In this document: positions 1 to 59,694 of the stretch, in pieces
Layout of the letters: the number at the start of each line of letters is the position of its first letter
How positions within the stretch are numbered: position 1 is the stretch's first letter
NCBI GenBank assembly: GCA_014381555.1
Contig: JACNLO010000048.1
Coordinates: 1-59,694 of the forward strand
Length of the DNA stretch: 59,694 nucleotides
Direction of reading: 5' to 3'
DNA from: Planctomycetota bacterium
Lineage (GTDB): Bacteria; Planctomycetota; Phycisphaerae; Phycisphaerales; SM1A02
The notes under the pieces: generated by a model
The model's database searches: none
What the model was told of the DNA's origin: nothing
What the model saw: only the letters and a program-made list of their open reading frames with translations
Position numbers and translations under genes: made by a program

Positions 1-586
1 GCGCTGCATCAATACCTTCCTCGCGTAAAATGAAGTCCAGATGGGCAGCGATTTTTGCTGAAGGTATTGACCTGAAGTCAAACCTCTGACACCTGCTCTG
101 AATAGTTGCGGGAACCTTGTGAGGCTCCGTAGTACATAGTATGAACTTCACATGTGACGGAGGTTCTTCCATTGTTTTTAAAAGAGCATTAAATGCTGGA
201 GTAGTAAGCATATGCACTTCATCGATAATATAAATACGATACTTGCACCTAGTCGGTGCCAAGACAGAAGCAGCAATTAAATCCCGCGCTTCCTGAACAC
301 CTCGATTAGACGCACCATCAATTTCAATGACATCCAAATCTTCGCCCCGCAGAATAGCTTTGCTGATTTCGCCCTTCTGCGTCAAATCTTCTGAACTATT
401 AAGTTCACGAGCGAATATCCGCGCCATCGACGTTTTGCCAACTCCTCGAGTTCCAGAAAACAAATATGCATGCGCAGTTCTGTCTGATTCGATTGCATTA
501 CGCAAAGTTCGTGCGATTGGTTCTTGTCCAACGATATCTTCAAATGTTGAAGATCTGTAACGTCTAGCTAATACGGTGTAACTCAA
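1..586 (-). CDS. dnaX: DNA polymerase III subunit gamma/tau, N-terminal part (cut by window edge)
   Basis: Clamp-loader ATPase of the replicative polymerase. Only the first 195 codons are inside the window; the gene runs off the left edge. Reading from a TTG start at 584-586, the protein shows '[12 protein letters not shown]', a Walker A 'GTRGVGKTS', '[12 protein letters not shown]', the Walker B '[10 protein letters not shown]', '[11 protein letters not shown]' and the sensor-1 '[12 protein letters not shown]', all classic DnaX blocks. The TTG start is chosen because a perfect AGGAGG lies 6 nt upstream and the protein starts with the family's usual '[10 protein letters not shown]'. Odd: between the Walker A and IDGASN blocks, where bacterial DnaX normally has four zinc-binding cysteines, there are none ('[18 protein letters not shown]'). 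It is read away from the SRP RNA, which is on the same strand just upstream. Confidence 0.95.
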
Positions 587-592
587 TCTAGC

Positions 593-598
593 CCTCCT
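593..598 (-). promoter_or_regulatory. Shine-Dalgarno AGGAGG of dnaX
   Basis: Perfect AGGAGG on the minus strand, 6 nt upstream of a TTG codon. It fixes the non-ATG start of dnaX, as no ATG precedes the conserved N-terminus. Confidence 0.8.
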
Positions 599-614
599 AA
601 GGGTAAAACAAAAT

Positions 615-726
615 CAGGAAGGGCGGCCGGGGACCCAAAGCTCGAGCGACACAACTTATGGCTGCTGCCGTCAAGCCCTGACCAGGTTCGCAGGACGTCC
701 GACTATGAGGCCGACCGCCCTTCCTG
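615..726 (-). ncRNA. ffs: Signal recognition particle RNA (small bacterial SRP RNA)
   Basis: About 110 nt RNA component of the SRP that binds Ffh and targets nascent membrane and secreted proteins. On the minus strand the conserved domain IV reads 'CTGGTCAGGGCTTGACGGC' followed by 'AGCAGCC', matching the canonical GGUCAGGUCC..GG.AGCAGCC pattern with both internal loops. The 5' end (CAGGAAGGGCGG, at 726) pairs with the 3' end (CCGCCCTTCCTG, at 615) to close the long helix. The apical tetraloop appears to be UGAC (URRC type) instead of the usual GGAA/GNRA. It sits between a good promoter and dnaX; SRP RNA next to dnaX is a familiar arrangement. Ends are given to within a few nucleotides. Confidence 0.93.
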
Positions 727-730
727 CTTC

Positions 731-758
731 AGAATAAAGGCATGATACCATGTGTCAA
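731..758 (-). promoter_or_regulatory. Sigma70-type promoter of the SRP RNA
   Basis: Minus strand: -35 TTGACA (753-758), 16-nt spacer, -10 TATTCT (731-736). The predicted transcription start about 6 nt further on coincides with the 5' end of the folded SRP RNA, which supports the call. Confidence 0.55.
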
Positions 759-794
759 GTGTAATCGTCGGTATTTGAAAGGAACACTTCACAC

Positions 795-1910
795 ATGGAT
801 TCAGAGAAAACTAATCTATCGCAAAGCTCATTTGCTGCAGAACAATCGAAAGACCGTGCAAGCAGGCGTTTAGTCATATTGACAATCCGACTTCTATTCA
901 TCACCTTTATGTTCGCTGCTGCAATCCTGCCGTTCATTGCAGGGCTAAACGCAACAAACCAAACTATCGACGAAGTTGTTATTGATCATCTCGGTCCGTT
1001 AATTTCAACGATTGCTTTTGCCATCATCGTTTTAGTGATTGACATCATCACTCCAAACAAAAGACTTTCTGCTGTCCTAGGAGTCTATCTTGGCTTAGTT
1101 GCTGGTCTTTTTGCAGCTCTAGCTGTAAGTCTACTAATTGATTTAATTGGTGACTCTTGGGGGCTCAAACGTGGCGATGTTGCATTTCAATATTTGACCC
1201 TGCTGAAACTAGTTTGTGGAATCACGCTTTGCTACTTTTCAATCAGCATTGTCTTCACAACAAAAGACAACCTTCGGCTGGTACTTCCATACATTGAGTT
1301 CACAAAGAAAGTTAGAGGCATTCGCCCATTACTTGTTGATACGTCAATTTTAATTGATGGAAGAATTAAACAACTTGCAACATCAAAATTTATTGATGCC
1401 CCACTGATTATTCCACAATTCGTTGTCAACGAATTGCATACATTGTCAGACTCGCAAGATAAAACAAAACGAGAGCGAGGGCGCCGAGGCCTTAGCGTTC
1501 TTGCAGTTATTCGGAACTCTTCTCAAATTGAACTCACCATTGAATCCTCAGAAATAACAAGTAGCGGGGTTGACCGAGGGCTACTAGATTTAGCAGAATC
1601 GTGTGGGTATCGTGTTCTTACAACAGATTCTAATCTACAACAGGTTGGGCAAATCGAAGGCATAACTGTTCTCAATCTAAATGACCTCTCCAGTGCAGTT
1701 AGAATGCAAGCTGTTCCTGGTGCAGTTATGCAAATTGAAGTAGTTAGGATGGGCGAGTCACCCAAACAAGGCGTTGGATACCTTCCTGATGGAACCATGG
1801 TTGTAATTGAAGATGGAGGAGAGAGTGTGGGCGAACACGTAATGATTGAAGTTACAAACTCACTTCAAACTTCCGCTGGAAGAATGATTTTCGCGAACTT
1901 AGCTGATTAA
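795..1910 (+). CDS. YacL-like membrane protein with PIN and TRAM domains
   Basis: 371 residues. The N-terminal ~170 residues hold about four transmembrane segments (for example 'LLFITFMFAAAILPFI', 'IAFAIIVLVIDII', 'LVCGITLCYFSISIVF'). A PIN nuclease-fold domain follows at ~195-305 with the acidic site in 'LLVDTSILIDGR' and 'VLTTDSNL'. A C-terminal TRAM RNA-binding domain ('GESPKQGVGYLPDGTMVV') comes last. This order is that of the Bacillus YacL family, a membrane-anchored putative ribonuclease of unknown substrate. PIN acidic residues look intact, so nuclease activity is plausible but not shown. It is transcribed away from the SRP RNA, and its 3' end is 7 bp from the guaA stop (convergent). 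Confidence 0.88.
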   Translation: MDSEKTNLSQSSFAAEQSKDRASRRLVILTIRLLFITFMFAAAILPFIAGLNATNQTIDEVVIDHLGPLISTIAFAIIVLVIDIITPNKRLSAVLGVYLGLVAGLFAALAVSLLIDLIGDSWGLKRGDVAFQYLTLLKLVCGITLCYFSISIVFTTKDNLRLVLPYIEFTKKVRGIRPLLVDTSILIDGRIKQLATSKFIDAPLIIPQFVVNELHTLSDSQDKTKRERGRRGLSVLAVIRNSSQIELTIESSEITSSGVDRGLLDLAESCGYRVLTTDSNLQQVGQIEGITVLNLNDLSSAVRMQAVPGAVMQIEVVRMGESPKQGVGYLPDGTMVVIEDGGESVGEHVMIEVTNSLQTSAGRMIFANLAD

Positions 1911-1917
1911 TTGTCAA

Positions 1918-3507
1918 TCACTCCCACTCGATAGTAGCAGGCGGCTTAGAACTAATATCGTATACAACACGATTAATGCCACGAACTTCATTTATTATTC
2001 TGCTGCTTATTGAACCTAACACGTCATAGGGTATTTTTGCCCAATCCGCGGTCATGAAGTCTTGTGTTTCAACAGCTCGCACAGCTACAACCGACTCGTA
2101 CGTTCTCCCATCGCCCATTACTCCAACGCTCTGAACTGGCAGCAACACAGCAAACACTTGGTCGGTATTTCTATAGATATTCGCTGCAACTATTTCTTCC
2201 AACAGAATTTCATCACATTCACGCAAGACCGTAAGTTTTGGCTCTGTAATTTCACCTAAACATCTAACTGACAATCCAGGACCGGGAAACGGATGGCGCC
2301 AAATAATCCCATCTGGCAAACCTAGGACTTCTCCAAGTTTACGAACTTCGTCTTTGAATAAATCTCTTAGAGGCTCAATCAAATCAAAACCCAATTCTTC
2401 GGGCAAGCCGCCTACATTATGATGAAGTTTTATATTTGCAGCAGCGCCACTATAACCATGCCCCGACTCAATCACATCGGGATACAACGTGCCCTGCGCC
2501 AAAAATTGTATTTCATGTTCTGATTCACCTTGTATACTTGCAGCGGCTTCCTTGAACACTTCAATAAATCGATGCCCGATTTTCGTTCGCTTTTCCTGAG
2601 GGTCAACAATCTCATGAAGATCTTCGAGGAACTGTTTTGATGCATCAACTACTCGCAAATCAATTTCAAAATGATCTCTAAACGTTGTCTCAACATAAGA
2701 CCGCTCATTTTTTCTGAGCAATCCATTGTCGACAAACACACACACTAATTGTTCACCAATTGCTTCATGTAACAAGGCAGCAACTACAGCTGAATCAACC
2801 CCCCCACTTAAGCCACAGAGCACACGTCGATTACCAACTTGCTCCCGAATGAGTGCACATTGTTCATCCTTAAAGTCAGACATTCGCCAAGTATCTTGCA
2901 AACCACAAATTTCATAGAGAAAGTTACGAAGCAAATCTACACCATGTGGCGTGTGTGTTACCTCGGGGTGAAACTGGACACCATAAAATTGTTTTTGACT
3001 GTGCAAAACTGCGGCCATAGGGCATGTCGAAGTTGTCGCTAATATTTGAAAATCATCACTAAGTGTTTCAACCTGATCCCCGTGACTCATCCAAACCGAA
3101 GTGTCTTCAGGTATCCCACGAAGTAAGCCCTCTGTTTGAATAACATGAAGAGAAGCGCGTCCAAACTCACGAGCGTGAGCACCTTCAATGTTACATCCAA
3201 GCATTAGGCATCCGACTTGCATTCCATAGCAGATACCCAAAACTGGTACCCCAAGATCAAATAATCTTTCATCACACCTAGGCGAGTTCTCTTCATTAAC
3301 GCTACATGGACCACCAGAAAGAATAATTCCTGCCAGATTATGCTTTGCCAACTCTTCGATCGGGGTGTCTGGAGCCATTAAAAGACTAAAAGCACCGGCC
3401 TCTCTAACCCTTCTGGCAATGAGTTGAGCATATTGGCTGCCAAAATCAAGGATTAGGACCGTTTCATGACCTTTTTGCGTAGAAGATGTTGAATTACCGT
3501 TTCTCAT
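1918..3507 (-). CDS. guaA: GMP synthase (glutamine-hydrolysing)
   Basis: Converts XMP to GMP using glutamine and ATP, the last step of guanine nucleotide synthesis. Of 529 residues, the N-terminal half is a class I glutamine amidotransferase ('[18 protein letters not shown]', Cys nucleophile in 'LGICYGMQ', '[11 protein letters not shown]'). Then comes the ATP-pyrophosphatase domain with the P-loop '[17 protein letters not shown]', and the dimerisation domain ending in '[19 protein letters not shown]', the standard GuaA C-terminus. An open frame extends 30 codons further upstream, but it would run into the divergent gene at 3540; the ATG at 3505-3507 gives the usual short N-terminus. Only 32 bp separate it from the divergent RsbW-like gene. 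Confidence 0.96.
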
Positions 3508-3539
3508 AAGAACATGGCAGAGTACCATGAATGTGACAA

Positions 3540-4007
3540 ATGAGTACAACCCTCTCGACATCAGAGTGCACGATTGATTTTCCAACCTCTCCTGCATGGT
3601 TTCGCTCGATACGAAAACTCATCACATCTGCTGCCACGCAGTGTGGTTTTTCTAATCGAGAGGCAGGTCAAGTTTCAATGGCAGTAGATGAAGCGTTAAG
3701 CAACATATACAGGCATGGATACATGGGCTCGACAGATGGGCGAGTACGTTTCACATATAAAACATATACCACCCCGTTACCAAAAATTATGATTGAGATT
3801 GAAGACGACGCTATTCAAGTTGACTCGAACCTCATTCAGTCTCGTGATTTGCAAGACATCAAACCAGGAGGCCTTGGGGTACACTTAATTCAAACAGTTA
3901 TGAATCACGCAACTTGGACCAAGAGAGATCAGGGAGGAATGAAACTTTCCATGTCAAAAACTGCAACAAATACACACACAACTCCCATACAATCAGCTCA
4001 AAAGTAA
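3540..4007 (+). CDS. RsbW/SpoIIAB-like anti-sigma factor serine kinase
   Basis: 155 residues with a GHKL/HATPase_c fold. The N box is in '[15 protein letters not shown]' and the G box in '[15 protein letters not shown]', as in RsbW, SpoIIAB and related anti-sigma kinases. Such proteins bind a sigma factor or other target and phosphorylate an STAS antagonist. The next gene is exactly such an STAS protein, and the two overlap by one base (TAATG), so they are surely cotranscribed. No sigma factor gene lies next to them, so the target is unknown. A matching PP2C phosphatase is found at 21789-22985 and another STAS protein at 27872-28279. The C-terminal ~20 residues are low-complexity and Thr-rich. 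Confidence 0.85.
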
Positions 4008-4351
4008 TGGACAAATCAACGCTACAAATTGACATCGAAGTTTCAGAGAATTCCACTGTGATTACTCCCCTTGGAGATATAGATTTGAGCAAATCTAGTG
4101 ACCTACGAGTTGCTCTTCGCCCAATCATAGATGCAAAAACAGAGAGAATTGTTGTTGACTTGTCGCATGTACCGTACATGGATTCTTCAGGGATAGCAAC
4201 GTTGATTGAAGGTTTGCAACTCTCAAAGAAATCAAACATTTGCTTTGTCCTTTGTTCTCTCCAAGAAGGCGTCCGTTCAATTATCGAACTGGCAAGGCTC
4301 GATCAAATTTTTACTATCTTTGATACAAGAGAAGATTCGCTTGCCCACTAA
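4007..4351 (+). CDS. STAS-domain protein (anti-sigma factor antagonist or MlaB-like)
   Basis: 114 residues, a single STAS domain. The conserved phospho-acceptor loop reads 'PYMDSSGIATLIEG', close to the D-S-S-G of SpoIIAA/RsbV. The start is the ATG that overlaps the upstream stop (TAATG); longer frames would run through the kinase gene. Between an RsbW-like kinase and an MlaE-type permease it can be read in two ways: as the antagonist released by dephosphorylation, or as an MlaB-like subunit of the lipid transporter, which is also an STAS protein. Both readings fit what is visible, and this protein may physically link signalling to the transporter. Confidence 0.85.
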   Translation: MDKSTLQIDIEVSENSTVITPLGDIDLSKSSDLRVALRPIIDAKTERIVVDLSHVPYMDSSGIATLIEGLQLSKKSNICFVLCSLQEGVRSIIELARLDQIFTIFDTREDSLAH

Positions 4352-5183
4352 TACAGAAAAACCAACAAAACCAAACACCGTGCTCCGAACCTTAGAAGCT
4401 TGGGGAAATATCTGGATTCGACTCTTTGAATTCTTAGGCGGTGTATTCGGAATTGTTTTCGACGTAATAATTTGGCTCAAACGTTCGATTTTTGACAAAG
4501 ATGTTCGCTTTGGACGAGCTGCAACTGTTGGACAAATAGTCAGGATAGGTGTTAGATCTATCGGGATTGTTTGCCTTGTTTGTGGGTGTATTGGTCTAAT
4601 ACTTGCTGTTCAAATGGAACCACCTTTAGCAACTTTTGGTCAAACCGACAAAATTGCAAATATCGTTGGCGTTGCAATTCTTCGAGAACTTGGACCTCTG
4701 ATTTCAGCAATTGTACTTACCGGTTTTGCAGGAGCTGCAATTGCAGCCGAACTAGGGACGATGGTCGTTGGAGAGGAAATAGAAGCGCTAGAATCCCAAG
4801 CACTTAATCCAATTAGATTTCTCGCGGTTCCAAGAGTTCTTGCTACAACTTTGAGTCTCGTCTTACTTACCATCATTGCAGATGTAGTTGCCATCTTCTC
4901 GGCAGGGTTCGTATCAATCGAATTGCTCGGCGTTCCGTATGAACTTTACAAAGCAAACACACTCTCGCAAGTAGCAATTTCTGACTTTACAACCGGACTG
5001 TTCAAAGCGGGCGTCTTTGGGCTGATTCTTGCTTCAATTGCATGTTACAACGGATTCAAAGTAAGCGGAGGCGCAGCGGGCGTAGGAAAGGCAACGACAG
5101 ATACTGTTGTGCAAAGCGTGGTCTCCATTGTTATCGCAGACCTCATATTCTCAGCCATGTTCTACCAGCTTGGCTGGGTTTGA
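4341..5183 (+). CDS. MlaE/YrbE-family ABC transporter permease
   Basis: About 280 residues, with MlaE-family blocks 'ILRELGPLISAIVLTGFAGAAIAAELGTM', here split as 'LRELGPLISAIVLTG' and 'AAIAAELGTMVVGEEIEAL', followed by 'NPIRFLAVPRVLA' and about five hydrophobic segments. MlaE permeases move phospholipids between the inner and outer membranes of Gram-negative cells, with an ATPase (MlaF) and an MCE protein (MlaD), neither of which is nearby. The start is proposed as TTG at 4341, overlapping the STAS gene by 11 nt with a weak AGAGAAG upstream; GTG at 4380 is the alternative. It ends 7 bp from the convergent gene. Confidence 0.87.
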   Translation: MPTNTEKPTKPNTVLRTLEAWGNIWIRLFEFLGGVFGIVFDVIIWLKRSIFDKDVRFGRAATVGQIVRIGVRSIGIVCLVCGCIGLILAVQMEPPLATFGQTDKIANIVGVAILRELGPLISAIVLTGFAGAAIAAELGTMVVGEEIEALESQALNPIRFLAVPRVLATTLSLVLLTIIADVVAIFSAGFVSIELLGVPYELYKANTLSQVAISDFTTGLFKAGVFGLILASIACYNGFKVSGGAAGVGKATTDTVVQSVVSIVIADLIFSAMFYQLGWV

Positions 5184-5190
5184 CTCTTCG

Positions 5191-6945
5191 TCAATCTGAC
5201 TCTGGTTTTAGCATGACAACGTGAGCAGTAAGGCCTGTATCATCAGCAGTCATGTTCCACGCCATCGGTCCGAGCAAAGAAGCAAAAGCGTCTGAAATCT
5301 TGGTTTGCAATTCCGAGTTCTTAAAAAACTCAGGCCTCATTTCAGCTGCCATTTCAGGGTCGAAAGCTTCAACTTCATCGAACATCTGCTTTGTCATTGC
5401 ATCTGACACTGCTGTTTGCAATTCAATACTCTTCTTTAAATCAGAATAACCCCATGAGGAAACATCTTCATTTGAAAGCATTGATAGTGCAGCATTTGAG
5501 CTAAAAGAAACTTTGTTTTCCTTTGGGTTCGCTGTTGACCTTAGAGCATTTTCAACTGCATTTGTTGAGCCAATGAAGGCATATCCTCCACTGACTGCTA
5601 AGGACATTTCCAATGGGTACGGCAAAGGCATTGGCATTGCGCTTGAGAAATCAATTGTAAACAGTTGATTCCCTAAAAAGTCAGTAGGCGTCGCGCCCAT
5701 CATTGGCAAAGTTGATCCAAGTGTATTTCCAAACGCCTCTTCATCTTTACATTCAATCGCAAAGAGATACCCAATACTATCATCTGTCAAAGGTAATTGA
5801 CCTGTAGAAAAGGTATGGTATGTAGAACCTAGAGGATTAAAGAAGAGGTTAAAACCTGCTTCCATCTGATCCATATGCCCAGCCATTTGTATCCCTAGCA
5901 TAGGGTTACTCATCAGTGTTTCCTTGATGAGTGAAGTGAACTTAGACAAATCAATTTGCCCTTGTGAATAACTCAAGGCATCTGGCGCAACAAAGGAAGG
6001 GATTGGCTCACTAGTAGTGTTTGCACCAATCAAACCCATCAATCCAGTGCGACCATCGTTCATGAGTGCCGTATATGTTGCTTCAATAAATACATCGGAG
6101 GAAGGCGAGATAGTTACCGACTCAGCAATTCCATCGATATCACCAATTGCTGTTTTAAGTGTTGGCAAGAACATCATAGCCATCCCAGAAGAATCAATTT
6201 GCATAATCGTGTCAGCAAGATTCGTGAGTAGGACTGCTGCAAAAATATCACCATCAGTTCCACATGTATCAAGCAAGGATAAGTAGTCAGCATTGCTTGC
6301 AAGGGTCCCATTTTCTGGCTCGCCATCAATTGCAGAGAACGCTGAAGCAATTGCATCTGGCTCTGATCCTAAGAACAAGTAACCATCACTAAACACAAGG
6401 TATATACGGCTAAAAGCATTTGGGTCAATATTCAAGTTTGGCATAGGTGCGGCTGCAGGAAGAGCATATTCAATCACCCAAACATCCCGACCAGAGAGAC
6501 TTACAGTTTCATATTCCAATCCTGCATTACCTGCGAACTCTTCGAATTTGGTAGAGAACATGGCATCGTACATAGGATCGTCAAGTTCAATCATCCCTAA
6601 AAATCCAATCCCAACTGATCCTACTTCATAATCTACTACTGGGTAAAGAGCAAAACCGGCATCCCCAGTTGGAGGCGTCCACGTTTCTTTATCTATCCCG
6701 AGTTGTCCTAATATCTCAGTGCACTCCGTAGACCCGACAGAGCATGACTCGCTACCTATTTGCTCTTTGATAGAAGATGCTATTTCAAAGATTGTGTCGC
6801 AAACTCCAGAGTCTTGCAAGTGAGTTATTACTTTTCCAACGTCCGAAGTTGAAACAACTGCTATCGTGGTTTCTGGAACTACGTCTTGGATTTGGACATC
6901 TGAAAGCGCAATCGTAGTGGCAATTAATGGTGTTAAAAAGAACAT
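5191..6945 (-). CDS. Exported protein of unknown function (possibly DUF3352-like)
   Basis: 584 residues. The N-terminus ('MFFLTPLIATTIALS') is a short hydrophobic stretch that fits a signal peptide, preceded by AGGAG at good spacing. The body is rich in Met, Ser and acidic residues, with no transmembrane segment and four cysteines near residues 48-75 and later. It contains two similar halves in which a propeller- or sheet-like motif recurs ('YLFLGSEPDAIASAFSAI' versus 'YAFIGSTNAVENALRSTA'), typical of the DUF3352-type 'how many molecules above zero' proteins seen in PVC bacteria, but I do not recognise a function. It is followed 49 bp upstream by the protease gene on the same strand, so the two may be cotranscribed. 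Confidence 0.7.
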   Translation of the reverse strand: MFFLTPLIATTIALSDVQIQDVVPETTIAVVSTSDVGKVITHLQDSGVCDTIFEIASSIKEQIGSESCSVGSTECTEILGQLGIDKETWTPPTGDAGFALYPVVDYEVGSVGIGFLGMIELDDPMYDAMFSTKFEEFAGNAGLEYETVSLSGRDVWVIEYALPAAAPMPNLNIDPNAFSRIYLVFSDGYLFLGSEPDAIASAFSAIDGEPENGTLASNADYLSLLDTCGTDGDIFAAVLLTNLADTIMQIDSSGMAMMFLPTLKTAIGDIDGIAESVTISPSSDVFIEATYTALMNDGRTGLMGLIGANTTSEPIPSFVAPDALSYSQGQIDLSKFTSLIKETLMSNPMLGIQMAGHMDQMEAGFNLFFNPLGSTYHTFSTGQLPLTDDSIGYLFAIECKDEEAFGNTLGSTLPMMGATPTDFLGNQLFTIDFSSAMPMPLPYPLEMSLAVSGGYAFIGSTNAVENALRSTANPKENKVSFSSNAALSMLSNEDVSSWGYSDLKKSIELQTAVSDAMTKQMFDEVEAFDPEMAAEMRPEFFKNSELQTKISDAFASLLGPMAWNMTADDTGLTAHVVMLKPESD

Positions 6946-6994
6946 AAAGTACTCCTATCGTTTCATTTTTACTGTGCAATGAATCATGTTTATC

Positions 6995-7969
6995 TTATTG
7001 GGAATCGTTGTTGCTATCTTTCAATTGAGACGCAATCCCATTTTCTGAACGCTTTGGTGGCTTGTGGTAAAGATGCCCTGCATTTGGGTTTTTTTCGTCA
7101 TACGCAAATGCTTCACGATTCCGAATAAAATCCTTTACATACCTTGTTGGGATTGCAAAGTTTAATGACTCGGCAGCTGTAATTCCCATATTTGTAATAC
7201 CAACAACTTCACCTTGACTATTAAAGAGAGGACCACCAGAATTACCAGGGTTAATTGCTGCATCCGTTTGGATGTAGGTCAACCCGTCAAAACTTCTTTG
7301 CTTTGTAGAAATCACTCCTTGGCTCATTGATCTTTCTAGACCAAGAGGATTTCCAATTGCAAAAACTGTTTCTCCTACTTCAATCTTTTCCGCTTCTTCC
7401 AGAACTGAGAAGTCAAATGGTTCATCATCTGGATGCGAAAGCTGCAATAATGCCAAATCCAGATGATTATTGACCGCAATAATAACTACATCTTCAATGG
7501 TAGTTCGTTTCAAAGTTCCATCTTCCTGTGGAATCCAGACAGTAGCACGAAGATCCGTTTCGCCTTGTATCACATGAGCATTTGTGATGGCGTACCCATC
7601 TTCGTTGAGCAAAACGCCTGAACCAAGCCCTCCTGGGGTTGAAACTTTAATGACCGATGCACCAACTCTTTTTGCCTGTTCTCTTGGGCTACGCTCTGGC
7701 AATTGCACAGCCGTTCGAAAAAGACTCGAAGTATCAAGGTCTGAAGAATCATCGATCGGATCAGCAGCGTCTACTTCCTTCACTTGGGACATTTCGACTT
7801 CGATAACTTCGGAGCCGATATCGACCCACAACTTGTTATCTGTTTGTTTAATGATTTTTCCATGAACTTCACCTCCACTATTGAGGCGGACAATGTCAGC
7901 TGAGGCGTCGCTTAAGGCACAACACAGAAACAAAAAGGTCAGCAGTTTTATTTTTACCTGTTTAATCAT
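6995..7969 (-). CDS. Periplasmic trypsin-like serine protease (HtrA-like, no PDZ)
   Basis: 324 residues. Signal peptide ('LLTFLFLCCALSDASA'), then a small N-terminal beta domain ('VRLNSGGEVHGKIIKQ', residues ~25-70) that resembles the short 'substrate-sensing' domain of other planctomycete exoproteins. The S1C protease domain follows with His in 'YAITNAHVIQG', Asp in 'NNHLDLALLQL' and Ser in 'AAINPGNSGGPLFN'. The triad is complete. Canonical DegP/DegS have one or two PDZ domains after the protease; here only ~50 residues of polar tail follow, so substrate recognition must differ. Likely role: envelope protein quality control or processing. Confidence 0.88.
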   Translation of the reverse strand: MIKQVKIKLLTFLFLCCALSDASADIVRLNSGGEVHGKIIKQTDNKLWVDIGSEVIEVEMSQVKEVDAADPIDDSSDLDTSSLFRTAVQLPERSPREQAKRVGASVIKVSTPGGLGSGVLLNEDGYAITNAHVIQGETDLRATVWIPQEDGTLKRTTIEDVVIIAVNNHLDLALLQLSHPDDEPFDFSVLEEAEKIEVGETVFAIGNPLGLERSMSQGVISTKQRSFDGLTYIQTDAAINPGNSGGPLFNSQGEVVGITNMGITAAESLNFAIPTRYVKDFIRNREAFAYDEKNPNAGHLYHKPPKRSENGIASQLKDSNNDSQ

Positions 7970-8048
7970 ATAACTCTCTTAACACATACTATATCCACCG
8001 CTCAAGCGTGATAGCATATATAGAGCATTAAATCTTAGGAATAATATC

Positions 8049-10328
8049 ATGAACATATCACGACATTGCATTTTTACACTTATTACTGCACTTACGCTTC
8101 AAACCACTGCGAACGCCACGGACGAACCGTCACTTGGCAATTACTTCGGTTTTGAAGAATTGGAAATAATTAAGATAGGCGATGGCGCTGGACCGATGTA
8201 CATTGGCGAAATAAATGGCGACGGATTAATGGACATCCTTGTCGTCAATAATCATAAAAGTCGGATTGATGTGCTCCTTCAAAAAGCCGGAGCCACACCT
8301 CAAGATGCCACTCCAGTTACACGCGCCAACGAAATACCTGAGCACTGGCGTTTTAATAATGAACGAATTATGGTTTCACATAAGGTGTCCGCACTTGCTT
8401 TGCATGACTTCAATAATGATGGAAGAACGGATGTAATCTATGCAGGTAATCCAAACAATATTGTTTTTTTGGCACAGGAACCTGACGGCACCTTTACAAA
8501 AACGCGTACACATCGTACAAAAAACTTGCGAGCAAACCGAAGCGGTTTCCAGATCGCAAATATTATTGGTGACAACTCACCGGAATTACTCACAATCGTT
8601 GAAGGAAATATTCAGTCCTTCCCACTTGACGAAGATTCCCTAGGCAAACCAGTACTATTTGCTACTGAAGATTCCATTGCCGCGTTTGAACTTGCTGACT
8701 ATGACGGGGATGGCTTGCTCGACATTTCAGGAATTATCCCAAACAGCAGTGAACCTGTTCGTTTATGGCTTTCACAAATTACAGATGGCGAAAAAATGAT
8801 GGGGCCACAATTACGATTCGAGATGCCAACTTTACGAGAATTTGCCTCTGTTTCACTCCCAAACAGGAACGCCGCGCTGATGGCAATAATTGAGCGAGCT
8901 TCTCGAAAAATAGTGCTATACGAAATTACACGAGAACAAATCAAAACTCATGGTGACCGCGATGCATCAATCGAAATCTATCCATTTCTTGGCAAAGGAG
9001 CACGCAAACATTTAATTGTAGATGTTAACAGTGATGGACTGTTGGACTTAATTGCAACGAATCCTTCTGACAACACCATTGTTGTGTATGAACAGACGGA
9101 TAAGAGGGGGCTTTCCGTTGGAGTATCGTCTCCGACGCTTTCTGATGTGCGTTCAATAGCAACTGGAGACATAGACAAAGACGGGGTTCAGGAACTCTAT
9201 GTTCTAAGTGAAGATGAAGGCGTAGTTGGTCGTTCAGAATTAAACACGCTCCAGCTCCCCTTTCCTCAACCCATCCCTTTCTCTTCTGGGAACACTCCAA
9301 TTTCTCTCTCTACAGTTCAACTGAATAATGAAATGAAAGTCGCTGTCATCTCTAAGGAAAAACGCTCTTATGTAATTGATCTTATCGACGCAAAGGGAAA
9401 TAGTGAAACAATTGACCTTGGATCTTTAAGCAGAGGGCCAGATCAAATACTTGGCTTTGATGCTGATCAAGATGGCCGCACCGATCTTCTGGTTCTCACA
9501 CGCGATAAACCCATGAAACTTATCATCGCTGCAGAAGATGGATTTGATGTGCTAGATGACAACGAAATGGGACAGTTTGGCCTTGTTCGCGAAGCGACTG
9601 AAATGAATATTTCTATCTTTGATGTCGACAACGATGCTAATCCTGAACTCTTAATTGTAGCTGACAATTATGTTCGCGCTGTTCGTTATGAACCTAATCC
9701 TGAAGAAGGCGTGAGCCCCGGCTGGCAAGTAGTAACCCAAGTTAATTTAGAAGATGGGGCTTCTGATCTCATTTCAATTGCAGTAAGTGGAGACAATCTG
9801 TACGTTGCCGATAGAGAAAACGAACGAGTTGTTGCAATCAATCGTAATGACTCTAACGAATGGGAGGAAGCAGACAGTCTCTTCGTTCACGGATACGATT
9901 TCGGTCCGATGTACTGTGAAGATTTCACTGGCGATGGCACTCCAGACATAATTGCTATGAGCAATTCTGGGTTTGCAATAATTCAGATTGAAGGAGATCG
10001 CATTAAACTGCATGAGTTGCAATCGTGGCGAAGCGAGAACGAGCGGCGTGTTCAACACGAATTAGCGATGGGCGATGTAAACTCAGATGGGTACAGCGAC
10101 ATGGTCTCACTTGATGCAGGAGAACAGATGCTTGAGATATTTACATTTAGCCAAGACGCCAAAATGTTATATGCAACTGGTTTCAAAATCTTTGAATCAA
10201 GAATTTTTTCTAGTGGTGAGCCGCGCGAATGGCAACCTAGCCAGGTCATCATTACTGACTTAACAAATGACAACAAGAGTGATGTCCTCCTGCTCTCTCA
10301 CGATCGCCTCATCTTATACAAACAATAA
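8049..10328 (+). CDS. Secreted FG-GAP/VCBS beta-propeller protein
   Basis: 759 residues. Signal peptide ('CIFTLITALTLQTTANA'), then repeated blades with calcium-loop motifs: 'GEINGDGLMDILVV', 'DFNNDGRTDVIYAG', 'DYDGDGLLDISGI', 'DVNSDGLLDLIATN', 'DIDKDGVQELYVLS', 'DADQDGRTDLLVL', 'DFTGDGTPDIIAMS', 'DVNSDGYSDMVSLD' and 'DLTNDNKSDVLLLS'. That is integrin-like FG-GAP repeats, at least nine of them, which suggests one or two seven-bladed propellers. Proteins of this build are common exoproteins in Phycisphaerae and probably bind ligands or partner proteins; a specific function is not visible. SD AGGA lies 9 nt before the ATG. Single gene, convergent with gltA. Confidence 0.85.
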   Translation: MNISRHCIFTLITALTLQTTANATDEPSLGNYFGFEELEIIKIGDGAGPMYIGEINGDGLMDILVVNNHKSRIDVLLQKAGATPQDATPVTRANEIPEHWRFNNERIMVSHKVSALALHDFNNDGRTDVIYAGNPNNIVFLAQEPDGTFTKTRTHRTKNLRANRSGFQIANIIGDNSPELLTIVEGNIQSFPLDEDSLGKPVLFATEDSIAAFELADYDGDGLLDISGIIPNSSEPVRLWLSQITDGEKMMGPQLRFEMPTLREFASVSLPNRNAALMAIIERASRKIVLYEITREQIKTHGDRDASIEIYPFLGKGARKHLIVDVNSDGLLDLIATNPSDNTIVVYEQTDKRGLSVGVSSPTLSDVRSIATGDIDKDGVQELYVLSEDEGVVGRSELNTLQLPFPQPIPFSSGNTPISLSTVQLNNEMKVAVISKEKRSYVIDLIDAKGNSETIDLGSLSRGPDQILGFDADQDGRTDLLVLTRDKPMKLIIAAEDGFDVLDDNEMGQFGLVREATEMNISIFDVDNDANPELLIVADNYVRAVRYEPNPEEGVSPGWQVVTQVNLEDGASDLISIAVSGDNLYVADRENERVVAINRNDSNEWEEADSLFVHGYDFGPMYCEDFTGDGTPDIIAMSNSGFAIIQIEGDRIKLHELQSWRSENERRVQHELAMGDVNSDGYSDMVSLDAGEQMLEIFTFSQDAKMLYATGFKIFESRIFSSGEPREWQPSQVIITDLTNDNKSDVLLLSHDRLILYKQ

Positions 10329-10506
10329 GTCACTTCGATACAAGAAACGACACAGAGACCCGGAGACACGCAGGGGAAAGTTATTAGTTTATACAATTAA
10401 GTATTGAGGCAAACGACTTCTGTGCATAAAGCCACTTCAACAATAAACTATTCTTCTCTATGTGACTAAGCGTCTCGGTGGAAAATAAGATTCCTGAGAA
10501 AGCGAC

Positions 10507-10548
10507 ACAATACAAAAGAGAAGAAACGCCAGTGTATTGTTTTGATTG
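10507..10548 (+). terminator. Weak candidate terminator after the FG-GAP gene
   Basis: Inverted repeat ACAATACA (10507-10514) / TGTATTGT (10533-10540) with an 18-nt loop, followed by TTTGATTGT, in the 220-bp gap between two convergent genes. AT-rich stem, so low confidence. The rest of this gap (10329-10506) shows nothing I recognise. Confidence 0.3.
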
Positions 10549-11700
10549 TCAGACGCGTTCGGATAGTTGCGAATATGGTTGCTTATGCGGACCGATGTAG
10601 TCGCACCGAGGGCGTATGAGTCGGTTGTCCTGCAAATACTCGAGGCAGTGTGCAGTCCACCCAGAAACTCGACTCATTGCAAAGAGTGGCGTGAATAGAT
10701 CAAGATCGATTCCCAATGAATAATAGGTTGTGGCTGAATAAAAATCAACATTTGGATAAATGCCTCTAGAACCGACTTCGCGATCCATGATGGCTTCTAT
10801 TTCATGACTTAAGTTGAACAATTCTAAATTACCAGTATCTTCGGCTATCCCCTGAGCAAATGTTTTTAAATAAGTAGCCCGTGGATCATAAGATTTATAC
10901 ACTCTGTGCCCAAAACCCATGATTCGTTCTTTGTTAGCTAATTTAGACATCACGTATTGCTCTACATTTTCAATCCCATCAATGTCATTAAGCATAAGCA
11001 TAACGCCTTGGTTTGCACCTCCGTGAAGAGGACCTTTAAGAGTACCGATAGCAGTTGTGACAGCGGAATACATATCGCTTAGAGTAGAAATTGTGACAAG
11101 TGAAGCAAATGTTGAAGCATTAAAGCCATGGTCAGCATGGAGAATCAAACAAATATCCATTGCTCTAGCCATTCGTTCTGTTGGCTTTTCACCTGTAAGC
11201 ATGTATAAAAAGTTTTCGGCAATTGAATACTGCTCATCTGGGCGTACAAGATCTAAACCTTTGCGATGCCTATCGAAACCAGCGATAAATGCGGGCATCT
11301 TTGCGAGCATTGAAATTGATTTTCTAGCATTGGCTTCTTCACTTGGATCGTCAGCAGCAGGATCGTGTAATGAAAGAGCAGATGTTAAGGTTCTTAGCGC
11401 ATGCATTGGACTTGCGTCTCTAGGGAGAGAAACTATAAGGTCCCACATTCCTTCAGAGAGTTCGTAGTTTCTACGAATCTGCGCCGTGAAGTCTGCTAAT
11501 TCTGAACGTGATGGCAACCTTAGATTCCAAAGTAAGAACGTAGTCTCTTCAAAAGTGCTATGACGAGCAAGATCGTCAATATCGTACCCCACATACTCGA
11601 GCACCCCTTTCTCTCCATCAATAAATGAAAGAGCAGACCGTGCAACGATTGTGTTCACTAGACCGATATCTGTATGCATCCCTTGCATAATAGCGCTCAT
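10549..11700 (-). CDS. gltA: Citrate synthase
   Basis: 383 residues. Condenses acetyl-CoA with oxaloacetate at the entry of the TCA cycle. Family blocks seen: 'LHADHGFNASTFASLV' (active-site His), 'TLKGPLHGGANQGVM' (His), 'ERIMGFGHRVYKSYDPRA' (His/Arg) and 'NVDFYSATTYYSLGI' (Asp). The length fits the short (type I/II, 2-methylcitrate-synthase-like) form. The start at 11698-11700 is picked because a perfect AGGAGG sits 6 nt upstream; a longer frame to 11751 lacks this. Distinguishing citrate from 2-methylcitrate synthase is not possible here, but no prp genes are near. Confidence 0.94.
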   Translation of the reverse strand: MSAIMQGMHTDIGLVNTIVARSALSFIDGEKGVLEYVGYDIDDLARHSTFEETTFLLWNLRLPSRSELADFTAQIRRNYELSEGMWDLIVSLPRDASPMHALRTLTSALSLHDPAADDPSEEANARKSISMLAKMPAFIAGFDRHRKGLDLVRPDEQYSIAENFLYMLTGEKPTERMARAMDICLILHADHGFNASTFASLVTISTLSDMYSAVTTAIGTLKGPLHGGANQGVMLMLNDIDGIENVEQYVMSKLANKERIMGFGHRVYKSYDPRATYLKTFAQGIAEDTGNLELFNLSHEIEAIMDREVGSRGIYPNVDFYSATTYYSLGIDLDLFTPLFAMSRVSGWTAHCLEYLQDNRLIRPRCDYIGPHKQPYSQLSERV

Positions 11701-11706
11701 TTTGAG

Positions 11707-11712
11707 CCTCCT
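11707..11712 (-). promoter_or_regulatory. Shine-Dalgarno AGGAGG of gltA
   Basis: Perfect AGGAGG 6 nt before ATG 11700 on the minus strand; it decides the citrate synthase start against the 17-codon longer frame. Confidence 0.75.
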
Positions 11713-11812
11713 GATTCTTAGGTTCTCTGTCGCGATATGAGCATTTGTCATATCTGCATGTAAAATTTCATTTTAGCAAATTTCTACTGAATTCCAACCC
11801 TACAATGCCAAA

Positions 11813-12964
11813 ATGCTCATTCCAATTGGCACAACTATGGAACATAAGAAACAGCCCATTGTCACATATTGGATAATTGGGCTAAATGTGCTCATTTTTG
11901 CCATGCAATGGGCAGTTAGCCGCGGCGGAGGCCTAACTGGCGAAAACGAAGCACTTCGTTTCTTAGCCCATCTTGAGTATGAAGGGCAACTCTCTAAATC
12001 ACATTTTCACATTTGGTCACTCTTTTCATATCAATTCTTACACGCAGGTTGGATGCATATTCTTCTCAACATGATTTTTCTTCTCCCATTTGGGAAAGCC
12101 GTCGAAGGTCGCATGGGGCACATTGGCTTTGCCATATTTTATTTAGCGTGCGGAGCAATTGGAGGCTTTATTCATACCATGCTCTATGATGCTCCTGTAG
12201 TTGGAGCTAGTGGTTCGGTCTGTGCGGTTGTCGCAGCATTTATCGTGCTTGCACCAAAGACACACATTCATGTCCTTCTTATTTTCTTCATCATTGGGAT
12301 CTATACGATTCCGAGCATGCTCCTCGTTGGTTTTTTTGTTTTACTCGACTCATTAAATCTACTTGCAAGTTTAGCTGGCCATAACAATGGAACAACTGCA
12401 TGGGTAGTACACTTAGTTGGATATTCAGGAGGATTTTTGTTTACATTTTTAGCACTATCATTTGGGTTTATACGTTCAAGTGAATTTGATTTAACACAAG
12501 TAATTAACCAGTTTCGAAGGAGGCGCTCTCTACAGAAAGTAATTGATGCAAACCCAGTGTTTAAAAACAGTGTCGAAGAGGTTGCAAATCCAGATTTTCA
12601 ATTACGTACTTTGATCGCACAACAAGCAAGCACTGGCAAAACCGACCAAGCAGCAAAGACATATTTTGATTCCATTAAAACAAATCCAACCCTTAAAATT
12701 GACCCCCGCACATTCCACACCCTTGGTTCTTCTTTATTAGAATTAAATAGAATTGAAGAAGGTGTCCTCGTATTTGAGCAGTACTTAAAACAATACAAAG
12801 AAGCTAAGGACAGAGGCGAAGTCGCCCTCCTTCTTGCAGCAAAATACACAAGAACATTACAGAACAAGAAGCGGGCTTCTGAATTGCTCAAAAAATACGC
12901 AGCAGATTTTTCTGAACAACACCAAAAACTTGCTGTATCAATCCAAAAAGAAATAACCTCATGA
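11813..12964 (+). CDS. Rhomboid-family intramembrane serine protease with TPR-like tail
   Basis: 383 residues. Rhomboid core in residues ~20-215: 'HAGWMHILLNMIFLLPFG' (the H-x-x-x-N block of TM2), the catalytic Ser in 'VVGASGSVCAVVAAF' (GxSG) and the catalytic His in 'VVHLVGYSGGFLF' (HxxGxxxG). It therefore looks active. The C-terminal ~150 residues are soluble and helical, with TPR-like repeats ('TYFDSIKTNPTLKIDPRTFH', 'EEGVLVFEQYLKQYKEA'), so it may recruit partners. It overlaps trpF by 4 nt (ATGA), so the two are cotranscribed. Confidence 0.9.
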   Translation: MLIPIGTTMEHKKQPIVTYWIIGLNVLIFAMQWAVSRGGGLTGENEALRFLAHLEYEGQLSKSHFHIWSLFSYQFLHAGWMHILLNMIFLLPFGKAVEGRMGHIGFAIFYLACGAIGGFIHTMLYDAPVVGASGSVCAVVAAFIVLAPKTHIHVLLIFFIIGIYTIPSMLLVGFFVLLDSLNLLASLAGHNNGTTAWVVHLVGYSGGFLFTFLALSFGFIRSSEFDLTQVINQFRRRRSLQKVIDANPVFKNSVEEVANPDFQLRTLIAQQASTGKTDQAAKTYFDSIKTNPTLKIDPRTFHTLGSSLLELNRIEEGVLVFEQYLKQYKEAKDRGEVALLLAAKYTRTLQNKKRASELLKKYAADFSEQHQKLAVSIQKEITS

Positions 12965-13590
12965 GTGGAAACTTCTTAGCTAAAAACACAATTGGAACAA
13001 GCGTCAAAATCTGCGGGCTCAGTGACGAAGATACTATAGATATTGCGGTCGCATCCGGCGCGAATGCCGTCGGCTTTGTCTTCGTTGAAGAGTCGCCTAG
13101 GTTTGTAGAACGACACCTTGCCGATCAACTCATGCTCCAACTTCCAACTGATGTCATTGGCGTAGCAGTCCTACAAGACCCCACCTCGCTTGAACCATAC
13201 AAAACATGGGGCGGCTGGCTTCAACTGTGCGGGGACGAAGATGAGCGCACTGTAAGTACAGCCCCCCGCCCTGTCATCAAAGCAGTGCAATGGAATAAGG
13301 AAGAAGTTGTACGATGGGACGGATGTAAAAATGTAGCAGCCATTCTCGTTGATGGATCCACTGGAGGGCTAGGCATCTCTTTCGATGTCTCTGAACTAGC
13401 CACTTTGATTCCAACCCTTCAAACCCCAATTATCATTGCTGGAGGACTTTCACCTGAAAATGTTCAGGAAGTCATCGCAAAAGCAAAACCCGCAGGAGTT
13501 GATGTCAGTAGTGGAGTCGAAAGTTCACTAGGAGTTAAAGACCCAGAAAAGATTTGTGCATTCATACAAAAAGTAAAAGATACCTGTTAA
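12961..13590 (+). CDS. trpF: Phosphoribosylanthranilate isomerase
   Basis: 209 residues; third step of tryptophan synthesis, PRA to CdRP. TIM-barrel signatures: 'VKICGLSDEDTIDIA' (catalytic Cys), 'ANAVGFVFVEESPRFV', 'AAILVDGSTGGLGISFD' (Asp) and 'IIIAGGLSPENVQEVI'. The usual 'GGTG' phosphate loop reads G-S-T-G-G-L-G. It is coupled to the rhomboid gene by ATGA, and its stop overlaps the moaC stop by 4 nt in convergent orientation. Other trp genes are absent apart from the possible trpG at 16319. Confidence 0.92.
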   Translation: MSGNFLAKNTIGTSVKICGLSDEDTIDIAVASGANAVGFVFVEESPRFVERHLADQLMLQLPTDVIGVAVLQDPTSLEPYKTWGGWLQLCGDEDERTVSTAPRPVIKAVQWNKEEVVRWDGCKNVAAILVDGSTGGLGISFDVSELATLIPTLQTPIIIAGGLSPENVQEVIAKAKPAGVDVSSGVESSLGVKDPEKICAFIQKVKDTC

Positions 13591-14048
13591 GCCAACTCTT
13601 CTTTTCTTTTCTCAACTAATGTTATGTCGCTAATAGAAAGCGAACCGTCAATTGCTTTCGTCATATCCCACAATGTCAACGCTGCAACGCTCACGGCTGT
13701 CAATGCTTCCATCTCAATTCCTGTCCTACCAGTCACCACAACTTTTGAATTGATTTTCAATCGACCAGAATCTACTCGCTCAAATGTTACTTCTGCAAGT
13801 TCAAGCGGAAGTGGGTGGCATAGTGGAATCAACTTGTCGCATAATTTTGCGGCTTGAATTCCAGCAATCCTTGCAACAGCAAGCCCTTCACCTTTTGGCA
13901 AATCTCCACCAAGCAAGGCGTCTATAGTTGATTCTTTCGCATTAAAAAAACCTTCCGCAACTGCCGTGCGAAGCAGAGGGGCTTTTCCAGAAACGTCGAC
14001 CATTGAAGCCTTGCCTTGTTTATCGAGATGTGTGAGACGATCATGCAT
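13587..14048 (-). CDS. moaC: Cyclic pyranopterin monophosphate synthase accessory protein MoaC
   Basis: 153 residues. Second step of molybdenum cofactor synthesis, making cPMP. The sequence is the standard MoaC: 'MVDVSGKAPLLRTAVAEG', 'ARIAGIQAAKLCDKLIPLCHPL' (here read as 'AGIQAAKLCDKLIPLCHP'), 'TGRTGIEMEALTAVSVA' and 'LTLWDMTKAIDGS'. Active-site Lys and His residues are in place. It lies 3 bp downstream of the amidohydrolase on the same strand, with GGAA before the start, so it is cotranscribed with it. No moaA or other moa gene is in the window. Confidence 0.95.
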   Translation of the reverse strand: MHDRLTHLDKQGKASMVDVSGKAPLLRTAVAEGFFNAKESTIDALLGGDLPKGEGLAVARIAGIQAAKLCDKLIPLCHPLPLELAEVTFERVDSGRLKINSKVVVTGRTGIEMEALTAVSVAALTLWDMTKAIDGSLSISDITLVEKRKEELA

Positions 14049-14051
14049 GGT

Positions 14052-15524
14052 TTATTCCTTTGTATACACTGGCTTGCCTGCAACAATCGTCATTGTCACA
14101 GATGGAGGGGTTTCTTTCCAGTCACATTGCAGTGGATCTTGATCTAATACTGCTATGTCAGCATAAGCACCCACTCGCAAATGCCCACCTTTAGTAGAAC
14201 GAAGTGACTGCGCCCCATACGTAGTGCTCGATACAAGTGCTTCATTCGGAGTTAACCCTTGCCCAATGGCGATTTGCATTGACAACAGAGGATTTGGCTG
14301 AGCAATAGGCCAGTCAGATCCAAAAGATAACAAGCCTCCGGCATCAATCATTCTTCTCCAGTTGTGAAGTTCACTCATTCGTTCTCGCCCTAGCGACTTC
14401 ATTCCCAATTTCATGTCTTCGGGTTGATGGGTTGGCTGCACTCCAAACCACCTATTTGAAACCGCGGACAAGTCCCGCTCAGCAATACATTGTGCGTGTT
14501 CGATACGTGGGACTAAAGACCCATCTACATCTTTTAGAACATGCAGAGCTCTGCCGACAGCTTCGTCGCCAATTGCGTGAAGGACTGGAGCAAACCCTGC
14601 AGATGAAACCTTACGAACCCACTTGTTGAGATCATCCAGTAAAGCATGACCTGTCCACACTCCAGAACCTTCAGTATCAACCCATGGAAAATACATTTTC
14701 GCAGTCCTTGAGCCAAGCGTCCCGTCAAGAAACGATTTAAACCCTGTAATTTTCAAATATGAATTTTGCTCCAAAGTATTACACGATTCAATCATCTCCG
14801 TAGTAGGATCATCAACACACATCGCTCGCATTCTCAGTTGCTGGCACTCTTGAATTGCAACCAAAACGGAGGCAATGTCTTTCATTTTCTCCATTGTTCC
14901 AACAAAAGTAATTCCGCATTCGTGCAATTCTCTAATCGCTCGTTTCGTTCGCTCTACTTTTACTGAAAGTGAAACTTCAGGAATGTGTGGCATAATTCCT
15001 TTAAACAAAGCATCTTCAAAAATGAGTCCCTCGTCAATTCGTTGACCACCTTGCAGGGTTTTCACTTTTTCGACATCTACATTTTGAAGAAGCGCATCAT
15101 TTACAACTGCACAATGAAAATCCGCGCTATAGAAAAGAATTGGGGTTTTGGTTTTATTGGAAAACCACATCCGGTTTGGCATCTCGCCCAGACATTCCTC
15201 AGACCAACCGGAGCCAACTAACCAATCTTCTGAAGCATCCTTACAACTTGAAGAGATAGCCATAGTTTCAAATTCAGCTCTGGATGCGCAACCATTCAAT
15301 TGCACATCACCACTTCCAGTTGCTCCAAGTACAAGATGTAGGTGAGAATCTACAAAACCTGGCACCGCACATTGACCGTGCAAATCAATGCATTCTGCCT
15401 GTTCTGGTGCAAGGGAGTCATGTGCTTGAATTATTCCATCGCTCATCGTTAGAGAATGGCAATATGTGCCCAAAGTGGGGTCTATGATAAAAAAACCGTT
15501 GTGTAGATGGAGTGTTCTACTCAT
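14052..15524 (-). CDS. YtcJ-like metal-dependent amidohydrolase
   Basis: 490 residues of the amidohydrolase superfamily, amidohydrolase_3 (YtcJ) branch. Metal ligands: H-x-H in 'VPGFVDSHLHLVLG', His in 'VLHAIGDEAVG' and 'PRIEHAQCI', and the conserved Asp in 'LLSFGSDWPIAQPNPL'. The N-terminal beta sandwich ends at ~50, and the C-terminal 'LRVGAYADIAVLDQDPL' closes it. Members act on various N-acyl and amide substrates; the substrate is not predictable. Likely cytoplasmic, no signal peptide. It is the first gene of an amidohydrolase-moaC pair, and 63 bp separate it from the divergent lipoprotein gene. Confidence 0.87.
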   Translation of the reverse strand: MSRTLHLHNGFFIIDPTLGTYCHSLTMSDGIIQAHDSLAPEQAECIDLHGQCAVPGFVDSHLHLVLGATGSGDVQLNGCASRAEFETMAISSSCKDASEDWLVGSGWSEECLGEMPNRMWFSNKTKTPILFYSADFHCAVVNDALLQNVDVEKVKTLQGGQRIDEGLIFEDALFKGIMPHIPEVSLSVKVERTKRAIRELHECGITFVGTMEKMKDIASVLVAIQECQQLRMRAMCVDDPTTEMIESCNTLEQNSYLKITGFKSFLDGTLGSRTAKMYFPWVDTEGSGVWTGHALLDDLNKWVRKVSSAGFAPVLHAIGDEAVGRALHVLKDVDGSLVPRIEHAQCIAERDLSAVSNRWFGVQPTHQPEDMKLGMKSLGRERMSELHNWRRMIDAGGLLSFGSDWPIAQPNPLLSMQIAIGQGLTPNEALVSSTTYGAQSLRSTKGGHLRVGAYADIAVLDQDPLQCDWKETPPSVTMTIVAGKPVYTKE

Positions 15525-15587
15525 GTTGGTACCTTAACTGAACCGAATGAGAAAACAGCGTATCCTCTACATAGAAATATCGTCAAC

Positions 15588-16274
15588 ATGCTTAAATTTT
15601 TACTCCTATGTACTCTTCAACTTTCTCTTCTTGGCTGTGAATCATCAGAGCCAAATGAACCACAGCGTCCAATTTCAAAGCCAACGATAGAGGAACCGGA
15701 ACCGGAGAACACAACTCTCGAAGCGTTTCTAGAAGAAGAAGAAGAAGTCAATATCAAAGATCGCATTGACAAATTCACCAACAAACCTCCTAAGGATAAA
15801 ACCCACATCACATTTGGGCGATACCGCTCCAAAAAGCCTCACACTTGGGCTTGGGTTCCTCCTAAATCACAAGCCGTGACATGCAACTATGTCGTCCCAA
15901 GTACGAAGACAAATGAACATGCATTATTTTCCATCACGGAATTTACAGATGGAGTTAATGGCACTTTTGATGAAAACGTTGCTCGCTGGAAATCCCTCTT
16001 TAGGAGTAACGACGGTTCCCCATTGAAACCAAAAGTTGAGTCGTTCTCCACAAATATCCATGATGTTAAGGTTGCTGAGTTTGAAGGAGAATACATGGGC
16101 GCTGGTGCAGCCTGGCATTTACAAAACCATTGTCTTCTTATCGCGAACATTCAAGTGAATGGTTCTAGTTTGCAATTCAAATTACTCGGTTCGAGAAATA
16201 CTGTTCAAGCACATCGCCAAAACTTTATTAATTTTATCAAAGAGATTTCCCCACTTCCGCCACCGCAAGAATAG
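15588..16274 (+). CDS. Lipoprotein of unknown function
   Basis: 228 residues. A clear lipobox follows the hydrophobic stretch ('LLLCTLQLSLLGC'), so Cys is the acylated residue. After it comes a Glu-rich linker ('EEPEPENTTLEAFLEEEEEV'), then a compact domain ~70-228. I do not recognise the domain; it resembles small beta-rich exported domains of planctomycetes ('TFGRYRSKKPHTWAWVPP', 'GAGAAWHLQNHCLLIANI'). The start is the ATG at 15588, since the preceding frame is open but overlaps the divergent amidohydrolase gene and lacks the lipobox logic. Convergent with trpG/pabA, 44 bp gap. Confidence 0.75.
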   Translation: MLKFLLLCTLQLSLLGCESSEPNEPQRPISKPTIEEPEPENTTLEAFLEEEEEVNIKDRIDKFTNKPPKDKTHITFGRYRSKKPHTWAWVPPKSQAVTCNYVVPSTKTNEHALFSITEFTDGVNGTFDENVARWKSLFRSNDGSPLKPKVESFSTNIHDVKVAEFEGEYMGAGAAWHLQNHCLLIANIQVNGSSLQFKLLGSRNTVQAHRQNFINFIKEISPLPPPQE

Positions 16275-16318
16275 CAAGCGTTTCGAATCTTCCGTTCCAA
16301 TGGCAATGGATGAAGGGG

Positions 16319-16906
16319 CTACTGAGCCAGAAAGTTTGAAAGCAATTGCGGGCCATCACTTGTTAAAAAACTTTCAGGATGGAATTGAACTCCCTGCAAT
16401 GACGCTCCATCACCAGACCAACGCACACCCATGCATACGCCTTCTTGAGTCCAAGCGTTCATCGTGAAATCTTCAGAAACTGTCTCTGGATCCACCACTA
16501 GTGAGTGATAACGAGTCGCATGAAACGGATTAGGGAGCCCTTCAAAAATCCCCGTATTGTCATGGAAGACCTCTGATGTTTTTCCGTGTACTGGCTTGGA
16601 GTACTCAATAACTTTCATCCCGTGCAATATTGCAATTGCCTGATGCCCCAAACAAACACCTAGAATAGGTATCTTCCCCTTAAAATGAGCGATGAGTTCT
16701 TGACTCACACCACTCTGTTCAGGACGACATGGTCCAGGAGAAATTACGAGCTGGCTCGGTTGCATTGCAACGGCTTCTTCAAGAGTGATTTGATCATTGC
16801 GGACAACATTCATTTCTCTTGAAATACCAGCGTCAATATCATGTTCACCTATTCTTTGGACAAGGTTAAACGTAAACGAATCGTAGTTGTCAATAATGAG
16901 CAACAT
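16319..16906 (-). CDS. Anthranilate/aminodeoxychorismate synthase glutamine amidotransferase subunit
   Basis: 195 residues, class I glutamine amidotransferase: 'LLIIDNYDSFTFNLVQ', 'LVISPGPCRPEQSGVS', Cys nucleophile in 'ILGVCLGHQAIAI', and His-Glu in 'GVQFHPESFLTSDGPQLLSN'. Family members are TrpG (tryptophan) or PabA (folate); one protein often serves both. The synthase partner (TrpE/PabB) is not in the window. It is encoded alone and convergent with the lipoprotein gene. Confidence 0.93.
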   Translation of the reverse strand: MLLIIDNYDSFTFNLVQRIGEHDIDAGISREMNVVRNDQITLEEAVAMQPSQLVISPGPCRPEQSGVSQELIAHFKGKIPILGVCLGHQAIAILHGMKVIEYSKPVHGKTSEVFHDNTGIFEGLPNPFHATRYHSLVVDPETVSEDFTMNAWTQEGVCMGVRWSGDGASLQGVQFHPESFLTSDGPQLLSNFLAQ

Positions 16907-16945
16907 GTTGTTGAGTATACACCCCCAAAGTGACGTTCGTTTGTT

Positions 16946-17737
16946 CTATGCTGCTCGAGTTCCCGCAACACCATCTTGAGTCACAATAAAGAGATTGCTT
17001 GAGATTGGGTAAGGCAACCTTTTATAATCAAGCAAAATACGCTCCTGTAATTTTTCGACAAATGCATCAGGGCCACAAGAAATCGCCATAAACATATCAC
17101 GTGCTGGAGCAGCAACATAAAAGTTTCCCTTGAATTCAGGGGCAAGTTTCTGCCACAACGAGCCAAGCAAGAGACGCGCGGCATCATAACCATCTTGCAT
17201 ATTAAAAATTGCTGCACGCCCCCCCTCTTTACTTTCAACAATTTGGAGTTTTAGACTTGGCTGATATTTTGCCAAATTTTCTCGAGCGATTCGATCGAGT
17301 TCATCAATATCAATACCCCAGCGAATCATTTGCTCAATCGTAATACTCACAGTCATTCTTGGCATATCAATGACATACAAAATGACCGTATCGTTCACGA
17401 ATGGCAAATATGCAACTTGTTCAATATCTAACTGCTCAAATATAGAGAGTGGTTGAATTCGAGGCATGATTCGACCCAATGCAACTGACAATGGCATCGG
17501 TATCTGAGAAAAATTGTCTCCTTCGAGTAGTTGCTCAAGAAAATCTTCAACAATTTCAACCCCGCGTAGTGAATCTGAAAGAACCATTCTATACAGGTTA
17601 TTTAGACCAAGATGTCGACCATCAAGATATAAATCCATTGGACCTGCTAGACGAACTTCACGGTCAGGAAAATGTCTGCGTAATATTTTCACAACTTGTT
17701 CACTAAAAGCTTCGGGTTCTCTTGGCATGTGGCTCAT
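16946..17737 (-). CDS. DUF1444 (YtpQ-like) protein
   Basis: 263 residues, no signal peptide or transmembrane segment. It resembles the DUF1444/YtpQ family: 'VRLAGPMDLYLDGRHLGLNN', 'YLPFVNDTVILYVIDMP' and 'WGIDIDELDRIARENLAKY'. The function of the family is unknown. The start ATG at 17735-17737 has AAGGA upstream; an open frame runs 24 codons further but is less well supported. It lies 39 bp upstream of trpG/pabA on the same strand, so possibly cotranscribed. Confidence 0.75.
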   Translation of the reverse strand: MSHMPREPEAFSEQVVKILRRHFPDREVRLAGPMDLYLDGRHLGLNNLYRMVLSDSLRGVEIVEDFLEQLLEGDNFSQIPMPLSVALGRIMPRIQPLSIFEQLDIEQVAYLPFVNDTVILYVIDMPRMTVSITIEQMIRWGIDIDELDRIARENLAKYQPSLKLQIVESKEGGRAAIFNMQDGYDAARLLLGSLWQKLAPEFKGNFYVAAPARDMFMAISCGPDAFVEKLQERILLDYKRLPYPISSNLFIVTQDGVAGTRAA

Positions 17738-17882
17738 TCTTAGGTTCCTTTGGTTATCGCCCCCAATGGAGTCATTCGACTCAATTACTGTCCTGCTAAA
17801 GAGAATCACAAAAAGTTAACGATTTGCTCACTTTTTTTCTAAAAATATCGGACCTTTTGCGTCTCGTGGTACCCTGTACATC

Positions 17883-18728
17883 ATGAACCGTAATGTAAAC
17901 ATTAATGGAACCCCAATAGGCAACACTGCCCCACTATTACTCATCGCAGGCCCCTGCGTATTAGAGAATGAAAAAGATGCTTTGATCATAGCTGAAAAAC
18001 TTCTAGAACATTGCCGCGATGCTGGCATGAATTTTATTTTCAAGGGAAGTTTTGATAAAGCAAACCGAACCAGCGTACATTCAAAACGAGGGCTTGGTTT
18101 ACAAGATGGTTTAAGAATTTTAGCTAAGGTGAAGGAACAATTAGGAGTGGCTGTCACAACAGATATTCACGAATGTTCTCAAGCACAACCCGCAAGTGAA
18201 GTTGTTGACGTTTTACAAATTCCTGCTTTCTTATGCAGGCAGACTGACTTGCTCGTTGCCGCTGCAAATACAAACGCTGTCGTCAACGTGAAGAAAGGAC
18301 AATTTCTGTCCCCACAGGAAATGGAACATGTCGTCGCAAAATTACGTGAAGCTTCGTGCAGGGACATCATCCTAACTGAACGCGGAACATTTTTTGGTTA
18401 CAACCGACTCGTAAATGATTTCATTGGCGTTGGCGACATGATGAACATCGGTCCTCCTGTTTGCTTTGATGTGACACATTCAACCCAACTCCCAGGTGCG
18501 GGCAAAAATACCACTGCTGGCAGACCAGACCGCGGGTTCTTGCTAGCGAAAGCTGCTACAGCTGCGGGAGTTGATGCCTTATTCCTTGAGTGCCATCCTG
18601 ATCCGACATCTGCAGCGTCTGATGCAAGCACGATGCAGCCCCTTGAAAAAATGCAAGAAATCATTTCAACCTGCGCTTCTATTCGCAATGCCATCCAAAA
18701 CTTAACCATTACCGAAGGCCTGTCATGA
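17883..18728 (+). CDS. kdsA: 3-deoxy-8-phosphooctulonate (Kdo-8-P) synthase
   Basis: 281 residues. Condenses arabinose-5-phosphate with PEP to give Kdo-8-P, an LPS core precursor. Blocks: 'LLIAGPCVLENEKDAL', 'FIFKGSFDKANRTSV', 'TTDIHECSQAQP', 'LQIPAFLCRQTDLLVAAA', 'ILTERGTFFGYNRLVND' and 'FDVTHSTQLPGAGK'. The Cys in AGPCVLE is diagnostic of the metal-dependent class (in metal-independent KdsA it is Asn). It opens an operon with mcsA, overlapping by 4 nt. Kdo-related kdsD and kdsC lie 13 kb away at 31-33 kb. Confidence 0.95.
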   Translation: MNRNVNINGTPIGNTAPLLLIAGPCVLENEKDALIIAEKLLEHCRDAGMNFIFKGSFDKANRTSVHSKRGLGLQDGLRILAKVKEQLGVAVTTDIHECSQAQPASEVVDVLQIPAFLCRQTDLLVAAANTNAVVNVKKGQFLSPQEMEHVVAKLREASCRDIILTERGTFFGYNRLVNDFIGVGDMMNIGPPVCFDVTHSTQLPGAGKNTTAGRPDRGFLLAKAATAAGVDALFLECHPDPTSAASDASTMQPLEKMQEIISTCASIRNAIQNLTITEGLS

Positions 18729-19216
18729 CCTCCTGTGACCACTGTGATAAACCTGCAATTTACCACGATGTGCGAATTGCGAATGGTGTACATAACACGA
18801 CACATCTGTGCGCCGAACATGCCATGGAAGCCGGAGTTAGTCTTGGTCCAATTGATTTATCTGTCGTGCTCCATTCCACTGAGAATGCAATATCAGGAGA
18901 CATTTCGAAAGCATGTCCAGATTGCGGAATGACTGTTGCTCAATACAAAAAAACGAGTTTGCTAGGTTGCCCATCTTGTTACCAAACATTCTCTGACGAA
19001 CTCAATTCAATCATTACGCAAGTCCAGAATAACAACACGCAACATATAGGCAGAGCACCAGCACAAGCCTCTGTTGACTTGACTCGCCACTTGCAGATTA
19101 GAAGACTTTTGAAGAAATTAGAATCAGCGGTGAGTCAAGAGGAATATGAACAAGCCGCTATCCTTCGCGATAAACTTAGAGAACTCCACACTTCGGGTGA
19201 ACCTAATGAAAATTGA
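18725..19216 (+). CDS. mcsA: McsA-like protein-arginine kinase activator
   Basis: 163 residues. Two treble-clef zinc sites, C-x2-C...C in 'CDHCDKPAIYH'...'THLCAEHA' and C-x2-C...C-x2-C in 'CPDCGMTVAQYKKTSLLGCP', then a C-terminal UVR-type coiled helix ('YEQAAILRDKLREL'). This order is that of McsA, the activator of the arginine kinase McsB. ATGA overlap with kdsA and an 11-nt overlap with mcsB confirm the operon and the pairing. Confidence 0.9.
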   Translation: MTSCDHCDKPAIYHDVRIANGVHNTTHLCAEHAMEAGVSLGPIDLSVVLHSTENAISGDISKACPDCGMTVAQYKKTSLLGCPSCYQTFSDELNSIITQVQNNNTQHIGRAPAQASVDLTRHLQIRRLLKKLESAVSQEEYEQAAILRDKLRELHTSGEPNEN

Positions 19217-20252
19217 CCCTGATTACAATTGCCCCTTTAATAGTGACCACACCCCATTTGGAGATGTTGTCTTAAGTAGCCGAGCACGACTCGCGCGTAA
19301 TCTAGAGGGTTTTCCCTTTGTTAATCGATCTACAACATCAGATTGCATTGAAGTCACGTCATTGTTAAGCCAAATTTGCACCAAAAATAACTCTAACTTG
19401 CAACTCAAATGGATCGAAATGGACGAACTCGACTCAGTGACAACAGAGATGTTTGTAGAACGACATCTTATTTCGTCTTCTCTTGCACATGCAATACACC
19501 CGTGTGCAATTGCTGTTGGCCCTGAGCTCTCAAGGAGTGTCATGGTCAATGAAGAAGACCACATTCGTATACAAAGTATCAGACCAGGTTTACAACTCAC
19601 AGACGTTCGTGATGACGTACATCAACTCGACCTTCTTGTTGAAGAGATTATCTCATATGCGTTTGATGACCAACTTGGTTTTTTAACTGCATGCCCCACA
19701 AATCTAGGAACTGGGGCGCGTTTTAGTGTCATGGTACACCTGCCAGGGCTGAGGCTAGTAAAAGATTTAGAACGTGTGCGCCGCGCATGCGAAGGGATGT
19801 CGCTCGCGATTCGAGGGTATCGAGGAGAGGGGTCTGGAACTATGGCGGATCTTTACCAAGTAAGCAATCAAATTACCCTTGGGAACACTGAAGAGCAACT
19901 TTGTAACATTCTCTCAGAGGATTTTTTACCTCCAGTAATCGAATGGGAACGTAAGGCGCGAATGACCATTGCAAAAGAGCAATCTCAACGGCTCGATGAC
20001 CAAACATTTAGATCGCTCGGCTTACTTCAAAACGCAAGAATCCTCACTCCGGAAGAAGCGATGAACAACCTTGGAAACATTCGACTTGGTATTAGCCTTG
20101 ATCGCATTGATACAATTGAAATAAGCACAGTCAATCAACTTCTCATAGAAATCCATCCTGGACATTTACGCTGGAAATACGGCAAAGAACTTGATGACGA
20201 TGAACTCAATACACGCAGAGCCGATCTCATCCGTGAGAAACTAGGGCAGTGA
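19206..20252 (+). CDS. mcsB: McsB protein-arginine kinase
   Basis: 348 residues of the phosphagen kinase superfamily. Family blocks: 'VVLSSRARLARNLEGFPF', 'TEMFVERHLISSSLAHA' (substrate-binding Glu), 'LTACPTNLGTGARFSVM' and 'IRGYRGEGSGTMADLYQ'. McsB phosphorylates Arg residues in misfolded proteins, marking them for ClpCP in Bacillus. Start at ATG 19206, overlapping mcsA by 11 nt; a longer frame from 19146 lies inside mcsA. ClpC and CtsR are not in the window. In a Gram-negative, LPS-type context this pair is noteworthy. Confidence 0.93.
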   Translation: MKIDPDYNCPFNSDHTPFGDVVLSSRARLARNLEGFPFVNRSTTSDCIEVTSLLSQICTKNNSNLQLKWIEMDELDSVTTEMFVERHLISSSLAHAIHPCAIAVGPELSRSVMVNEEDHIRIQSIRPGLQLTDVRDDVHQLDLLVEEIISYAFDDQLGFLTACPTNLGTGARFSVMVHLPGLRLVKDLERVRRACEGMSLAIRGYRGEGSGTMADLYQVSNQITLGNTEEQLCNILSEDFLPPVIEWERKARMTIAKEQSQRLDDQTFRSLGLLQNARILTPEEAMNNLGNIRLGISLDRIDTIEISTVNQLLIEIHPGHLRWKYGKELDDDELNTRRADLIREKLGQ

Positions 20253-21175
20253 CCTCACCAATAACAAGACTCGCGCCCTCCCCTACTGGCTCTCTACATA
20301 TTGGAAATATTTGCACTTTTCTTCTGAACTGGGTGATTGCCAAACAACGAAATTGGAAAATAGTATTTCGAATGGAAGACATTGACGGGCCGCGAAAAAA
20401 ATCAATTGCAATCGAAGAATCCATCGACATTTTGCGATGGATTGGGATTGATTGGGACGGCGAAATAGTTATTCAATCAGACAGAATAGACGCGCATCAA
20501 GAGATGCTACACACACTTATCGAAAAGGACCTTGCGTACCACTGCTCACTAACTAGAAAGGAGCTCAATACTGTTTTGTCCGCTCCTCACGAAACATTTT
20601 CCAGCAAAGATCCAATCTACAGACCTGCAAACGTGAGGCTTCATAATTCCTCATTACCCAATATCCAAACTAATTGGAGATTTGTTTCTGAGCGGGCAAC
20701 CCATGTTGTCCACGATGAACTTTATGGCGCACAGATTTGCGACACCTCACACGATTTTGTCATTTGGACAAAAGACAACTCCCCAACTTATCAACTCGCA
20801 GTTGTAGCCGATGATCATTATCAACACATCACGCACATCATCAGAGGGAATGACCTCTTGCAATCAGCCGCCTGGCAAGAACTCCTGTTTGAGGCAATGG
20901 GTTGGGAAACACCTACTTGGATTCACCTTCCGTTAGTAATTGGGAGCGATGGAAAAAGAGTAGCAAAACGTCATGGGGACTCTAGAATTTCAACTTATCG
21001 TTCCCGTGGTGTATCACCAGAGCGTATCATAGGACTCATCGCCATGTGGACACACGCCCAAATCAACCCAATACCAATGTCACTAGAAAAATTCTTACAC
21101 TCATTTGATCTCGACAAATTGCAACCAAATAATATTGTGTTTACAAAAGAAGATGAAACATGGTTACTCGATTAA
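20249..21175 (+). CDS. gluQ: Glutamyl-Q tRNA(Asp) synthetase-like protein
   Basis: 308 residues. Class I glutamyl-tRNA synthetase catalytic fold without the anticodon domain: HIGH-type 'APSPTGSLHIGN', 'FRMEDIDGPRKK', 'DFVIWTKDNSPTYQLAVVAD' and KMSKS-type 'GSDGKRVAKRHGDSRI'. This is the GluQ-RS type that charges queuosine in tRNA(Asp) with Glu; queD and queE in this window are consistent with queuosine synthesis. GTG start overlaps the mcsB stop (GTGA). Odd: the zinc motif (C-x-C...C) is reduced to one Cys ('YHCSLTRKEL'). An ordinary GltX is excluded by length. Confidence 0.88.
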   Translation: MTSPITRLAPSPTGSLHIGNICTFLLNWVIAKQRNWKIVFRMEDIDGPRKKSIAIEESIDILRWIGIDWDGEIVIQSDRIDAHQEMLHTLIEKDLAYHCSLTRKELNTVLSAPHETFSSKDPIYRPANVRLHNSSLPNIQTNWRFVSERATHVVHDELYGAQICDTSHDFVIWTKDNSPTYQLAVVADDHYQHITHIIRGNDLLQSAAWQELLFEAMGWETPTWIHLPLVIGSDGKRVAKRHGDSRISTYRSRGVSPERIIGLIAMWTHAQINPIPMSLEKFLHSFDLDKLQPNNIVFTKEDETWLLD

Positions 21176-21651
21176 CGATTCTCTTATGCATTGCAATTTT
21201 TGCACAGGGATGCTCATCTAGAACCCCAATAACTTCAAGTGTGGTTAATATCGGTGGAGAGACCTTCACATTAGAACTTGTCCTTGACCAAAGCTCCAGA
21301 GCAAATGGATTGATGAACCGAACTTCTATTGCAAAAGATGGCGGGATGCTTTTTGTTTTTACTGAGTCGAGCAACCGTTCTTTTTGGATGAAGAGTTGCC
21401 TCGTTGATATCGACCTTATCTTCTTAGATTCCAGAGGCACAGTTACTGCACTACACGAAATGACTGTGGAGCCTCCACAAGAAGCCCAAGAGTCTACATG
21501 GGACTATGAAGGAAGATTGACCAACTATTGGTCCAGAGGCCCTTCACGCTTTGCTATCGAACTAGCAGCAGGGTCTATTAAAAGACTTAAATTACGAATT
21601 AATGACATAATCAAGTTGGATTTAAACCAACTAAAATCAATGGCCCGATAA
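21160..21651 (+). CDS. DUF192-domain lipoprotein
   Basis: 163 residues. Lipobox after a hydrophobic N-terminus ('LCIAIFAQGC'). The DUF192 domain is at ~30-150: 'FTLELVLDQSSRANGLMNR', 'GGMLFVFTESSNRSFWMKS', 'LIFLDSRGTVTALHEM' and 'AIELAAGSIKRLKLRINDII'. Function of the family unknown, though the fold is a compact beta barrel. It overlaps gluQ by 16 nt and is the last of the kdsA-mcsAB-gluQ operon. Confidence 0.86.
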   Translation: MVTRLTILLCIAIFAQGCSSRTPITSSVVNIGGETFTLELVLDQSSRANGLMNRTSIAKDGGMLFVFTESSNRSFWMKSCLVDIDLIFLDSRGTVTALHEMTVEPPQEAQESTWDYEGRLTNYWSRGPSRFAIELAAGSIKRLKLRINDIIKLDLNQLKSMAR

Positions 21652-21788
21652 GTATCGGATCCTTGGTCTGTCATCATAATTCACTAAAAAAACTGCCAAT
21701 CGGATTTAACACACTTCATCAGGATACTGACGCTTCCGATGAAAGGTTATGTGCTTGAACTGTTTTCTCAGAGCACACATTGTGTTTT

Positions 21789-22985
21789 ATGACAATTAGA
21801 CCATCCATTTTTATTAACACCTCTGAGCAAACTTATGATTGTTTAGAATCTGTTATGAACGACTTGATGTGCAACTGGCCTGAAGGGTTGCCCCCTACAT
21901 TCACAACTACATGCGTTCACGCTGATGCTGCACTGTTCATTGCTAACGAGTACACCGAGTTGCTGTCTCTATTGCCAAGGTTACTTGAACTCCAGTCACA
22001 AAATGTTCCAACCGTAGTGTGCTGTGATGATTTTGGCGACTTGCATGACATCATTACAAAACTTGGGGTATGTAAACTTGCAAACGACGCAAATGCTTTT
22101 ACGATCTCTGGTGTTTTATTTGGGCTACTCAGTAGAAATGAGCAAGTCTCTACACTTCGAAGCAAGGTGGGTCTAGTCCAAACCATCCACGAAGGTCTAC
22201 AAGAAGACCTCTCTGAACTACAAGGCGAGTTAGAAACTGCTGCAACGGTGCAGCAGGAGTTCATGTCAACGGGCATTAACGATGTGCACGGCATTTCTTT
22301 CTCTTCTATCTGGCGACCAGCAAATGTTGTTAGTGGAGACATGTACGACATAACTCGACTTGATGATGATCATGTGGCACTTTTTATTGCTGATGCAATT
22401 GGCCATGGAATCACCGCAGCCATGCTTGCAATGATGTTGACACGCACTCTTGCAGCGAACCGATTCGATTCAAAAACAGGGCATTTTTCAGAACCTAGAG
22501 ATGTTTTAAAATCACTCAATACTGCACTCCTCCAACGAACAGGAAATGCTGCACGATTTGCTACCGCTGCGTACACCATAATTAATTGCAAAACTAATAC
22601 GATGACTTATGCTGGTGCTGGACATCCACCTGCTTTGTTACGACGAGTTGGGCAGAGCCCAATCATGTTAGAATCGGAAGGCCCACTTCTTGGAATCTTT
22701 GAACAGGACGCATTTCCTCAACATACCATTAAGTTTTCTACAGGCGACACTCTTCTCATGTACTCTGACGGTTTTGAGGATGTACTTGGGGAAAGAACTG
22801 GCCCTAACCAGAACCTTCCGTCTCATCTTCAAGCGCTGCATACATTTTGCGACAATAATAGCGAAGATGTATTGAAAGACATTAACGCTTACCTAAATCA
22901 AGCAAAAGACAATTTTGCGGACGATTTAACGATGATTAGCATGCGAGCAACACCTGTCGCTCCTTCAATTGGGCTTGCAGCTTAA
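21789..22985 (+). CDS. PP2C/SpoIIE-type serine phosphatase
   Basis: 398 residues. An N-terminal region (~1-120, perhaps a degenerate receiver domain, 'NVPTVVCCDDFGDLHDI') and a coiled linker ('LQEDLSELQGELETAATVQQ') are followed by the PP2C-type SpoIIE/RsbU domain: 'RPANVVSGDMYDITRLDDDH', 'LFIADAIGHGITAAMLAMML', 'YAGAGHPPALLRR' and 'LLMYSDGFEDVLG'. The acidic metal ligands are all present. This fits the phosphatase of an RsbW/STAS partner switch. Start ATG 21789 is preferred over TTG 21780; no clear SD. Convergent with ribE, overlapping by 4 nt. Confidence 0.87.
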   Translation: MTIRPSIFINTSEQTYDCLESVMNDLMCNWPEGLPPTFTTTCVHADAALFIANEYTELLSLLPRLLELQSQNVPTVVCCDDFGDLHDIITKLGVCKLANDANAFTISGVLFGLLSRNEQVSTLRSKVGLVQTIHEGLQEDLSELQGELETAATVQQEFMSTGINDVHGISFSSIWRPANVVSGDMYDITRLDDDHVALFIADAIGHGITAAMLAMMLTRTLAANRFDSKTGHFSEPRDVLKSLNTALLQRTGNAARFATAAYTIINCKTNTMTYAGAGHPPALLRRVGQSPIMLESEGPLLGIFEQDAFPQHTIKFSTGDTLLMYSDGFEDVLGERTGPNQNLPSHLQALHTFCDNNSEDVLKDINAYLNQAKDNFADDLTMISMRATPVAPSIGLAA

Positions 22986-23596
22986 TTAACTTGCATCCGG
23001 CGAACCACTTGCACTACAGTTTTTGCCAAAATATCTGTTTCAATATTGACCATATCACCTTCAGCAAGATTCCCCAAGGTAGTCTCTTTAAGTGTTGTTG
23101 GAATTAGGACCACTTCAAACCATTCTTTATCTACTTTCGCAATTGTTAGGGAAACGCCTTCGATTGTAATCGAGCCTTTTGGTACAACAGTATCGCGATC
23201 TACGTCGTCCATGCTCACTCGGATTCGGCATTCTCCTTCCTCAAGTAACTCAGACTTCAAAACATGCTCAACACAATCGATATGCCCTTGTACGAAATGC
23301 CCGCCCATTCGAGAATCTGACTGTAAAGCTTGCTCTAGATTCACCGAATCTCCCTCTCGAAGAGTTCCAAGCGTTGTGCACTGTAGAGATTCATGTACAA
23401 CATCAAATGCGAGAACAATCCCTTCTTGCTCCTTGGAAGCATGGACAACTGTCAGACAACAGCCCAAAGTAGAAATTGACGCTCCAATTTCAGGTAATTC
23501 TGACCACTGTGGGCATCTTATGGTCAGATGTAGGCCGAATTCCTTCTCCTGAAGGCCCTGAACCACTCCAACTGTTTCAATCAAACCTGTAAACAT
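22982..23596 (-). CDS. ribE: Riboflavin synthase, alpha chain
   Basis: 204 residues. Dismutates two lumazines to riboflavin. The start is the ATG of 'MFTGLIETVGVV', the family's constant N-terminus, rather than an upstream GTG 9 bases earlier. Two repeated halves: 'VTHIRC'-like 'LHLTIRCPQW', 'LGCCLTV' (conserved Cys/Thr), 'GHFVQGHIDCV' and 'GSITIEGVSLTIAKVD'. Single gene, divergent from the PQQ-propeller gene with ~105 bp between. No FMN riboswitch is visible upstream. Confidence 0.94.
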   Translation of the reverse strand: MFTGLIETVGVVQGLQEKEFGLHLTIRCPQWSELPEIGASISTLGCCLTVVHASKEQEGIVLAFDVVHESLQCTTLGTLREGDSVNLEQALQSDSRMGGHFVQGHIDCVEHVLKSELLEEGECRIRVSMDDVDRDTVVPKGSITIEGVSLTIAKVDKEWFEVVLIPTTLKETTLGNLAEGDMVNIETDILAKTVVQVVRRMQVN

Positions 23597-23701
23597 CACA
23601 TTCACCTAATTCCTAACTGACAGTGTTTGCCAACTTCTTCCATAAGTTTGTCTCATCTTTGAGCGTAACTTTGTAAACTTTACATTCCTAGGAGTCAATG
23701 T

Positions 23702-24940
23702 ATGCTCAAGATATCGTTTATTCGTACTTTTACCACCACTTCACTTGTTTCACTTAGCTTTTTGCTCTGCTCGTTTTTCGCAAATGCTAATCAATCTGAG
23801 CAAGTTGCAGGCATATCTCTTGATGCCTTACAAAAATCAGGGTTTCGGCTTGATTGGATGACCAAATCAAACTCGAAAGGATTGCACCTTTTAACACTTG
23901 TAGATGATTCTCTTTATGTCATGGACAATGATGATTTTCTTACCAGATATAACAGTAACTCTGGCAAATGGTTGTGGTCTACCCCTATTGGTAATCATGT
24001 CTTTGAAATTCACGGCATTTCAGAATCTCCAACTGGCAATCGTATCTATATCATTTCAGATGGCGCCATGTATGTGGTTGAGAAAGCAACAGGCAACTAT
24101 CCGATACAAGACCATACAGGCAACGAAGTAGTTTCAAAAAAACGACAGGTATTGCCACTTGAATGGACAGCTAACACACCTTCAATAACAACCAACGATT
24201 TTCTGTTTGTATACGGCTCAACTGGCGGAGACCTTGTTTGGTTTAACCCAGCTATTGGATTTGATATTCAAAGATACAAAATAGGCTCCTCAATTCAAAC
24301 GCCTCTTACACTTGGCTCAGGAATGAGAGGTACCCAAGAGAATGTACAGACAGCCATACTTGCAGCTTCAACAGATGGCCAAGTAGCTGGAGTCGATTTA
24401 AAATCAGCAAGTCGTTTATGGTCTCTTCAGGTAACAAGCCCAGTTAGTGCTCCAATTGCTTATGGAACTAACTCAAAAACCATGCTCGACGAAGAGTTGA
24501 GAAGAACTTCTGCCTTTATAGCTGGTACGGACCAGTACATCCGAGCGGTCGATATGCACACTGGTAAACGCAGATGGAACATCCTGACATCTGCGAAACT
24601 TACTGACTCCCCTGTTTTCCTCAAAGACCTAGTCTATCAACGTATTCCTAATAGCGGCCTTGCTGCCTATGTCGCATTTCCTGGACTTCTTTCTGGGAAA
24701 CAAGAATGGCTTGCGGATGATGTTTTTGGGAACGTCATTACGACAACGAAAGACGGAAATTTATTGTGCTGGGACCAAGATCAATCCATTGTACAAATTG
24801 TCGACCCTCGAAAAGGCGGTGTTGTTTCTACTCTGACAATTCCGGACGCAAAGACAGTAATCGCTGACAATCCAACTGATGGTTCCTTGTTCATTTTAAG
24901 AAATGATAATGTACTCTTTCGCCTTGTACCAAGGCAATAA
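23702..24940 (+). CDS. Exported PQQ-type (WD40-like) beta-propeller protein
   Basis: 412 residues. Signal peptide ('TTSLVSLSFLLCSFFANA'). Repeats of the PQQ/outer-membrane-assembly type: 'DSLYVMDNDDFLTRYNSNSG', 'GKWLWSTPIGN', 'TDGQVAGVDLKSASRLWSLQ' and 'DQYIRAVDMHTGKRRWNI'. PQQ-like propellers occur in BamB and in dehydrogenases; without the metal-binding residues here, a BamB-like or binding role is more likely than catalysis. SD AGGAG lies before the ATG, and a TTGAGC/TACATT promoter-like pair (16-nt spacer) stands just upstream. It is followed 2 bp later by purH. Confidence 0.78.
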   Translation: MLKISFIRTFTTTSLVSLSFLLCSFFANANQSEQVAGISLDALQKSGFRLDWMTKSNSKGLHLLTLVDDSLYVMDNDDFLTRYNSNSGKWLWSTPIGNHVFEIHGISESPTGNRIYIISDGAMYVVEKATGNYPIQDHTGNEVVSKKRQVLPLEWTANTPSITTNDFLFVYGSTGGDLVWFNPAIGFDIQRYKIGSSIQTPLTLGSGMRGTQENVQTAILAASTDGQVAGVDLKSASRLWSLQVTSPVSAPIAYGTNSKTMLDEELRRTSAFIAGTDQYIRAVDMHTGKRRWNILTSAKLTDSPVFLKDLVYQRIPNSGLAAYVAFPGLLSGKQEWLADDVFGNVITTTKDGNLLCWDQDQSIVQIVDPRKGGVVSTLTIPDAKTVIADNPTDGSLFILRNDNVLFRLVPRQ

Positions 24941-24942
24941 AC

Positions 24943-26523
24943 ATGCGAGGTAATATCCCAATTCGTCGGGCTCTGATTTCGGTTAGCGACAAGTCTGGAA
25001 TCGTCTCTTTTGCGAAATCTCTCGCTTCTCATAATATCGAGATCATATCAACTGGTGGAACTGCAAAAAAATTACAAGAAGCAGGTCTGCAAGTACTCGA
25101 TGTTTCTTCCATAACAGGGTTTCCAGAAATGCTTGATGGAAGAGTAAAAACCCTGCACCCTGCAGTTCATGGAGCACTCCTGGGAGTGAGGGATGAACCT
25201 TCTCATGTTTCTGCTATGCAAGAGCATTCAATTGAGCCAATTGACTTAATCTGCATAGACCTCTATCCGTTTGAAAAAACAATAACAAAATCGAATGTAT
25301 CAGATGAGGAAGTGATTGAGCAAATTGACATCGGTGGACCAGCAATGATTCGTTCAGCAGCGAAGAATCACAACTATGTGACAGTCATCACAAATCCAAA
25401 ACAATATGAACTGGTTCTTGCTGACTTAGAAACACATCAAGGGGAAACGACTTACGAACTTCGATCAGATTTTGCACGAGAAGCTTTTGCACGAACTGCA
25501 TCGTACGATGCCACAATTAACCAATGGATGGAAGGATCAACCTTGGGCTTCCCTCCACAACTCCACCTCACTAGCACACTCGAACAAACCCTTCGCTATG
25601 GTGAAAACCCAGATCAAGCAGCTGCTGTGTACAAGGACCCACAATTCCAAGGACCAAGTGTAGTTACTGCATCGGTTGTTGCTGGGAAACCTTTGAGTTA
25701 CAACAATCTAATGGATGCCGCAGCTGCACTGGAACTTGTCCAAGATCTCCAAACTGCGATGAATCTTCCAGCTGCTGCAATTATCAAACATGCTAATCCA
25801 TGCGGGGCTGCTGCTCACGAGTCTATTTGTGAGGCATTTTCAAATGCATGGAAATCCGATCCGCTGGCTGCCTTTGGCGGCATTGTTTCGCTCAGTGGAC
25901 ACGTTGAAGCAGATCTAGCAAGAACAATCTCTCACGGCGAAAAATTCCTTGAAGTCATTGTTGCAACCTCTTTTTCAGAAGAAGGCATTGATATCCTCTC
26001 CTCGCGGTGGAAAAATATCCGCCTACTTGCAATTGGCGATGATCCAAGGCAACAAGCTTGGCAGCAACTTCGCTCAGTAGAAGGCGGTATTCTTGTCCAA
26101 GAGTTACAACCAGTTCAAGCAGATCCAAATAATTGGGAGCATGTTGCAGGTCCTAGCCCAAGCACAACCCAACTCCAAGATGCAACTCTTGCTTGGATTG
26201 CTTGTGGTCATCTCAAATCCAACTCAATCTCTATTGTCGATAAATGTACGCTAATCGGTGGCGGCATGGGACAAGTCGACAGAGTGTCTGCAGCGAAAGT
26301 CGCCATCGAACGTGCAGGAGAACAACTCACAACAGCATCTTCGCCCGTGGCGGGTTCGGACGCATTCTTCCCCTTTTCAGATGGTCCTGAGTTGCTCATC
26401 GATGCGGGTGTGACTTGTATCGTTCAGCCAGGAGGAAGCGTCCGTGACCAAGAAACTATTGAGTTGTGTGATTCCAGAGATGTTACTTTGCTGCACACTG
26501 GCACTCGTCGATTTCGTCATTGA
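24943..26523 (+). CDS. purH: Bifunctional AICAR transformylase/IMP cyclohydrolase
   Basis: 526 residues. Last two steps of purine synthesis to IMP. N-terminal MGS-like cyclohydrolase: 'ALISVSDKSGIVSFAKSL', 'ISTGGTAKKLQEAG' and 'DGRVKTLHPAVHG'. C-terminal transformylase: 'LRYGENPDQAAAVY', 'SYNNLMDAAAALELVQDL', 'AAIIKHANPCGAA' (catalytic Lys-His) and 'DAFFPFSDG'. Complete. The gene lies 2 bp after the PQQ-propeller gene, so both share an operon. Together with guaA this places two purine-pathway genes in the window. Confidence 0.96.
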   Translation: MRGNIPIRRALISVSDKSGIVSFAKSLASHNIEIISTGGTAKKLQEAGLQVLDVSSITGFPEMLDGRVKTLHPAVHGALLGVRDEPSHVSAMQEHSIEPIDLICIDLYPFEKTITKSNVSDEEVIEQIDIGGPAMIRSAAKNHNYVTVITNPKQYELVLADLETHQGETTYELRSDFAREAFARTASYDATINQWMEGSTLGFPPQLHLTSTLEQTLRYGENPDQAAAVYKDPQFQGPSVVTASVVAGKPLSYNNLMDAAAALELVQDLQTAMNLPAAAIIKHANPCGAAAHESICEAFSNAWKSDPLAAFGGIVSLSGHVEADLARTISHGEKFLEVIVATSFSEEGIDILSSRWKNIRLLAIGDDPRQQAWQQLRSVEGGILVQELQPVQADPNNWEHVAGPSPSTTQLQDATLAWIACGHLKSNSISIVDKCTLIGGGMGQVDRVSAAKVAIERAGEQLTTASSPVAGSDAFFPFSDGPELLIDAGVTCIVQPGGSVRDQETIELCDSRDVTLLHTGTRRFRH

Positions 26524-26540
26524 CTTCAAGATTCTTAAAA

Positions 26541-27173
26541 CTAAGAATCAATCAGTTCAACAGACCAGTATGCATTGTTGAGGAATGATTTCCAAGACTC
26601 ATATTGAGCTTGTCCCACTCTGACTCTTTGAGATTCACACTTCGATGGTTTAAAGGGTTTACGGATGAGTCGCATATTAGCTTGCTTTGGCGTTCGCCCG
26701 CCCTTTTTGGTATTACATCGTAAGCAGGCGCACACAAGATTCACCCAGGAATTCCCCCCACCTTGAACTCGCGGGACAATATGGTCAAGCGTCAAATCTG
26801 AAGCAGAAAAACGCTTCCCACAATACTGGCAATTGTTTTTATCCCTTGCATATAAATTTCGTCGAGTAAGTCGAACTTCGGGTTTAATAAATGCGTCGTA
26901 CATAAGCAAACGAACAATTTTTGGAACTGCAACTTCAAAGGTTGGCAATTTAATCCAGCTATGTTTTTCTGGCTCAAACTGTTTTTGAAGAGCAGCGACA
27001 TCCATCCAATCATGTAACCCGTAGTTAATATAATGGCCATCCTCGATTGAAATAATCTCAGCAGCTTTCCTGCAAAGCAAAGTAAATGCACTCCTTGCAG
27101 GAATCACTTGAATAGCAGAATACCCTCTATTTAACACGAGCACTTTTTCATCAATAGACAATACGTTTTGCAT
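26541..27173 (-). CDS. HNH endonuclease family protein
   Basis: 210 residues. Residues ~1-100 are a conserved accessory region ('VLVLNRGYSAIQVIPAR'), then the HNH zinc finger: 'NNCQYCGKRFSASDLTLDH', 'IVPRVQGGGNSWVNLV' and 'ACLRCNTKKGGRTP'. C-x2-C...C-x2-C and the catalytic His are intact. This architecture is widespread in cyanobacteria and planctomycetes; its role is unknown, and there is no sign of a mobile intron or intein around it. SD AGGA is 8 nt before the start. It follows nuoB by 43 bp on the same strand. Confidence 0.9.
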   Translation of the reverse strand: MQNVLSIDEKVLVLNRGYSAIQVIPARSAFTLLCRKAAEIISIEDGHYINYGLHDWMDVAALQKQFEPEKHSWIKLPTFEVAVPKIVRLLMYDAFIKPEVRLTRRNLYARDKNNCQYCGKRFSASDLTLDHIVPRVQGGGNSWVNLVCACLRCNTKKGGRTPKQANMRLIRKPFKPSKCESQRVRVGQAQYESWKSFLNNAYWSVELIDS

Positions 27174-27216
27174 TACATCTTTCCTAACGCATTAAGTATT
27201 GAGTCTGTTTGTGTCA

Positions 27217-27780
27217 TTAGGTGGATGCGTTGATTGTAATATGCACTGCGTTTGATGTAGGCGTCGAAAGATTTATCCCAAGTGGGATTCGCTTCCCATC
27301 TGCATCGTAGGGAATGTTGTCCTCGTCGATAATCTTCTGAATAGCCATGACTCCCTCGATAAGCATCTCTGGGCGAGGCGGACATCCTGGCACATAAATG
27401 TCGACAGGCATAAACTGATCGACCCCAGGAACGACTGCATAAGTATCGAAGACCCCACCAGTCGAAGCACAGGCGCCCATCGAGATGACCCATTTTGGCT
27501 CGGTCATTTGGATATACACCCGCTGGAGTACGGGCATCATTTTTGTTGAAATACGTCCAGCGACAATCATCAAATCTGCTTGACGCGGGCTGAATCGAAA
27601 AACTTCGGCTCCGAATCTTGCTAAATCGTAGCGGCTTGAGGCAGTCGCCATTAACTCGATTCCACAACAAGCCGTGGCAAAAGGCATTGGCCAAACACTT
27701 GAGCGTCTTGCCCAATTGATTACTCTGCTTACTTGCGTAGTCAAATAACCATCTACAGGAATTGCATCTTCGAGTCCCAT
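27217..27780 (-). CDS. nuoB: NADH-quinone oxidoreductase subunit B
   Basis: 187 residues. Core subunit of respiratory complex I carrying iron-sulfur cluster N2. The four ligands are visible: tandem Cys in '[15 protein letters not shown]', Cys in '[15 protein letters not shown]' and Cys in '[18 protein letters not shown]'. The start is taken as ATG at 27780; a TTG six codons upstream is an alternative, and neither has a convincing SD. Isolated: none of its usual neighbours (nuoA, C, D) is next to it, while nuoC lies 8.3 kb away on the other strand. Confidence 0.94.
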
Positions 27781-27798
27781 GCTGTGTACATAATACAA

Positions 27799-27830
27799 CC
27801 TGTCGCACTGCTCGGGGCAAATGCGACAGG
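27799..27830 (-). promoter_or_regulatory. Perfect inverted repeat just upstream of nuoB
   Basis: CCTGTCGCA (27799-27807) and TGCGACAGG (27822-27830) are exact reverse complements. Within the 14-nt loop a further TGC/GCA can pair around CCCGA. It lies 18 nt before nuoB ATG (directly before the alternative TTG), with no T tract on the coding side, so a terminator is unlikely. An operator or an mRNA leader hairpin occluding the ribosome site is more likely. Inference. Confidence 0.45.
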
Positions 27831-27871
27831 TCTCGTATAAAGTAAAAGTACAGAATCATTACTCCAACCGC

Positions 27872-28279
27872 TTATGCAGCCGAGCCATATTTTGCGGTGT
27901 TTGGCTCAATTGTAAAAAGGCGATCAAGTCTCATCATTAGGAAGAGCTCATTCAGGTTACAAGTCAATCCAGCAATGGATGTTGGTGCGTCGAATTGCTC
28001 CGCAGTATTTCGAACATCAATACACATTCCAAGCCCTAAACTTGAGATAAACTGAACTTCGTTGAAATCAAGAATCAGGGAAGAAACTTTCTTCCCATAT
28101 TTCTTCAACTGTGCGTTTATTGCATTTGCAATAACTGGAGCTTCTCGTTCGCCAACTCTGTGACCAACGATGCAGGCGCTAAGCACACCTTTTGAATAAG
28201 AAATATCGACGAATAGTGATCGTCTACTGTTTGTTCCGTTATTTTGGGATGTTCTGTTCATGGGTGTTTTTTCGGTCAT
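27872..28279 (-). CDS. STAS-domain anti-sigma factor antagonist
   Basis: 135 residues. STAS domain with 'SSLILDFNEVQFISSLGLG', which has the Ser-Ser of the phospho-site loop but Leu-Gly-Leu in place of the usual Gly. The N-terminus (~25 residues) is polar. Start ATG 28279 has GGAG 8 nt upstream. It probably belongs with the RsbW-like kinase at 3540 and the PP2C at 21789 in a partner-switching network; it is not adjacent to them. Followed by nuoB after 91 bp. Confidence 0.8.
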   Translation of the reverse strand: MTEKTPMNRTSQNNGTNSRRSLFVDISYSKGVLSACIVGHRVGEREAPVIANAINAQLKKYGKKVSSLILDFNEVQFISSLGLGMCIDVRNTAEQFDAPTSIAGLTCNLNELFLMMRLDRLFTIEPNTAKYGSAA

Positions 28280-28356
28280 TGGTGAGCTCCACTTTTGTGT
28301 ACTCAATGAAAACCGCTGAAAAAACCCATCCTTTCACCCTTTTTTGTATCAATTGC

Positions 28357-29304
28357 TTATCGGCCCTGCAATTCTGGCTCAGAATACGATACTTGTTGAA
28401 GGATTGCCGCTACCTGCAAACCTAGCAAAATGAAGAGCCACATCAAGTAGAGCCAAAACATAAAGACTGGGACAAGCCCCAAGGAGCCATACATATGCCT
28501 CAGTGACAAGGCATTATCGACATACAGACCGAGGGTTCCTTTACCCACAAGGAGGAGAATCGTGGCAAGCAACGCGCCAACAAGTGAGGGTTTAAGATTC
28601 ATCTTCATGGTGGGTACCATTTTGTACAAGAAGAGGACCGCAAACCAAGTGAGGAGGAAATCGAAAATGCTTTCAAGTCCCCATTGCAACGAATCCCAAA
28701 GTACAAACGAAGATATCATTGAATCGATTTGGCTATTGAGCCAAAAGGCAAGAGCAAGAAGAATTGGGCCAAACGTAAGCACAAACCAATACAAAGGCAA
28801 TCTTCTCAACCAAGTCCTTCCTCGTTTTGCTCTGCAAATGACGTTGAAACATGTCTCAATATCTACGAGCAAGGCAATGGCAGAATAAACCAAGACGAGC
28901 AATCCAACCCATGTTAGTGCTGCAATACTTACATTCATTCCGCTTGAAACAATCTCAGAGAGCCAACTTCCAAGGGTGACAACAGTTCCACTTTCTGAAA
29001 TCTCAAGTTGCACCTCATTTAAACCAAGTGCTCTAATTGAATCATCTAGAAATTCTTGGAATCGCTCTACCCCCATAATTGCTTTTGCAACTCCTGCTCC
29101 AACCACGGTCACGGGAAGTAGACCAAAGAGCGTCCTGTATGTTAATGATGCTGCCATCATGCTCGCACGGTCTTGCGACAATTGCCGAGCCCCTTGCCGA
29201 ATAACCTGCCAAATATAACGAACCACTCTTTCCCATCGGGTCAATTCTTCGAATGGGTCTGCGATTGCTGAACGCAACCAATTTACTATCGATTTAATTT
29301 TCAT
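28357..29304 (-). CDS. YihY/virulence factor BrkB family membrane protein
   Basis: 315 residues with about six transmembrane segments. Family blocks: 'ASMMAASLTYRTLFGLLPVT' near residue 50 and 'YGSLGLVPVFMFWLYLMWLF' near the C-terminus, typical of YihY/BrkB (formerly annotated as RNase BN, which it is not). Role in the envelope is not established. It is divergent from rluB, with 21 bp between starts, so the two promoters must overlap. Confidence 0.88.
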   Translation of the reverse strand: MKIKSIVNWLRSAIADPFEELTRWERVVRYIWQVIRQGARQLSQDRASMMAASLTYRTLFGLLPVTVVGAGVAKAIMGVERFQEFLDDSIRALGLNEVQLEISESGTVVTLGSWLSEIVSSGMNVSIAALTWVGLLVLVYSAIALLVDIETCFNVICRAKRGRTWLRRLPLYWFVLTFGPILLALAFWLNSQIDSMISSFVLWDSLQWGLESIFDFLLTWFAVLFLYKMVPTMKMNLKPSLVGALLATILLLVGKGTLGLYVDNALSLRHMYGSLGLVPVFMFWLYLMWLFILLGLQVAAILQQVSYSEPELQGR

Positions 29305-29325
29305 ATATAGGGTAGACTAGTCAAA

Positions 29326-30153
29326 ATGGGCTGGAATACAAACAAGAAGACACCAAATCATGATCCGACTGCCCCTTTTCGTGATTCGACTCATGGAGAA
29401 CGGCTCCAGCGGGTGATGGCAGCTGGTGGAATCGCATCAAGGCGAAAATGTGAAGAACTGATTGAAGCCGGCATGGTAAAGGTAAACGGTATTCGAATCG
29501 ATTTTCTCCCTGCATGGGTTAACCCAAAAGTTGACAAAATAACTGTTGTAGACCAAAAACTTAATTTGCATCCCGATTCAGTCTACCTAATGTACTACAA
29601 GCCAAGGGGAATTATTTGCACAATGGACGATCCGGAAGGTCGACCTTGCATTGGAGATATTGTTTCTCACACTTCTGGGGCTAGAGTTTTTCCAATTGGT
29701 CGTTTAGATATGGACAGTCAAGGATTACTCCTTCTCACGAATGATAATATCCTAGCGAACGAACTGACCCATCCAAAGCATGGGATGAGTAAAACCTACG
29801 AAGTCACCGTTAGAGGAAAAATTACAGAGGAAACACTCAAGAAACTTCAAAAGGGTATTTACCTCGCTGATGCCCATACGAAACATGACCAGACCAAGGG
29901 TGGAAAACGAGCGAGCATAGAATCTATTGAGATAGTTCGACACGACCGCGACCGAACGCTTTTAAAACTCACTCTCAAAGAAGGTAGAAATCGGCAAATT
30001 AGAAGGATGCTTGCTGTGGTGGGACACCCAGTCAAACGACTGCGTAGAACGCACATAGGCGAAGTCGCCCTAAAAGGTCTCCGACCCGGGCAATGGAGAG
30101 ACCTAACCCAACAAGAGGTTAATGTTCTTCAACATTCAATTCGTCGTTCGTAA
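29326..30153 (+). CDS. RluB-like 23S rRNA pseudouridine synthase
   Basis: 275 residues. N-terminal S4 RNA-binding domain ('RLQRVMAAGGIASRRKCEEL', 'VKVNGIRI'), then the RsuA/RluB-type catalytic domain with the nucleophilic Asp in 'FPIGRLDMDSQGLLLLTND' and 'LKEGRNRQIRRMLAVVGHPV'. It modifies U2605 or a nearby position of 23S rRNA, or the small-subunit U516; RluB is more likely. Its 3' end overlaps scpA by 35 bp in convergent orientation; in many bacteria scpA-scpB-rluB form one operon, here rearranged. Confidence 0.9.
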   Translation: MGWNTNKKTPNHDPTAPFRDSTHGERLQRVMAAGGIASRRKCEELIEAGMVKVNGIRIDFLPAWVNPKVDKITVVDQKLNLHPDSVYLMYYKPRGIICTMDDPEGRPCIGDIVSHTSGARVFPIGRLDMDSQGLLLLTNDNILANELTHPKHGMSKTYEVTVRGKITEETLKKLQKGIYLADAHTKHDQTKGGKRASIESIEIVRHDRDRTLLKLTLKEGRNRQIRRMLAVVGHPVKRLRRTHIGEVALKGLRPGQWRDLTQQEVNVLQHSIRRS

Positions 30154-30922
30154 CTTCTTCTTCGATTAAAGAAATCGTAATCGATCCAAGTTGATCATCT
30201 TGTTGTACTGTGACCCGCCGAAGTCTTACGAGTTCGAGTGTGGCCAAAAACATTCCAACCCGTTCAGGAATTGTTAGCCCTTCAAAAGTCGATTGCAATG
30301 TCAATTGTTTCCCGGTATTGCGAGTGAGTCTATCAACAAGATCTTCTTGGCACAATTCAATTGGAATATCATCAAACGCTACGTGATGTTCACCGAGCCG
30401 CGTAAAGTCAATCGCACTTGCGATGTGCTCATAGGCATCAGAAAGATCTAGAATATGAATATCATCGAGTTCTAGAGATGGCTCCTCCGTTATCTCTTTT
30501 GCCTTTTGAATACCAATTGTTGCTTCAAACCGTAACGCAAACAATGACCTTCTTTCATCAAGTTGCTCAGAAGCTGTCCTAAAACGTTGAAAGGCTAGCA
30601 ATTGTCGAATCAAGTCTCCTCTGGGATCATGGGATTCATCATGTTCTTCTTGAGCTACTTCATCTTCAACAATCTGCCCCTGAGGAACCAGAGACCTCGA
30701 TTTAATCTCAATAAGGGTTGCAGCCATGACCAAAAACTCACCAGCCATTTCAACATCAACAGAGGTTGAATGACGCAAAATCTCAAGATACTCATCTGTG
30801 ATTTTTGCGATTGGAATATCGTGAATATCCACTTCAGAACGGCGAACGAGATACAAAAGCAGGTCTAATGGACCATCAAAGGCCTCCAATGAGATTCTGA
30901 ATTGTTCCTGTGGCATGTTCAT
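30119..30922 (-). CDS. scpA: Segregation and condensation protein A
   Basis: 267 residues. Kleisin subunit of the SMC-ScpAB condensin complex. Typical N-terminus 'FDGPLDLLLYLVRRSEVDI' and 'DEYLEILR', a variable acidic middle, and the C-terminal winged helix that binds the SMC head ('MFLATLELVRLRRVTVQQDD'). Start ATG 30922; the frame is open to 30961. Its partner scpB is not adjacent. Divergent from kdsD. Confidence 0.93.
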   Translation of the reverse strand: MNMPQEQFRISLEAFDGPLDLLLYLVRRSEVDIHDIPIAKITDEYLEILRHSTSVDVEMAGEFLVMAATLIEIKSRSLVPQGQIVEDEVAQEEHDESHDPRGDLIRQLLAFQRFRTASEQLDERRSLFALRFEATIGIQKAKEITEEPSLELDDIHILDLSDAYEHIASAIDFTRLGEHHVAFDDIPIELCQEDLVDRLTRNTGKQLTLQSTFEGLTIPERVGMFLATLELVRLRRVTVQQDDQLGSITISLIEEEVTNDELNVEEH

Positions 30923-30966
30923 AAGGCGAAATTGTACCCTCTTGAGTACAATGCATAGCATAGTTT

Positions 30967-32004
30967 ATGAGCACCCCTCAATCACAAACAAATACACGAT
31001 TATCAGCAGAACATTATTTCATCGCCCAAGCACTTGAGGCAGAAATGAAAGCTATTGAGGCTGTCTTGCTGCGAATTGAGTCCTCTACATCCCAGGCAAC
31101 ACAGTGGTCCCATGCCATCGATATCCTTGAAAAGTGCAAAGGACATGCTGTCTTTAGCGGAATGGGAAAGTCAGGACTAATTGGTGCAAAACTTTCAGCA
31201 ACATTTTCTAGCATCGGACAGCCCTCACATGTAGTCCATCCTGCGGAAGCGGTTCATGGTGACCTTGGCTCAATTCGCCGAGATGATGTTGTCATTTTAA
31301 TGAGTTACTCTGGCACAACTGAAGAAGTAGTAAACCTTGCTGCAATTCTACGAACAGACGGAATCCCCTGCATCGGAATCTCAAAGGAAGACAATACTCC
31401 CCTTGCAAAATTATGCGATGCACATGTCGCAATTGGTTCCATCAGTGAAGCATGTCCATTGAATCTCGCTCCCACAGCCTCAACAACAGCGACCCTCGCT
31501 ATCGGAGACGCACTAGGGCTCGCTCTTTCAAGGCGAAGAAATTTTACTGCAGATGACTTTCACAAACACCACCCTGGTGGAATGCTCGGAATAGGACTCA
31601 GAGCAATTACTGAAATTATTCGATTTAAAGTGGGCGACAATCTCACTGCAGTGAGCGAACAATTAAGTGTCGGTGAAGCGTTGCAACTTGCTCGGCCACA
31701 AGAGGGGCAGAGGAGAGCCGGCGCAATTCTTCTCGTCAACGAAGATGGTGTTCTGACAGGAATTTTTACTGATGGAGACCTTCGTCGCCTTGTAATAGAC
31801 CAAGACAATCCGATGAATCAAATCATCGGTGATGTCGCAACAAAAAACCCTCGCCGACTACATGCAACTGCCCTTGTTAGAGATGCACAACAACTTGTAA
31901 CTGAGTATAGAGTAGACGAGATTCCAGTAGTCAATGAAGAAAATATGCCATTAGGGCTTATTGATGTCCAAGATTTAATCGCTATGAAAGTAGTATCGGA
32001 GTAA
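30967..32004 (+). CDS. kdsD: Arabinose-5-phosphate isomerase (SIS + CBS)
   Basis: 345 residues. Makes the KdsA substrate A5P from ribulose-5-P. SIS domain: 'GKSGLIGAKLSATFSSIGQP', 'VHPAEAVHGDLGSIR', 'SYSGTTEEVVNL' and 'KHHPGGMLG'. Then two CBS motifs: 'AGAILLVNEDGVLTGIFTDG' and 'TEYRVDEIPVVNEENMPLGL'. The complete KdsD architecture. First gene of kdsD-hslV-like-kdsC-lptC-nuoC; the next start is 6 nt beyond its stop. Confidence 0.95.
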   Translation: MSTPQSQTNTRLSAEHYFIAQALEAEMKAIEAVLLRIESSTSQATQWSHAIDILEKCKGHAVFSGMGKSGLIGAKLSATFSSIGQPSHVVHPAEAVHGDLGSIRRDDVVILMSYSGTTEEVVNLAAILRTDGIPCIGISKEDNTPLAKLCDAHVAIGSISEACPLNLAPTASTTATLAIGDALGLALSRRRNFTADDFHKHHPGGMLGIGLRAITEIIRFKVGDNLTAVSEQLSVGEALQLARPQEGQRRAGAILLVNEDGVLTGIFTDGDLRRLVIDQDNPMNQIIGDVATKNPRRLHATALVRDAQQLVTEYRVDEIPVVNEENMPLGLIDVQDLIAMKVVSE

Positions 32005-32010
32005 TACACA

Positions 32011-32580
32011 ATGTCTGTTATTGTCGCAATTCGCAAAGATAATCGCATCGTCATGGCAGCAGACACCCTTACAACGTTCGGCGATTCAGAACATATGCCA
32101 CAGGAAAATGCTAGAACTGCAAAGGTTGGACGCATTGGCGATTCCCTAATTGGAGGAGCGGGCTGGGCTGTGTATGACGACATACTGAATGATTTCTTAT
32201 CTACTCGACCAACCCCAGATCTTTCAAGTTCACGAAACATCTTCACTTTCTTCCTCGATTTTTGGAGAGCCCTCCATGAACACTACACTTTTGTAAATGA
32301 TCAAGCTGCAACTACAAACACACCGTTTGGCGACCTTGATTCAACATTTTTGATTGCAAATTCTGGTGGAATTTTTACAGTAGCATCTGACCTTGGGGTA
32401 ACGCCATTGAACAAATATTACGCAATCGGATCTGGCGGTGAATATGCCATTGGAGTTCTGTATACGCTTTATGACCGAACTGATGACATAACTTCAATAG
32501 CAACTGATGCAGTTAATGCTGCTATTGCAATGAATCTCCAGTGTGGCGGAACGGTTGACGTTCTTCAGCTAACATCATGA
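32011..32580 (+). CDS. HslV-like Ntn-hydrolase (peptidase T1 family), Ser-2 nucleophile
   Basis: 189 residues of the proteasome-like fold. N-terminus 'MSVIVAIRKDNRIVMAADT' aligns with HslV 'TTIVAVRR.G.VVIAGDG', with Ser at position 2 as would-be nucleophile instead of Thr. Also seen: 'GGAGWAVYDDILNDFL' (HslV 'GGTADAFTLFE') and 'YYAIGSGGEYAIGVLYTLYD' (HslV 'IGSGG.YA..AA.AL'). No hslU unfoldase adjoins it. It sits between kdsD and kdsC, 6 nt after the first and overlapping the second by ATGA, so it is firmly part of the Kdo operon. Whether it is active without HslU, or is another Ntn hydrolase, is not known. Confidence 0.8.
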   Translation: MSVIVAIRKDNRIVMAADTLTTFGDSEHMPQENARTAKVGRIGDSLIGGAGWAVYDDILNDFLSTRPTPDLSSSRNIFTFFLDFWRALHEHYTFVNDQAATTNTPFGDLDSTFLIANSGGIFTVASDLGVTPLNKYYAIGSGGEYAIGVLYTLYDRTDDITSIATDAVNAAIAMNLQCGGTVDVLQLTS

Positions 32581-33107
32581 CGGCTGCCCCATACATCAAA
32601 GTTTTAGTTCTCGATGTTGATGGTGTTTTGACAGATGGAAAAATCGCTCTTGCAGGACAACCACATGACGAAACAAAATATTTTCATGTACATGACGGAT
32701 TAGGAATTTCGCTATGGCAAAAAGCAGGATTTCACACAATCATCATTTCCGGAAGAAATGCGCAATGCGTAGAACTACGAGCAGATGAATTGCAAATCCA
32801 GCATGTCAAACAGGGAAGCATTGATAAGGTTGCAGACATTAACCTATTTTTACAACAACTTGGTTACTCTCCAAAAGAGGCCTGTTTTGTAGGCGACGAT
32901 TTAGGAGACATTCCTGTTATGCAATATGTTGGGTATTCCATTGCAGTTCAAGACGCTGCCGATGAAGTTAAAACCATCGCAGATTGGACTACAAAAAGAA
33001 TGGGTGGATGTGGAGCAGTACGCGATGCAATTGAACATCTCATGAGAGCAAACGGATCATGGGACAAAACTGTATCAATTTTATCGATGGAACACGCCAA
33101 ACAATGA
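32577..33107 (+). CDS. kdsC: Kdo-8-phosphate phosphatase
   Basis: 176 residues, HAD superfamily type C0/C1. Motif I 'VLVLDVDGVLTDGKI' (both Asp), motif II 'TIIISGRNAQCVELRADEL', and motif III/IV 'CFVGDDLGDIPVMQYVG'. Removes phosphate from Kdo-8-P. ATGA overlap with the HslV-like gene; 13 bp before the LptC/OstA gene. Confidence 0.95.
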   Translation: MTAAPYIKVLVLDVDGVLTDGKIALAGQPHDETKYFHVHDGLGISLWQKAGFHTIIISGRNAQCVELRADELQIQHVKQGSIDKVADINLFLQQLGYSPKEACFVGDDLGDIPVMQYVGYSIAVQDAADEVKTIADWTTKRMGGCGAVRDAIEHLMRANGSWDKTVSILSMEHAKQ

Positions 33108-33120
33108 ATTGGTTCATTGC

Positions 33121-36078
33121 ATGAGTACCAACGCAAATCAATCTAGACCTCAAAACAGAAGTACCAAACGCCTAGCTTGGATTGTATTTGGGATAAGTTC
33201 TGCATGCTGTGCACTACTTCTCACAGTTTTATTTACTCTGAACGATGATAACAAAACGAGCAGCGAGTCTACTCAAAATGAAGAAATCATAGATCTTCTC
33301 TCTGCACCTCGGCAAGAAACAGGTTCAGCTTCTCTCTCTCCTTCGAACATTGGTATAGAACTTCCACTCGGAGGCTGGGTTCAACAAACTGACACCGCAG
33401 GTAATTTATTACAACAATACCGATGTAAATCACTTGACCCTGATCCAGTTGATAAAAGTGCTGGATGGATTGAGATGAAAAATCTTGAAGTAGAAATGTA
33501 CTTGGGTGATGACAAACTTGTACGAATCTCAGGAGACACTGCGATTGCAAACGCTCCAAACAGAGTACTAGAATCAGGTGAGATAATTGGAAACGTTGAA
33601 GTCAAAATGTTTGAAGTTGAAACTCTAAGCAAATCGGTTTTCCCAGAGCCAATCATGGTACTTAAAACCCATAATGCGACCTTTGACAATTTTATTGGGG
33701 AAATTATTTGCCCAAACGATGTCAGAATAACTTCGACATCACAAACACTTGCTGGTCGTAAATTATCTTTACGATTTAACGACAAGGAAGAACGAATCGA
33801 GTATCTACATCTTGAAGAACTAGATTACATTGATTTTCTTCCCACCCCTTCTCCTAACACTTCAATGCCCACGCCTATCGCACAAAGGCAACCTCAGGTC
33901 TCACAAATCGAGCCGCGACACATCTCTCACTCACATGATGTTAAAGCTGCAGCTGTTGGAAGTGACCTTGATTATTACATCGTCACTCTAGCTGAAAATG
34001 TCAAAATACTCCAAGGACCGCAAGGCAATGGGCGGCTCGCACGCGGCAAAACTTTAACCATCGCCTTCTCAAATAAAAGCGAATCATATTCAAAACAGAA
34101 TTCGAATAACAACGAAAGGCTTGATCCAATGCCATCGCACTTTTTTGCTCAATCAATTCCACTATCCCTTGTAGTAACTTCTTTTGCTGCGATTGACGCC
34201 CCTCTTGATCAACAAAGAACACGCGTTACATGCGATGGCGGGCTCACTATGATTCCACTTGATGACCCCTCACTCATCCCATCGACACCAACTGACACAC
34301 GAATAGAACTTTTTGCCTTCGATGATGCTCCTGCACAACTGATCGACACAAGCCAAAACATGGAAGCATTCGCCTCATTGCTTCGCTATGAACTCCAACA
34401 GGACAGGAGCGATCTTTTTGGAGAACCTGCTTCACTTCTTATTGGTGACAAATTTACTTCTGCAAATCACTTATGGTTGGCAAGAGAAGACGGGGTTGGC
34501 GGAGTAACTGGAGAAGGCACCATGGTCTCAACTACTCCACAATCAACTGGTACTTCCTTACAATGGAGCGACAACGTTGATTTTACCTTTGATTCATCAC
34601 AAGACGCCGAGGATGGATCACTAAAGGAAGTAATTTGCCACGGAGATGTTGTCCTTTCTGACCAAGGGAACTTTGTGCAATGCGAAACACTAACTGTCAC
34701 ATTTTCTAAAAACCCAGATGGAACTACTTCACCATCACTCGCGATAGCAAATGAAAATGTAAAAGCAATTACTGACGATCAAACAATGTGGGCTAACGAA
34801 ATGCAAGTTTCTTTTAGCGAAAAGCAGCAAGCAACTAAAGATAACCCCGAAGACGAATCCATGTTTGGTGGCTCAAAGGCAGACAAGATGAAGGCCATCG
34901 GCAACGTTCAAATTTTACTTCGTGATGGCGGGCGAGCTTTCTGCGAAAAACTTGACGGCAACATCGCTCAAGACACTGCAATGCTCAACGGAAACGTGGT
35001 TATCGCGTACGAGCGAATGTTGATGAATCGCGGCGAGTCTGCCTCGTTAATTCTTGACAGAGCAACTGGAAAGGGTAAATGGGCTGGGTCTGGGCAAGCG
35101 CTATTCTTAGATTCGCCAATCGATGTTTCCCAAGACCATCGCATCGAAAGGCCAATATTAGATTCACCCACAGCACCAAATGAAAAGAAAACCGTTTCAA
35201 TGCGAGCAAACTGGGACAAAGAAATGAACTTAGACCAAAAGTTTAACGATGGCGCGGGGGCTATTGATTTAAAAGGCGATGTGGATGTTCAATCACAACG
35301 CACAAAGTTTGAGCGAAGTCAAATGACAGGTGACGATTTGCGTTTTGAATTCGCCAACTCAGCCAAATCTACTGCTAGTAACAAGAAAGAACTCGAAAAA
35401 GTCATTGCGCGTTCTGACGCTCAAATAGAACATCGAACTTGGGATGATCTTTATCCTAATTTGCCACCTGTTGTGTACTACATTGGGGGGAACCATCTTG
35501 AATTTAATCTTTTAACTCAAGAAACCCTAGCTGTAGGTAATGGCGAACTCGTTTTACGCGACCCAAGAGAAGCCAATAACTCTTTGCACCAATCAGCACT
35601 CGCAGGAAGAGGGACCACTCGCTTTACTTGGGACGACCAACTTGTCTCAACACAACTCAAGGGAGATCAATACCAACTTGAGATGACTGGTAATGTTGAG
35701 ATGATTCATAAAGGAGTTGATGGAAGTATTGGGATGTTGACCTCAGACAAAATCGAAGCCATTGCAATTGATCCAAACAAAGTGCAAACTGACGAAAGTG
35801 GCAGTAATCAACTTACACTTCGCGGCTTAGATCTACAAAAACTCATTGCAAATGGAAGTGTTTACGTTGCAACTGAGACTAAACGTGTCGATTGCGACAA
35901 ATTCAACTACGACCTTATCTCTGGCTTTGCAACACTCAGTGCATTAGAGAATCGAAGCGTTGCAATTATTACAGGGGATTCACCTTACCCCGTAAGAGCT
36001 TCAAGCATCGTTTGGAATATGGACCCAACAATTGATACCATTACGATTCGAGACCTCCAAGGCACCAGCAATGACTGA
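33121..36078 (+). CDS. Very large LptC/OstA-like LPS-transport protein
   Basis: 985 residues. One N-terminal transmembrane anchor ('LAWIVFGISSACCALLLTVL'), then an LptC-like region ('VKMFEVETLSKSVFPEPIMV') and repeated OstA/LptA-like beta-jellyroll strands throughout, for example 'ASGDTAIANAP'-type 'ISGDTAIANAPNRVLESG', 'EVICHGDVVLSDQGNFVQCE', 'KAIGNVQILLRDGGRAFCEK' and 'LKGDQYQLEMTGNVEMIHKG'. LptC and LptA are usually ~190 and ~180 residues; here one chain could span the periplasm. ATG 33121 chosen over an in-frame GTG at 33109. Neighbours kdsD/kdsC support an LPS role. Confidence 0.82.
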   Translation: MSTNANQSRPQNRSTKRLAWIVFGISSACCALLLTVLFTLNDDNKTSSESTQNEEIIDLLSAPRQETGSASLSPSNIGIELPLGGWVQQTDTAGNLLQQYRCKSLDPDPVDKSAGWIEMKNLEVEMYLGDDKLVRISGDTAIANAPNRVLESGEIIGNVEVKMFEVETLSKSVFPEPIMVLKTHNATFDNFIGEIICPNDVRITSTSQTLAGRKLSLRFNDKEERIEYLHLEELDYIDFLPTPSPNTSMPTPIAQRQPQVSQIEPRHISHSHDVKAAAVGSDLDYYIVTLAENVKILQGPQGNGRLARGKTLTIAFSNKSESYSKQNSNNNERLDPMPSHFFAQSIPLSLVVTSFAAIDAPLDQQRTRVTCDGGLTMIPLDDPSLIPSTPTDTRIELFAFDDAPAQLIDTSQNMEAFASLLRYELQQDRSDLFGEPASLLIGDKFTSANHLWLAREDGVGGVTGEGTMVSTTPQSTGTSLQWSDNVDFTFDSSQDAEDGSLKEVICHGDVVLSDQGNFVQCETLTVTFSKNPDGTTSPSLAIANENVKAITDDQTMWANEMQVSFSEKQQATKDNPEDESMFGGSKADKMKAIGNVQILLRDGGRAFCEKLDGNIAQDTAMLNGNVVIAYERMLMNRGESASLILDRATGKGKWAGSGQALFLDSPIDVSQDHRIERPILDSPTAPNEKKTVSMRANWDKEMNLDQKFNDGAGAIDLKGDVDVQSQRTKFERSQMTGDDLRFEFANSAKSTASNKKELEKVIARSDAQIEHRTWDDLYPNLPPVVYYIGGNHLEFNLLTQETLAVGNGELVLRDPREANNSLHQSALAGRGTTRFTWDDQLVSTQLKGDQYQLEMTGNVEMIHKGVDGSIGMLTSDKIEAIAIDPNKVQTDESGSNQLTLRGLDLQKLIANGSVYVATETKRVDCDKFNYDLISGFATLSALENRSVAIITGDSPYPVRASSIVWNMDPTIDTITIRDLQGTSND

Positions 36079-36098
36079 ATAAGTTACAATCTCTAACT

Positions 36099-36650
36099 AT
36101 GACGACAACACGAAAACATCCAACTCTCGAACGTATTAAACAGTGCCTCAGCGACATGCACTTGCGTTTTACTGAATTTCGTGGCAACACAACAATCGTC
36201 GCTGAACCGAGCGATGTGCACAGTCTGTTACGATTTTTGCGAGACGACCCAGATTGTAACTACGACTTGTTGTGCGACGTAACTGCGATTGACTATCTGG
36301 GTTATCCATCAAAAACAGTTGGGCGCTTTGCAATTATCTGGATACTTACAAGTATAGAAAGTTCGCAACGAATCCAAGTTAAAACCTTTCTCAACCCAAG
36401 CATGGACACTTCGGGTATTGCTGACGATCCTGCATTGCATATCAACACCTCCACGGACATTTGGCCCGGAGCGGAATGGAGAGAGCGTGAGATATTTGAT
36501 ATGTTTGGCATCCGTTTCGATAAACACCCTGATTTGCGAAGGATATTGCTTTGGAAAGACTTCCCAGCACATCCTCTTCGAAAAGACTACCCACTACAAG
36601 GACGTGGCGAACGGACTAACTTACTTACGATTGACCGGGACGAAGCGTAA
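36099..36650 (+). CDS. nuoC: NADH-quinone oxidoreductase subunit C
   Basis: 183 residues. Complex I 30-kDa subunit. Signature 'EREIFDMFGIRFDKHPDLRR' with 'LLWKDFPAHPLRKDYPL' at the C-terminus is diagnostic. Peripheral-arm subunit without cofactor. It follows the LptC/OstA gene by 20 bp, at the end of an LPS operon instead of a nuo operon; nuoD, normally next, is absent and queD follows in the opposite direction with abutting stops. Confidence 0.94.
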   Translation: MTTTRKHPTLERIKQCLSDMHLRFTEFRGNTTIVAEPSDVHSLLRFLRDDPDCNYDLLCDVTAIDYLGYPSKTVGRFAIIWILTSIESSQRIQVKTFLNPSMDTSGIADDPALHINTSTDIWPGAEWREREIFDMFGIRFDKHPDLRRILLWKDFPAHPLRKDYPLQGRGERTNLLTIDRDEA

Positions 36651-37007
36651 CTAGTTTCCACGATACACACAGCGACACGTACACGTTTCCTCGACCGCCA
36701 CTTCAAAAAGTTGCGGCAACTTTGGCTGCAAACGATTCCAAATCCATTGCGAAAGCACTTCGCTTGTGGGGTTTTCAAGTCCCTCAATTTCATTCAAGAG
36801 ATAATGGTCAAGTTGTTTTTCAAGTGGAGCAAATGCATTTTTAATAATCCCGTAATCCATAACCCAGCCGGATTTCTGATCTACATCGCCCAGGACAACA
36901 ACTGTAACGCGAAACGAATGCCCATGCATACGCCCACACTTGTGCCCATGCGGAACATTTGGTAACCAATGTGCTGCTTCAAATCGAAATGTTTTTTCTA
37001 ATCGCAT
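36651..37007 (-). CDS. queD: 6-carboxy-5,6,7,8-tetrahydropterin synthase
   Basis: 118 residues, T-fold (PTPS/QueD). 'FRFEAAHWLPNVP' and 'HKCGRMHGHSFRV' hold the zinc His ligands and catalytic Cys; 'WVMDYGIIKNAFAPLEKQLD' and 'ENPTSEVLSQWIWNRL' follow. Second step of queuosine/7-deazaguanine synthesis. The start is ATG 37007; upstream frame in the record is open but overlaps queE. It lies 10 nt after queE. C-terminal tail is Cys-rich (3 Cys). Confidence 0.93.
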   Translation of the reverse strand: MRLEKTFRFEAAHWLPNVPHGHKCGRMHGHSFRVTVVVLGDVDQKSGWVMDYGIIKNAFAPLEKQLDHYLLNEIEGLENPTSEVLSQWIWNRLQPKLPQLFEVAVEETCTCRCVYRGN

Positions 37008-37017
37008 GGAAGTTATT

Positions 37018-37704
37018 TTACACGCCACGAGTTTCTGGAGACCAGATATGTTTATGTATTTGAAGATGCAAACGAACCTGTTCTCCAGACTCAATGATCC
37101 AGTTTGAGAGTTCCTTTGGATCAAGAGCACAACAACCCTCGACTGAATCATTCCCAACCTGATCCACGACCGGGGAGAAATGAACAGCTCTTACTCTGTT
37201 AGGCAATGATTGTTCTTGCACAATTTCAATTGCCCAATCAAAATCTTCTCGGTTAACAATGACGAATTTTACTTCGTCATCCCTTCCCAAAGAATCAAAA
37301 TTTGATTCCATGAATGACCCTGCTGCGCCACTATTTGGAGTTTTGATATCGACAATTCTATGAATACGCGAGTCACAAACAGAGATATCTCGTTCACCGC
37401 TTGTTTCAAGCAAAACTTTGTAGCCCTCTTCGAGCAACGCGGCTGCTAACAGATGTACATTTGGCTGAATAAGAGGCTCTCCACCAGTAATTTCTACCAA
37501 CATCGTTTTCATGTCTGAAAGCCGATTGAGCACCTCTTCAATAGTCGTTCTCTCTCCACCAGAAAATGCATAAGAAGTATCACAGTAATGGCATCGAAGT
37601 GGGCATCCGGCAAGTCGCACAAATGCACATGGCAAGCCAACCCAGGTCGATTCACCTTGAATAGACATGAATATTTCATTAATCAATACATCGTCTTCTA
37701 CCAT
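37018..37704 (-). CDS. queE: 7-carboxy-7-deazaguanine synthase
   Basis: 228 residues, radical SAM. Cluster motif C-x3-C-x2-C in 'CPLRCHYCDTSYAF', preceded by 'EIFMSIQGESTWVGLPCAF'; SAM-binding 'VEITGGEPLIQPN'; substrate region 'VDIKTPNSG'. Third step of 7-deazaguanine synthesis. It precedes queD; with GluQ-RS at 20249 it implies queuosine (and Glu-Q) tRNA modification. Start region shares ~60 bp with the divergent tRNA-Leu. Confidence 0.94.
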   Translation of the reverse strand: MVEDDVLINEIFMSIQGESTWVGLPCAFVRLAGCPLRCHYCDTSYAFSGGERTTIEEVLNRLSDMKTMLVEITGGEPLIQPNVHLLAAALLEEGYKVLLETSGERDISVCDSRIHRIVDIKTPNSGAAGSFMESNFDSLGRDDEVKFVIVNREDFDWAIEIVQEQSLPNRVRAVHFSPVVDQVGNDSVEGCCALDPKELSNWIIESGEQVRLHLQIHKHIWSPETRGV

Positions 37705-37764
37705 CTTCTGTAATTCTACGGTAGCGAGGGAATCGTTGCCCTGTTAAAATCCTCTGCCTTCAGA

Positions 37765-37850
37765 GCGCTAGTGGCGGAATTGGCAGACGCGTCAGCTTGA
37801 GGTGCTGGTGGGAGTAACATCCCGTGGAGGTTCGAGTCCTCTCTAGCGCA
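37765..37850 (+). tRNA. tRNA-Leu (anticodon GAG)
   Basis: 86 nt, class II with a long variable arm. Acceptor GCGCTAG (37765-37771) pairs with CTAGCGC (37843-37849), discriminator A. D arm 'GGCGGAATTGGCAGAC', anticodon stem-loop TCAGC-TTGAGGT-GCTGG with anticodon GAG at 37799-37801, T loop in 'GGTTCGAGTCC'. CCA is not encoded. A possible -10 TAAAAT lies about 25 nt upstream. Confidence 0.97.
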
Positions 37851-37916
37851 TTAAAAACGGTGACTATTTACATATGTTTACATATGTTTACATATAAAAG
37901 TAGTCACCGTTTTTAA
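37851..37916. terminator. 16-bp perfect inverted repeat, bidirectional terminator with tandem 10-bp repeats in the loop
   Basis: TTAAAAACGGTGACTA (37851-37866) and its exact reverse complement TAGTCACCGTTTTTAA (37901-37916). The A tract on one side and T tract on the other suit termination of both the tRNA-Leu transcript and the converging exoprotein gene. The 34-nt loop holds TTTACATATG repeated almost three times (37867-37895). Confidence 0.75.
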
Positions 37917-37942
37917 ATTAGTTGCAATTTAGTTTTTATACA

Positions 37943-38620
37943 TTATGGGCAAGGTCCCCAAGAACCAACAAGATCAAGCAAATCTGTCACATCGATTACA
38001 TCGTCTCGGTTTATATCTGCTGGGCAATTTAAGCAATATCCCCAGTTCCCAATGACCTCAAGCAAGTCAATAACATCGACCATACTATCCCCATTAATGT
38101 CTTCATAACATGGATTAATAACCGATTGAATAGACAAGTTTCCTTGGATTGAACCTGATTCGATTTGTACAGTTACCCATCCCCAAGGGTAACCCAAGTT
38201 GTATTCGATTTCCCCTAGAAAGATATTTTCCATCTTATAAGTTACATAACCTTTCGCATCGATTTCCACAATCCAATCATACTTCAGTGATGGTGGCTCC
38301 TGATCATCAGAGACTACTGTTATCCATCCAAAGTCCAGCGGAGCAGGTCCCTGCGAAGCCCTCCAAGTTTCAATCGCATCTTCAGGAATCATATCCATAG
38401 CATCATATGGACCAAATTCAATGCCAATGTAGCTCACCAACGCTTGGGCCCCAGTGACCGTATATAACATTTCGTAATCCCCGCCAGAAGGATCTACAGA
38501 TGTTGGACTTGTCCAAGAAAAATTTTCACCACTTGATGTTGCAGTAAAGTTCCAAGAACCTTGCCCTCTTGGACCAACAAGTGCAGCACCACTTAAAAGT
38601 ACAACTGTCATAATTTCCAT
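37943..38620 (-). CDS. Exported protein with C-terminal dockerin/EF-hand-like repeats
   Basis: 225 residues. Short hydrophobic N-terminus ('MTVVLLSGAALVG'), likely signal peptide; a ~145-residue beta-rich body rich in aromatic residues; then two Ca-loop repeats 'DINGDSMVDVIDLLEVIGNW' and 'DINRDDVIDVTDLLDLVGSW', ending in G-P-C-P. The repeats resemble type I dockerin modules and the C-terminal ends of Phycisphaerae exoproteins. The AAGGAG at 38629-38634 and spacing of 8 fix the start. Body function unknown. Confidence 0.78.
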   Translation of the reverse strand: MEIMTVVLLSGAALVGPRGQGSWNFTATSSGENFSWTSPTSVDPSGGDYEMLYTVTGAQALVSYIGIEFGPYDAMDMIPEDAIETWRASQGPAPLDFGWITVVSDDQEPPSLKYDWIVEIDAKGYVTYKMENIFLGEIEYNLGYPWGWVTVQIESGSIQGNLSIQSVINPCYEDINGDSMVDVIDLLEVIGNWGYCLNCPADINRDDVIDVTDLLDLVGSWGPCP

Positions 38621-38729
38621 AATTAATTCTCCTTAGCCTACTTTACATCAAATAAGAGGTGCTGCAAAGGGAAAAGGGGCATAATTGCTCTCCTCTCTTA
38701 ATCTAATGGCGTAGAATCCTCCTTTTAGG

Positions 38730-39206
38730 ATGAAAAAAAAGAAATCATACAAGTCGCCAACTATTGAGAACCGTCGAGTACGGCACGAATATCACATAGA
38801 AGACACCTTAGAGGTTGGTATTGTGCTCCGAGGGACAGAAGTCAAGTCACTCCGAAATGGGCAGGCAAGTTTAGCTGAGGGCTGGATTCGCGCGACCCAA
38901 CGCCCTGTTGGTCTAGCACTTCACGGAGTACATATTGCAGAGTATTCAGATGCTGGCCCCGCGCAGCAACACGCCCCCATTCGAACCCGAGTTCTGCTTG
39001 CGCACAAACGTGAAATTCTTAAACTTGCTTCATTTACAACTTCTCAAGGCCACACGCTAGTTCCCCTCAAAATTTATTTTTCAAATAACAAAGCAAAAGT
39101 TCTTGTTGGGCTTGCCTCTGGCAAACGAAAATCTGACAAGCGACAGGAACTAGCAAAAAAAAGTGCGCAACGAGACATCGACAGAGCGATGAAAAGGCGC
39201 ATGTAG
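38730..39206 (+). CDS. smpB: SsrA-binding protein SmpB
   Basis: 158 residues. Trans-translation partner of tmRNA for rescue of stalled ribosomes. 'NRRVRHEYHIEDTLEVGIVL' (OB-fold core), 'RGTEVKSLRNGQASLAEGW', 'KIYFSNNKAKVLVGLASGK' and a basic tail. Complete. The ATG is preceded immediately by AGGA that itself can pair with ATCCT 6 nt upstream (38716-38731), so translation may be structurally controlled or leaderless. I find no tmRNA gene in the window. Confidence 0.95.
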   Translation: MKKKKSYKSPTIENRRVRHEYHIEDTLEVGIVLRGTEVKSLRNGQASLAEGWIRATQRPVGLALHGVHIAEYSDAGPAQQHAPIRTRVLLAHKREILKLASFTTSQGHTLVPLKIYFSNNKAKVLVGLASGKRKSDKRQELAKKSAQRDIDRAMKRRM

Positions 39207-39207
39207 T

Positions 39208-40263
39208 TTAAGCTGCCGTTTTTCCTATTTTTTCTGACAGAACAACTCGTTTGCTTCGTACACTTTTCGCACTATACATTGCTTCATCAGCGTGCCGAAC
39301 GAGTTCATCCGCGTTGACTGGGTTAGTAAGTTGCCAGTGCGAAACTCCGATTGACATCGAAACATGGCTGTCTGGTTCATAAATTGCCGACACGGCTTCA
39401 TCAAATGCTGATGCAATTCGATGCGCTATTTGTAGTGCTGCATCAGGAGAGGCATGTGGCATCAATACGCAGAACTCATCTCCACCAAATCTTGCAGAGA
39501 CATCAATCGAGCGACAGTTTGCATCAAGTACGCGTGCTGCCAATCGTAATATTTCATCACCTTTCTGATGCCCTAGCAGATCATTGAATGATTTAAAACC
39601 ATCAAGGTCAATCATCATAAAAGCAAGTGGGATACCATTTCGAGTAGCTTCTTCCCAGCGACTCTCAAGCATTAAGTTTAACCAACGTCTGTTACAAAGT
39701 TTAGTGAGATCATCTGTACGTGCAGCTATTTCTAAGCGTTGAATCATTTGCTGGAGTTCACGATTTGCAACAGCAAGTTCTGCGAGAGATTGACTCAGTT
39801 CAGCATGAAGGTCATCGTTTTCTGCCCTCATGATTTGCAACGCGAGGCATTTTTGTACTGTGACAGGGAATGTAATCATTTCGTGCCCTGTCAGAACAAG
39901 ATAATCCGATGCACCCGCTTTTATCGCTTCAACGGCGGCATTCGAGTCATCTGGTTGACCTGTAATAATAACTGGTACATCTGGACGCAGTCCTTGTACG
40001 AAGGAAAGCACGTCAAACGCAAAGCCATCTTGCAAATCAGACGCTGTTATAACAAGATCCCATGTTGCTGGGTCTGTCTCAAAAAAATCATGTTTGGACT
40101 CTAAAACCGTACATTCAATCAACGGAGAAGTTGTTCCAATACCATTCTCTCGTGCTGCTTGTGCGGCTATCGAAGCGACTAGTCGCTCTGCAATAGTGGG
40201 ATCACTCTCAACAATTATGACATTTCGCCGATTGGTTCCATATGTATGATGTTGTGAATTCAT
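39208..40263 (-). CDS. Response-regulator-like diguanylate cyclase (GGDEF)
   Basis: 351 residues. N-terminal receiver-like domain (~1-125), in which the phospho-acceptor position reads Ala ('LVITASDLQDGFAFDVL' against canonical VIxD), so it may be insensitive to phosphorylation; a coiled linker; a C-terminal GGDEF domain with the intact 'RFGGDEFCVLMPHA' and an allosteric I-site 'RSID' five residues upstream. It should make c-di-GMP and be product-inhibited. No EAL domain. Start ATG 40263, with an open frame to 40296. Confidence 0.88.
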   Translation of the reverse strand: MNSQHHTYGTNRRNVIIVESDPTIAERLVASIAAQAARENGIGTTSPLIECTVLESKHDFFETDPATWDLVITASDLQDGFAFDVLSFVQGLRPDVPVIITGQPDDSNAAVEAIKAGASDYLVLTGHEMITFPVTVQKCLALQIMRAENDDLHAELSQSLAELAVANRELQQMIQRLEIAARTDDLTKLCNRRWLNLMLESRWEEATRNGIPLAFMMIDLDGFKSFNDLLGHQKGDEILRLAARVLDANCRSIDVSARFGGDEFCVLMPHASPDAALQIAHRIASAFDEAVSAIYEPDSHVSMSIGVSHWQLTNPVNADELVRHADEAMYSAKSVRSKRVVLSEKIGKTAA

Positions 40264-40400
40264 AATTCTCGTGTTCCTTGTGTGCCCATACACCACACAT
40301 TCGTCACGGAACTTGCCTTACATGACCCTAAAGAGGGTTCACCAGCACTATTGCCCGCATAACCGGAACAAATATCCCATCCTCCAGACTTCGAGAATTT

Positions 40401-40433
40401 TTTATGGTCTGACCCCAGGGTCTGACCCATAAA
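40401..40433. repeat. REP-like palindromic repeat (two GGTCTGACCC copies)
   Basis: GGTCTGACCC occurs at 40406-40415 and 40419-40428; each is itself nearly palindromic, and the whole is bounded by TTTATGG/CCATAAA. It lies in the 180-bp gap between rseP and the GGDEF gene. Similar GGGGTCAGACCC units are REP-type repeats in other bacteria. No nearby RAYT transposase is seen. The rest of this gap (40264-40400) has a small ACCCT-AAAG-AGGGT hairpin and nothing else I recognise. Confidence 0.45.
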
Positions 40434-40443
40434 TAATTGGTGA

Positions 40444-42597
40444 TTAGCCAACTAGGCGTGCGATGTCGTTATAGAACGTCACGATGAAAAGTGTGGCAAT
40501 AAGCCCCAAACCAAGCATCGCTGCAGCATTTTGGAACGCCAAGGATGGTGGCTTCTTAAACAACTTTTCATAGACCAGGTAGAGAAAAAGTCCCCCGTCA
40601 ACAATTGGCAACGGCAAGAAATTAAGCACAGCGAGATTCACACTAATAATTGCTAAGAAAAAGAGTAAGTAACTCATCCCTCTATCTGCGATTTTGGACC
40701 CGATATGGATAATTCCAACAGGCCCCCTTAACTGATCTACTCCAACCGTCCTACGAACAAGGCGGTCAATTGTTAAGTATGTCATCACGACCATATTGAT
40801 AGTTTCATCAAAGCCCATCTGCAGTGCCTTAAGTGGATTACCACCACTGCTTCTTGATACATACAGCGGCTCAAAGAGTTGCTGGTCCAGCGGGGAATTA
40901 AAGCTCTGAGAGTATCTTCTGCCCGTGTGATGGAATTCTATCGAAGTTAGCTCTGCATTGGTTGTCGGATTTTGAACGAGAAGTTCGACTGGGCCTTTTG
41001 GCGGAACATGTGAGAATCTTTCATGTTCAATTCTAGATCGCAACTCTCGCCAGTCTCGAATTGGTTGCTTTGGCACCGTTGTAACAAGTCCTTGCCCAGC
41101 ATCGTAAACCGCCAATAACGTTGACCCACCAAGTAACTGTTGCCCTGCGATTGCTGTAGGTGATGGGACCAATTCGCCATCAACTTCAACAAGAATTTCT
41201 TCAATCGGGTTTGCTGTAATTGGGAGTTCGAGCGCGTTAGTTAAAAGGACTCCAAGTTTACCCTTAGAAAGTTGGACAGTAAACGAACGCTCTTCACCAT
41301 CGCGAAGCACACCCATTTCCATTTCCCCATCGGGCTGAGTTGCTAAGAAATTTCGGAGCTGACCCATTCGGGGCATTTCCAATTCTGCAACTCGAGTAAT
41401 AACATCGCCCTTTTGAAGAACTGATACATTTGGACTTGATCCAAAAATGAAACCTATTTTCGACAGTGGTACCAAGCCCATGTACCCAAACTCAAAGTTT
41501 TGTGGTGAATCCTCTGGAATTCCCACAGGCCTTAGGATATCTAACTGAGGAAGGGTTTGAATTACAACAATCTTCGTCGTTTCTCCGTCTTCCCATCTAG
41601 TATGAATTGAAGAATAAGTATTACTAACTATACGTTCAAAATCACCCCATTGCGTTACCGGTTGATACGCTTCTTCTTTCTCTTGTTCGTAGATAAATGA
41701 CTCGCATGCAGCTGTCATAGTCATACCAGGACGCAAATCATTTAGTTCTTCATACTGCTCTTGCAACATCGTGAGTGCTTTTTCAGCTTCATCCCCTTTA
41801 CGCAAGGTGAGTGACGATGATGGGTACAATCCGAGTTCTAGCAATCCACCCTGATTACCACTTTCTGGGACGATATCGTACTGAGACACCACTCCCGAAA
41901 CAGCGTTCCTTGCTTCGAGATGAATTGGAACATTTGGCTTCGCCATTGCGCTTGCGATTTGCACATCTTGGAACGTGTGCACTACTTTCCCGTCAATTGA
42001 AAGAACAGTGTCACCAACTTCTAAGCTATGGTTCTTCTGATAAGACTCATCACCCACGGATTTCGCAGTCTCTGCAGGAGAACCATTCGCAATTGCTCCT
42101 ACCACAGGCGCTTCAAAATTCACCCCAATTTGAAAGCAAATCAAAAAGAACACAATCGCCAGGAGTAAGTTCATCAATACCCCAGCAGAAACGACAACCA
42201 TCCTTTTTCCAATTGGGCATTTGTTATAACTTCGTGGGTCATCTGAAACTTCATCGGGCTTGCCATCTTCTTGGCCAAGCATGCTCACAAAACCCCCTAT
42301 TGGCAATAATCGCAACGAATATTCGGTCTCTGAAATACCATGCTTTAGAAGATCGGCATCACTCATATCATTGGCATCTTTACCACATTTTGCAATCACT
42401 TTTGCCTTTGTGGATTTATAGCAAAAACCTACACCCTTTCTAAATGAAACAACTTGAGGACCCATACCAACTGCAAATGCGTTCGTTCGAATGCCCGCCC
42501 ATTTCGCTGCTAGGAAATGACCTAGTTCATGGATTCCAATAAGCAATCCAAATCCAAGAATAATAAGCAACATATTAAGCAACGAATCTAAAGTCAT
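40444..42597 (-). CDS. rseP: RseP-like site-2 (RIP) zinc metalloprotease
   Basis: 717 residues. HExxH zinc site in 'LLIGIHELGHFLAAKWAGI' in the first membrane segment, 'RLLPIGGFVSMLGQED', two PDZ regions in the periplasmic loop ('VGDTVLSIDGKVVH', 'LQKGDVITRVAELEMPR'), and the third ligand near 'NFLPLPIVDGG' (L-x-D-G). E. coli RseP is ~450 residues; the excess lies in the periplasmic region between residues ~210 and 620. 9 nt after the dxr stop; dxr-rseP adjacency is common in bacteria. Likely substrates: anti-sigma factors or other membrane peptides. Confidence 0.92.
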   Translation of the reverse strand: MTLDSLLNMLLIILGFGLLIGIHELGHFLAAKWAGIRTNAFAVGMGPQVVSFRKGVGFCYKSTKAKVIAKCGKDANDMSDADLLKHGISETEYSLRLLPIGGFVSMLGQEDGKPDEVSDDPRSYNKCPIGKRMVVVSAGVLMNLLLAIVFFLICFQIGVNFEAPVVGAIANGSPAETAKSVGDESYQKNHSLEVGDTVLSIDGKVVHTFQDVQIASAMAKPNVPIHLEARNAVSGVVSQYDIVPESGNQGGLLELGLYPSSSLTLRKGDEAEKALTMLQEQYEELNDLRPGMTMTAACESFIYEQEKEEAYQPVTQWGDFERIVSNTYSSIHTRWEDGETTKIVVIQTLPQLDILRPVGIPEDSPQNFEFGYMGLVPLSKIGFIFGSSPNVSVLQKGDVITRVAELEMPRMGQLRNFLATQPDGEMEMGVLRDGEERSFTVQLSKGKLGVLLTNALELPITANPIEEILVEVDGELVPSPTAIAGQQLLGGSTLLAVYDAGQGLVTTVPKQPIRDWRELRSRIEHERFSHVPPKGPVELLVQNPTTNAELTSIEFHHTGRRYSQSFNSPLDQQLFEPLYVSRSSGGNPLKALQMGFDETINMVVMTYLTIDRLVRRTVGVDQLRGPVGIIHIGSKIADRGMSYLLFFLAIISVNLAVLNFLPLPIVDGGLFLYLVYEKLFKKPPSLAFQNAAAMLGLGLIATLFIVTFYNDIARLVG

Positions 42598-42606
42598 TTC
42601 AGCCCT

Positions 42607-43761
42607 TTACGTGTTCACTCTGTGAGAAGCAATTCGCACCTTCGCGAATTCACGAGCTTCTCGATCTGCCTCTACCACGCTCTCAAAAGATACGCAGTCT
42701 GATATGGAAAAGTTATCTAGCACTTCTTCAACGATAGCAACCATCGACCCAAATGGAAGGGAATGTTGAAGAAAAGATGAGACAACGACTTCATTTGCTG
42801 CATTAAAGATAGCTCCAGAGGTTCCTCCCCGTTGAATTACTTGATAAGCAAGGTTCACAGCTGGATATCGTTCCAGATCGATTGTCTCAAATTCAAGCGG
42901 AGAATACTTCGCCCAGTCTATAGAATCGCAACAACCACCTTCACGACTTGGCCATGTCAGAGCATATTGGATCGGCAATTTCATGTCCGGAGGAGAGAGT
43001 TGCGCTATGACAGAGCCATCGCAAAATTCAACCATACCGTGCACTATGGATTGCGGATGAATGATTGCATCAAGGCGATTCGAACCTACTCCAAAGAGCC
43101 AATGCGCTTCGATCAGTTCAAGTGCTTTGTTCATTAAAGAAGCTGAATCCACCGTCACCTTAGTTCCCATCTTCCATGTTGGATGGTGTAAGACCTGTTC
43201 AACAGTAGCGTGTTGCATCTCTCTTGGTGACATCTTCCGCAAAGATCCACCACTTGCCGTCAATGTAATTTTTTCAATCTCTTTATTTGGATGATTCGAA
43301 AGCGCTTGAAATATTGCAGAATGTTCGCTGTCAATTGGAAGTAATTGAACGTTCGCCTTCTTCACTGCATCCATCACTAATTGCCCGCCTGCAACAAGAG
43401 CTTCTTTATTTGCAAGTGCAATGTCGCATCCACACTCAATAGCCCTTAGCACGGGAGCAATTCCAGCAAAGCCAACTATCGCTGCAACAATAAGGTCACC
43501 CGGTTCTGCATGACAGCGAATTAGTTCATCAGCAGATGAATAGAGATATGAAATATCCAGAGATGAATTTACATCTATTGAGACTGCTTCTGCTCCAAGC
43601 AATTTCGCTTGCTCCTGCAATAAAACCGCATTTTCCTTTGCTGCTAGACCAATAACAGGCCAGCTATCATCTCCATCAATAGTGCGAAGATGTTGGATAA
43701 CCTCAACTGTGCTTCGACCGATTGAACCCGTTGAACCAAGAATAAACACTCGCCTACTCAT
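42607..43761 (-). CDS. dxr: 1-deoxy-D-xylulose-5-phosphate reductoisomerase
   Basis: 384 residues. Second step of the MEP isoprenoid pathway. NADPH site 'VFILGSTGSIGRSTVEVIQ', 'ANKEALVAGGQLVMDA' and 'LLPIDSEHSAIFQAL', 'HPTWKMGTKVTVDSASLMNK' and 'EAHWLFGVGSNRLDAIIHPQ'. Active-site residues are present. ATGA overlap with the RNase E/G gene upstream. Confidence 0.96.
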   Translation of the reverse strand: MSRRVFILGSTGSIGRSTVEVIQHLRTIDGDDSWPVIGLAAKENAVLLQEQAKLLGAEAVSIDVNSSLDISYLYSSADELIRCHAEPGDLIVAAIVGFAGIAPVLRAIECGCDIALANKEALVAGGQLVMDAVKKANVQLLPIDSEHSAIFQALSNHPNKEIEKITLTASGGSLRKMSPREMQHATVEQVLHHPTWKMGTKVTVDSASLMNKALELIEAHWLFGVGSNRLDAIIHPQSIVHGMVEFCDGSVIAQLSPPDMKLPIQYALTWPSREGGCCDSIDWAKYSPLEFETIDLERYPAVNLAYQVIQRGGTSGAIFNAANEVVVSSFLQHSLPFGSMVAIVEEVLDNFSISDCVSFESVVEADREAREFAKVRIASHRVNT

Positions 43762-46013
43762 GAACGATCAACCATGCTCTGTTGAACTTCATCTGTTGTG
43801 ACGCTCCTTCTACTTCCACCATACAGGGTTCGGCGAACTTTAACGGGTTTCGTTTCTATCTTTGGGTCTTCTGCCGTAGTTTTTGTGCTACCGGTCTTTT
43901 TTTGACCTTTCTTTGTTCGTCTCCTAGAACGTTTCTTTTTAGATTTCTTCTTAATTGAGACTTTCTCTGTTTCAACAGTCCCTTTGTTAGAAGGCACTTT
44001 TTTGCCAGCTTGTTTTTTTCGTCCACCTTTACGTCGTCTGTGGCGATTCGTGTTCGAAGAAGTTTCAGACTCGCCAATTTCTGCCTTGATTTTCGTAATC
44101 AACTCATCTGTCATCTTAGACATATGTCCACGAATATTTTCACCTTGTGATTCGCACAAATCAATAACTTCTTTACTTGATTTTCCAACACTTCGAGCAA
44201 ATTGATACACTCGAGTAGCCTTTTCAGCAGGAGAATCTTTCCTTGTAGCCTTCTTAATCTTCTTTTTCTTGGCTGGCTTCTTATTAGGTGCATCAAGTTC
44301 TGCAATCTCTTTATCGAGTTTACTGTCTGTTGTAACAGAAGATGCTTCAGCAAGGGGGACATTCTTATTTCGCCGTCTCCTTGAACGACGCTTTCCCTTT
44401 TGTTTTGAATCCGCTTCCGGCTCTGGATTAACATACTCACCTTCAGCTTTAATCAATGCGTCAATAGTTGGGATATCAGAAGCAGGTAAAGTAGACAGGT
44501 CTATGTCAGAACCTCTAGCGTCATATGCATAATATGAAACACGATCAGCTGCTACGCCTTCACAAATCCGAACAACAATTCGCTTGTTCAAATTCTTCTC
44601 ATACCGATCAATTTCTGTTCGTTTATTTGAGAGCAAATAAGTTCCAACTTCAGTAGAACATGTAAATTCCACTCTGTGTATCTCTGAATGTTGCAACAAC
44701 CAACCACAATGCCTAGTTGCGTCTGCTGCCACCTCCTCTGTTGTTTTCACACGCCCAAGACCAGTACAGTGTGCACACCCTATATAGTGACTATCTAGGA
44801 CACTTGGCCGAATCCTCTGCCGAGTCATTTCGAGCAAGCCAAAACGACTAATTGGCAATACTGTGGATCGAGCTCGGTCACGTTCTAAATTATCTGAAAA
44901 TTTCTGTTCAACCTTTTTCCTATTTGCATGTTTACCCATGTCTATTAAGTCATTAATGACAATCCCACCTAAATCACGTAATCGTAATTGCCTGCATATT
45001 TCATTCGCTGCTTCAAGGTTTGTATTCAAGGCATTTGCTTCACTGTTCCTTGCGCCTCTACTTTTGCCAGAATTCACATCAATTGCAACGAGCGCCTCTG
45101 TTTGGTCAATAACTAAGCGACCACCACTTGGAAGAATAACCTCGCGACTATGCACCTCTTCAATTTGTCGTTCGATATCAAAAGCATGGAAAATAGGAGA
45201 TGAATCTCGATACAGAACTACCTTTCTTGAAGACCTAGGCGCAGCAATTTTAAGAAAAGCACTGATTCGTTCGTACGATGACTCGGAGTCCACAACAATA
45301 GCGCCAATACTTTTGCGAAGCACATCTCGGATAGTTCTAACTAATAAATCTGACTCGTTGTACAACTGGCAAGGCGCACCAATTGTTGAGATTCTCTTTT
45401 CGATCATCTTCCAGAGTCTCATTAGATAGGCGATATCACGTTTAATTTCAACTTGTTTTTTACCAAGACCAGCTGTGCGTAGAATGAACCCAAATCCATC
45501 TGGGAGGTTTATTGAATCAAGAATTTTTCGCATTTCTCGGCGATCATCTTCGTCTTCGATTTTTCTAGACACACCAACCTTATCCATATAAGGCATCATC
45601 ACTGCAAGCCTTCCAGGAATTGATAAATAACTCGTCAGAGTAGGCCCCTTAGTTCCAATGCCTTCCTTTAAAACCTGTATTAGAATTTCGTCGCCACGTT
45701 TTACACATTTTTGGATTGGAGGCCTGTTGTGTTTGGCAATCTTTTTACCAACCCGTTCGCTCGTTTCTTTTCCAGGAAAGTATTTAGGATGCAAGTCGGT
45801 AACATGCAAGAAACCACTCTGTGCGCCACCATATTCAATGAATGCTGCTTGAATTGCTGGCTCAACATTCGTTACACGTCCTTTGTAGATGTTCCCAACT
45901 CCGGTCGCCGAATTAATCCTCTCGGTGTAAAGTTCTTCTAGTCTGCCATCTTCTAAAATGGCAATTCGTGTTTCAACCCCAGGATCATCATTTATGACCA
46001 TGATTTCCTTCAT
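43758..46013 (-). CDS. RNase E/G family ribonuclease with IF2_N-like module in its tail
   Basis: 751 residues. S1 domain ('VGNIYKGRVTNVEPAIQAAF', 'YGGAQSGFLHVTDLHPKYFP'), then 5' sensor and the DNase I-like catalytic region with metal Asp in 'EALVAIDVNSGKSRG' and 'LGGIVINDLIDMG', and the C-x2-C Zn-link ('GCAHCTGLGRV'). From ~500 on it is Lys/Arg-rich and poorly conserved, but residues ~601-646 ('RVYQFARSVGKSSKEVIDLC' and 'ESQGENIRGHMSKMTDEL') resemble the IF2_N module of translation initiation factor IF-2. The degradosome scaffold of E. coli has no such module. ATG 46013 with GGGG upstream is preferred; the frame opens at 46106 (31 more basic residues). Confidence 0.9.
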   Translation of the reverse strand: MKEIMVINDDPGVETRIAILEDGRLEELYTERINSATGVGNIYKGRVTNVEPAIQAAFIEYGGAQSGFLHVTDLHPKYFPGKETSERVGKKIAKHNRPPIQKCVKRGDEILIQVLKEGIGTKGPTLTSYLSIPGRLAVMMPYMDKVGVSRKIEDEDDRREMRKILDSINLPDGFGFILRTAGLGKKQVEIKRDIAYLMRLWKMIEKRISTIGAPCQLYNESDLLVRTIRDVLRKSIGAIVVDSESSYERISAFLKIAAPRSSRKVVLYRDSSPIFHAFDIERQIEEVHSREVILPSGGRLVIDQTEALVAIDVNSGKSRGARNSEANALNTNLEAANEICRQLRLRDLGGIVINDLIDMGKHANRKKVEQKFSDNLERDRARSTVLPISRFGLLEMTRQRIRPSVLDSHYIGCAHCTGLGRVKTTEEVAADATRHCGWLLQHSEIHRVEFTCSTEVGTYLLSNKRTEIDRYEKNLNKRIVVRICEGVAADRVSYYAYDARGSDIDLSTLPASDIPTIDALIKAEGEYVNPEPEADSKQKGKRRSRRRRNKNVPLAEASSVTTDSKLDKEIAELDAPNKKPAKKKKIKKATRKDSPAEKATRVYQFARSVGKSSKEVIDLCESQGENIRGHMSKMTDELITKIKAEIGESETSSNTNRHRRRKGGRKKQAGKKVPSNKGTVETEKVSIKKKSKKKRSRRRTKKGQKKTGSTKTTAEDPKIETKPVKVRRTLYGGSRRSVTTDEVQQSMVDRS

Positions 46014-46137
46014 TGGGTTCCCCTTTGTTTTTTTACCCCCGCTTGATTTGGCTTTTGTCACAATAGACCTTTTCCGCAATTGCGGTTTTGCCAGAACACG
46101 AACCATGTAAGTGCTATGAGAAAATAGGTCTCACATA

Positions 46138-46247
46138 ACGCGGGCAGATTCCGCAGTTTTCTTACTTGGAGGACGATATGAAAATCGCCCAAAGTGTTCG
46201 GTGAGTTGCAGGCCGCGTACCTAAGTACTGTTGCGATCCCTGCGCGT
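46138..46247 (-). ncRNA. Candidate structured RNA leader upstream of the RNase E/G gene
   Basis: About 110 nt between ptsI and the RNase E/G gene. The ends (46227-46247 and 46138-46157) pair as ACGCG/CGCGT, CAG/CTG, CGCA/TGCG with small bulges. Inside is a hairpin GGGCGAT-TTTCAT-ATCGTCC (46171-46190) and a GTAC-TTAG-GTAC tetraloop hairpin. The 245-bp gap has no credible gene. RNase E genes are often autoregulated through structured leaders, which fits, but I match it to no known family. Confidence 0.4.
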
Positions 46248-46259
46248 CGTTGATTCGTT

Positions 46260-48032
46260 TTATGTCTGAGTCGTCTGCTCGGCGGACCATCCACCAATTG
46301 CCTCAGGCACTTTTTTCTGCAATTCATCTCGAAGCGTCGACAAAATTCGACGATCCGAATCGAGCGACCCAATTTTTCGGGCTAACCGCTCACACTCATC
46401 AACCGTTACCTTTCGAATAACCTGCTTTATGGCGGGTATTTGCGATGGAACCAAAGACAGGTTCCGTAATCCTAGGCCAATGAGTAACATAGTATATACC
46501 GGATCACCAGCAATCTCTCCACAAAGGCTAGTTTCGACCTTTCCACGCCGTGCAGCCCTAATAACGGACTTTATCAACTTAATCACAGCTGGGTTAGTGG
46601 CAGTATAAAGACTAGCGACCCGTTCATTCCCTCGGTCAACAGCGACAGTATATTGAATTAAATCGTTAGTTCCTATAGAAAAGAAGTCCACTTCTCTTGT
46701 AAAAGTGGCAGCCATAAGCGCCGCGCTTGGGACTTCTACCATCATTCCAACTGGAATATTTTGAGAAAACTTTATGCCCTCTTCATCACATTCTTCTAGT
46801 ACCTCATTAAAGATCAGCTTAGCTTGGCGAAGTTCATTCATTGAAGTTATCAGAGGAAACATAATCCTCAATGGACCAACCGATGATGCACGGATTATAG
46901 CTCGCAACTGAGTACGAAATAGCTCTTGATGTTGAAGGCAATAGCGGATTGATCGTAACCCAAGAAAAGGGTTTCGCTCAGGTTCCATTGCTTGTGCTTG
47001 GGTATATTTATCTGCGCCAAGGTCGAGAGTTCTAATTGTCAAAGTACGACCTTCAAGTTTATAAAGTGCTGAAGTGTATTCATCAAACAATTCATCTTCT
47101 GTGGGTAAAGAAGATGTAGTTAGGTATTGGAATTCAGTTCTATAAAGCCCTACGCCTTCTCCCCCCTTTTCAATGACTTGTTCTATTTCGTGTGCAAACT
47201 CTATATTTCCATAGAGGTGTATTTCTTCACCGTCAAGAGTGACAGAATCCTGTTTTGAAATCTCTTCAGTTTGCTGCTTGAATGATTCAAGAAGTTCAAT
47301 ATTCTGACGCATTCTTGCAAGAGTTCCTTCATCAGGATCGATGATAACTGTTCCAGTTTTTCCGTCGAGAATAAGCATGTCGCCATCGCTAACTTCTTCA
47401 GCGACTGACTTGCAACCGACCACAACTGGGATACCTATTGCCGCAGCAACAATAGAACTGTGGTCAGTTCTTCCTCCAATATCAGTTGCTATCCCTAAGA
47501 CATTATTATGGTTAAATGTAGCAGCATCACCTGGTGTCACTTGGTGACAGATAACAATGACTGGTTCCTCAACTGATGCTAGTCTATCCTTTGATCCACC
47601 GGTCAATTGATTCATCAATCGACGCTCTAAGTCAAAGACGTCATTAGCCTTATCACGAAAGACTGGATTATCCATTGACCGAAACTTATCAGCAAGTTCT
47701 CCGAATGCTTCAACTACAGCAAACGACGCATTAACCCCTTCATTCTTAATTCTATTTCGTATTGGCTCGATTAGCGACACGTCATTGAGCAAACCAAGAT
47801 GGAACGAAAATATCTTAGCCGGCTCAGCACCAAGGGTCTCTTCAACTTGGTCCTTATCGCGCTCGACCTCTTTATGTACACTTTGAATTGCGTTAGAAAA
47901 GCGCTCAAGTTCTGCTGGTACCTCAGAAGTATTTAGAATTAGAAAAGGAACACGATGAAGCGATTTCTCTAAGACTAACGCTCGAGCGATAACTACGCCT
48001 GGACTAACTGGAATGCCTTGTAGGAGTTTCAT
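46260..48032 (-). CDS. ptsI: PTS enzyme I (phosphoenolpyruvate-protein phosphotransferase)
   Basis: 590 residues. N-terminal HPr-binding domain, phospho-His domain 'DIGGRTDHSSIVAAAIGIP' (active His), and the C-terminal PEP-binding barrel 'EFQYLTTSSLPTEDELF', 'IRTLDLGADK', 'FFSIGTNDLIQYTVAVDRGN' and the Cys-containing 'SLCGEIAGDP'. Complete enzyme I. No HPr, EIIA or transporter adjoins it, as in planctomycetes with a regulatory PTS. Start ATG 48032; TTG 48053 is possible. It lies 54 bp after the RND pump. Confidence 0.94.
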   Translation of the reverse strand: MKLLQGIPVSPGVVIARALVLEKSLHRVPFLILNTSEVPAELERFSNAIQSVHKEVERDKDQVEETLGAEPAKIFSFHLGLLNDVSLIEPIRNRIKNEGVNASFAVVEAFGELADKFRSMDNPVFRDKANDVFDLERRLMNQLTGGSKDRLASVEEPVIVICHQVTPGDAATFNHNNVLGIATDIGGRTDHSSIVAAAIGIPVVVGCKSVAEEVSDGDMLILDGKTGTVIIDPDEGTLARMRQNIELLESFKQQTEEISKQDSVTLDGEEIHLYGNIEFAHEIEQVIEKGGEGVGLYRTEFQYLTTSSLPTEDELFDEYTSALYKLEGRTLTIRTLDLGADKYTQAQAMEPERNPFLGLRSIRYCLQHQELFRTQLRAIIRASSVGPLRIMFPLITSMNELRQAKLIFNEVLEECDEEGIKFSQNIPVGMMVEVPSAALMAATFTREVDFFSIGTNDLIQYTVAVDRGNERVASLYTATNPAVIKLIKSVIRAARRGKVETSLCGEIAGDPVYTMLLIGLGLRNLSLVPSQIPAIKQVIRKVTVDECERLARKIGSLDSDRRILSTLRDELQKKVPEAIGGWSAEQTTQT

Positions 48033-48086
48033 AACCAAAGAAGCGCTCGGCAAGTTAACTAATGAAGTTCCGAGGGCTCAGGGTTA

Positions 48087-51000
48087 TTATAACGGACCTT
48101 CACGACCCCCTGACCAAAGGTACTTGCCCATTTCCTTAAAGTCATTGCCTATAACAAGTAACGCTGGCAATAATAGAAGGATTAGAACAGTGGCGCTCAT
48201 CAAGCCAAATGATATTGCGATCGCCATGGGAATTAGAAATTTTGCTTGCATTGACTGTTCAAGCATTAAAGGGGTAAGTCCCAAAACTGTTGTGATTGTC
48301 GTCAAGAATATAGGCCTAAGTCGTGCAGCGCCTGCACTTAGTAGAGAGGTACTCAAATCATCTCCCTCTGCTCTTCTTGAGTTATAAAACTCAACAAAAA
48401 TCAGCGAGTCATTGACGACAACACCACTAAGGGCGACAAATCCAATCATACTCAAAAATGAAAGTGAAACACCTGCGAAATAATGCCCCCAGATTACACC
48501 AATCATTGCAAAAGGAATTCCGATCATAACTATGAGTGGCTGGAAGTAACTTCCAAAGAGCCAAGCCAAAATAACGTAAATCATCAAACACGCTGCACTA
48601 AATCCTAGCGGAAGAGAGCTGAAAGCGTCTTGTTGTTGTTCCTGCCTCCCACCCTTTGAAAAATCAACATCAGGGAAGGCAGCTTGCCATTTCTCAAAGG
48701 GCAAATCTGCCGCAATTGATTCAGGGCTCACCCCTTCCGCGATGTCAGCGGTGAGCGTAACATTTCTTTTACGATCCAATCGGTGAATAGTTGTGTGCCC
48801 ACGCTTCTCAGTGATACTTGCTATCTCTACCAATGGAATTGAGACACCATTTGGAGTTGTTATCCAAAGTTGCTCCAACTCTCCGAGATTTTTACGAATG
48901 TCTTCACCCATCTTGACACGAACATCAACTTCTTCGTCTCCATTAGCAAAAACATGCGCATCTATACCGTAAACCGCACCTCTAACTTGGCGTGCGAGCT
49001 CTTTCAACGTTAGCCCAGTACTTGAGGCACCTTCTAGTAACTCTAAATGAAGTTCTCGTTGGCCTGCTGAAGCATCGTCGACAATATCAGACACTGATGC
49101 ATATTTTCTTAAATCTTCTTTTATTAAACCTGCTGCTGCAAGCAAACTTCTCTCATCTTCGCCCTGTAACTTAATCGTGATGTCAGCACCACCCGGAGCA
49201 CCGGACATCAATACATATCCAATACTATCAGCCATCATTGCACGATCACCGAATGCATTCCTAATGTTATCGATGACTTCATTTGCATTTAATTCTCGAT
49301 TTTCTGCAGGTGTCAACTCAATAAATAGCTGCCCAAGGTTTGAGCCAAGACCTCCAGAAGTTCCCTCTGTAGGCATCTGTACGCCAATAGCAGTGCTTAT
49401 GTGATGCACCTGCTTTTGATCTCGCGAAGCCCTCTCAATATGCTCGAGCATTCGCAGCGATTGAGAGTAAGGTGTTCCCTCTGGCATGCGAACATTGATA
49501 GCGATTGTTTCAGCATCAGGAATAGTCATAAACTCATATCCAACACGACCCCCTGCAACTAAACCCATTGAAACAATCAATGTCGAAATCGCAACGGCAA
49601 GGGAGATGTATCGAAATTTAATAACGAGCGACAGCACCCGTAAATAACTTGGAACTATCTTTTGAAAAAGAAAATGGTCACGAGCGACTTCGTATTTTTT
49701 AATTAACGTTCCAATCCTTGACGTTGACTGGGCTTCTGTTTTTTCCAAACTATGCCCCAAGTGTCCTGGCAAAATCGACAATGCTTCAAACAAACTCATA
49801 GCAAGCGCGCAAGCAACAACAACAGGGAGTGCCCCAAGAAGATCTCCCATGTTCCCCTTTACAAAAGTGAGTGGCAAAAAAGCGACAATTGAAGTAAGAA
49901 CTGTCGCGACAACAGGCCAAAGCACTTGACCTGCTCCAGTGACTGCAGCTTCCATTGCAGACACACCTTTTTCATGTTGGGCCTTTATATTTTCTGCTAC
50001 GACAATAGCATCATCTACAAGAAGCCCTAGAACCAAAATTAATGCAAACATCGTAAGCATGTTCAGAGTAATCCCAAAAAGAGACATGACAAACAAAGTG
50101 CCACCAAGTGCGGTGAGCAATCCAATCCCTACCCAAAACGCAACACGCCAATTTAATGCGAGCAATAATAATACGAAGACTAAAATTCCACCATACACCG
50201 CATTCTTAGTAAGCAAGTTCATTCTGCCTTCAACGAATCTTGCGAGATCAGTAAATGTTGAGAGCGAGGTGTTACTTGGCAACGGTTCTGAATCTACGCC
50301 AAGTTGCCATGCTTTCTGCCTACTCGATTTCCCACCTAAAATATTGTCTTGCCAAGTAGGTTCAAATGGTTCTCCCATTCTTCCTGCAACATAGGATCGT
50401 ACTATTTCTGCAATAACAACAATATCTTGATCTCCAGACTTTGTTATAAACAGATTCATTGCTGGCTGTGAATTAAAACGAGTAGTAATTGGTATGTCCA
50501 CCAAAGTTGTTTGCACATTTGCAATATCACCTAGGCGAAGTGTCTCACCATCATGAGAAGAACGAATCACGATTTCTTCTAACTCAATAGAGGATTCTTC
50601 AGGAGCATTTGTTCGAATAACGATATCGCCTCCCGAACTTCGCAACGTTCCGCCTGGAATTTCACTCATCCACATCGAAATGCGATCTGCAACTGACGTA
50701 ATACTTAACCCATGCTCGACCAAACTGTCTTGATCAACTTCAACTGTTAACTCGTTTTCTATATCCCCGCCAACATTTATCGCGCCCATTTCAGAAAATG
50801 AACGAAGGTCATCACGAATATCGCGAATTGCTTTCTTCATGACATGATTGTCTACATCGCCCCAAAGCTGAACCATAATAACTGGCATAGCTGGTTCTAG
50901 CCGAGTTACAACTGGGCGCTCAACGTCTGTTGGCAAATCTTGTAATCCCTCAACCGAACGCCGAACCTCGTCGATTGCTTCATCAATATTAGACACCCCC

Positions 51001-51290
51001 TCTTTAAATGAAACGACAAGGGAGGCAGACCCCTCAATACAAGTTGTGCGAATCTCATCGACCTCATCAATATCAACAAGAGCGTTTTCTAACCTAGTCG
51101 CTATTGCACTTTCAACATTCTCTGGCGAAGCGCCGGGATATGCCATAGTTACCACGACTTTGTCAAACTCCATATCGGGGAAAAATTGACGTCTTAGATT
51201 AAACGCAGAAAATATTCCTGCAAGAATTAACCCTGCCATAAGCAGATTGATTGGAACAGGATTCTTAACTCCAAAGCGCGGGAGATTCAT
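48087..51290 (-). CDS. RND-family (AcrB/HAE-like) efflux transporter
   Basis: 1067 residues, close to the ~1030-1050 of the family. First TM at ~12-30 ('INLLMAGLILAGIFSAF'), large periplasmic loops, and the proton-relay Asp pair in TM4 'LVLGLLVDDAIVVAENI'. 'PGASPENVESAIATRLENAL' and 'VNDSLIFVEFYNSRRAEG' are also family blocks. Substrate could be drug, metal or lipid; the acidic pair in TM4 argues for HAE1-like drug/lipid export. Partner adaptor just upstream (ATGA overlap); no outer-membrane channel gene adjacent. Confidence 0.93.
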   Translation of the reverse strand: MNLPRFGVKNPVPINLLMAGLILAGIFSAFNLRRQFFPDMEFDKVVVTMAYPGASPENVESAIATRLENALVDIDEVDEIRTTCIEGSASLVVSFKEGVSNIDEAIDEVRRSVEGLQDLPTDVERPVVTRLEPAMPVIMVQLWGDVDNHVMKKAIRDIRDDLRSFSEMGAINVGGDIENELTVEVDQDSLVEHGLSITSVADRISMWMSEIPGGTLRSSGGDIVIRTNAPEESSIELEEIVIRSSHDGETLRLGDIANVQTTLVDIPITTRFNSQPAMNLFITKSGDQDIVVIAEIVRSYVAGRMGEPFEPTWQDNILGGKSSRQKAWQLGVDSEPLPSNTSLSTFTDLARFVEGRMNLLTKNAVYGGILVFVLLLLALNWRVAFWVGIGLLTALGGTLFVMSLFGITLNMLTMFALILVLGLLVDDAIVVAENIKAQHEKGVSAMEAAVTGAGQVLWPVVATVLTSIVAFLPLTFVKGNMGDLLGALPVVVACALAMSLFEALSILPGHLGHSLEKTEAQSTSRIGTLIKKYEVARDHFLFQKIVPSYLRVLSLVIKFRYISLAVAISTLIVSMGLVAGGRVGYEFMTIPDAETIAINVRMPEGTPYSQSLRMLEHIERASRDQKQVHHISTAIGVQMPTEGTSGGLGSNLGQLFIELTPAENRELNANEVIDNIRNAFGDRAMMADSIGYVLMSGAPGGADITIKLQGEDERSLLAAAGLIKEDLRKYASVSDIVDDASAGQRELHLELLEGASSTGLTLKELARQVRGAVYGIDAHVFANGDEEVDVRVKMGEDIRKNLGELEQLWITTPNGVSIPLVEIASITEKRGHTTIHRLDRKRNVTLTADIAEGVSPESIAADLPFEKWQAAFPDVDFSKGGRQEQQQDAFSSLPLGFSAACLMIYVILAWLFGSYFQPLIVMIGIPFAMIGVIWGHYFAGVSLSFLSMIGFVALSGVVVNDSLIFVEFYNSRRAEGDDLSTSLLSAGAARLRPIFLTTITTVLGLTPLMLEQSMQAKFLIPMAIAISFGLMSATVLILLLLPALLVIGNDFKEMGKYLWSGGREGPL

Positions 51291-52585
51291 TCTGCTGCAA
51301 CCTCAGTGGCAAGGATCGAACGAACACTCATTCCGTCTCGCAAATTTCCTCCAGGATCAACAACAACCAAGTCTCCCTCGGCCAATGGAGTTTGTAGAAC
51401 CGCCCAATCATAGTCAGGCAAACCAAATTGGTCAAAGTTTGCTTTAATGGAATAATCTATGGCAACTGGAATACTACGTAAAACAGAATCTCGAACAATC
51501 ATAAGCCTATCGTCACGAAGAGCCCTTCTTGGAACAACCCATCTTGGAGTAGCTGTGGTTGTATTAACGACTTCTCCTCTTAAGAAAATCCCAGGAGGAA
51601 TACGAAAGTTATTGTTTGGATTTTGTTCAACATCAACAAAGGCAACCATCGTTCTGGTTTGCTGATCATCTTCTGGTGCAATTCTAGAAATATGAGCGCC
51701 CCAATGTCGTTTCCCAAACCCTGCAGAGCGTAGATTAACTGGGTCAAGCACGTTGACGTATGAACGAGCATAAGAAGGTAATCGCAATGGAATTTCTAGG
51801 TTACCGCTGTTTACAACTCGTACTATTCTTTTCCCATTGCTTACATGTTCGCCTACACGTACATCAATCTCCTGTATCACACCATCAATTGGACTTAGAA
51901 CTTTACATCTCTTCAAATTCTCTTGAGCTAGTGCAAGCTCAGCTTGTTTTGTTGCAATAGTTGAAGTTGCTCGCTCTTCTTTTATAGGGAAACGGTTAGC
52001 AGATTCAGTAGCATTTACAGAGGCAGCCGTTGCTGCAATTGTTTTTTGCTTCGCAATGTCAATCTCTCTTTGCTTAGCAGCACCGCGCTTAAAGGCGTCA
52101 GTGATTCTCTGAAGTTCTGCCTCAGACAGTTCTTGATCTCTCCTGGCAAGTTCTGCGCGTTCATCAGCAGCACAACTTTCAACAGCAATTAGTGCCATCT
52201 CTGACTTCGATGTTGCCAGGGAAAGTTCCGCCCGAACAACCTGCTGTTTATAATCCACATCATCAAGTTCAACGAGCAAATCTCCTTTTTGTACAACATA
52301 TCCAACGCGAGTCGTCGGTGGCAGGAGCGTAACTATAGAAGATACTTGCGTAGGAACATCCGCATGTTGCAGCGCATCGGCAGTACCGTATCCTACGGTT
52401 CTTCTGGCAATTGGAATTTGCTTTGCCTCCATTACAATTACTGCAGGGAATGAACGATTTCCACTCACAATCTCAAGTTTGGGTTTCGAACTTATAAGCA
52501 TTGATAGAATGGCATAGCCAATCACAACACAAATAACGGACACAATTGCTCTTGTTAGAAAAGAAATGGTTCGACTTGTTGGCAT
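51287..52585 (-). CDS. RND efflux periplasmic adaptor (MFP/HlyD)
   Basis: 432 residues. N-terminal anchor ('AIVSVICVVIGYAILSMLI'), barrel-sandwich hybrid halves ('GYVVQKGDLLVELDDVDYKQ' and 'VLSPIDGVIQEIDVRVGEHV') around a coiled-coil hairpin ('DQELSEAELQRITDAFKRGA', 'ESANRFPIKEERATSTIATK'), then beta-barrel and membrane-proximal domains. Links the RND pump to an outer-membrane exit. ATG 52585 is preferred; the frame is open to ATG 52627, which would leave only 1 nt to gatC. Confidence 0.9.
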   Translation of the reverse strand: MPTSRTISFLTRAIVSVICVVIGYAILSMLISSKPKLEIVSGNRSFPAVIVMEAKQIPIARRTVGYGTADALQHADVPTQVSSIVTLLPPTTRVGYVVQKGDLLVELDDVDYKQQVVRAELSLATSKSEMALIAVESCAADERAELARRDQELSEAELQRITDAFKRGAAKQREIDIAKQKTIAATAASVNATESANRFPIKEERATSTIATKQAELALAQENLKRCKVLSPIDGVIQEIDVRVGEHVSNGKRIVRVVNSGNLEIPLRLPSYARSYVNVLDPVNLRSAGFGKRHWGAHISRIAPEDDQQTRTMVAFVDVEQNPNNNFRIPPGIFLRGEVVNTTTATPRWVVPRRALRDDRLMIVRDSVLRSIPVAIDYSIKANFDQFGLPDYDWAVLQTPLAEGDLVVVDPGGNLRDGMSVRSILATEVAAE

Positions 52586-52628
52586 AGAACCATATGATAC
52601 TTGATGGGATTCTGATACGCTCCCCATT

Positions 52629-52946
52629 ATGAACCAGATAGAACCAGATTCAGCATTATCTGACGATGCAGTTCGTCATGTCGCACATCTCTCTCGGCTA
52701 GCTCTTAATAATGAAGAATTTGCCGGCGCAAAAAAAGACCTTACTGCAATTTTTACACATATCGACCTACTAAAGTCCATTGACACCTCAGGTGTGGAGC
52801 CACTCGATCATCCGACTGAACTCACAAATAACACACGTGATGACACGGTTGGAGACTCTCTCACCCAAGAACAAGTTCTTGCAAATGCCCCCGCCACGAA
52901 AGATGTATATTTTGATGTGCCCAAGGTGCTAGGAGGTTCTGCATGA
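52629..52946 (+). CDS. gatC: Asp/Glu-tRNA amidotransferase subunit C
   Basis: 105 residues. GatC of the transamidosome that forms Asn-tRNA or Gln-tRNA from misacylated tRNA. 'VRHVAHLSRLALNNEE' at the N-terminus and 'HIDLLKSIDTSGVEPLDHPT' in the middle are family blocks. ATGA overlap with gatA. Very short divergent spacing to the RND adaptor. Confidence 0.95.
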   Translation: MNQIEPDSALSDDAVRHVAHLSRLALNNEEFAGAKKDLTAIFTHIDLLKSIDTSGVEPLDHPTELTNNTRDDTVGDSLTQEQVLANAPATKDVYFDVPKVLGGSA

Positions 52947-54292
52947 GCTCAGTTAATATTCAAGACTTAGACAACTTCAACGCTTTCCACGAAGTTTGGG
53001 ATGAAACAGAATCATGTAGTGGCTCTTTACAGGGCATGACGATTGCCATCAAAGATAACATTGTCACAAAAGAAGGAACTACTACTTGTGGTTCAAAGAT
53101 GCTCAAAGGTTACAAGAGTCCATTCAACGCAACCGTCGTGGACCGTCTAATTTGTGCAGGTGCAACGCTTGTTGGCAAAACAAACTGTGACGAATTTGCT
53201 ATGGGCTCTTCGACAGAACACTGCGCTTGGGGGCCAGTCTTAAATCCTTGGGATAAAACTCGAGTTCCTGGTGGCTCTTCTGGCGGAAGTGCCGTTGCAG
53301 TCGCGGCGAGAATGTGCAACGCAGCCCTCGGTTCAGATACTGGAGGATCTATTAGACAACCAGCTGCTCTCTGCGGAATAGTCGGCTTCAAGCCGACTTA
53401 TGGAACAGTAAGTAGGTATGGACTTGTTGCATTTGCTTCAAGCCTAGATCAAATTGGTACTTTCACCCAATCAGTAAATGACACAGCTAAAATTATGCAC
53501 GTCATTGCAGGGCACGATGAATTTGATTCAACATCTAACCCCGAACCACTTCCTGATTTCCTTGGGAACTTAAACACTCCAATTGACAATCTGCGTATTG
53601 GTGTTCCATCGCAGTATAGAGGCGACCAAAACGACCCTGCGATTAACACAGCAATTACTGCTGCAATTGAAACATATAAAAATATCGGGGCAACGATTGT
53701 CGACATCGACTTACCGTTGACTGATGTTGGCGTTTCGACGTATTACGTTCTTGCTCCAGCGGAAGCATCGAGCAACCTCGCTCGATACGATGGCATTCGT
53801 TACGGCCACCGAACAAGTGAAAAATGCAAAGACTTAATAGAACTCTACGCAAAAAGCAGGGCTGAAGGTTTTGGGGCAGAAGTGAAACGCCGAATCATGC
53901 TTGGAACTTATGTTCTTAGTAGTGGATATTACGATGCATATTACAATAACGCTTTGAAAATTCGCCGACTAATCTGCGAAGAATATAAAGAAGCATTTTC
54001 TAAATGCGACGTCATTCTTGGACCAACAACACCTACAGTTGCATTTAAAATTGGCGAAAAAACTGATCCAGTCTCAATGTACATGAATGATGTCTACACG
54101 GCAAATACAAATATAGCTGGAATTTGCGGGATCTCAATTCCTTGCGGATTTTCTGAGGAACATGGAACTCCCCTACCAATCGGGTTACATTTACAAGCCC
54201 AATGGCATGATGATGTAAAACTCCTTCGAATAGCTCAAATGTTTGAATCTTCAACAATGTTCCACAAGCAGTCACCAGAGTGTTGCTCATGA
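52943..54292 (+). CDS. gatA: Asp/Glu-tRNA amidotransferase subunit A
   Basis: 449 residues, amidase signature family; a little shorter than the ~485 typical. Catalytic Lys in 'MTIAIKDNIVTKEG', and the Ser pair in 'RVPGGSSGGSAVAVAA' and 'GSDTGGSIRQPAALCG' (Ser-cis-Ser-Lys triad). 'DAYYNNALKIRRLICEEYK' is the GatA C-terminal helix. gatB is not in the window. The stop overlaps the ROK start. Confidence 0.96.
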   Translation: MSSVNIQDLDNFNAFHEVWDETESCSGSLQGMTIAIKDNIVTKEGTTTCGSKMLKGYKSPFNATVVDRLICAGATLVGKTNCDEFAMGSSTEHCAWGPVLNPWDKTRVPGGSSGGSAVAVAARMCNAALGSDTGGSIRQPAALCGIVGFKPTYGTVSRYGLVAFASSLDQIGTFTQSVNDTAKIMHVIAGHDEFDSTSNPEPLPDFLGNLNTPIDNLRIGVPSQYRGDQNDPAINTAITAAIETYKNIGATIVDIDLPLTDVGVSTYYVLAPAEASSNLARYDGIRYGHRTSEKCKDLIELYAKSRAEGFGAEVKRRIMLGTYVLSSGYYDAYYNNALKIRRLICEEYKEAFSKCDVILGPTTPTVAFKIGEKTDPVSMYMNDVYTANTNIAGICGISIPCGFSEEHGTPLPIGLHLQAQWHDDVKLLRIAQMFESSTMFHKQSPECCS

Positions 54293-55164
54293 TTGGTGTT
54301 GACATAGGTGGAACAAATTTACTTATAGGCAAAATTATTGACGGGAAGGTTGTTGAACGAGTTCACCAACCGATACAAGCCCGCGGAGATTTTAATTTAG
54401 TTGCTACTCAAACATGTAAAGCGATTAAAGATTTCGGTTGCAATGATATTTCTTCCATCGGTATATCAGTCGCGGGGAGTGTTAACGTAGATAAAGGGAT
54501 CGTTCTTCGAGCAGAAAACTTGGATTGGGACGATGCTCCTCTTGCACAATTTGTTTCCGACGAACTTCAATGTAAGGTTGTCATTGAAAATGACGTAACC
54601 GCTGCTGCGTGGGGCGAATTTTCTTATGGCGCAGGCATCAGCAGCGATTCATTATTTGCAGTTTGGATTGGGACTGGAATTGGCGGTGGGCTCATCCTCA
54701 ACAAGACCATTTGGAGAGGACCTCTTGGCACAGGAGGTGAATTTGGAATGGGCATCAGTGAATACTCACCATCGGAAGATACCAGAGTTCTAGAAGGGTT
54801 TTCAAGCAGAAGTGGACTCCAACGACTTCTACAAATGCCAGACCTCGACACTACAACAATTGCAAATGGGTATGGAAATAGCAAACAGATTACTCAAGCA
54901 GTAAATACGGGGGCATTTCGAATCGGATCTTCGATTGCCAACGTGATTACACTGCTTTCGCTAGACACCGTTGTTCTTGGAGGTGGGCTTGTAGAAGCAC
55001 TTGGAGAACCGTATGTTGAAAAGATTCGCCAACAATTTCTCGACGATGTTTTTCCTGAACATTGCAAACAATGCAAATTTTACATCACGACCCTTGGTCC
55101 AGATGCGGGTCTCCTTGGCGCTGCTTCCCTTGCCAACTTGGCTCAGAGCCACCCTGTGCTCTGA
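54289..55164 (+). CDS. ROK-family sugar kinase
   Basis: 291 residues. ATP site 'MIGVDIGGTNLLIGKI', the catalytic Asp in 'VVIENDVTAAAWGEF', and 'VWIGTGIGGGLILNK'. Phosphorylates glucose or an amino sugar; substrate unknown. Unusual: the ROK zinc motif (G-H-x9-C-x-C-x4-C) is absent, replaced by 'EFGMGISEYSPSEDTRVLEG', with no Cys and no His. The C-terminal ~13 residues are encoded inside a 26-bp palindrome. ATGA overlap with gatA. Confidence 0.87.
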   Translation: MIGVDIGGTNLLIGKIIDGKVVERVHQPIQARGDFNLVATQTCKAIKDFGCNDISSIGISVAGSVNVDKGIVLRAENLDWDDAPLAQFVSDELQCKVVIENDVTAAAWGEFSYGAGISSDSLFAVWIGTGIGGGLILNKTIWRGPLGTGGEFGMGISEYSPSEDTRVLEGFSSRSGLQRLLQMPDLDTTTIANGYGNSKQITQAVNTGAFRIGSSIANVITLLSLDTVVLGGGLVEALGEPYVEKIRQQFLDDVFPEHCKQCKFYITTLGPDAGLLGAASLANLAQSHPVL

Positions 55165-55184
55165 GCCAAGTTGGCAAGGGAAGT
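55123..55184. repeat. 26-bp perfect inverted repeat across the ROK stop codon
   Basis: CTTCCCTTGCCAACTTGGCT (continuing to CAGAGC; 55124-55149) and its exact reverse complement (55158-55183), with an 8-nt loop. The ROK TGA (55162-55164) lies in the right arm. No T run follows on the plus strand, so it is not an ordinary terminator; the true terminator lies 40 bp on. Confidence 0.85.
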
Positions 55185-55221
55185 AGGTGTGCAATCAACT
55201 ACGCGTACGCGCAAAGAAAAA

Positions 55222-55252
55222 GGGCTCTTGCCGGCCAAGAGCCCAATTTTTT
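55222..55252. terminator. Bidirectional rho-independent terminator
   Basis: GGGCTCTTG (55222-55230) - CCGGC - CAAGAGCCC (55236-55244) with T6 (55247-55252) on the plus side and a T-rich run (reverse of AAAGAAAAA, 55213-55221) on the minus side. It ends gatC-gatA-ROK and could end a minus-strand transcript from 55253-55594. Confidence 0.8.
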
Positions 55253-55279
55253 GGGAAACTGAAGATTAACCAAGCAACA

Positions 55280-55403
55280 GGACGTGGAAGCGTTTGTCTG
55301 TTGCACAACCTCTTTCTCAGGTCAGGTTATGTTCCCTTACATTTTCTCAGCACCAACAAGATACTGATCCTAACTGTGCCGAATTCTCACGGCTTGCCCG
55401 TCC
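55280..55403. other. Non-coding stretch with a closing long-range stem; possible structured RNA
   Basis: GGACGTGGAAGC (55280-55291) pairs with GCTTGCCCGTCC (55392-55403), 10 of 12 positions, enclosing ~100 nt with smaller hairpins (GCCG..CGGC, AACCT..AGGTT). The 340 bp 55253-55594 hold no credible gene. On the minus strand a -35 TTGACA (55548-55553) stands upstream with a weak -10 CAAATT 17 nt further on. I match it to no known RNA family (6S, RNase P, tmRNA, TPP all tested by eye and rejected). Confidence 0.3.
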
Positions 55404-55594
55404 CTTGACACACCTTTTGAACTCGGCAAAATCAAAATTTTTGCTTCCGCAAAAAAGTTGTTTGATTCCTTACCTTATCAGGCAAACAATCAGTGTGTTA
55501 TATATCCGGCTAACGGACATAAGTAATTTGCCCTAATTAAGGGTAAGTGTCAAGAAAAATGTTCGTTTATTTTATCAAAAAAGGCAAAAATAAA

Positions 55595-56794
55595 CTATTT
55601 CGAGATATAAATGTCATTTATAGCGCCATTTAGAGCTTTTACGTCGTTGAAATCTGAGTAGAGTTGGGCGCTTACCCTCACTACTCCCCTGTTCTGGAAT
55701 TCAAAAATAGGGACTTCGATACTATTCCTAAGGTAGAGTTCATCTCGGAGAGCTAGACATTGATCCATCTTTGAAGGGCAATACTTTGGCAGGGATATTG
55801 TTGCCATACTTCCCAACATTGAACCATCTAAAGGTGAGATTGGCTCCACGTCCCACATGTCAATTAGGTATGCATGCATCCGAGTAACTAGTGCGTGATT
55901 GTGTTTGCGAATACGATTCCACCCAATTTCCGATCCCCACTGCACTGCTTTAGCGGCAGATAACCACGCAGAAACATCCTTTGTGCCCTGCCAATTAAAC
56001 TCTTGAACATATCCTTGATACAGCCAGTGACTTACAGTCATGGGGTGAGTGGTTTCGCGATACCGTTCTGAAGTCCATACAAATCCAGCACCAATTGGCG
56101 CGCACACCCACTTGTGCAAATTACCAACATACCAGTCGCATCCAATACTATCTATATTCAAGTCGAGCATACCTGCAGCATGCGCACCATCAACTAGCAA
56201 TAATATGCCTTTTTCACGACAAATACGGGCTATTTCATGCACTGGAAAAAGTATCGCAGAAGATGAAGAGACATGATCAATAACAAGAAGTTTTGTTTCA
56301 TCAGTTAAGGAACCTAGAATTGCTTGAACAATTTCCTCCGAATCATTCAGCGGTAAAGGAATTGCAACTTCTCTGTAGGAGCATCCAGATTCATTTGCTA
56401 TTTTCGTTAATACTTGACGAACTCCGTTATAGACATGATTTGTCGTTAATATTTCGTCTCCTTTGGAAAAGGAGATAGAGTTCACTACGCACCCAATTCC
56501 AGTTGTTGCATTATCTACAAAGCCAAAGCCTTCTGGTTGAGCTCCTAAAAATGCTGCAACAATTTGCCTCGCTTCGTCAACTCGACTTGGTTGTCGATCT
56601 AGAAAATTGACCGGTGAAAACTCAAATTCACGCTTCAATTCCATTTGATAATCAAAAATCGGCTTTACTCGAGCACCAAAACTTCCATGATTTAAGTACG
56701 TAATTCTTGAATCTAGCATCCAAGGGTCTGTTTGAATTACTGAATATTCGTTGTTCACACGCGTAGAATACCGTATTCGAAAAAGATTTGACAT
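55595..56794 (-). CDS. Class V PLP-dependent aminotransferase (isopenicillin-N-epimerase-like)
   Basis: 399 residues. PLP Lys in 'WYVGNLHKWVCAPIGAGFVW', 'LLLVDGAHAAGMLDLNID' with the PLP-contacting Asp, N-terminal 'YLNHGSFGARVKPIFDYQ' and 'FVDNATTGIGCVVNSI'. The family includes isopenicillin-N epimerase-like and cysteine-desulfurase-like enzymes; I favour the former because no catalytic Cys loop of NifS type is seen. Substrate unknown. Single gene, with no clear promoter identified. Confidence 0.88.
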   Translation of the reverse strand: MSNLFRIRYSTRVNNEYSVIQTDPWMLDSRITYLNHGSFGARVKPIFDYQMELKREFEFSPVNFLDRQPSRVDEARQIVAAFLGAQPEGFGFVDNATTGIGCVVNSISFSKGDEILTTNHVYNGVRQVLTKIANESGCSYREVAIPLPLNDSEEIVQAILGSLTDETKLLVIDHVSSSSAILFPVHEIARICREKGILLLVDGAHAAGMLDLNIDSIGCDWYVGNLHKWVCAPIGAGFVWTSERYRETTHPMTVSHWLYQGYVQEFNWQGTKDVSAWLSAAKAVQWGSEIGWNRIRKHNHALVTRMHAYLIDMWDVEPISPLDGSMLGSMATISLPKYCPSKMDQCLALRDELYLRNSIEVPIFEFQNRGVVRVSAQLYSDFNDVKALNGAINDIYISK

Positions 56795-56867
56795 TATGGT
56801 TATGTTTGCCTAACATATACCGTACATATCTGCCGATACTCATTTAGAAGATTGGAGCAGTCACATT

Positions 56868-57440
56868 ATGGAATCACCAATATTACAACTCGGACCAAGT
56901 CAAGCTTACGGCACAACCTACTACTCAGAGGGTAGCAGAATCATTGCTGTTGAAGGCGGAAGCCCATCTGCTCCACCACCTACCTATCGAGATGCTAAAT
57001 ATCGAACCTTTTTTGACCGCCTTTTCAAAATTGACCGCGTCTTTTTTTCACCAGCAATTGCAGCAGCTGATGTTTTCTCACACGTAACTATGCAGGAAAC
57101 ACCTAAACGCAAGCCACGAAGAAGTAAACTTGCACTCATAGTCACAGAATTACACTTCAATGCGGAGCGTATGTTCCGCATCGTAAATCAACTCACACTT
57201 TTTGGACGATCGAAACAAACTTTAAAGGATCATGACGATGAACCTAACACCAAAACAACTCGAAGTACTCGAACTCATCCGCGATTGTCAAAACAATCAT
57301 GGCTACTCTCCAACAATGCAAGAACTTGCAGAGCAAATCGGAGTAAGCAAAGTCACCGTATTCGAGAGAATCGAAGCTTTGATTCGCAAAGGCGCACTCA
57401 CGAGAGAACCCAACAGAGCACGCTCTTTATCGATTGCTGA
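56868..57440 (+). CDS. Doubtful hypothetical ORF overlapping lexA
   Basis: 190 codons. The N-terminal ~120 codons lie in otherwise empty DNA and look Pro/Lys/Arg-rich ('GSPSAPPPTYRDAKYRTFFD'), with GGAG 10 nt before the ATG. The last ~70 codons overlap lexA in another frame and contain runs of Arg/Ser, as expected for out-of-frame reading. The SOS operator of lexA lies inside it. No recognisable domain. It may be a real small gene with a different end (for example by frameshift), or spurious. Confidence 0.25.
   Translation: MESPILQLGPSQAYGTTYYSEGSRIIAVEGGSPSAPPPTYRDAKYRTFFDRLFKIDRVFFSPAIAAADVFSHVTMQETPKRKPRRSKLALIVTELHFNAERMFRIVNQLTLFGRSKQTLKDHDDEPNTKTTRSTRTHPRLSKQSWLLSNNARTCRANRSKQSHRIRENRSFDSQRRTHERTQQSTLFIDC
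57161..57180 (+). promoter_or_regulatory. LexA operator (SOS box) upstream of lexA
   Basis: TGCGGAGCGTATGTTCCGCA: arms TGCGGA/TCCGCA are perfect; the core GAGC-GTAT-GTTC matches the Gram-positive-type consensus GAAC-N4-GTTC in 7 of 8 positions. It lies 57 nt before lexA ATG, so autoregulation is expected. Confidence 0.6.
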
Positions 57441-57864
57441 TTCAGTTTCAAAAAAATACGAAGAAAGCGAAAACGCGGCGATGCGATTTCCCTTGGTGGG
57501 TCGCATCGCTGCTGGAATGCCTATTGAGCGTTGCGAAGACAGGGAAACTCTCGACCTTACAAACATGTTTGGTCCAAGGATAGGGCAACGAGATGAAACT
57601 TTTGCACTTGAAGTCGAGGGAGATTCCATGAAAGACGAAGGCATTCTCGATGGTGATTTTGTTCTTGTACAAAAACAATCAACTGCAATAAATGGAGATC
57701 GAGTAGTTGCATTACTCCCTGACGGCGAAACGACGTTAAAAACTTTTTTCAAAGAAGCTAATGGGTCAATTCGACTACAACCAGCAAATCCTACTTTTAA
57801 TCCAATCATTGTTGACAGTTGCCAAATTCAAGGCGTAATCACTGGAGTGCTTAGAAGTTATTAA
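57238..57864 (+). CDS. lexA: LexA SOS repressor
   Basis: 208 residues. N-terminal winged helix ('LTPKQLEVLELIRDCQNNHG', 'PTMQELAEQIGVSKVTVFER'), Ala-Gly cleavage site in 'GRIAAGMPIERC', catalytic Ser in 'VEGDSMKDEGILDGDF' and Lys in 'LLPDGETTLKTFF'. A complete LexA. ATG 57238 has AGGA 8 nt upstream; an ATG 6 nt earlier is too close to it. Convergent with dprA, overlapping 14 nt. The SOS box upstream supports function. Confidence 0.95.
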   Translation: MNLTPKQLEVLELIRDCQNNHGYSPTMQELAEQIGVSKVTVFERIEALIRKGALTREPNRARSLSIADSVSKKYEESENAAMRFPLVGRIAAGMPIERCEDRETLDLTNMFGPRIGQRDETFALEVEGDSMKDEGILDGDFVLVQKQSTAINGDRVVALLPDGETTLKTFFKEANGSIRLQPANPTFNPIIVDSCQIQGVITGVLRSY

Positions 57865-58762
57865 CACCTGCAAGAAGTCCCCATGCTTGCACTGCTTCTT
57901 CAATAATGTCCTCAGGACAAATCGCGATGCCAACCCATCCATCTCGAATTGTTTGTACACAGCCCGCTGATGTCACATCCCCGAGACGACCTGGAATTGC
58001 GAAAGCTTGTCTACCATGTTCTTCAACGGCTATTCTTGCTGTTATTAAAGCCCCGCTACGACGAGCCGCCTCAACAACCAGAATTACTGATGACAAGCCG
58101 GAGACTATCCTATTTCTGCGAGGGAAATATGCAGGGCGAGGAGGACGATGGCAAGGAAACTCACTTATAACAATCCCTCCTTGGCTCACAATTTCTTTGA
58201 AGAGATGCTTATGTTCAGGCGGATACAAAACACTTAATCCTGAACCTAGTACAACTGCTGTTCTACCACCATTCTCCAGCGCCCCCCGATGAGCTGCTGC
58301 ATCTACCCCACGTGCTCCTCCAGAAATAATTGTCAAATCAGAAGAAACAATTTCTTTTGAGAATAATTCTGCCTGCTCAAGACCATACGCTGAACAGCGT
58401 CTGGAACCAACAACTCCAACAGATGCAAGATTGATTGCATCTAAATTCCCTTGATACCACAAAGCGCTTGGGCAGGCAGGGAGCGGCGACAAGTGTCGGG
58501 GGAAATCATCATCCGTGACAAGAACTAATTTTGCCTCCACTGCTTCAGCTGACCACCGAGCAGGGTCAACTTCAATCCGTTGCATCCGATCCCTGACCAT
58601 ATCGCACGCTCCCTCAGGTAGCCAGTCCTGTGCCAAACCCAAGAACACAGCATCACCTGCCTCATTAACGCCCCCCGCCTGCTCTACAAGTGAGGTTAGA
58701 GTTGCACCACCAAGACCATCTACGCAAAGAAGACGCAGAGCGTTATCTTCAATTTCTTCCAT
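57851..58762 (-). CDS. dprA: DNA-processing protein DprA
   Basis: 303 residues. Rossmann core with 'SVGVVGSRRCSAYGLEQAEL', 'TIISGGARGVDAAAHRGALE', 'TAVVLGSGLSVLYPPEHKHL', 'VISEFPCHRPPRPAYFPRRN' and 'VVEAARRSGALITARIAVEE'. It loads RecA on incoming ssDNA in transformation. A N-terminal HhH-like helical region and a short C-terminal tail are present. Start is uncertain: ATG 58762 preferred, frame open to 58786; no strong SD at either. Confidence 0.93.
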   Translation of the reverse strand: MEEIEDNALRLLCVDGLGGATLTSLVEQAGGVNEAGDAVFLGLAQDWLPEGACDMVRDRMQRIEVDPARWSAEAVEAKLVLVTDDDFPRHLSPLPACPSALWYQGNLDAINLASVGVVGSRRCSAYGLEQAELFSKEIVSSDLTIISGGARGVDAAAHRGALENGGRTAVVLGSGLSVLYPPEHKHLFKEIVSQGGIVISEFPCHRPPRPAYFPRRNRIVSGLSSVILVVEAARRSGALITARIAVEEHGRQAFAIPGRLGDVTSAGCVQTIRDGWVGIAICPEDIIEEAVQAWGLLAGVNNF

Positions 58763-58843
58763 ATGCCACGACATGAGTGGAAGCATATGTCACTATTTGC
58801 AAATTGCTTGATGAACTGCTTAAATTCTTTTAAATACAAAAAG

Positions 58844-59326
58844 TCAATCAGTAGAATCAGTTGCTGAAAGAGCAGGTCCCTTCAGGAAACCTATAAACAT
58901 GGCAAACACCCCTACACCTATAAGAAGCAAGCGACTTCTTCCGGTAGAAAGTCCTGAAAGAATTGAAGATTGTTCTACCTGCATGTTTATCTTGCGGTCA
59001 CGGCGAGCACGCTGTGCAACCCATTCCAAAGGTGTTTGAGAAGCCGAGGTATCGATCACAACAGGAGTACCTTGTGCCTGTAGGTTGAGTTGCATATCTA
59101 GAATACGTTGCTTAAATTCAGGGTCATTTTCATGTAAATCTTGAAGGAAAGAATTGTAAATCTCAACACGATATTCCAAATCAGCGAGATTTTCTTGGAT
59201 AACGTTTTTCTTGGATTGAAGTTCCTGCAGTTCTTGATGTGCTGGAATCACAATCGCAGAACTCGTAAGCACGAGACCTCCTACCAAGTAAAACCAGCCA
59301 AAATCTATCCTCTGCCATAAACTCAT
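58844..59326 (-). CDS. Small membrane protein with coiled coil, unknown function
   Basis: 160 residues. Two transmembrane segments: ~10-30 ('FGWFYLVGGLVLTSSAIVIP') and ~130-148 ('LLLIGVGVFAMFIGFL'). Between them a coiled coil ('HQELQELQSKKNVIQENLAD') and a soluble segment. Topology suggests a periplasmic or cytoplasmic loop of ~95 residues. No recognised family; DivIC/FtsL-like by shape only. Located just upstream (in transcription) of dprA; gap 57 bp. Confidence 0.65.
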   Translation of the reverse strand: MSLWQRIDFGWFYLVGGLVLTSSAIVIPAHQELQELQSKKNVIQENLADLEYRVEIYNSFLQDLHENDPEFKQRILDMQLNLQAQGTPVVIDTSASQTPLEWVAQRARRDRKINMQVEQSSILSGLSTGRSRLLLIGVGVFAMFIGFLKGPALSATDSTD

Positions 59327-59369
59327 ATTTTAACCATCGTCAAATTAGACGCAATTCAACCAGTTGGAG

Positions 59370-59375
59370 TATACT
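59370..59375 (+). promoter_or_regulatory. Likely -10 element of the initiator tRNA gene
   Basis: TATACT, 5 of 6 matches to TATAAT, ending 12 nt before the tRNA. No strong -35 partner at the usual distance (TTAGAC at 59345-59350 is 19 nt upstream). Confidence 0.4.
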
Positions 59376-59387
59376 TACCCACCCTAT

Positions 59388-59461
<74 letters not shown>

Positions 59462-59463
59462 TT

Positions 59464-59494
59464 AAAAAAAGGCACCCTTGTGGTGCTTTTTTTT
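59464..59494 (+). terminator. Terminator of the initiator tRNA
   Basis: AAAAAAAGGCACC - CTTGT - GGTGCTTTTTTTT: GCACC/GGTGC stem flanked by A and T runs, 3 nt after the tRNA. A second copy stands at 59637-59667. Confidence 0.7.
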
Positions 59495-59521
59495 AATACT
59501 AGGATCGGATTGGGTTCTGCG
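59468..59521. repeat. Direct repeat, first copy
   Basis: 54 bp, from AAAGGCACCC to GGGTTCTGCG, identical to the copy at 59641-59694 (173 bp later). It includes the tRNA terminator. Confidence 0.9.
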
Positions 59522-59592
59522 ACGCGGACTGCGAAGCAGGACGCAAGTCGCAGGTTTGTAGCCGCAGCAACACGATAGTGTTGGTGCGCCTC

Positions 59593-59622
59593 AACGAAGG
59601 ATTGCACATGCAATCTTTCGTT
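59593..59622. repeat. 14-bp near-perfect inverted repeat between the direct repeats
   Basis: AACGAAGGATTGCA (59593-59606) and TGCAATCTTTCGTT (59609-59622), 13 of 14 complementary (one G-T), loop CA. A second hairpin CAACAC-GATA-GTGTTG lies just before it. Confidence 0.75.
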
Positions 59623-59640
59623 CATCCTGTCCCCTATATA

Positions 59641-59694
59641 AAAGGCACCCTTGTGGTGCTTTTTTTTAATACTAGGATCGGATTGGGTTCTGCG
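59641..59694. repeat. Direct repeat, second copy (reaches window end)
   Basis: Same 54 bp as at 59468-59521, and may continue past the window. It is preceded by TCCTGTCCCC, which resembles the 3' end of the initiator tRNA just upstream of the first copy. Confidence 0.9.

Follow-up and report, generated by a model that had tools for sequence, protein, structure and literature searches.

A probable BPH-type proteasome homologue with a predicted N-terminal serine, encoded between kdsD and kdsC in a planctomycete

The bph gene and its operon

The window, that is, the whole stretch of DNA that was analysed, comprises 59,694 nt of contig JACNLO010000048.1 (assembly GCA_014381555.1; Planctomycetota, Phycisphaerae, Phycisphaerales, SM1A02), read on the forward strand. 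The gene of interest, here termed bph, lies between two genes of Kdo synthesis:

30967–32004, plus strand: kdsD/kpsF, arabinose-5-phosphate isomerase, directly 5' of bph (TIGR00393, 2.4e-71)
32011–32580, plus strand: bph, probable BPH-type proteasome homologue, Ser-1 form, 189 aa (phmmer, profile and Pfam searches)
32577–33107, plus strand: kdsC, Kdo-8-phosphate phosphatase, directly 3' of bph (TIGR01670, 3e-43)
33109–36078, plus strand: LptC-like protein, 989 aa, next after kdsC, likely start at ATG 33121 (TIGR04409, 1.4e-4, weak)

The bph product begins MSVIVAIRKDNRIVMAADTL, with Ser as residue 2, GGAG at residues 48–51 and GSGG at residues 140–143. The reading frame is not a chance event, since ten further genome contigs carry it at 78–90% identity, and other genera of the window's family at 47–56%. 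The initial annotation had described kdsD and kdsC as flanking genes, with a 6 nt spacing and an ATGA junction, and the coordinates agree: the kdsD stop codon ends at 32004, leaving 6 nt to the bph ATG at 32011, and bph and kdsC overlap in the ATGA at 32577–32580. Elsewhere in the genus, the kdsD-bph gap is 2–9 nt, and bph and kdsC range from overlapping to being 23 nt apart, as judged from match ends. Such similarly short distances across the genus fit a single translationally coupled operon. A promoter and terminator scan detected no internal signal above chance, and kdsD, bph and kdsC are probably co-transcribed.

The LptC-like gene is also kept 3' of kdsC in the loci L021–L029 and L031–L033. 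Its product is 989 aa long, compared to the 180 positions of the LptC model, which it matches weakly and at residues 121–227 only; relatives reach up to 1176 aa. It is possibly a fused LptC/LptA-type bridge protein.

Family assignment and active site

In the initial annotation, the bph product was described as an HslV-like Ntn hydrolase. It is indeed an Ntn hydrolase of the proteasome fold (Pfam PF00227, Proteasome: 27.4 bits, cut-off 22.4) with weak similarity to HslV, but its family is BPH-like rather than HslV. Against all solved structures, phmmer placed 5ovu (3e-22) and 5ovs (4.9e-22) first, with near full-length alignments, and an HslV third (6.5e-4). The comparison with HslV, Anbu and BPH families that the initial annotation had suggested came out the same way: a profile of ten relatives matched 5ovs at 1.7e-29 and 5ovu at 5e-25, and the best HslV at 3.6e-6. 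The BPH structures are thus ahead of HslV by some 18–23 orders of magnitude in E-value. They represent the enzymes of Thiobacillus denitrificans (Td-BPH; 5OVS/5OVT) and Cupriavidus metallidurans (Cm-BPH; 5OVU) (Fuchs et al., PMC5777263). Anbu and the 20S proteasome beta subunit belong to the same superfamily, but their matches are weak and partial; Anbu has a long C-terminal coiled-coil helix H5, whereas the window protein ends at residue 189, just past the last strand in the BPH alignment.

The residues that are relevant for activity, and the pore loop, are located as follows:

32014–32016, plus strand: Ser-2 codon (Ser-1 of the mature protein), predicted N-terminal nucleophile, aligned with Td-BPH Thr-1
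32062–32064, plus strand: Asp-18, equivalent to active-site Asp-17, invariant in the family alignment
32122–32124, plus strand: Lys-38, equivalent to Td-BPH Lys-37 and proteasome Lys-33, invariant in 28/28 aligned sequences
32152–32163, plus strand: GGAG, residues 48–51; Gly-51, equivalent to oxyanion-hole Gly-50, is invariant in 28/28 sequences
32293–32346, plus strand: pore loop V95–T112, VNDQAATTNTPFGDLDST, long and without an acidic run (alignments; PMC5777263)
32428–32439, plus strand: GSGG, residues 140–143, with Ser-141 equivalent to Td-BPH Ser-139 (structure alignment)

The five active-site positions map one to one on Thr-1, Asp-17, Lys-37, Gly-50 and Ser-139, the active site of Td-BPH (PMC5777263), although the pairing of Ser-2 with Thr-1 required an extension of the structure alignment by two residues. 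Ser-2, Asp-18, Lys-38 and Gly-51 are invariant within the window's family, and Ser-141 differs in a few relatives. The serine at position 2 had been pointed out before, and is the predicted nucleophile. It directly follows Met-1, as in BPHs, with no propeptide in between and with loss of Met-1 predicted. An insertion near residues 22–35, which had also been remarked upon, is present, but it is not anomalous: it puts the catalytic lysine at mature position 37 instead of 33, which is precisely the spacing of Td-BPH (PMC5777263).

The protein shares with the crystallised BPHs the near full-length similarity, the active-site residues and their spacing, the lack of a propeptide, the long pore loop and the absence of HslU. 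It differs from them by Ser-1 in place of Thr-1, and by its location in a Kdo operon, whereas published BPH genes are found near argG, pyruvate dehydrogenase or hsp33 (PMC5777263). According to the same work, BPHs occur without a partner AAA+ protein, and every BPH outside Betaproteobacteria has an N-terminal Ser (PMC5777263). The serine, the lysine spacing and the absence of HslU are therefore not anomalies, being known features of BPHs. We consider it likely that the bph product is a BPH-type proteasome homologue of the Ser form that works as an ATP-independent peptidase ring. Provisionally, it is thus a known kind of protein, with a variant form and a gene context that are new.

The similarity to HslV, which includes the fold, the catalytic residues and the GSGG segment, raises the question of whether the protein could be a true HslV that has lost HslU, or that has paired with another AAA+ protein such as ClpX. 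HslV models do match, at 28.8 bits (TIGR03692) and 28.5 bits (NF003964), and ClpX is present in the genome. However, the cut-offs of these models (157.75 and 137 bits, respectively) are missed by far, the BPH structures score better by the margin given above, and four additional residues ahead of the catalytic lysine and a long pore loop set the protein apart from HslV and align it with BPHs. The genome, which is 97.7% complete, contains no recognizable HslU, although a copy that has diverged far, or that lies in the missing 2% of the genome, could escape the search. Its best hslU match, a 476-aa ORF, stays below the hslU cut-off (215.6 bits, cut-off 362.45) and passes that of TIGR00382 (572.6 bits), and is therefore ClpX. 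No HslU gene is found in the kdsD-bph-kdsC operon, and none was found elsewhere that could pair with bph, in agreement with the initial annotation. At the default threshold, PF00227 missed even bph itself; when the search of the whole genome was repeated at E 10, matches were in bph alone, and no HslV, Anbu or alpha subunit was detected, with the same proviso as for HslU. An HslV with a missing HslU is thus largely refuted, and an orphan HslV of either kind appears highly improbable.

Identity with PPH was also considered. The phage "peptidase HslV family" phrog_1040, which is probably PPH, matches the profile at 7.5e-22, but the alignment leaves out about 45 residues of the window protein. 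Phage tblastn matches are weak (29% identical), and plasmids and viral contigs gave no matches. PPH lacks helix H2 (PMC8665760), whereas the H1 and H2 region is present in the window protein, and together with the weakness of the phage matches this led us to reject the identity with phage PPH. An AlphaFold monomer model (10 sequences) was poor, with a mean pLDDT of 43 and low-confidence helices at residues 52–64 and 74–91; none of the claims made here draws on it, and the fold and the ring are predicted from homology.

The pore loop of published BPHs is long and very acidic (PMC5777263). In the window protein, it spans about 18 residues between H2 and S7 and is thus of BPH length, but only 3/18 residues are acidic and they form no run, compared to 6/17 acidic residues in the canonical-type planctomycete BPHs L014 and L015. 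In place of the acidic loop of Td-BPH and Cm-BPH, the window protein has VNDQ...PFGDLDS, and the pattern VN[DE][QN]...PF.D.D, with 3–4 acidic residues and no acidic run, is common to each of the 18 Kdo-linked relatives that the tree includes. The split between the two loop types is fully supported, but a number of long branches leave the details of the tree unsure. L014 is much nearer to the crystallised BPHs (5ovs, 5.1e-45). In view of the loop without an acidic run, the window protein is treated as a member of a BPH-like variant branch.

The nucleophile and the loop type vary independently: L014 combines Ser-1 with the acidic loop, L013 Thr-1 with the VN-type loop, and L015 Thr-1 with the acidic loop. 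Ser-2 is found in all examined members of the window's family; Thr takes its place in two loci from other parts of the phylum, L013 and L015 (Planctomycetota genomes G100 and G196). The latter two contradict the published statement on Ser-1 outside Betaproteobacteria, but they come from draft genomes, and contamination is possible.

Linkage with kdsD and kdsC across the family

The conservation of gene order, which the initial annotation had suggested to check, was examined in 151 genomes of the window's family, which were searched separately for BPH, kdsD and kdsC before positions were compared. BPH is present in 42/151 genomes, from 13/45 genera. kdsD lies directly 5' of bph on the same strand, at a distance of at most 421 nt, in 36 of the 42. 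Two others have wider gaps, of 1.2 and 3.2 kb, and in G470 the gap contains a transposase-like ORF. kdsC lies 3' of bph within 753 nt in 30. At least one of the two genes is beside bph in all 42 genomes and 13 genera, a count that has to be read with the relatedness of the genomes in mind, which are not independent tests, and with contig ends hiding some neighbours. One genome of the window's genus (G406) has no match to bph, kdsD or kdsC; since the contig is interrupted within scpA, a gap in the assembly seems a better explanation than a loss. Among the open-access papers searched, none connects a proteasome homologue to kdsD/kdsC or to Kdo, and the kds context and the loop type are provisionally regarded as novel.

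The linkage might be no more than a matter of ancestry. The window protein would then be the same ATP-independent peptidase ring as proposed above, with a housekeeping role and no function in Kdo or LPS synthesis, placed between kdsD and kdsC by one ancestral event, in a position that gives suitable expression. We give this reading about an even chance. BPHs are found in varied operons of other bacteria (PMC5777263), and 12 BPH loci of the phylum outside the window's family have no kds gene within the 10.7–15 kb fetched; with BPHs in unrelated operons elsewhere, the kds genes around bph may be a trace of descent and not a sign of function. Moreover, one branch of the tree (support 69/78) sets the Kdo-linked genes apart from the others, so that one placement event suffices. 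In genus g296, bph survives even though a REP-associated-transposase-like ORF (L032, 720–1268; identified by eye), with repeats around it, lies between kdsD and bph.

Against mere ancestry, linkage to kdsD and/or kdsC in 42/42 genomes contrasts with the rarity of kdsD-kdsC adjacency in BPH-less relatives, seen in just 10 of 92 such genomes with kdsD (6/31 genera). The linkage also takes two partial forms. In G416 (g291), bph adjoins kdsC, and kdsD is on another contig. In g294, kdsD and bph are adjacent in 9/9 genomes (including G419, G445, G467 and G512; L074), none of which has a kdsC at E 1e-8; in the four that were checked with the KdsC model, what is left are weak and partial matches that fall well short of the cut-off. 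Another phosphatase may carry out the KdsC step in g294. The g294 case can be read both ways, since it also weighs against the explanation favoured here.

BPH and kdsD distances are strongly correlated (Mantel r 0.91, with 0/2000 permutations as high), and their trees agree in 11/22 splits, among them those of all genera with more than one sample. This is the pattern expected if the two genes were inherited together, without repeated recent transfer. In a comparison of ten genomes of the window's genus, BPH, kdsD and kdsC have mean protein identities of 0.86, 0.77 and 0.63 and dN values of 0.104, 0.186 and 0.320, respectively, with synonymous change saturated in all three. Between genera, BPH identity (0.46–0.59) is about equal to or lower than that of kdsD (0.49–0.69), so the strong constraint on BPH is a feature of the window's genus. 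BPH is absent from 32/45 genera of the family, nearly all of which have kdsD and kdsC, and Kdo synthesis therefore does not need BPH.

Possible mode of action and role

The sequence itself shows the homology, the active-site residues, the operon layout, the conserved linkage and the lack of HslU and HslV; the mode of action that follows is a proposal built on these. A Met ahead of Ser is normally removed, and with no propeptide present, methionine aminopeptidase would expose Ser-1. Subunits would form a double ring of seven with inward-facing active sites, as in the crystallised BPHs with their 14 subunits, in which Ser-1, together with Asp-17, Lys-37 and Gly-50 (mature numbering), would cleave polypeptides entering past the long pore loop. 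No unfoldase such as HslU would be needed by such an ATP-independent peptidase ring. Td-BPH and Cm-BPH are 14-subunit double rings that bind epoxomicin in a proteasome-like manner and have no known unfoldase (PMC5777263).

The crystallised enzymes did not cleave any of the many substrates tried, peptides and casein included (PMC5777263). Another Ntn activity, for example that of an amide hydrolase, a connectase-like ligase or a Kdo/LPS modification step, would account for this inertness and for the location of the gene between two sugar-phosphate enzymes. Connectase provides an example of a proteasome-like protein with changed chemistry (PMC8665760). Yet the active site of the window protein is that of an intact proteasome, the alignment contains no connectase-type insertion, and epoxomicin binding by Td-BPH and Cm-BPH follows the proteasome mode. 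The pathway also leaves little room for an additional enzyme, as KdsA is the only step needed between KdsD and KdsC. We regard a non-peptidase activity as unlikely, and return to the peptidase.

If bph shares a transcript and translational coupling with kdsD and kdsC, the amount of BPH would follow Kdo supply. Both lpxC and a kdsB-like gene are present in the genome, the latter at 147.1 bits, slightly short of the cut-off of 155.2, which makes Kdo-containing LPS likely. Envelope quality control, proposed in the initial annotation, is still hypothetical. The strong, clade-wide kdsD/kdsC linkage speaks for it, as does E. coli, where overproduced HslV degrades LpxC (PMC7730581); the inertness of the crystallised BPHs and the absence of BPH from most genera of the family speak against it. 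The best guess at a physiological role, held with clearly less than even confidence, is that the ring would break down unfolded or surplus protein locally, in connection with LPS and outer-membrane synthesis. A more specific proposal, which we rate as rather doubtful, is that the branch with Ser-1 and the VNDQ/PFGDLDS loop has been recruited in a planctomycete family as a protease that needs no ATP and adjusts Kdo/LPS synthesis by removing a pathway enzyme, for example LpxC, KdsD, KdsC or an Lpt protein. There would then be a parallel with E. coli and the ability of its HslV to degrade LpxC.

Structures of BPHs are known, but no substrate, partner or role, and tuning of LPS synthesis, if true, would be the first physiological role of a BPH. 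In a 2021 survey of 22 further proteasome-like homologues, the gene context of those proteins hinted at no function (PMC8665760). Here, a context kept in 42/42 genomes, and an in-genus constraint above that of the sugar enzymes, narrow the search for a role to outer-membrane synthesis, and the kds linkage makes the connection between an orphan protease and the outer membrane testable. As a separate observation, a 324-aa ORF on the minus strand of the window (6995–7969), which does not reach the cut-off of any named Deg family, encodes an HtrA/Deg-like serine protease catalytic domain.
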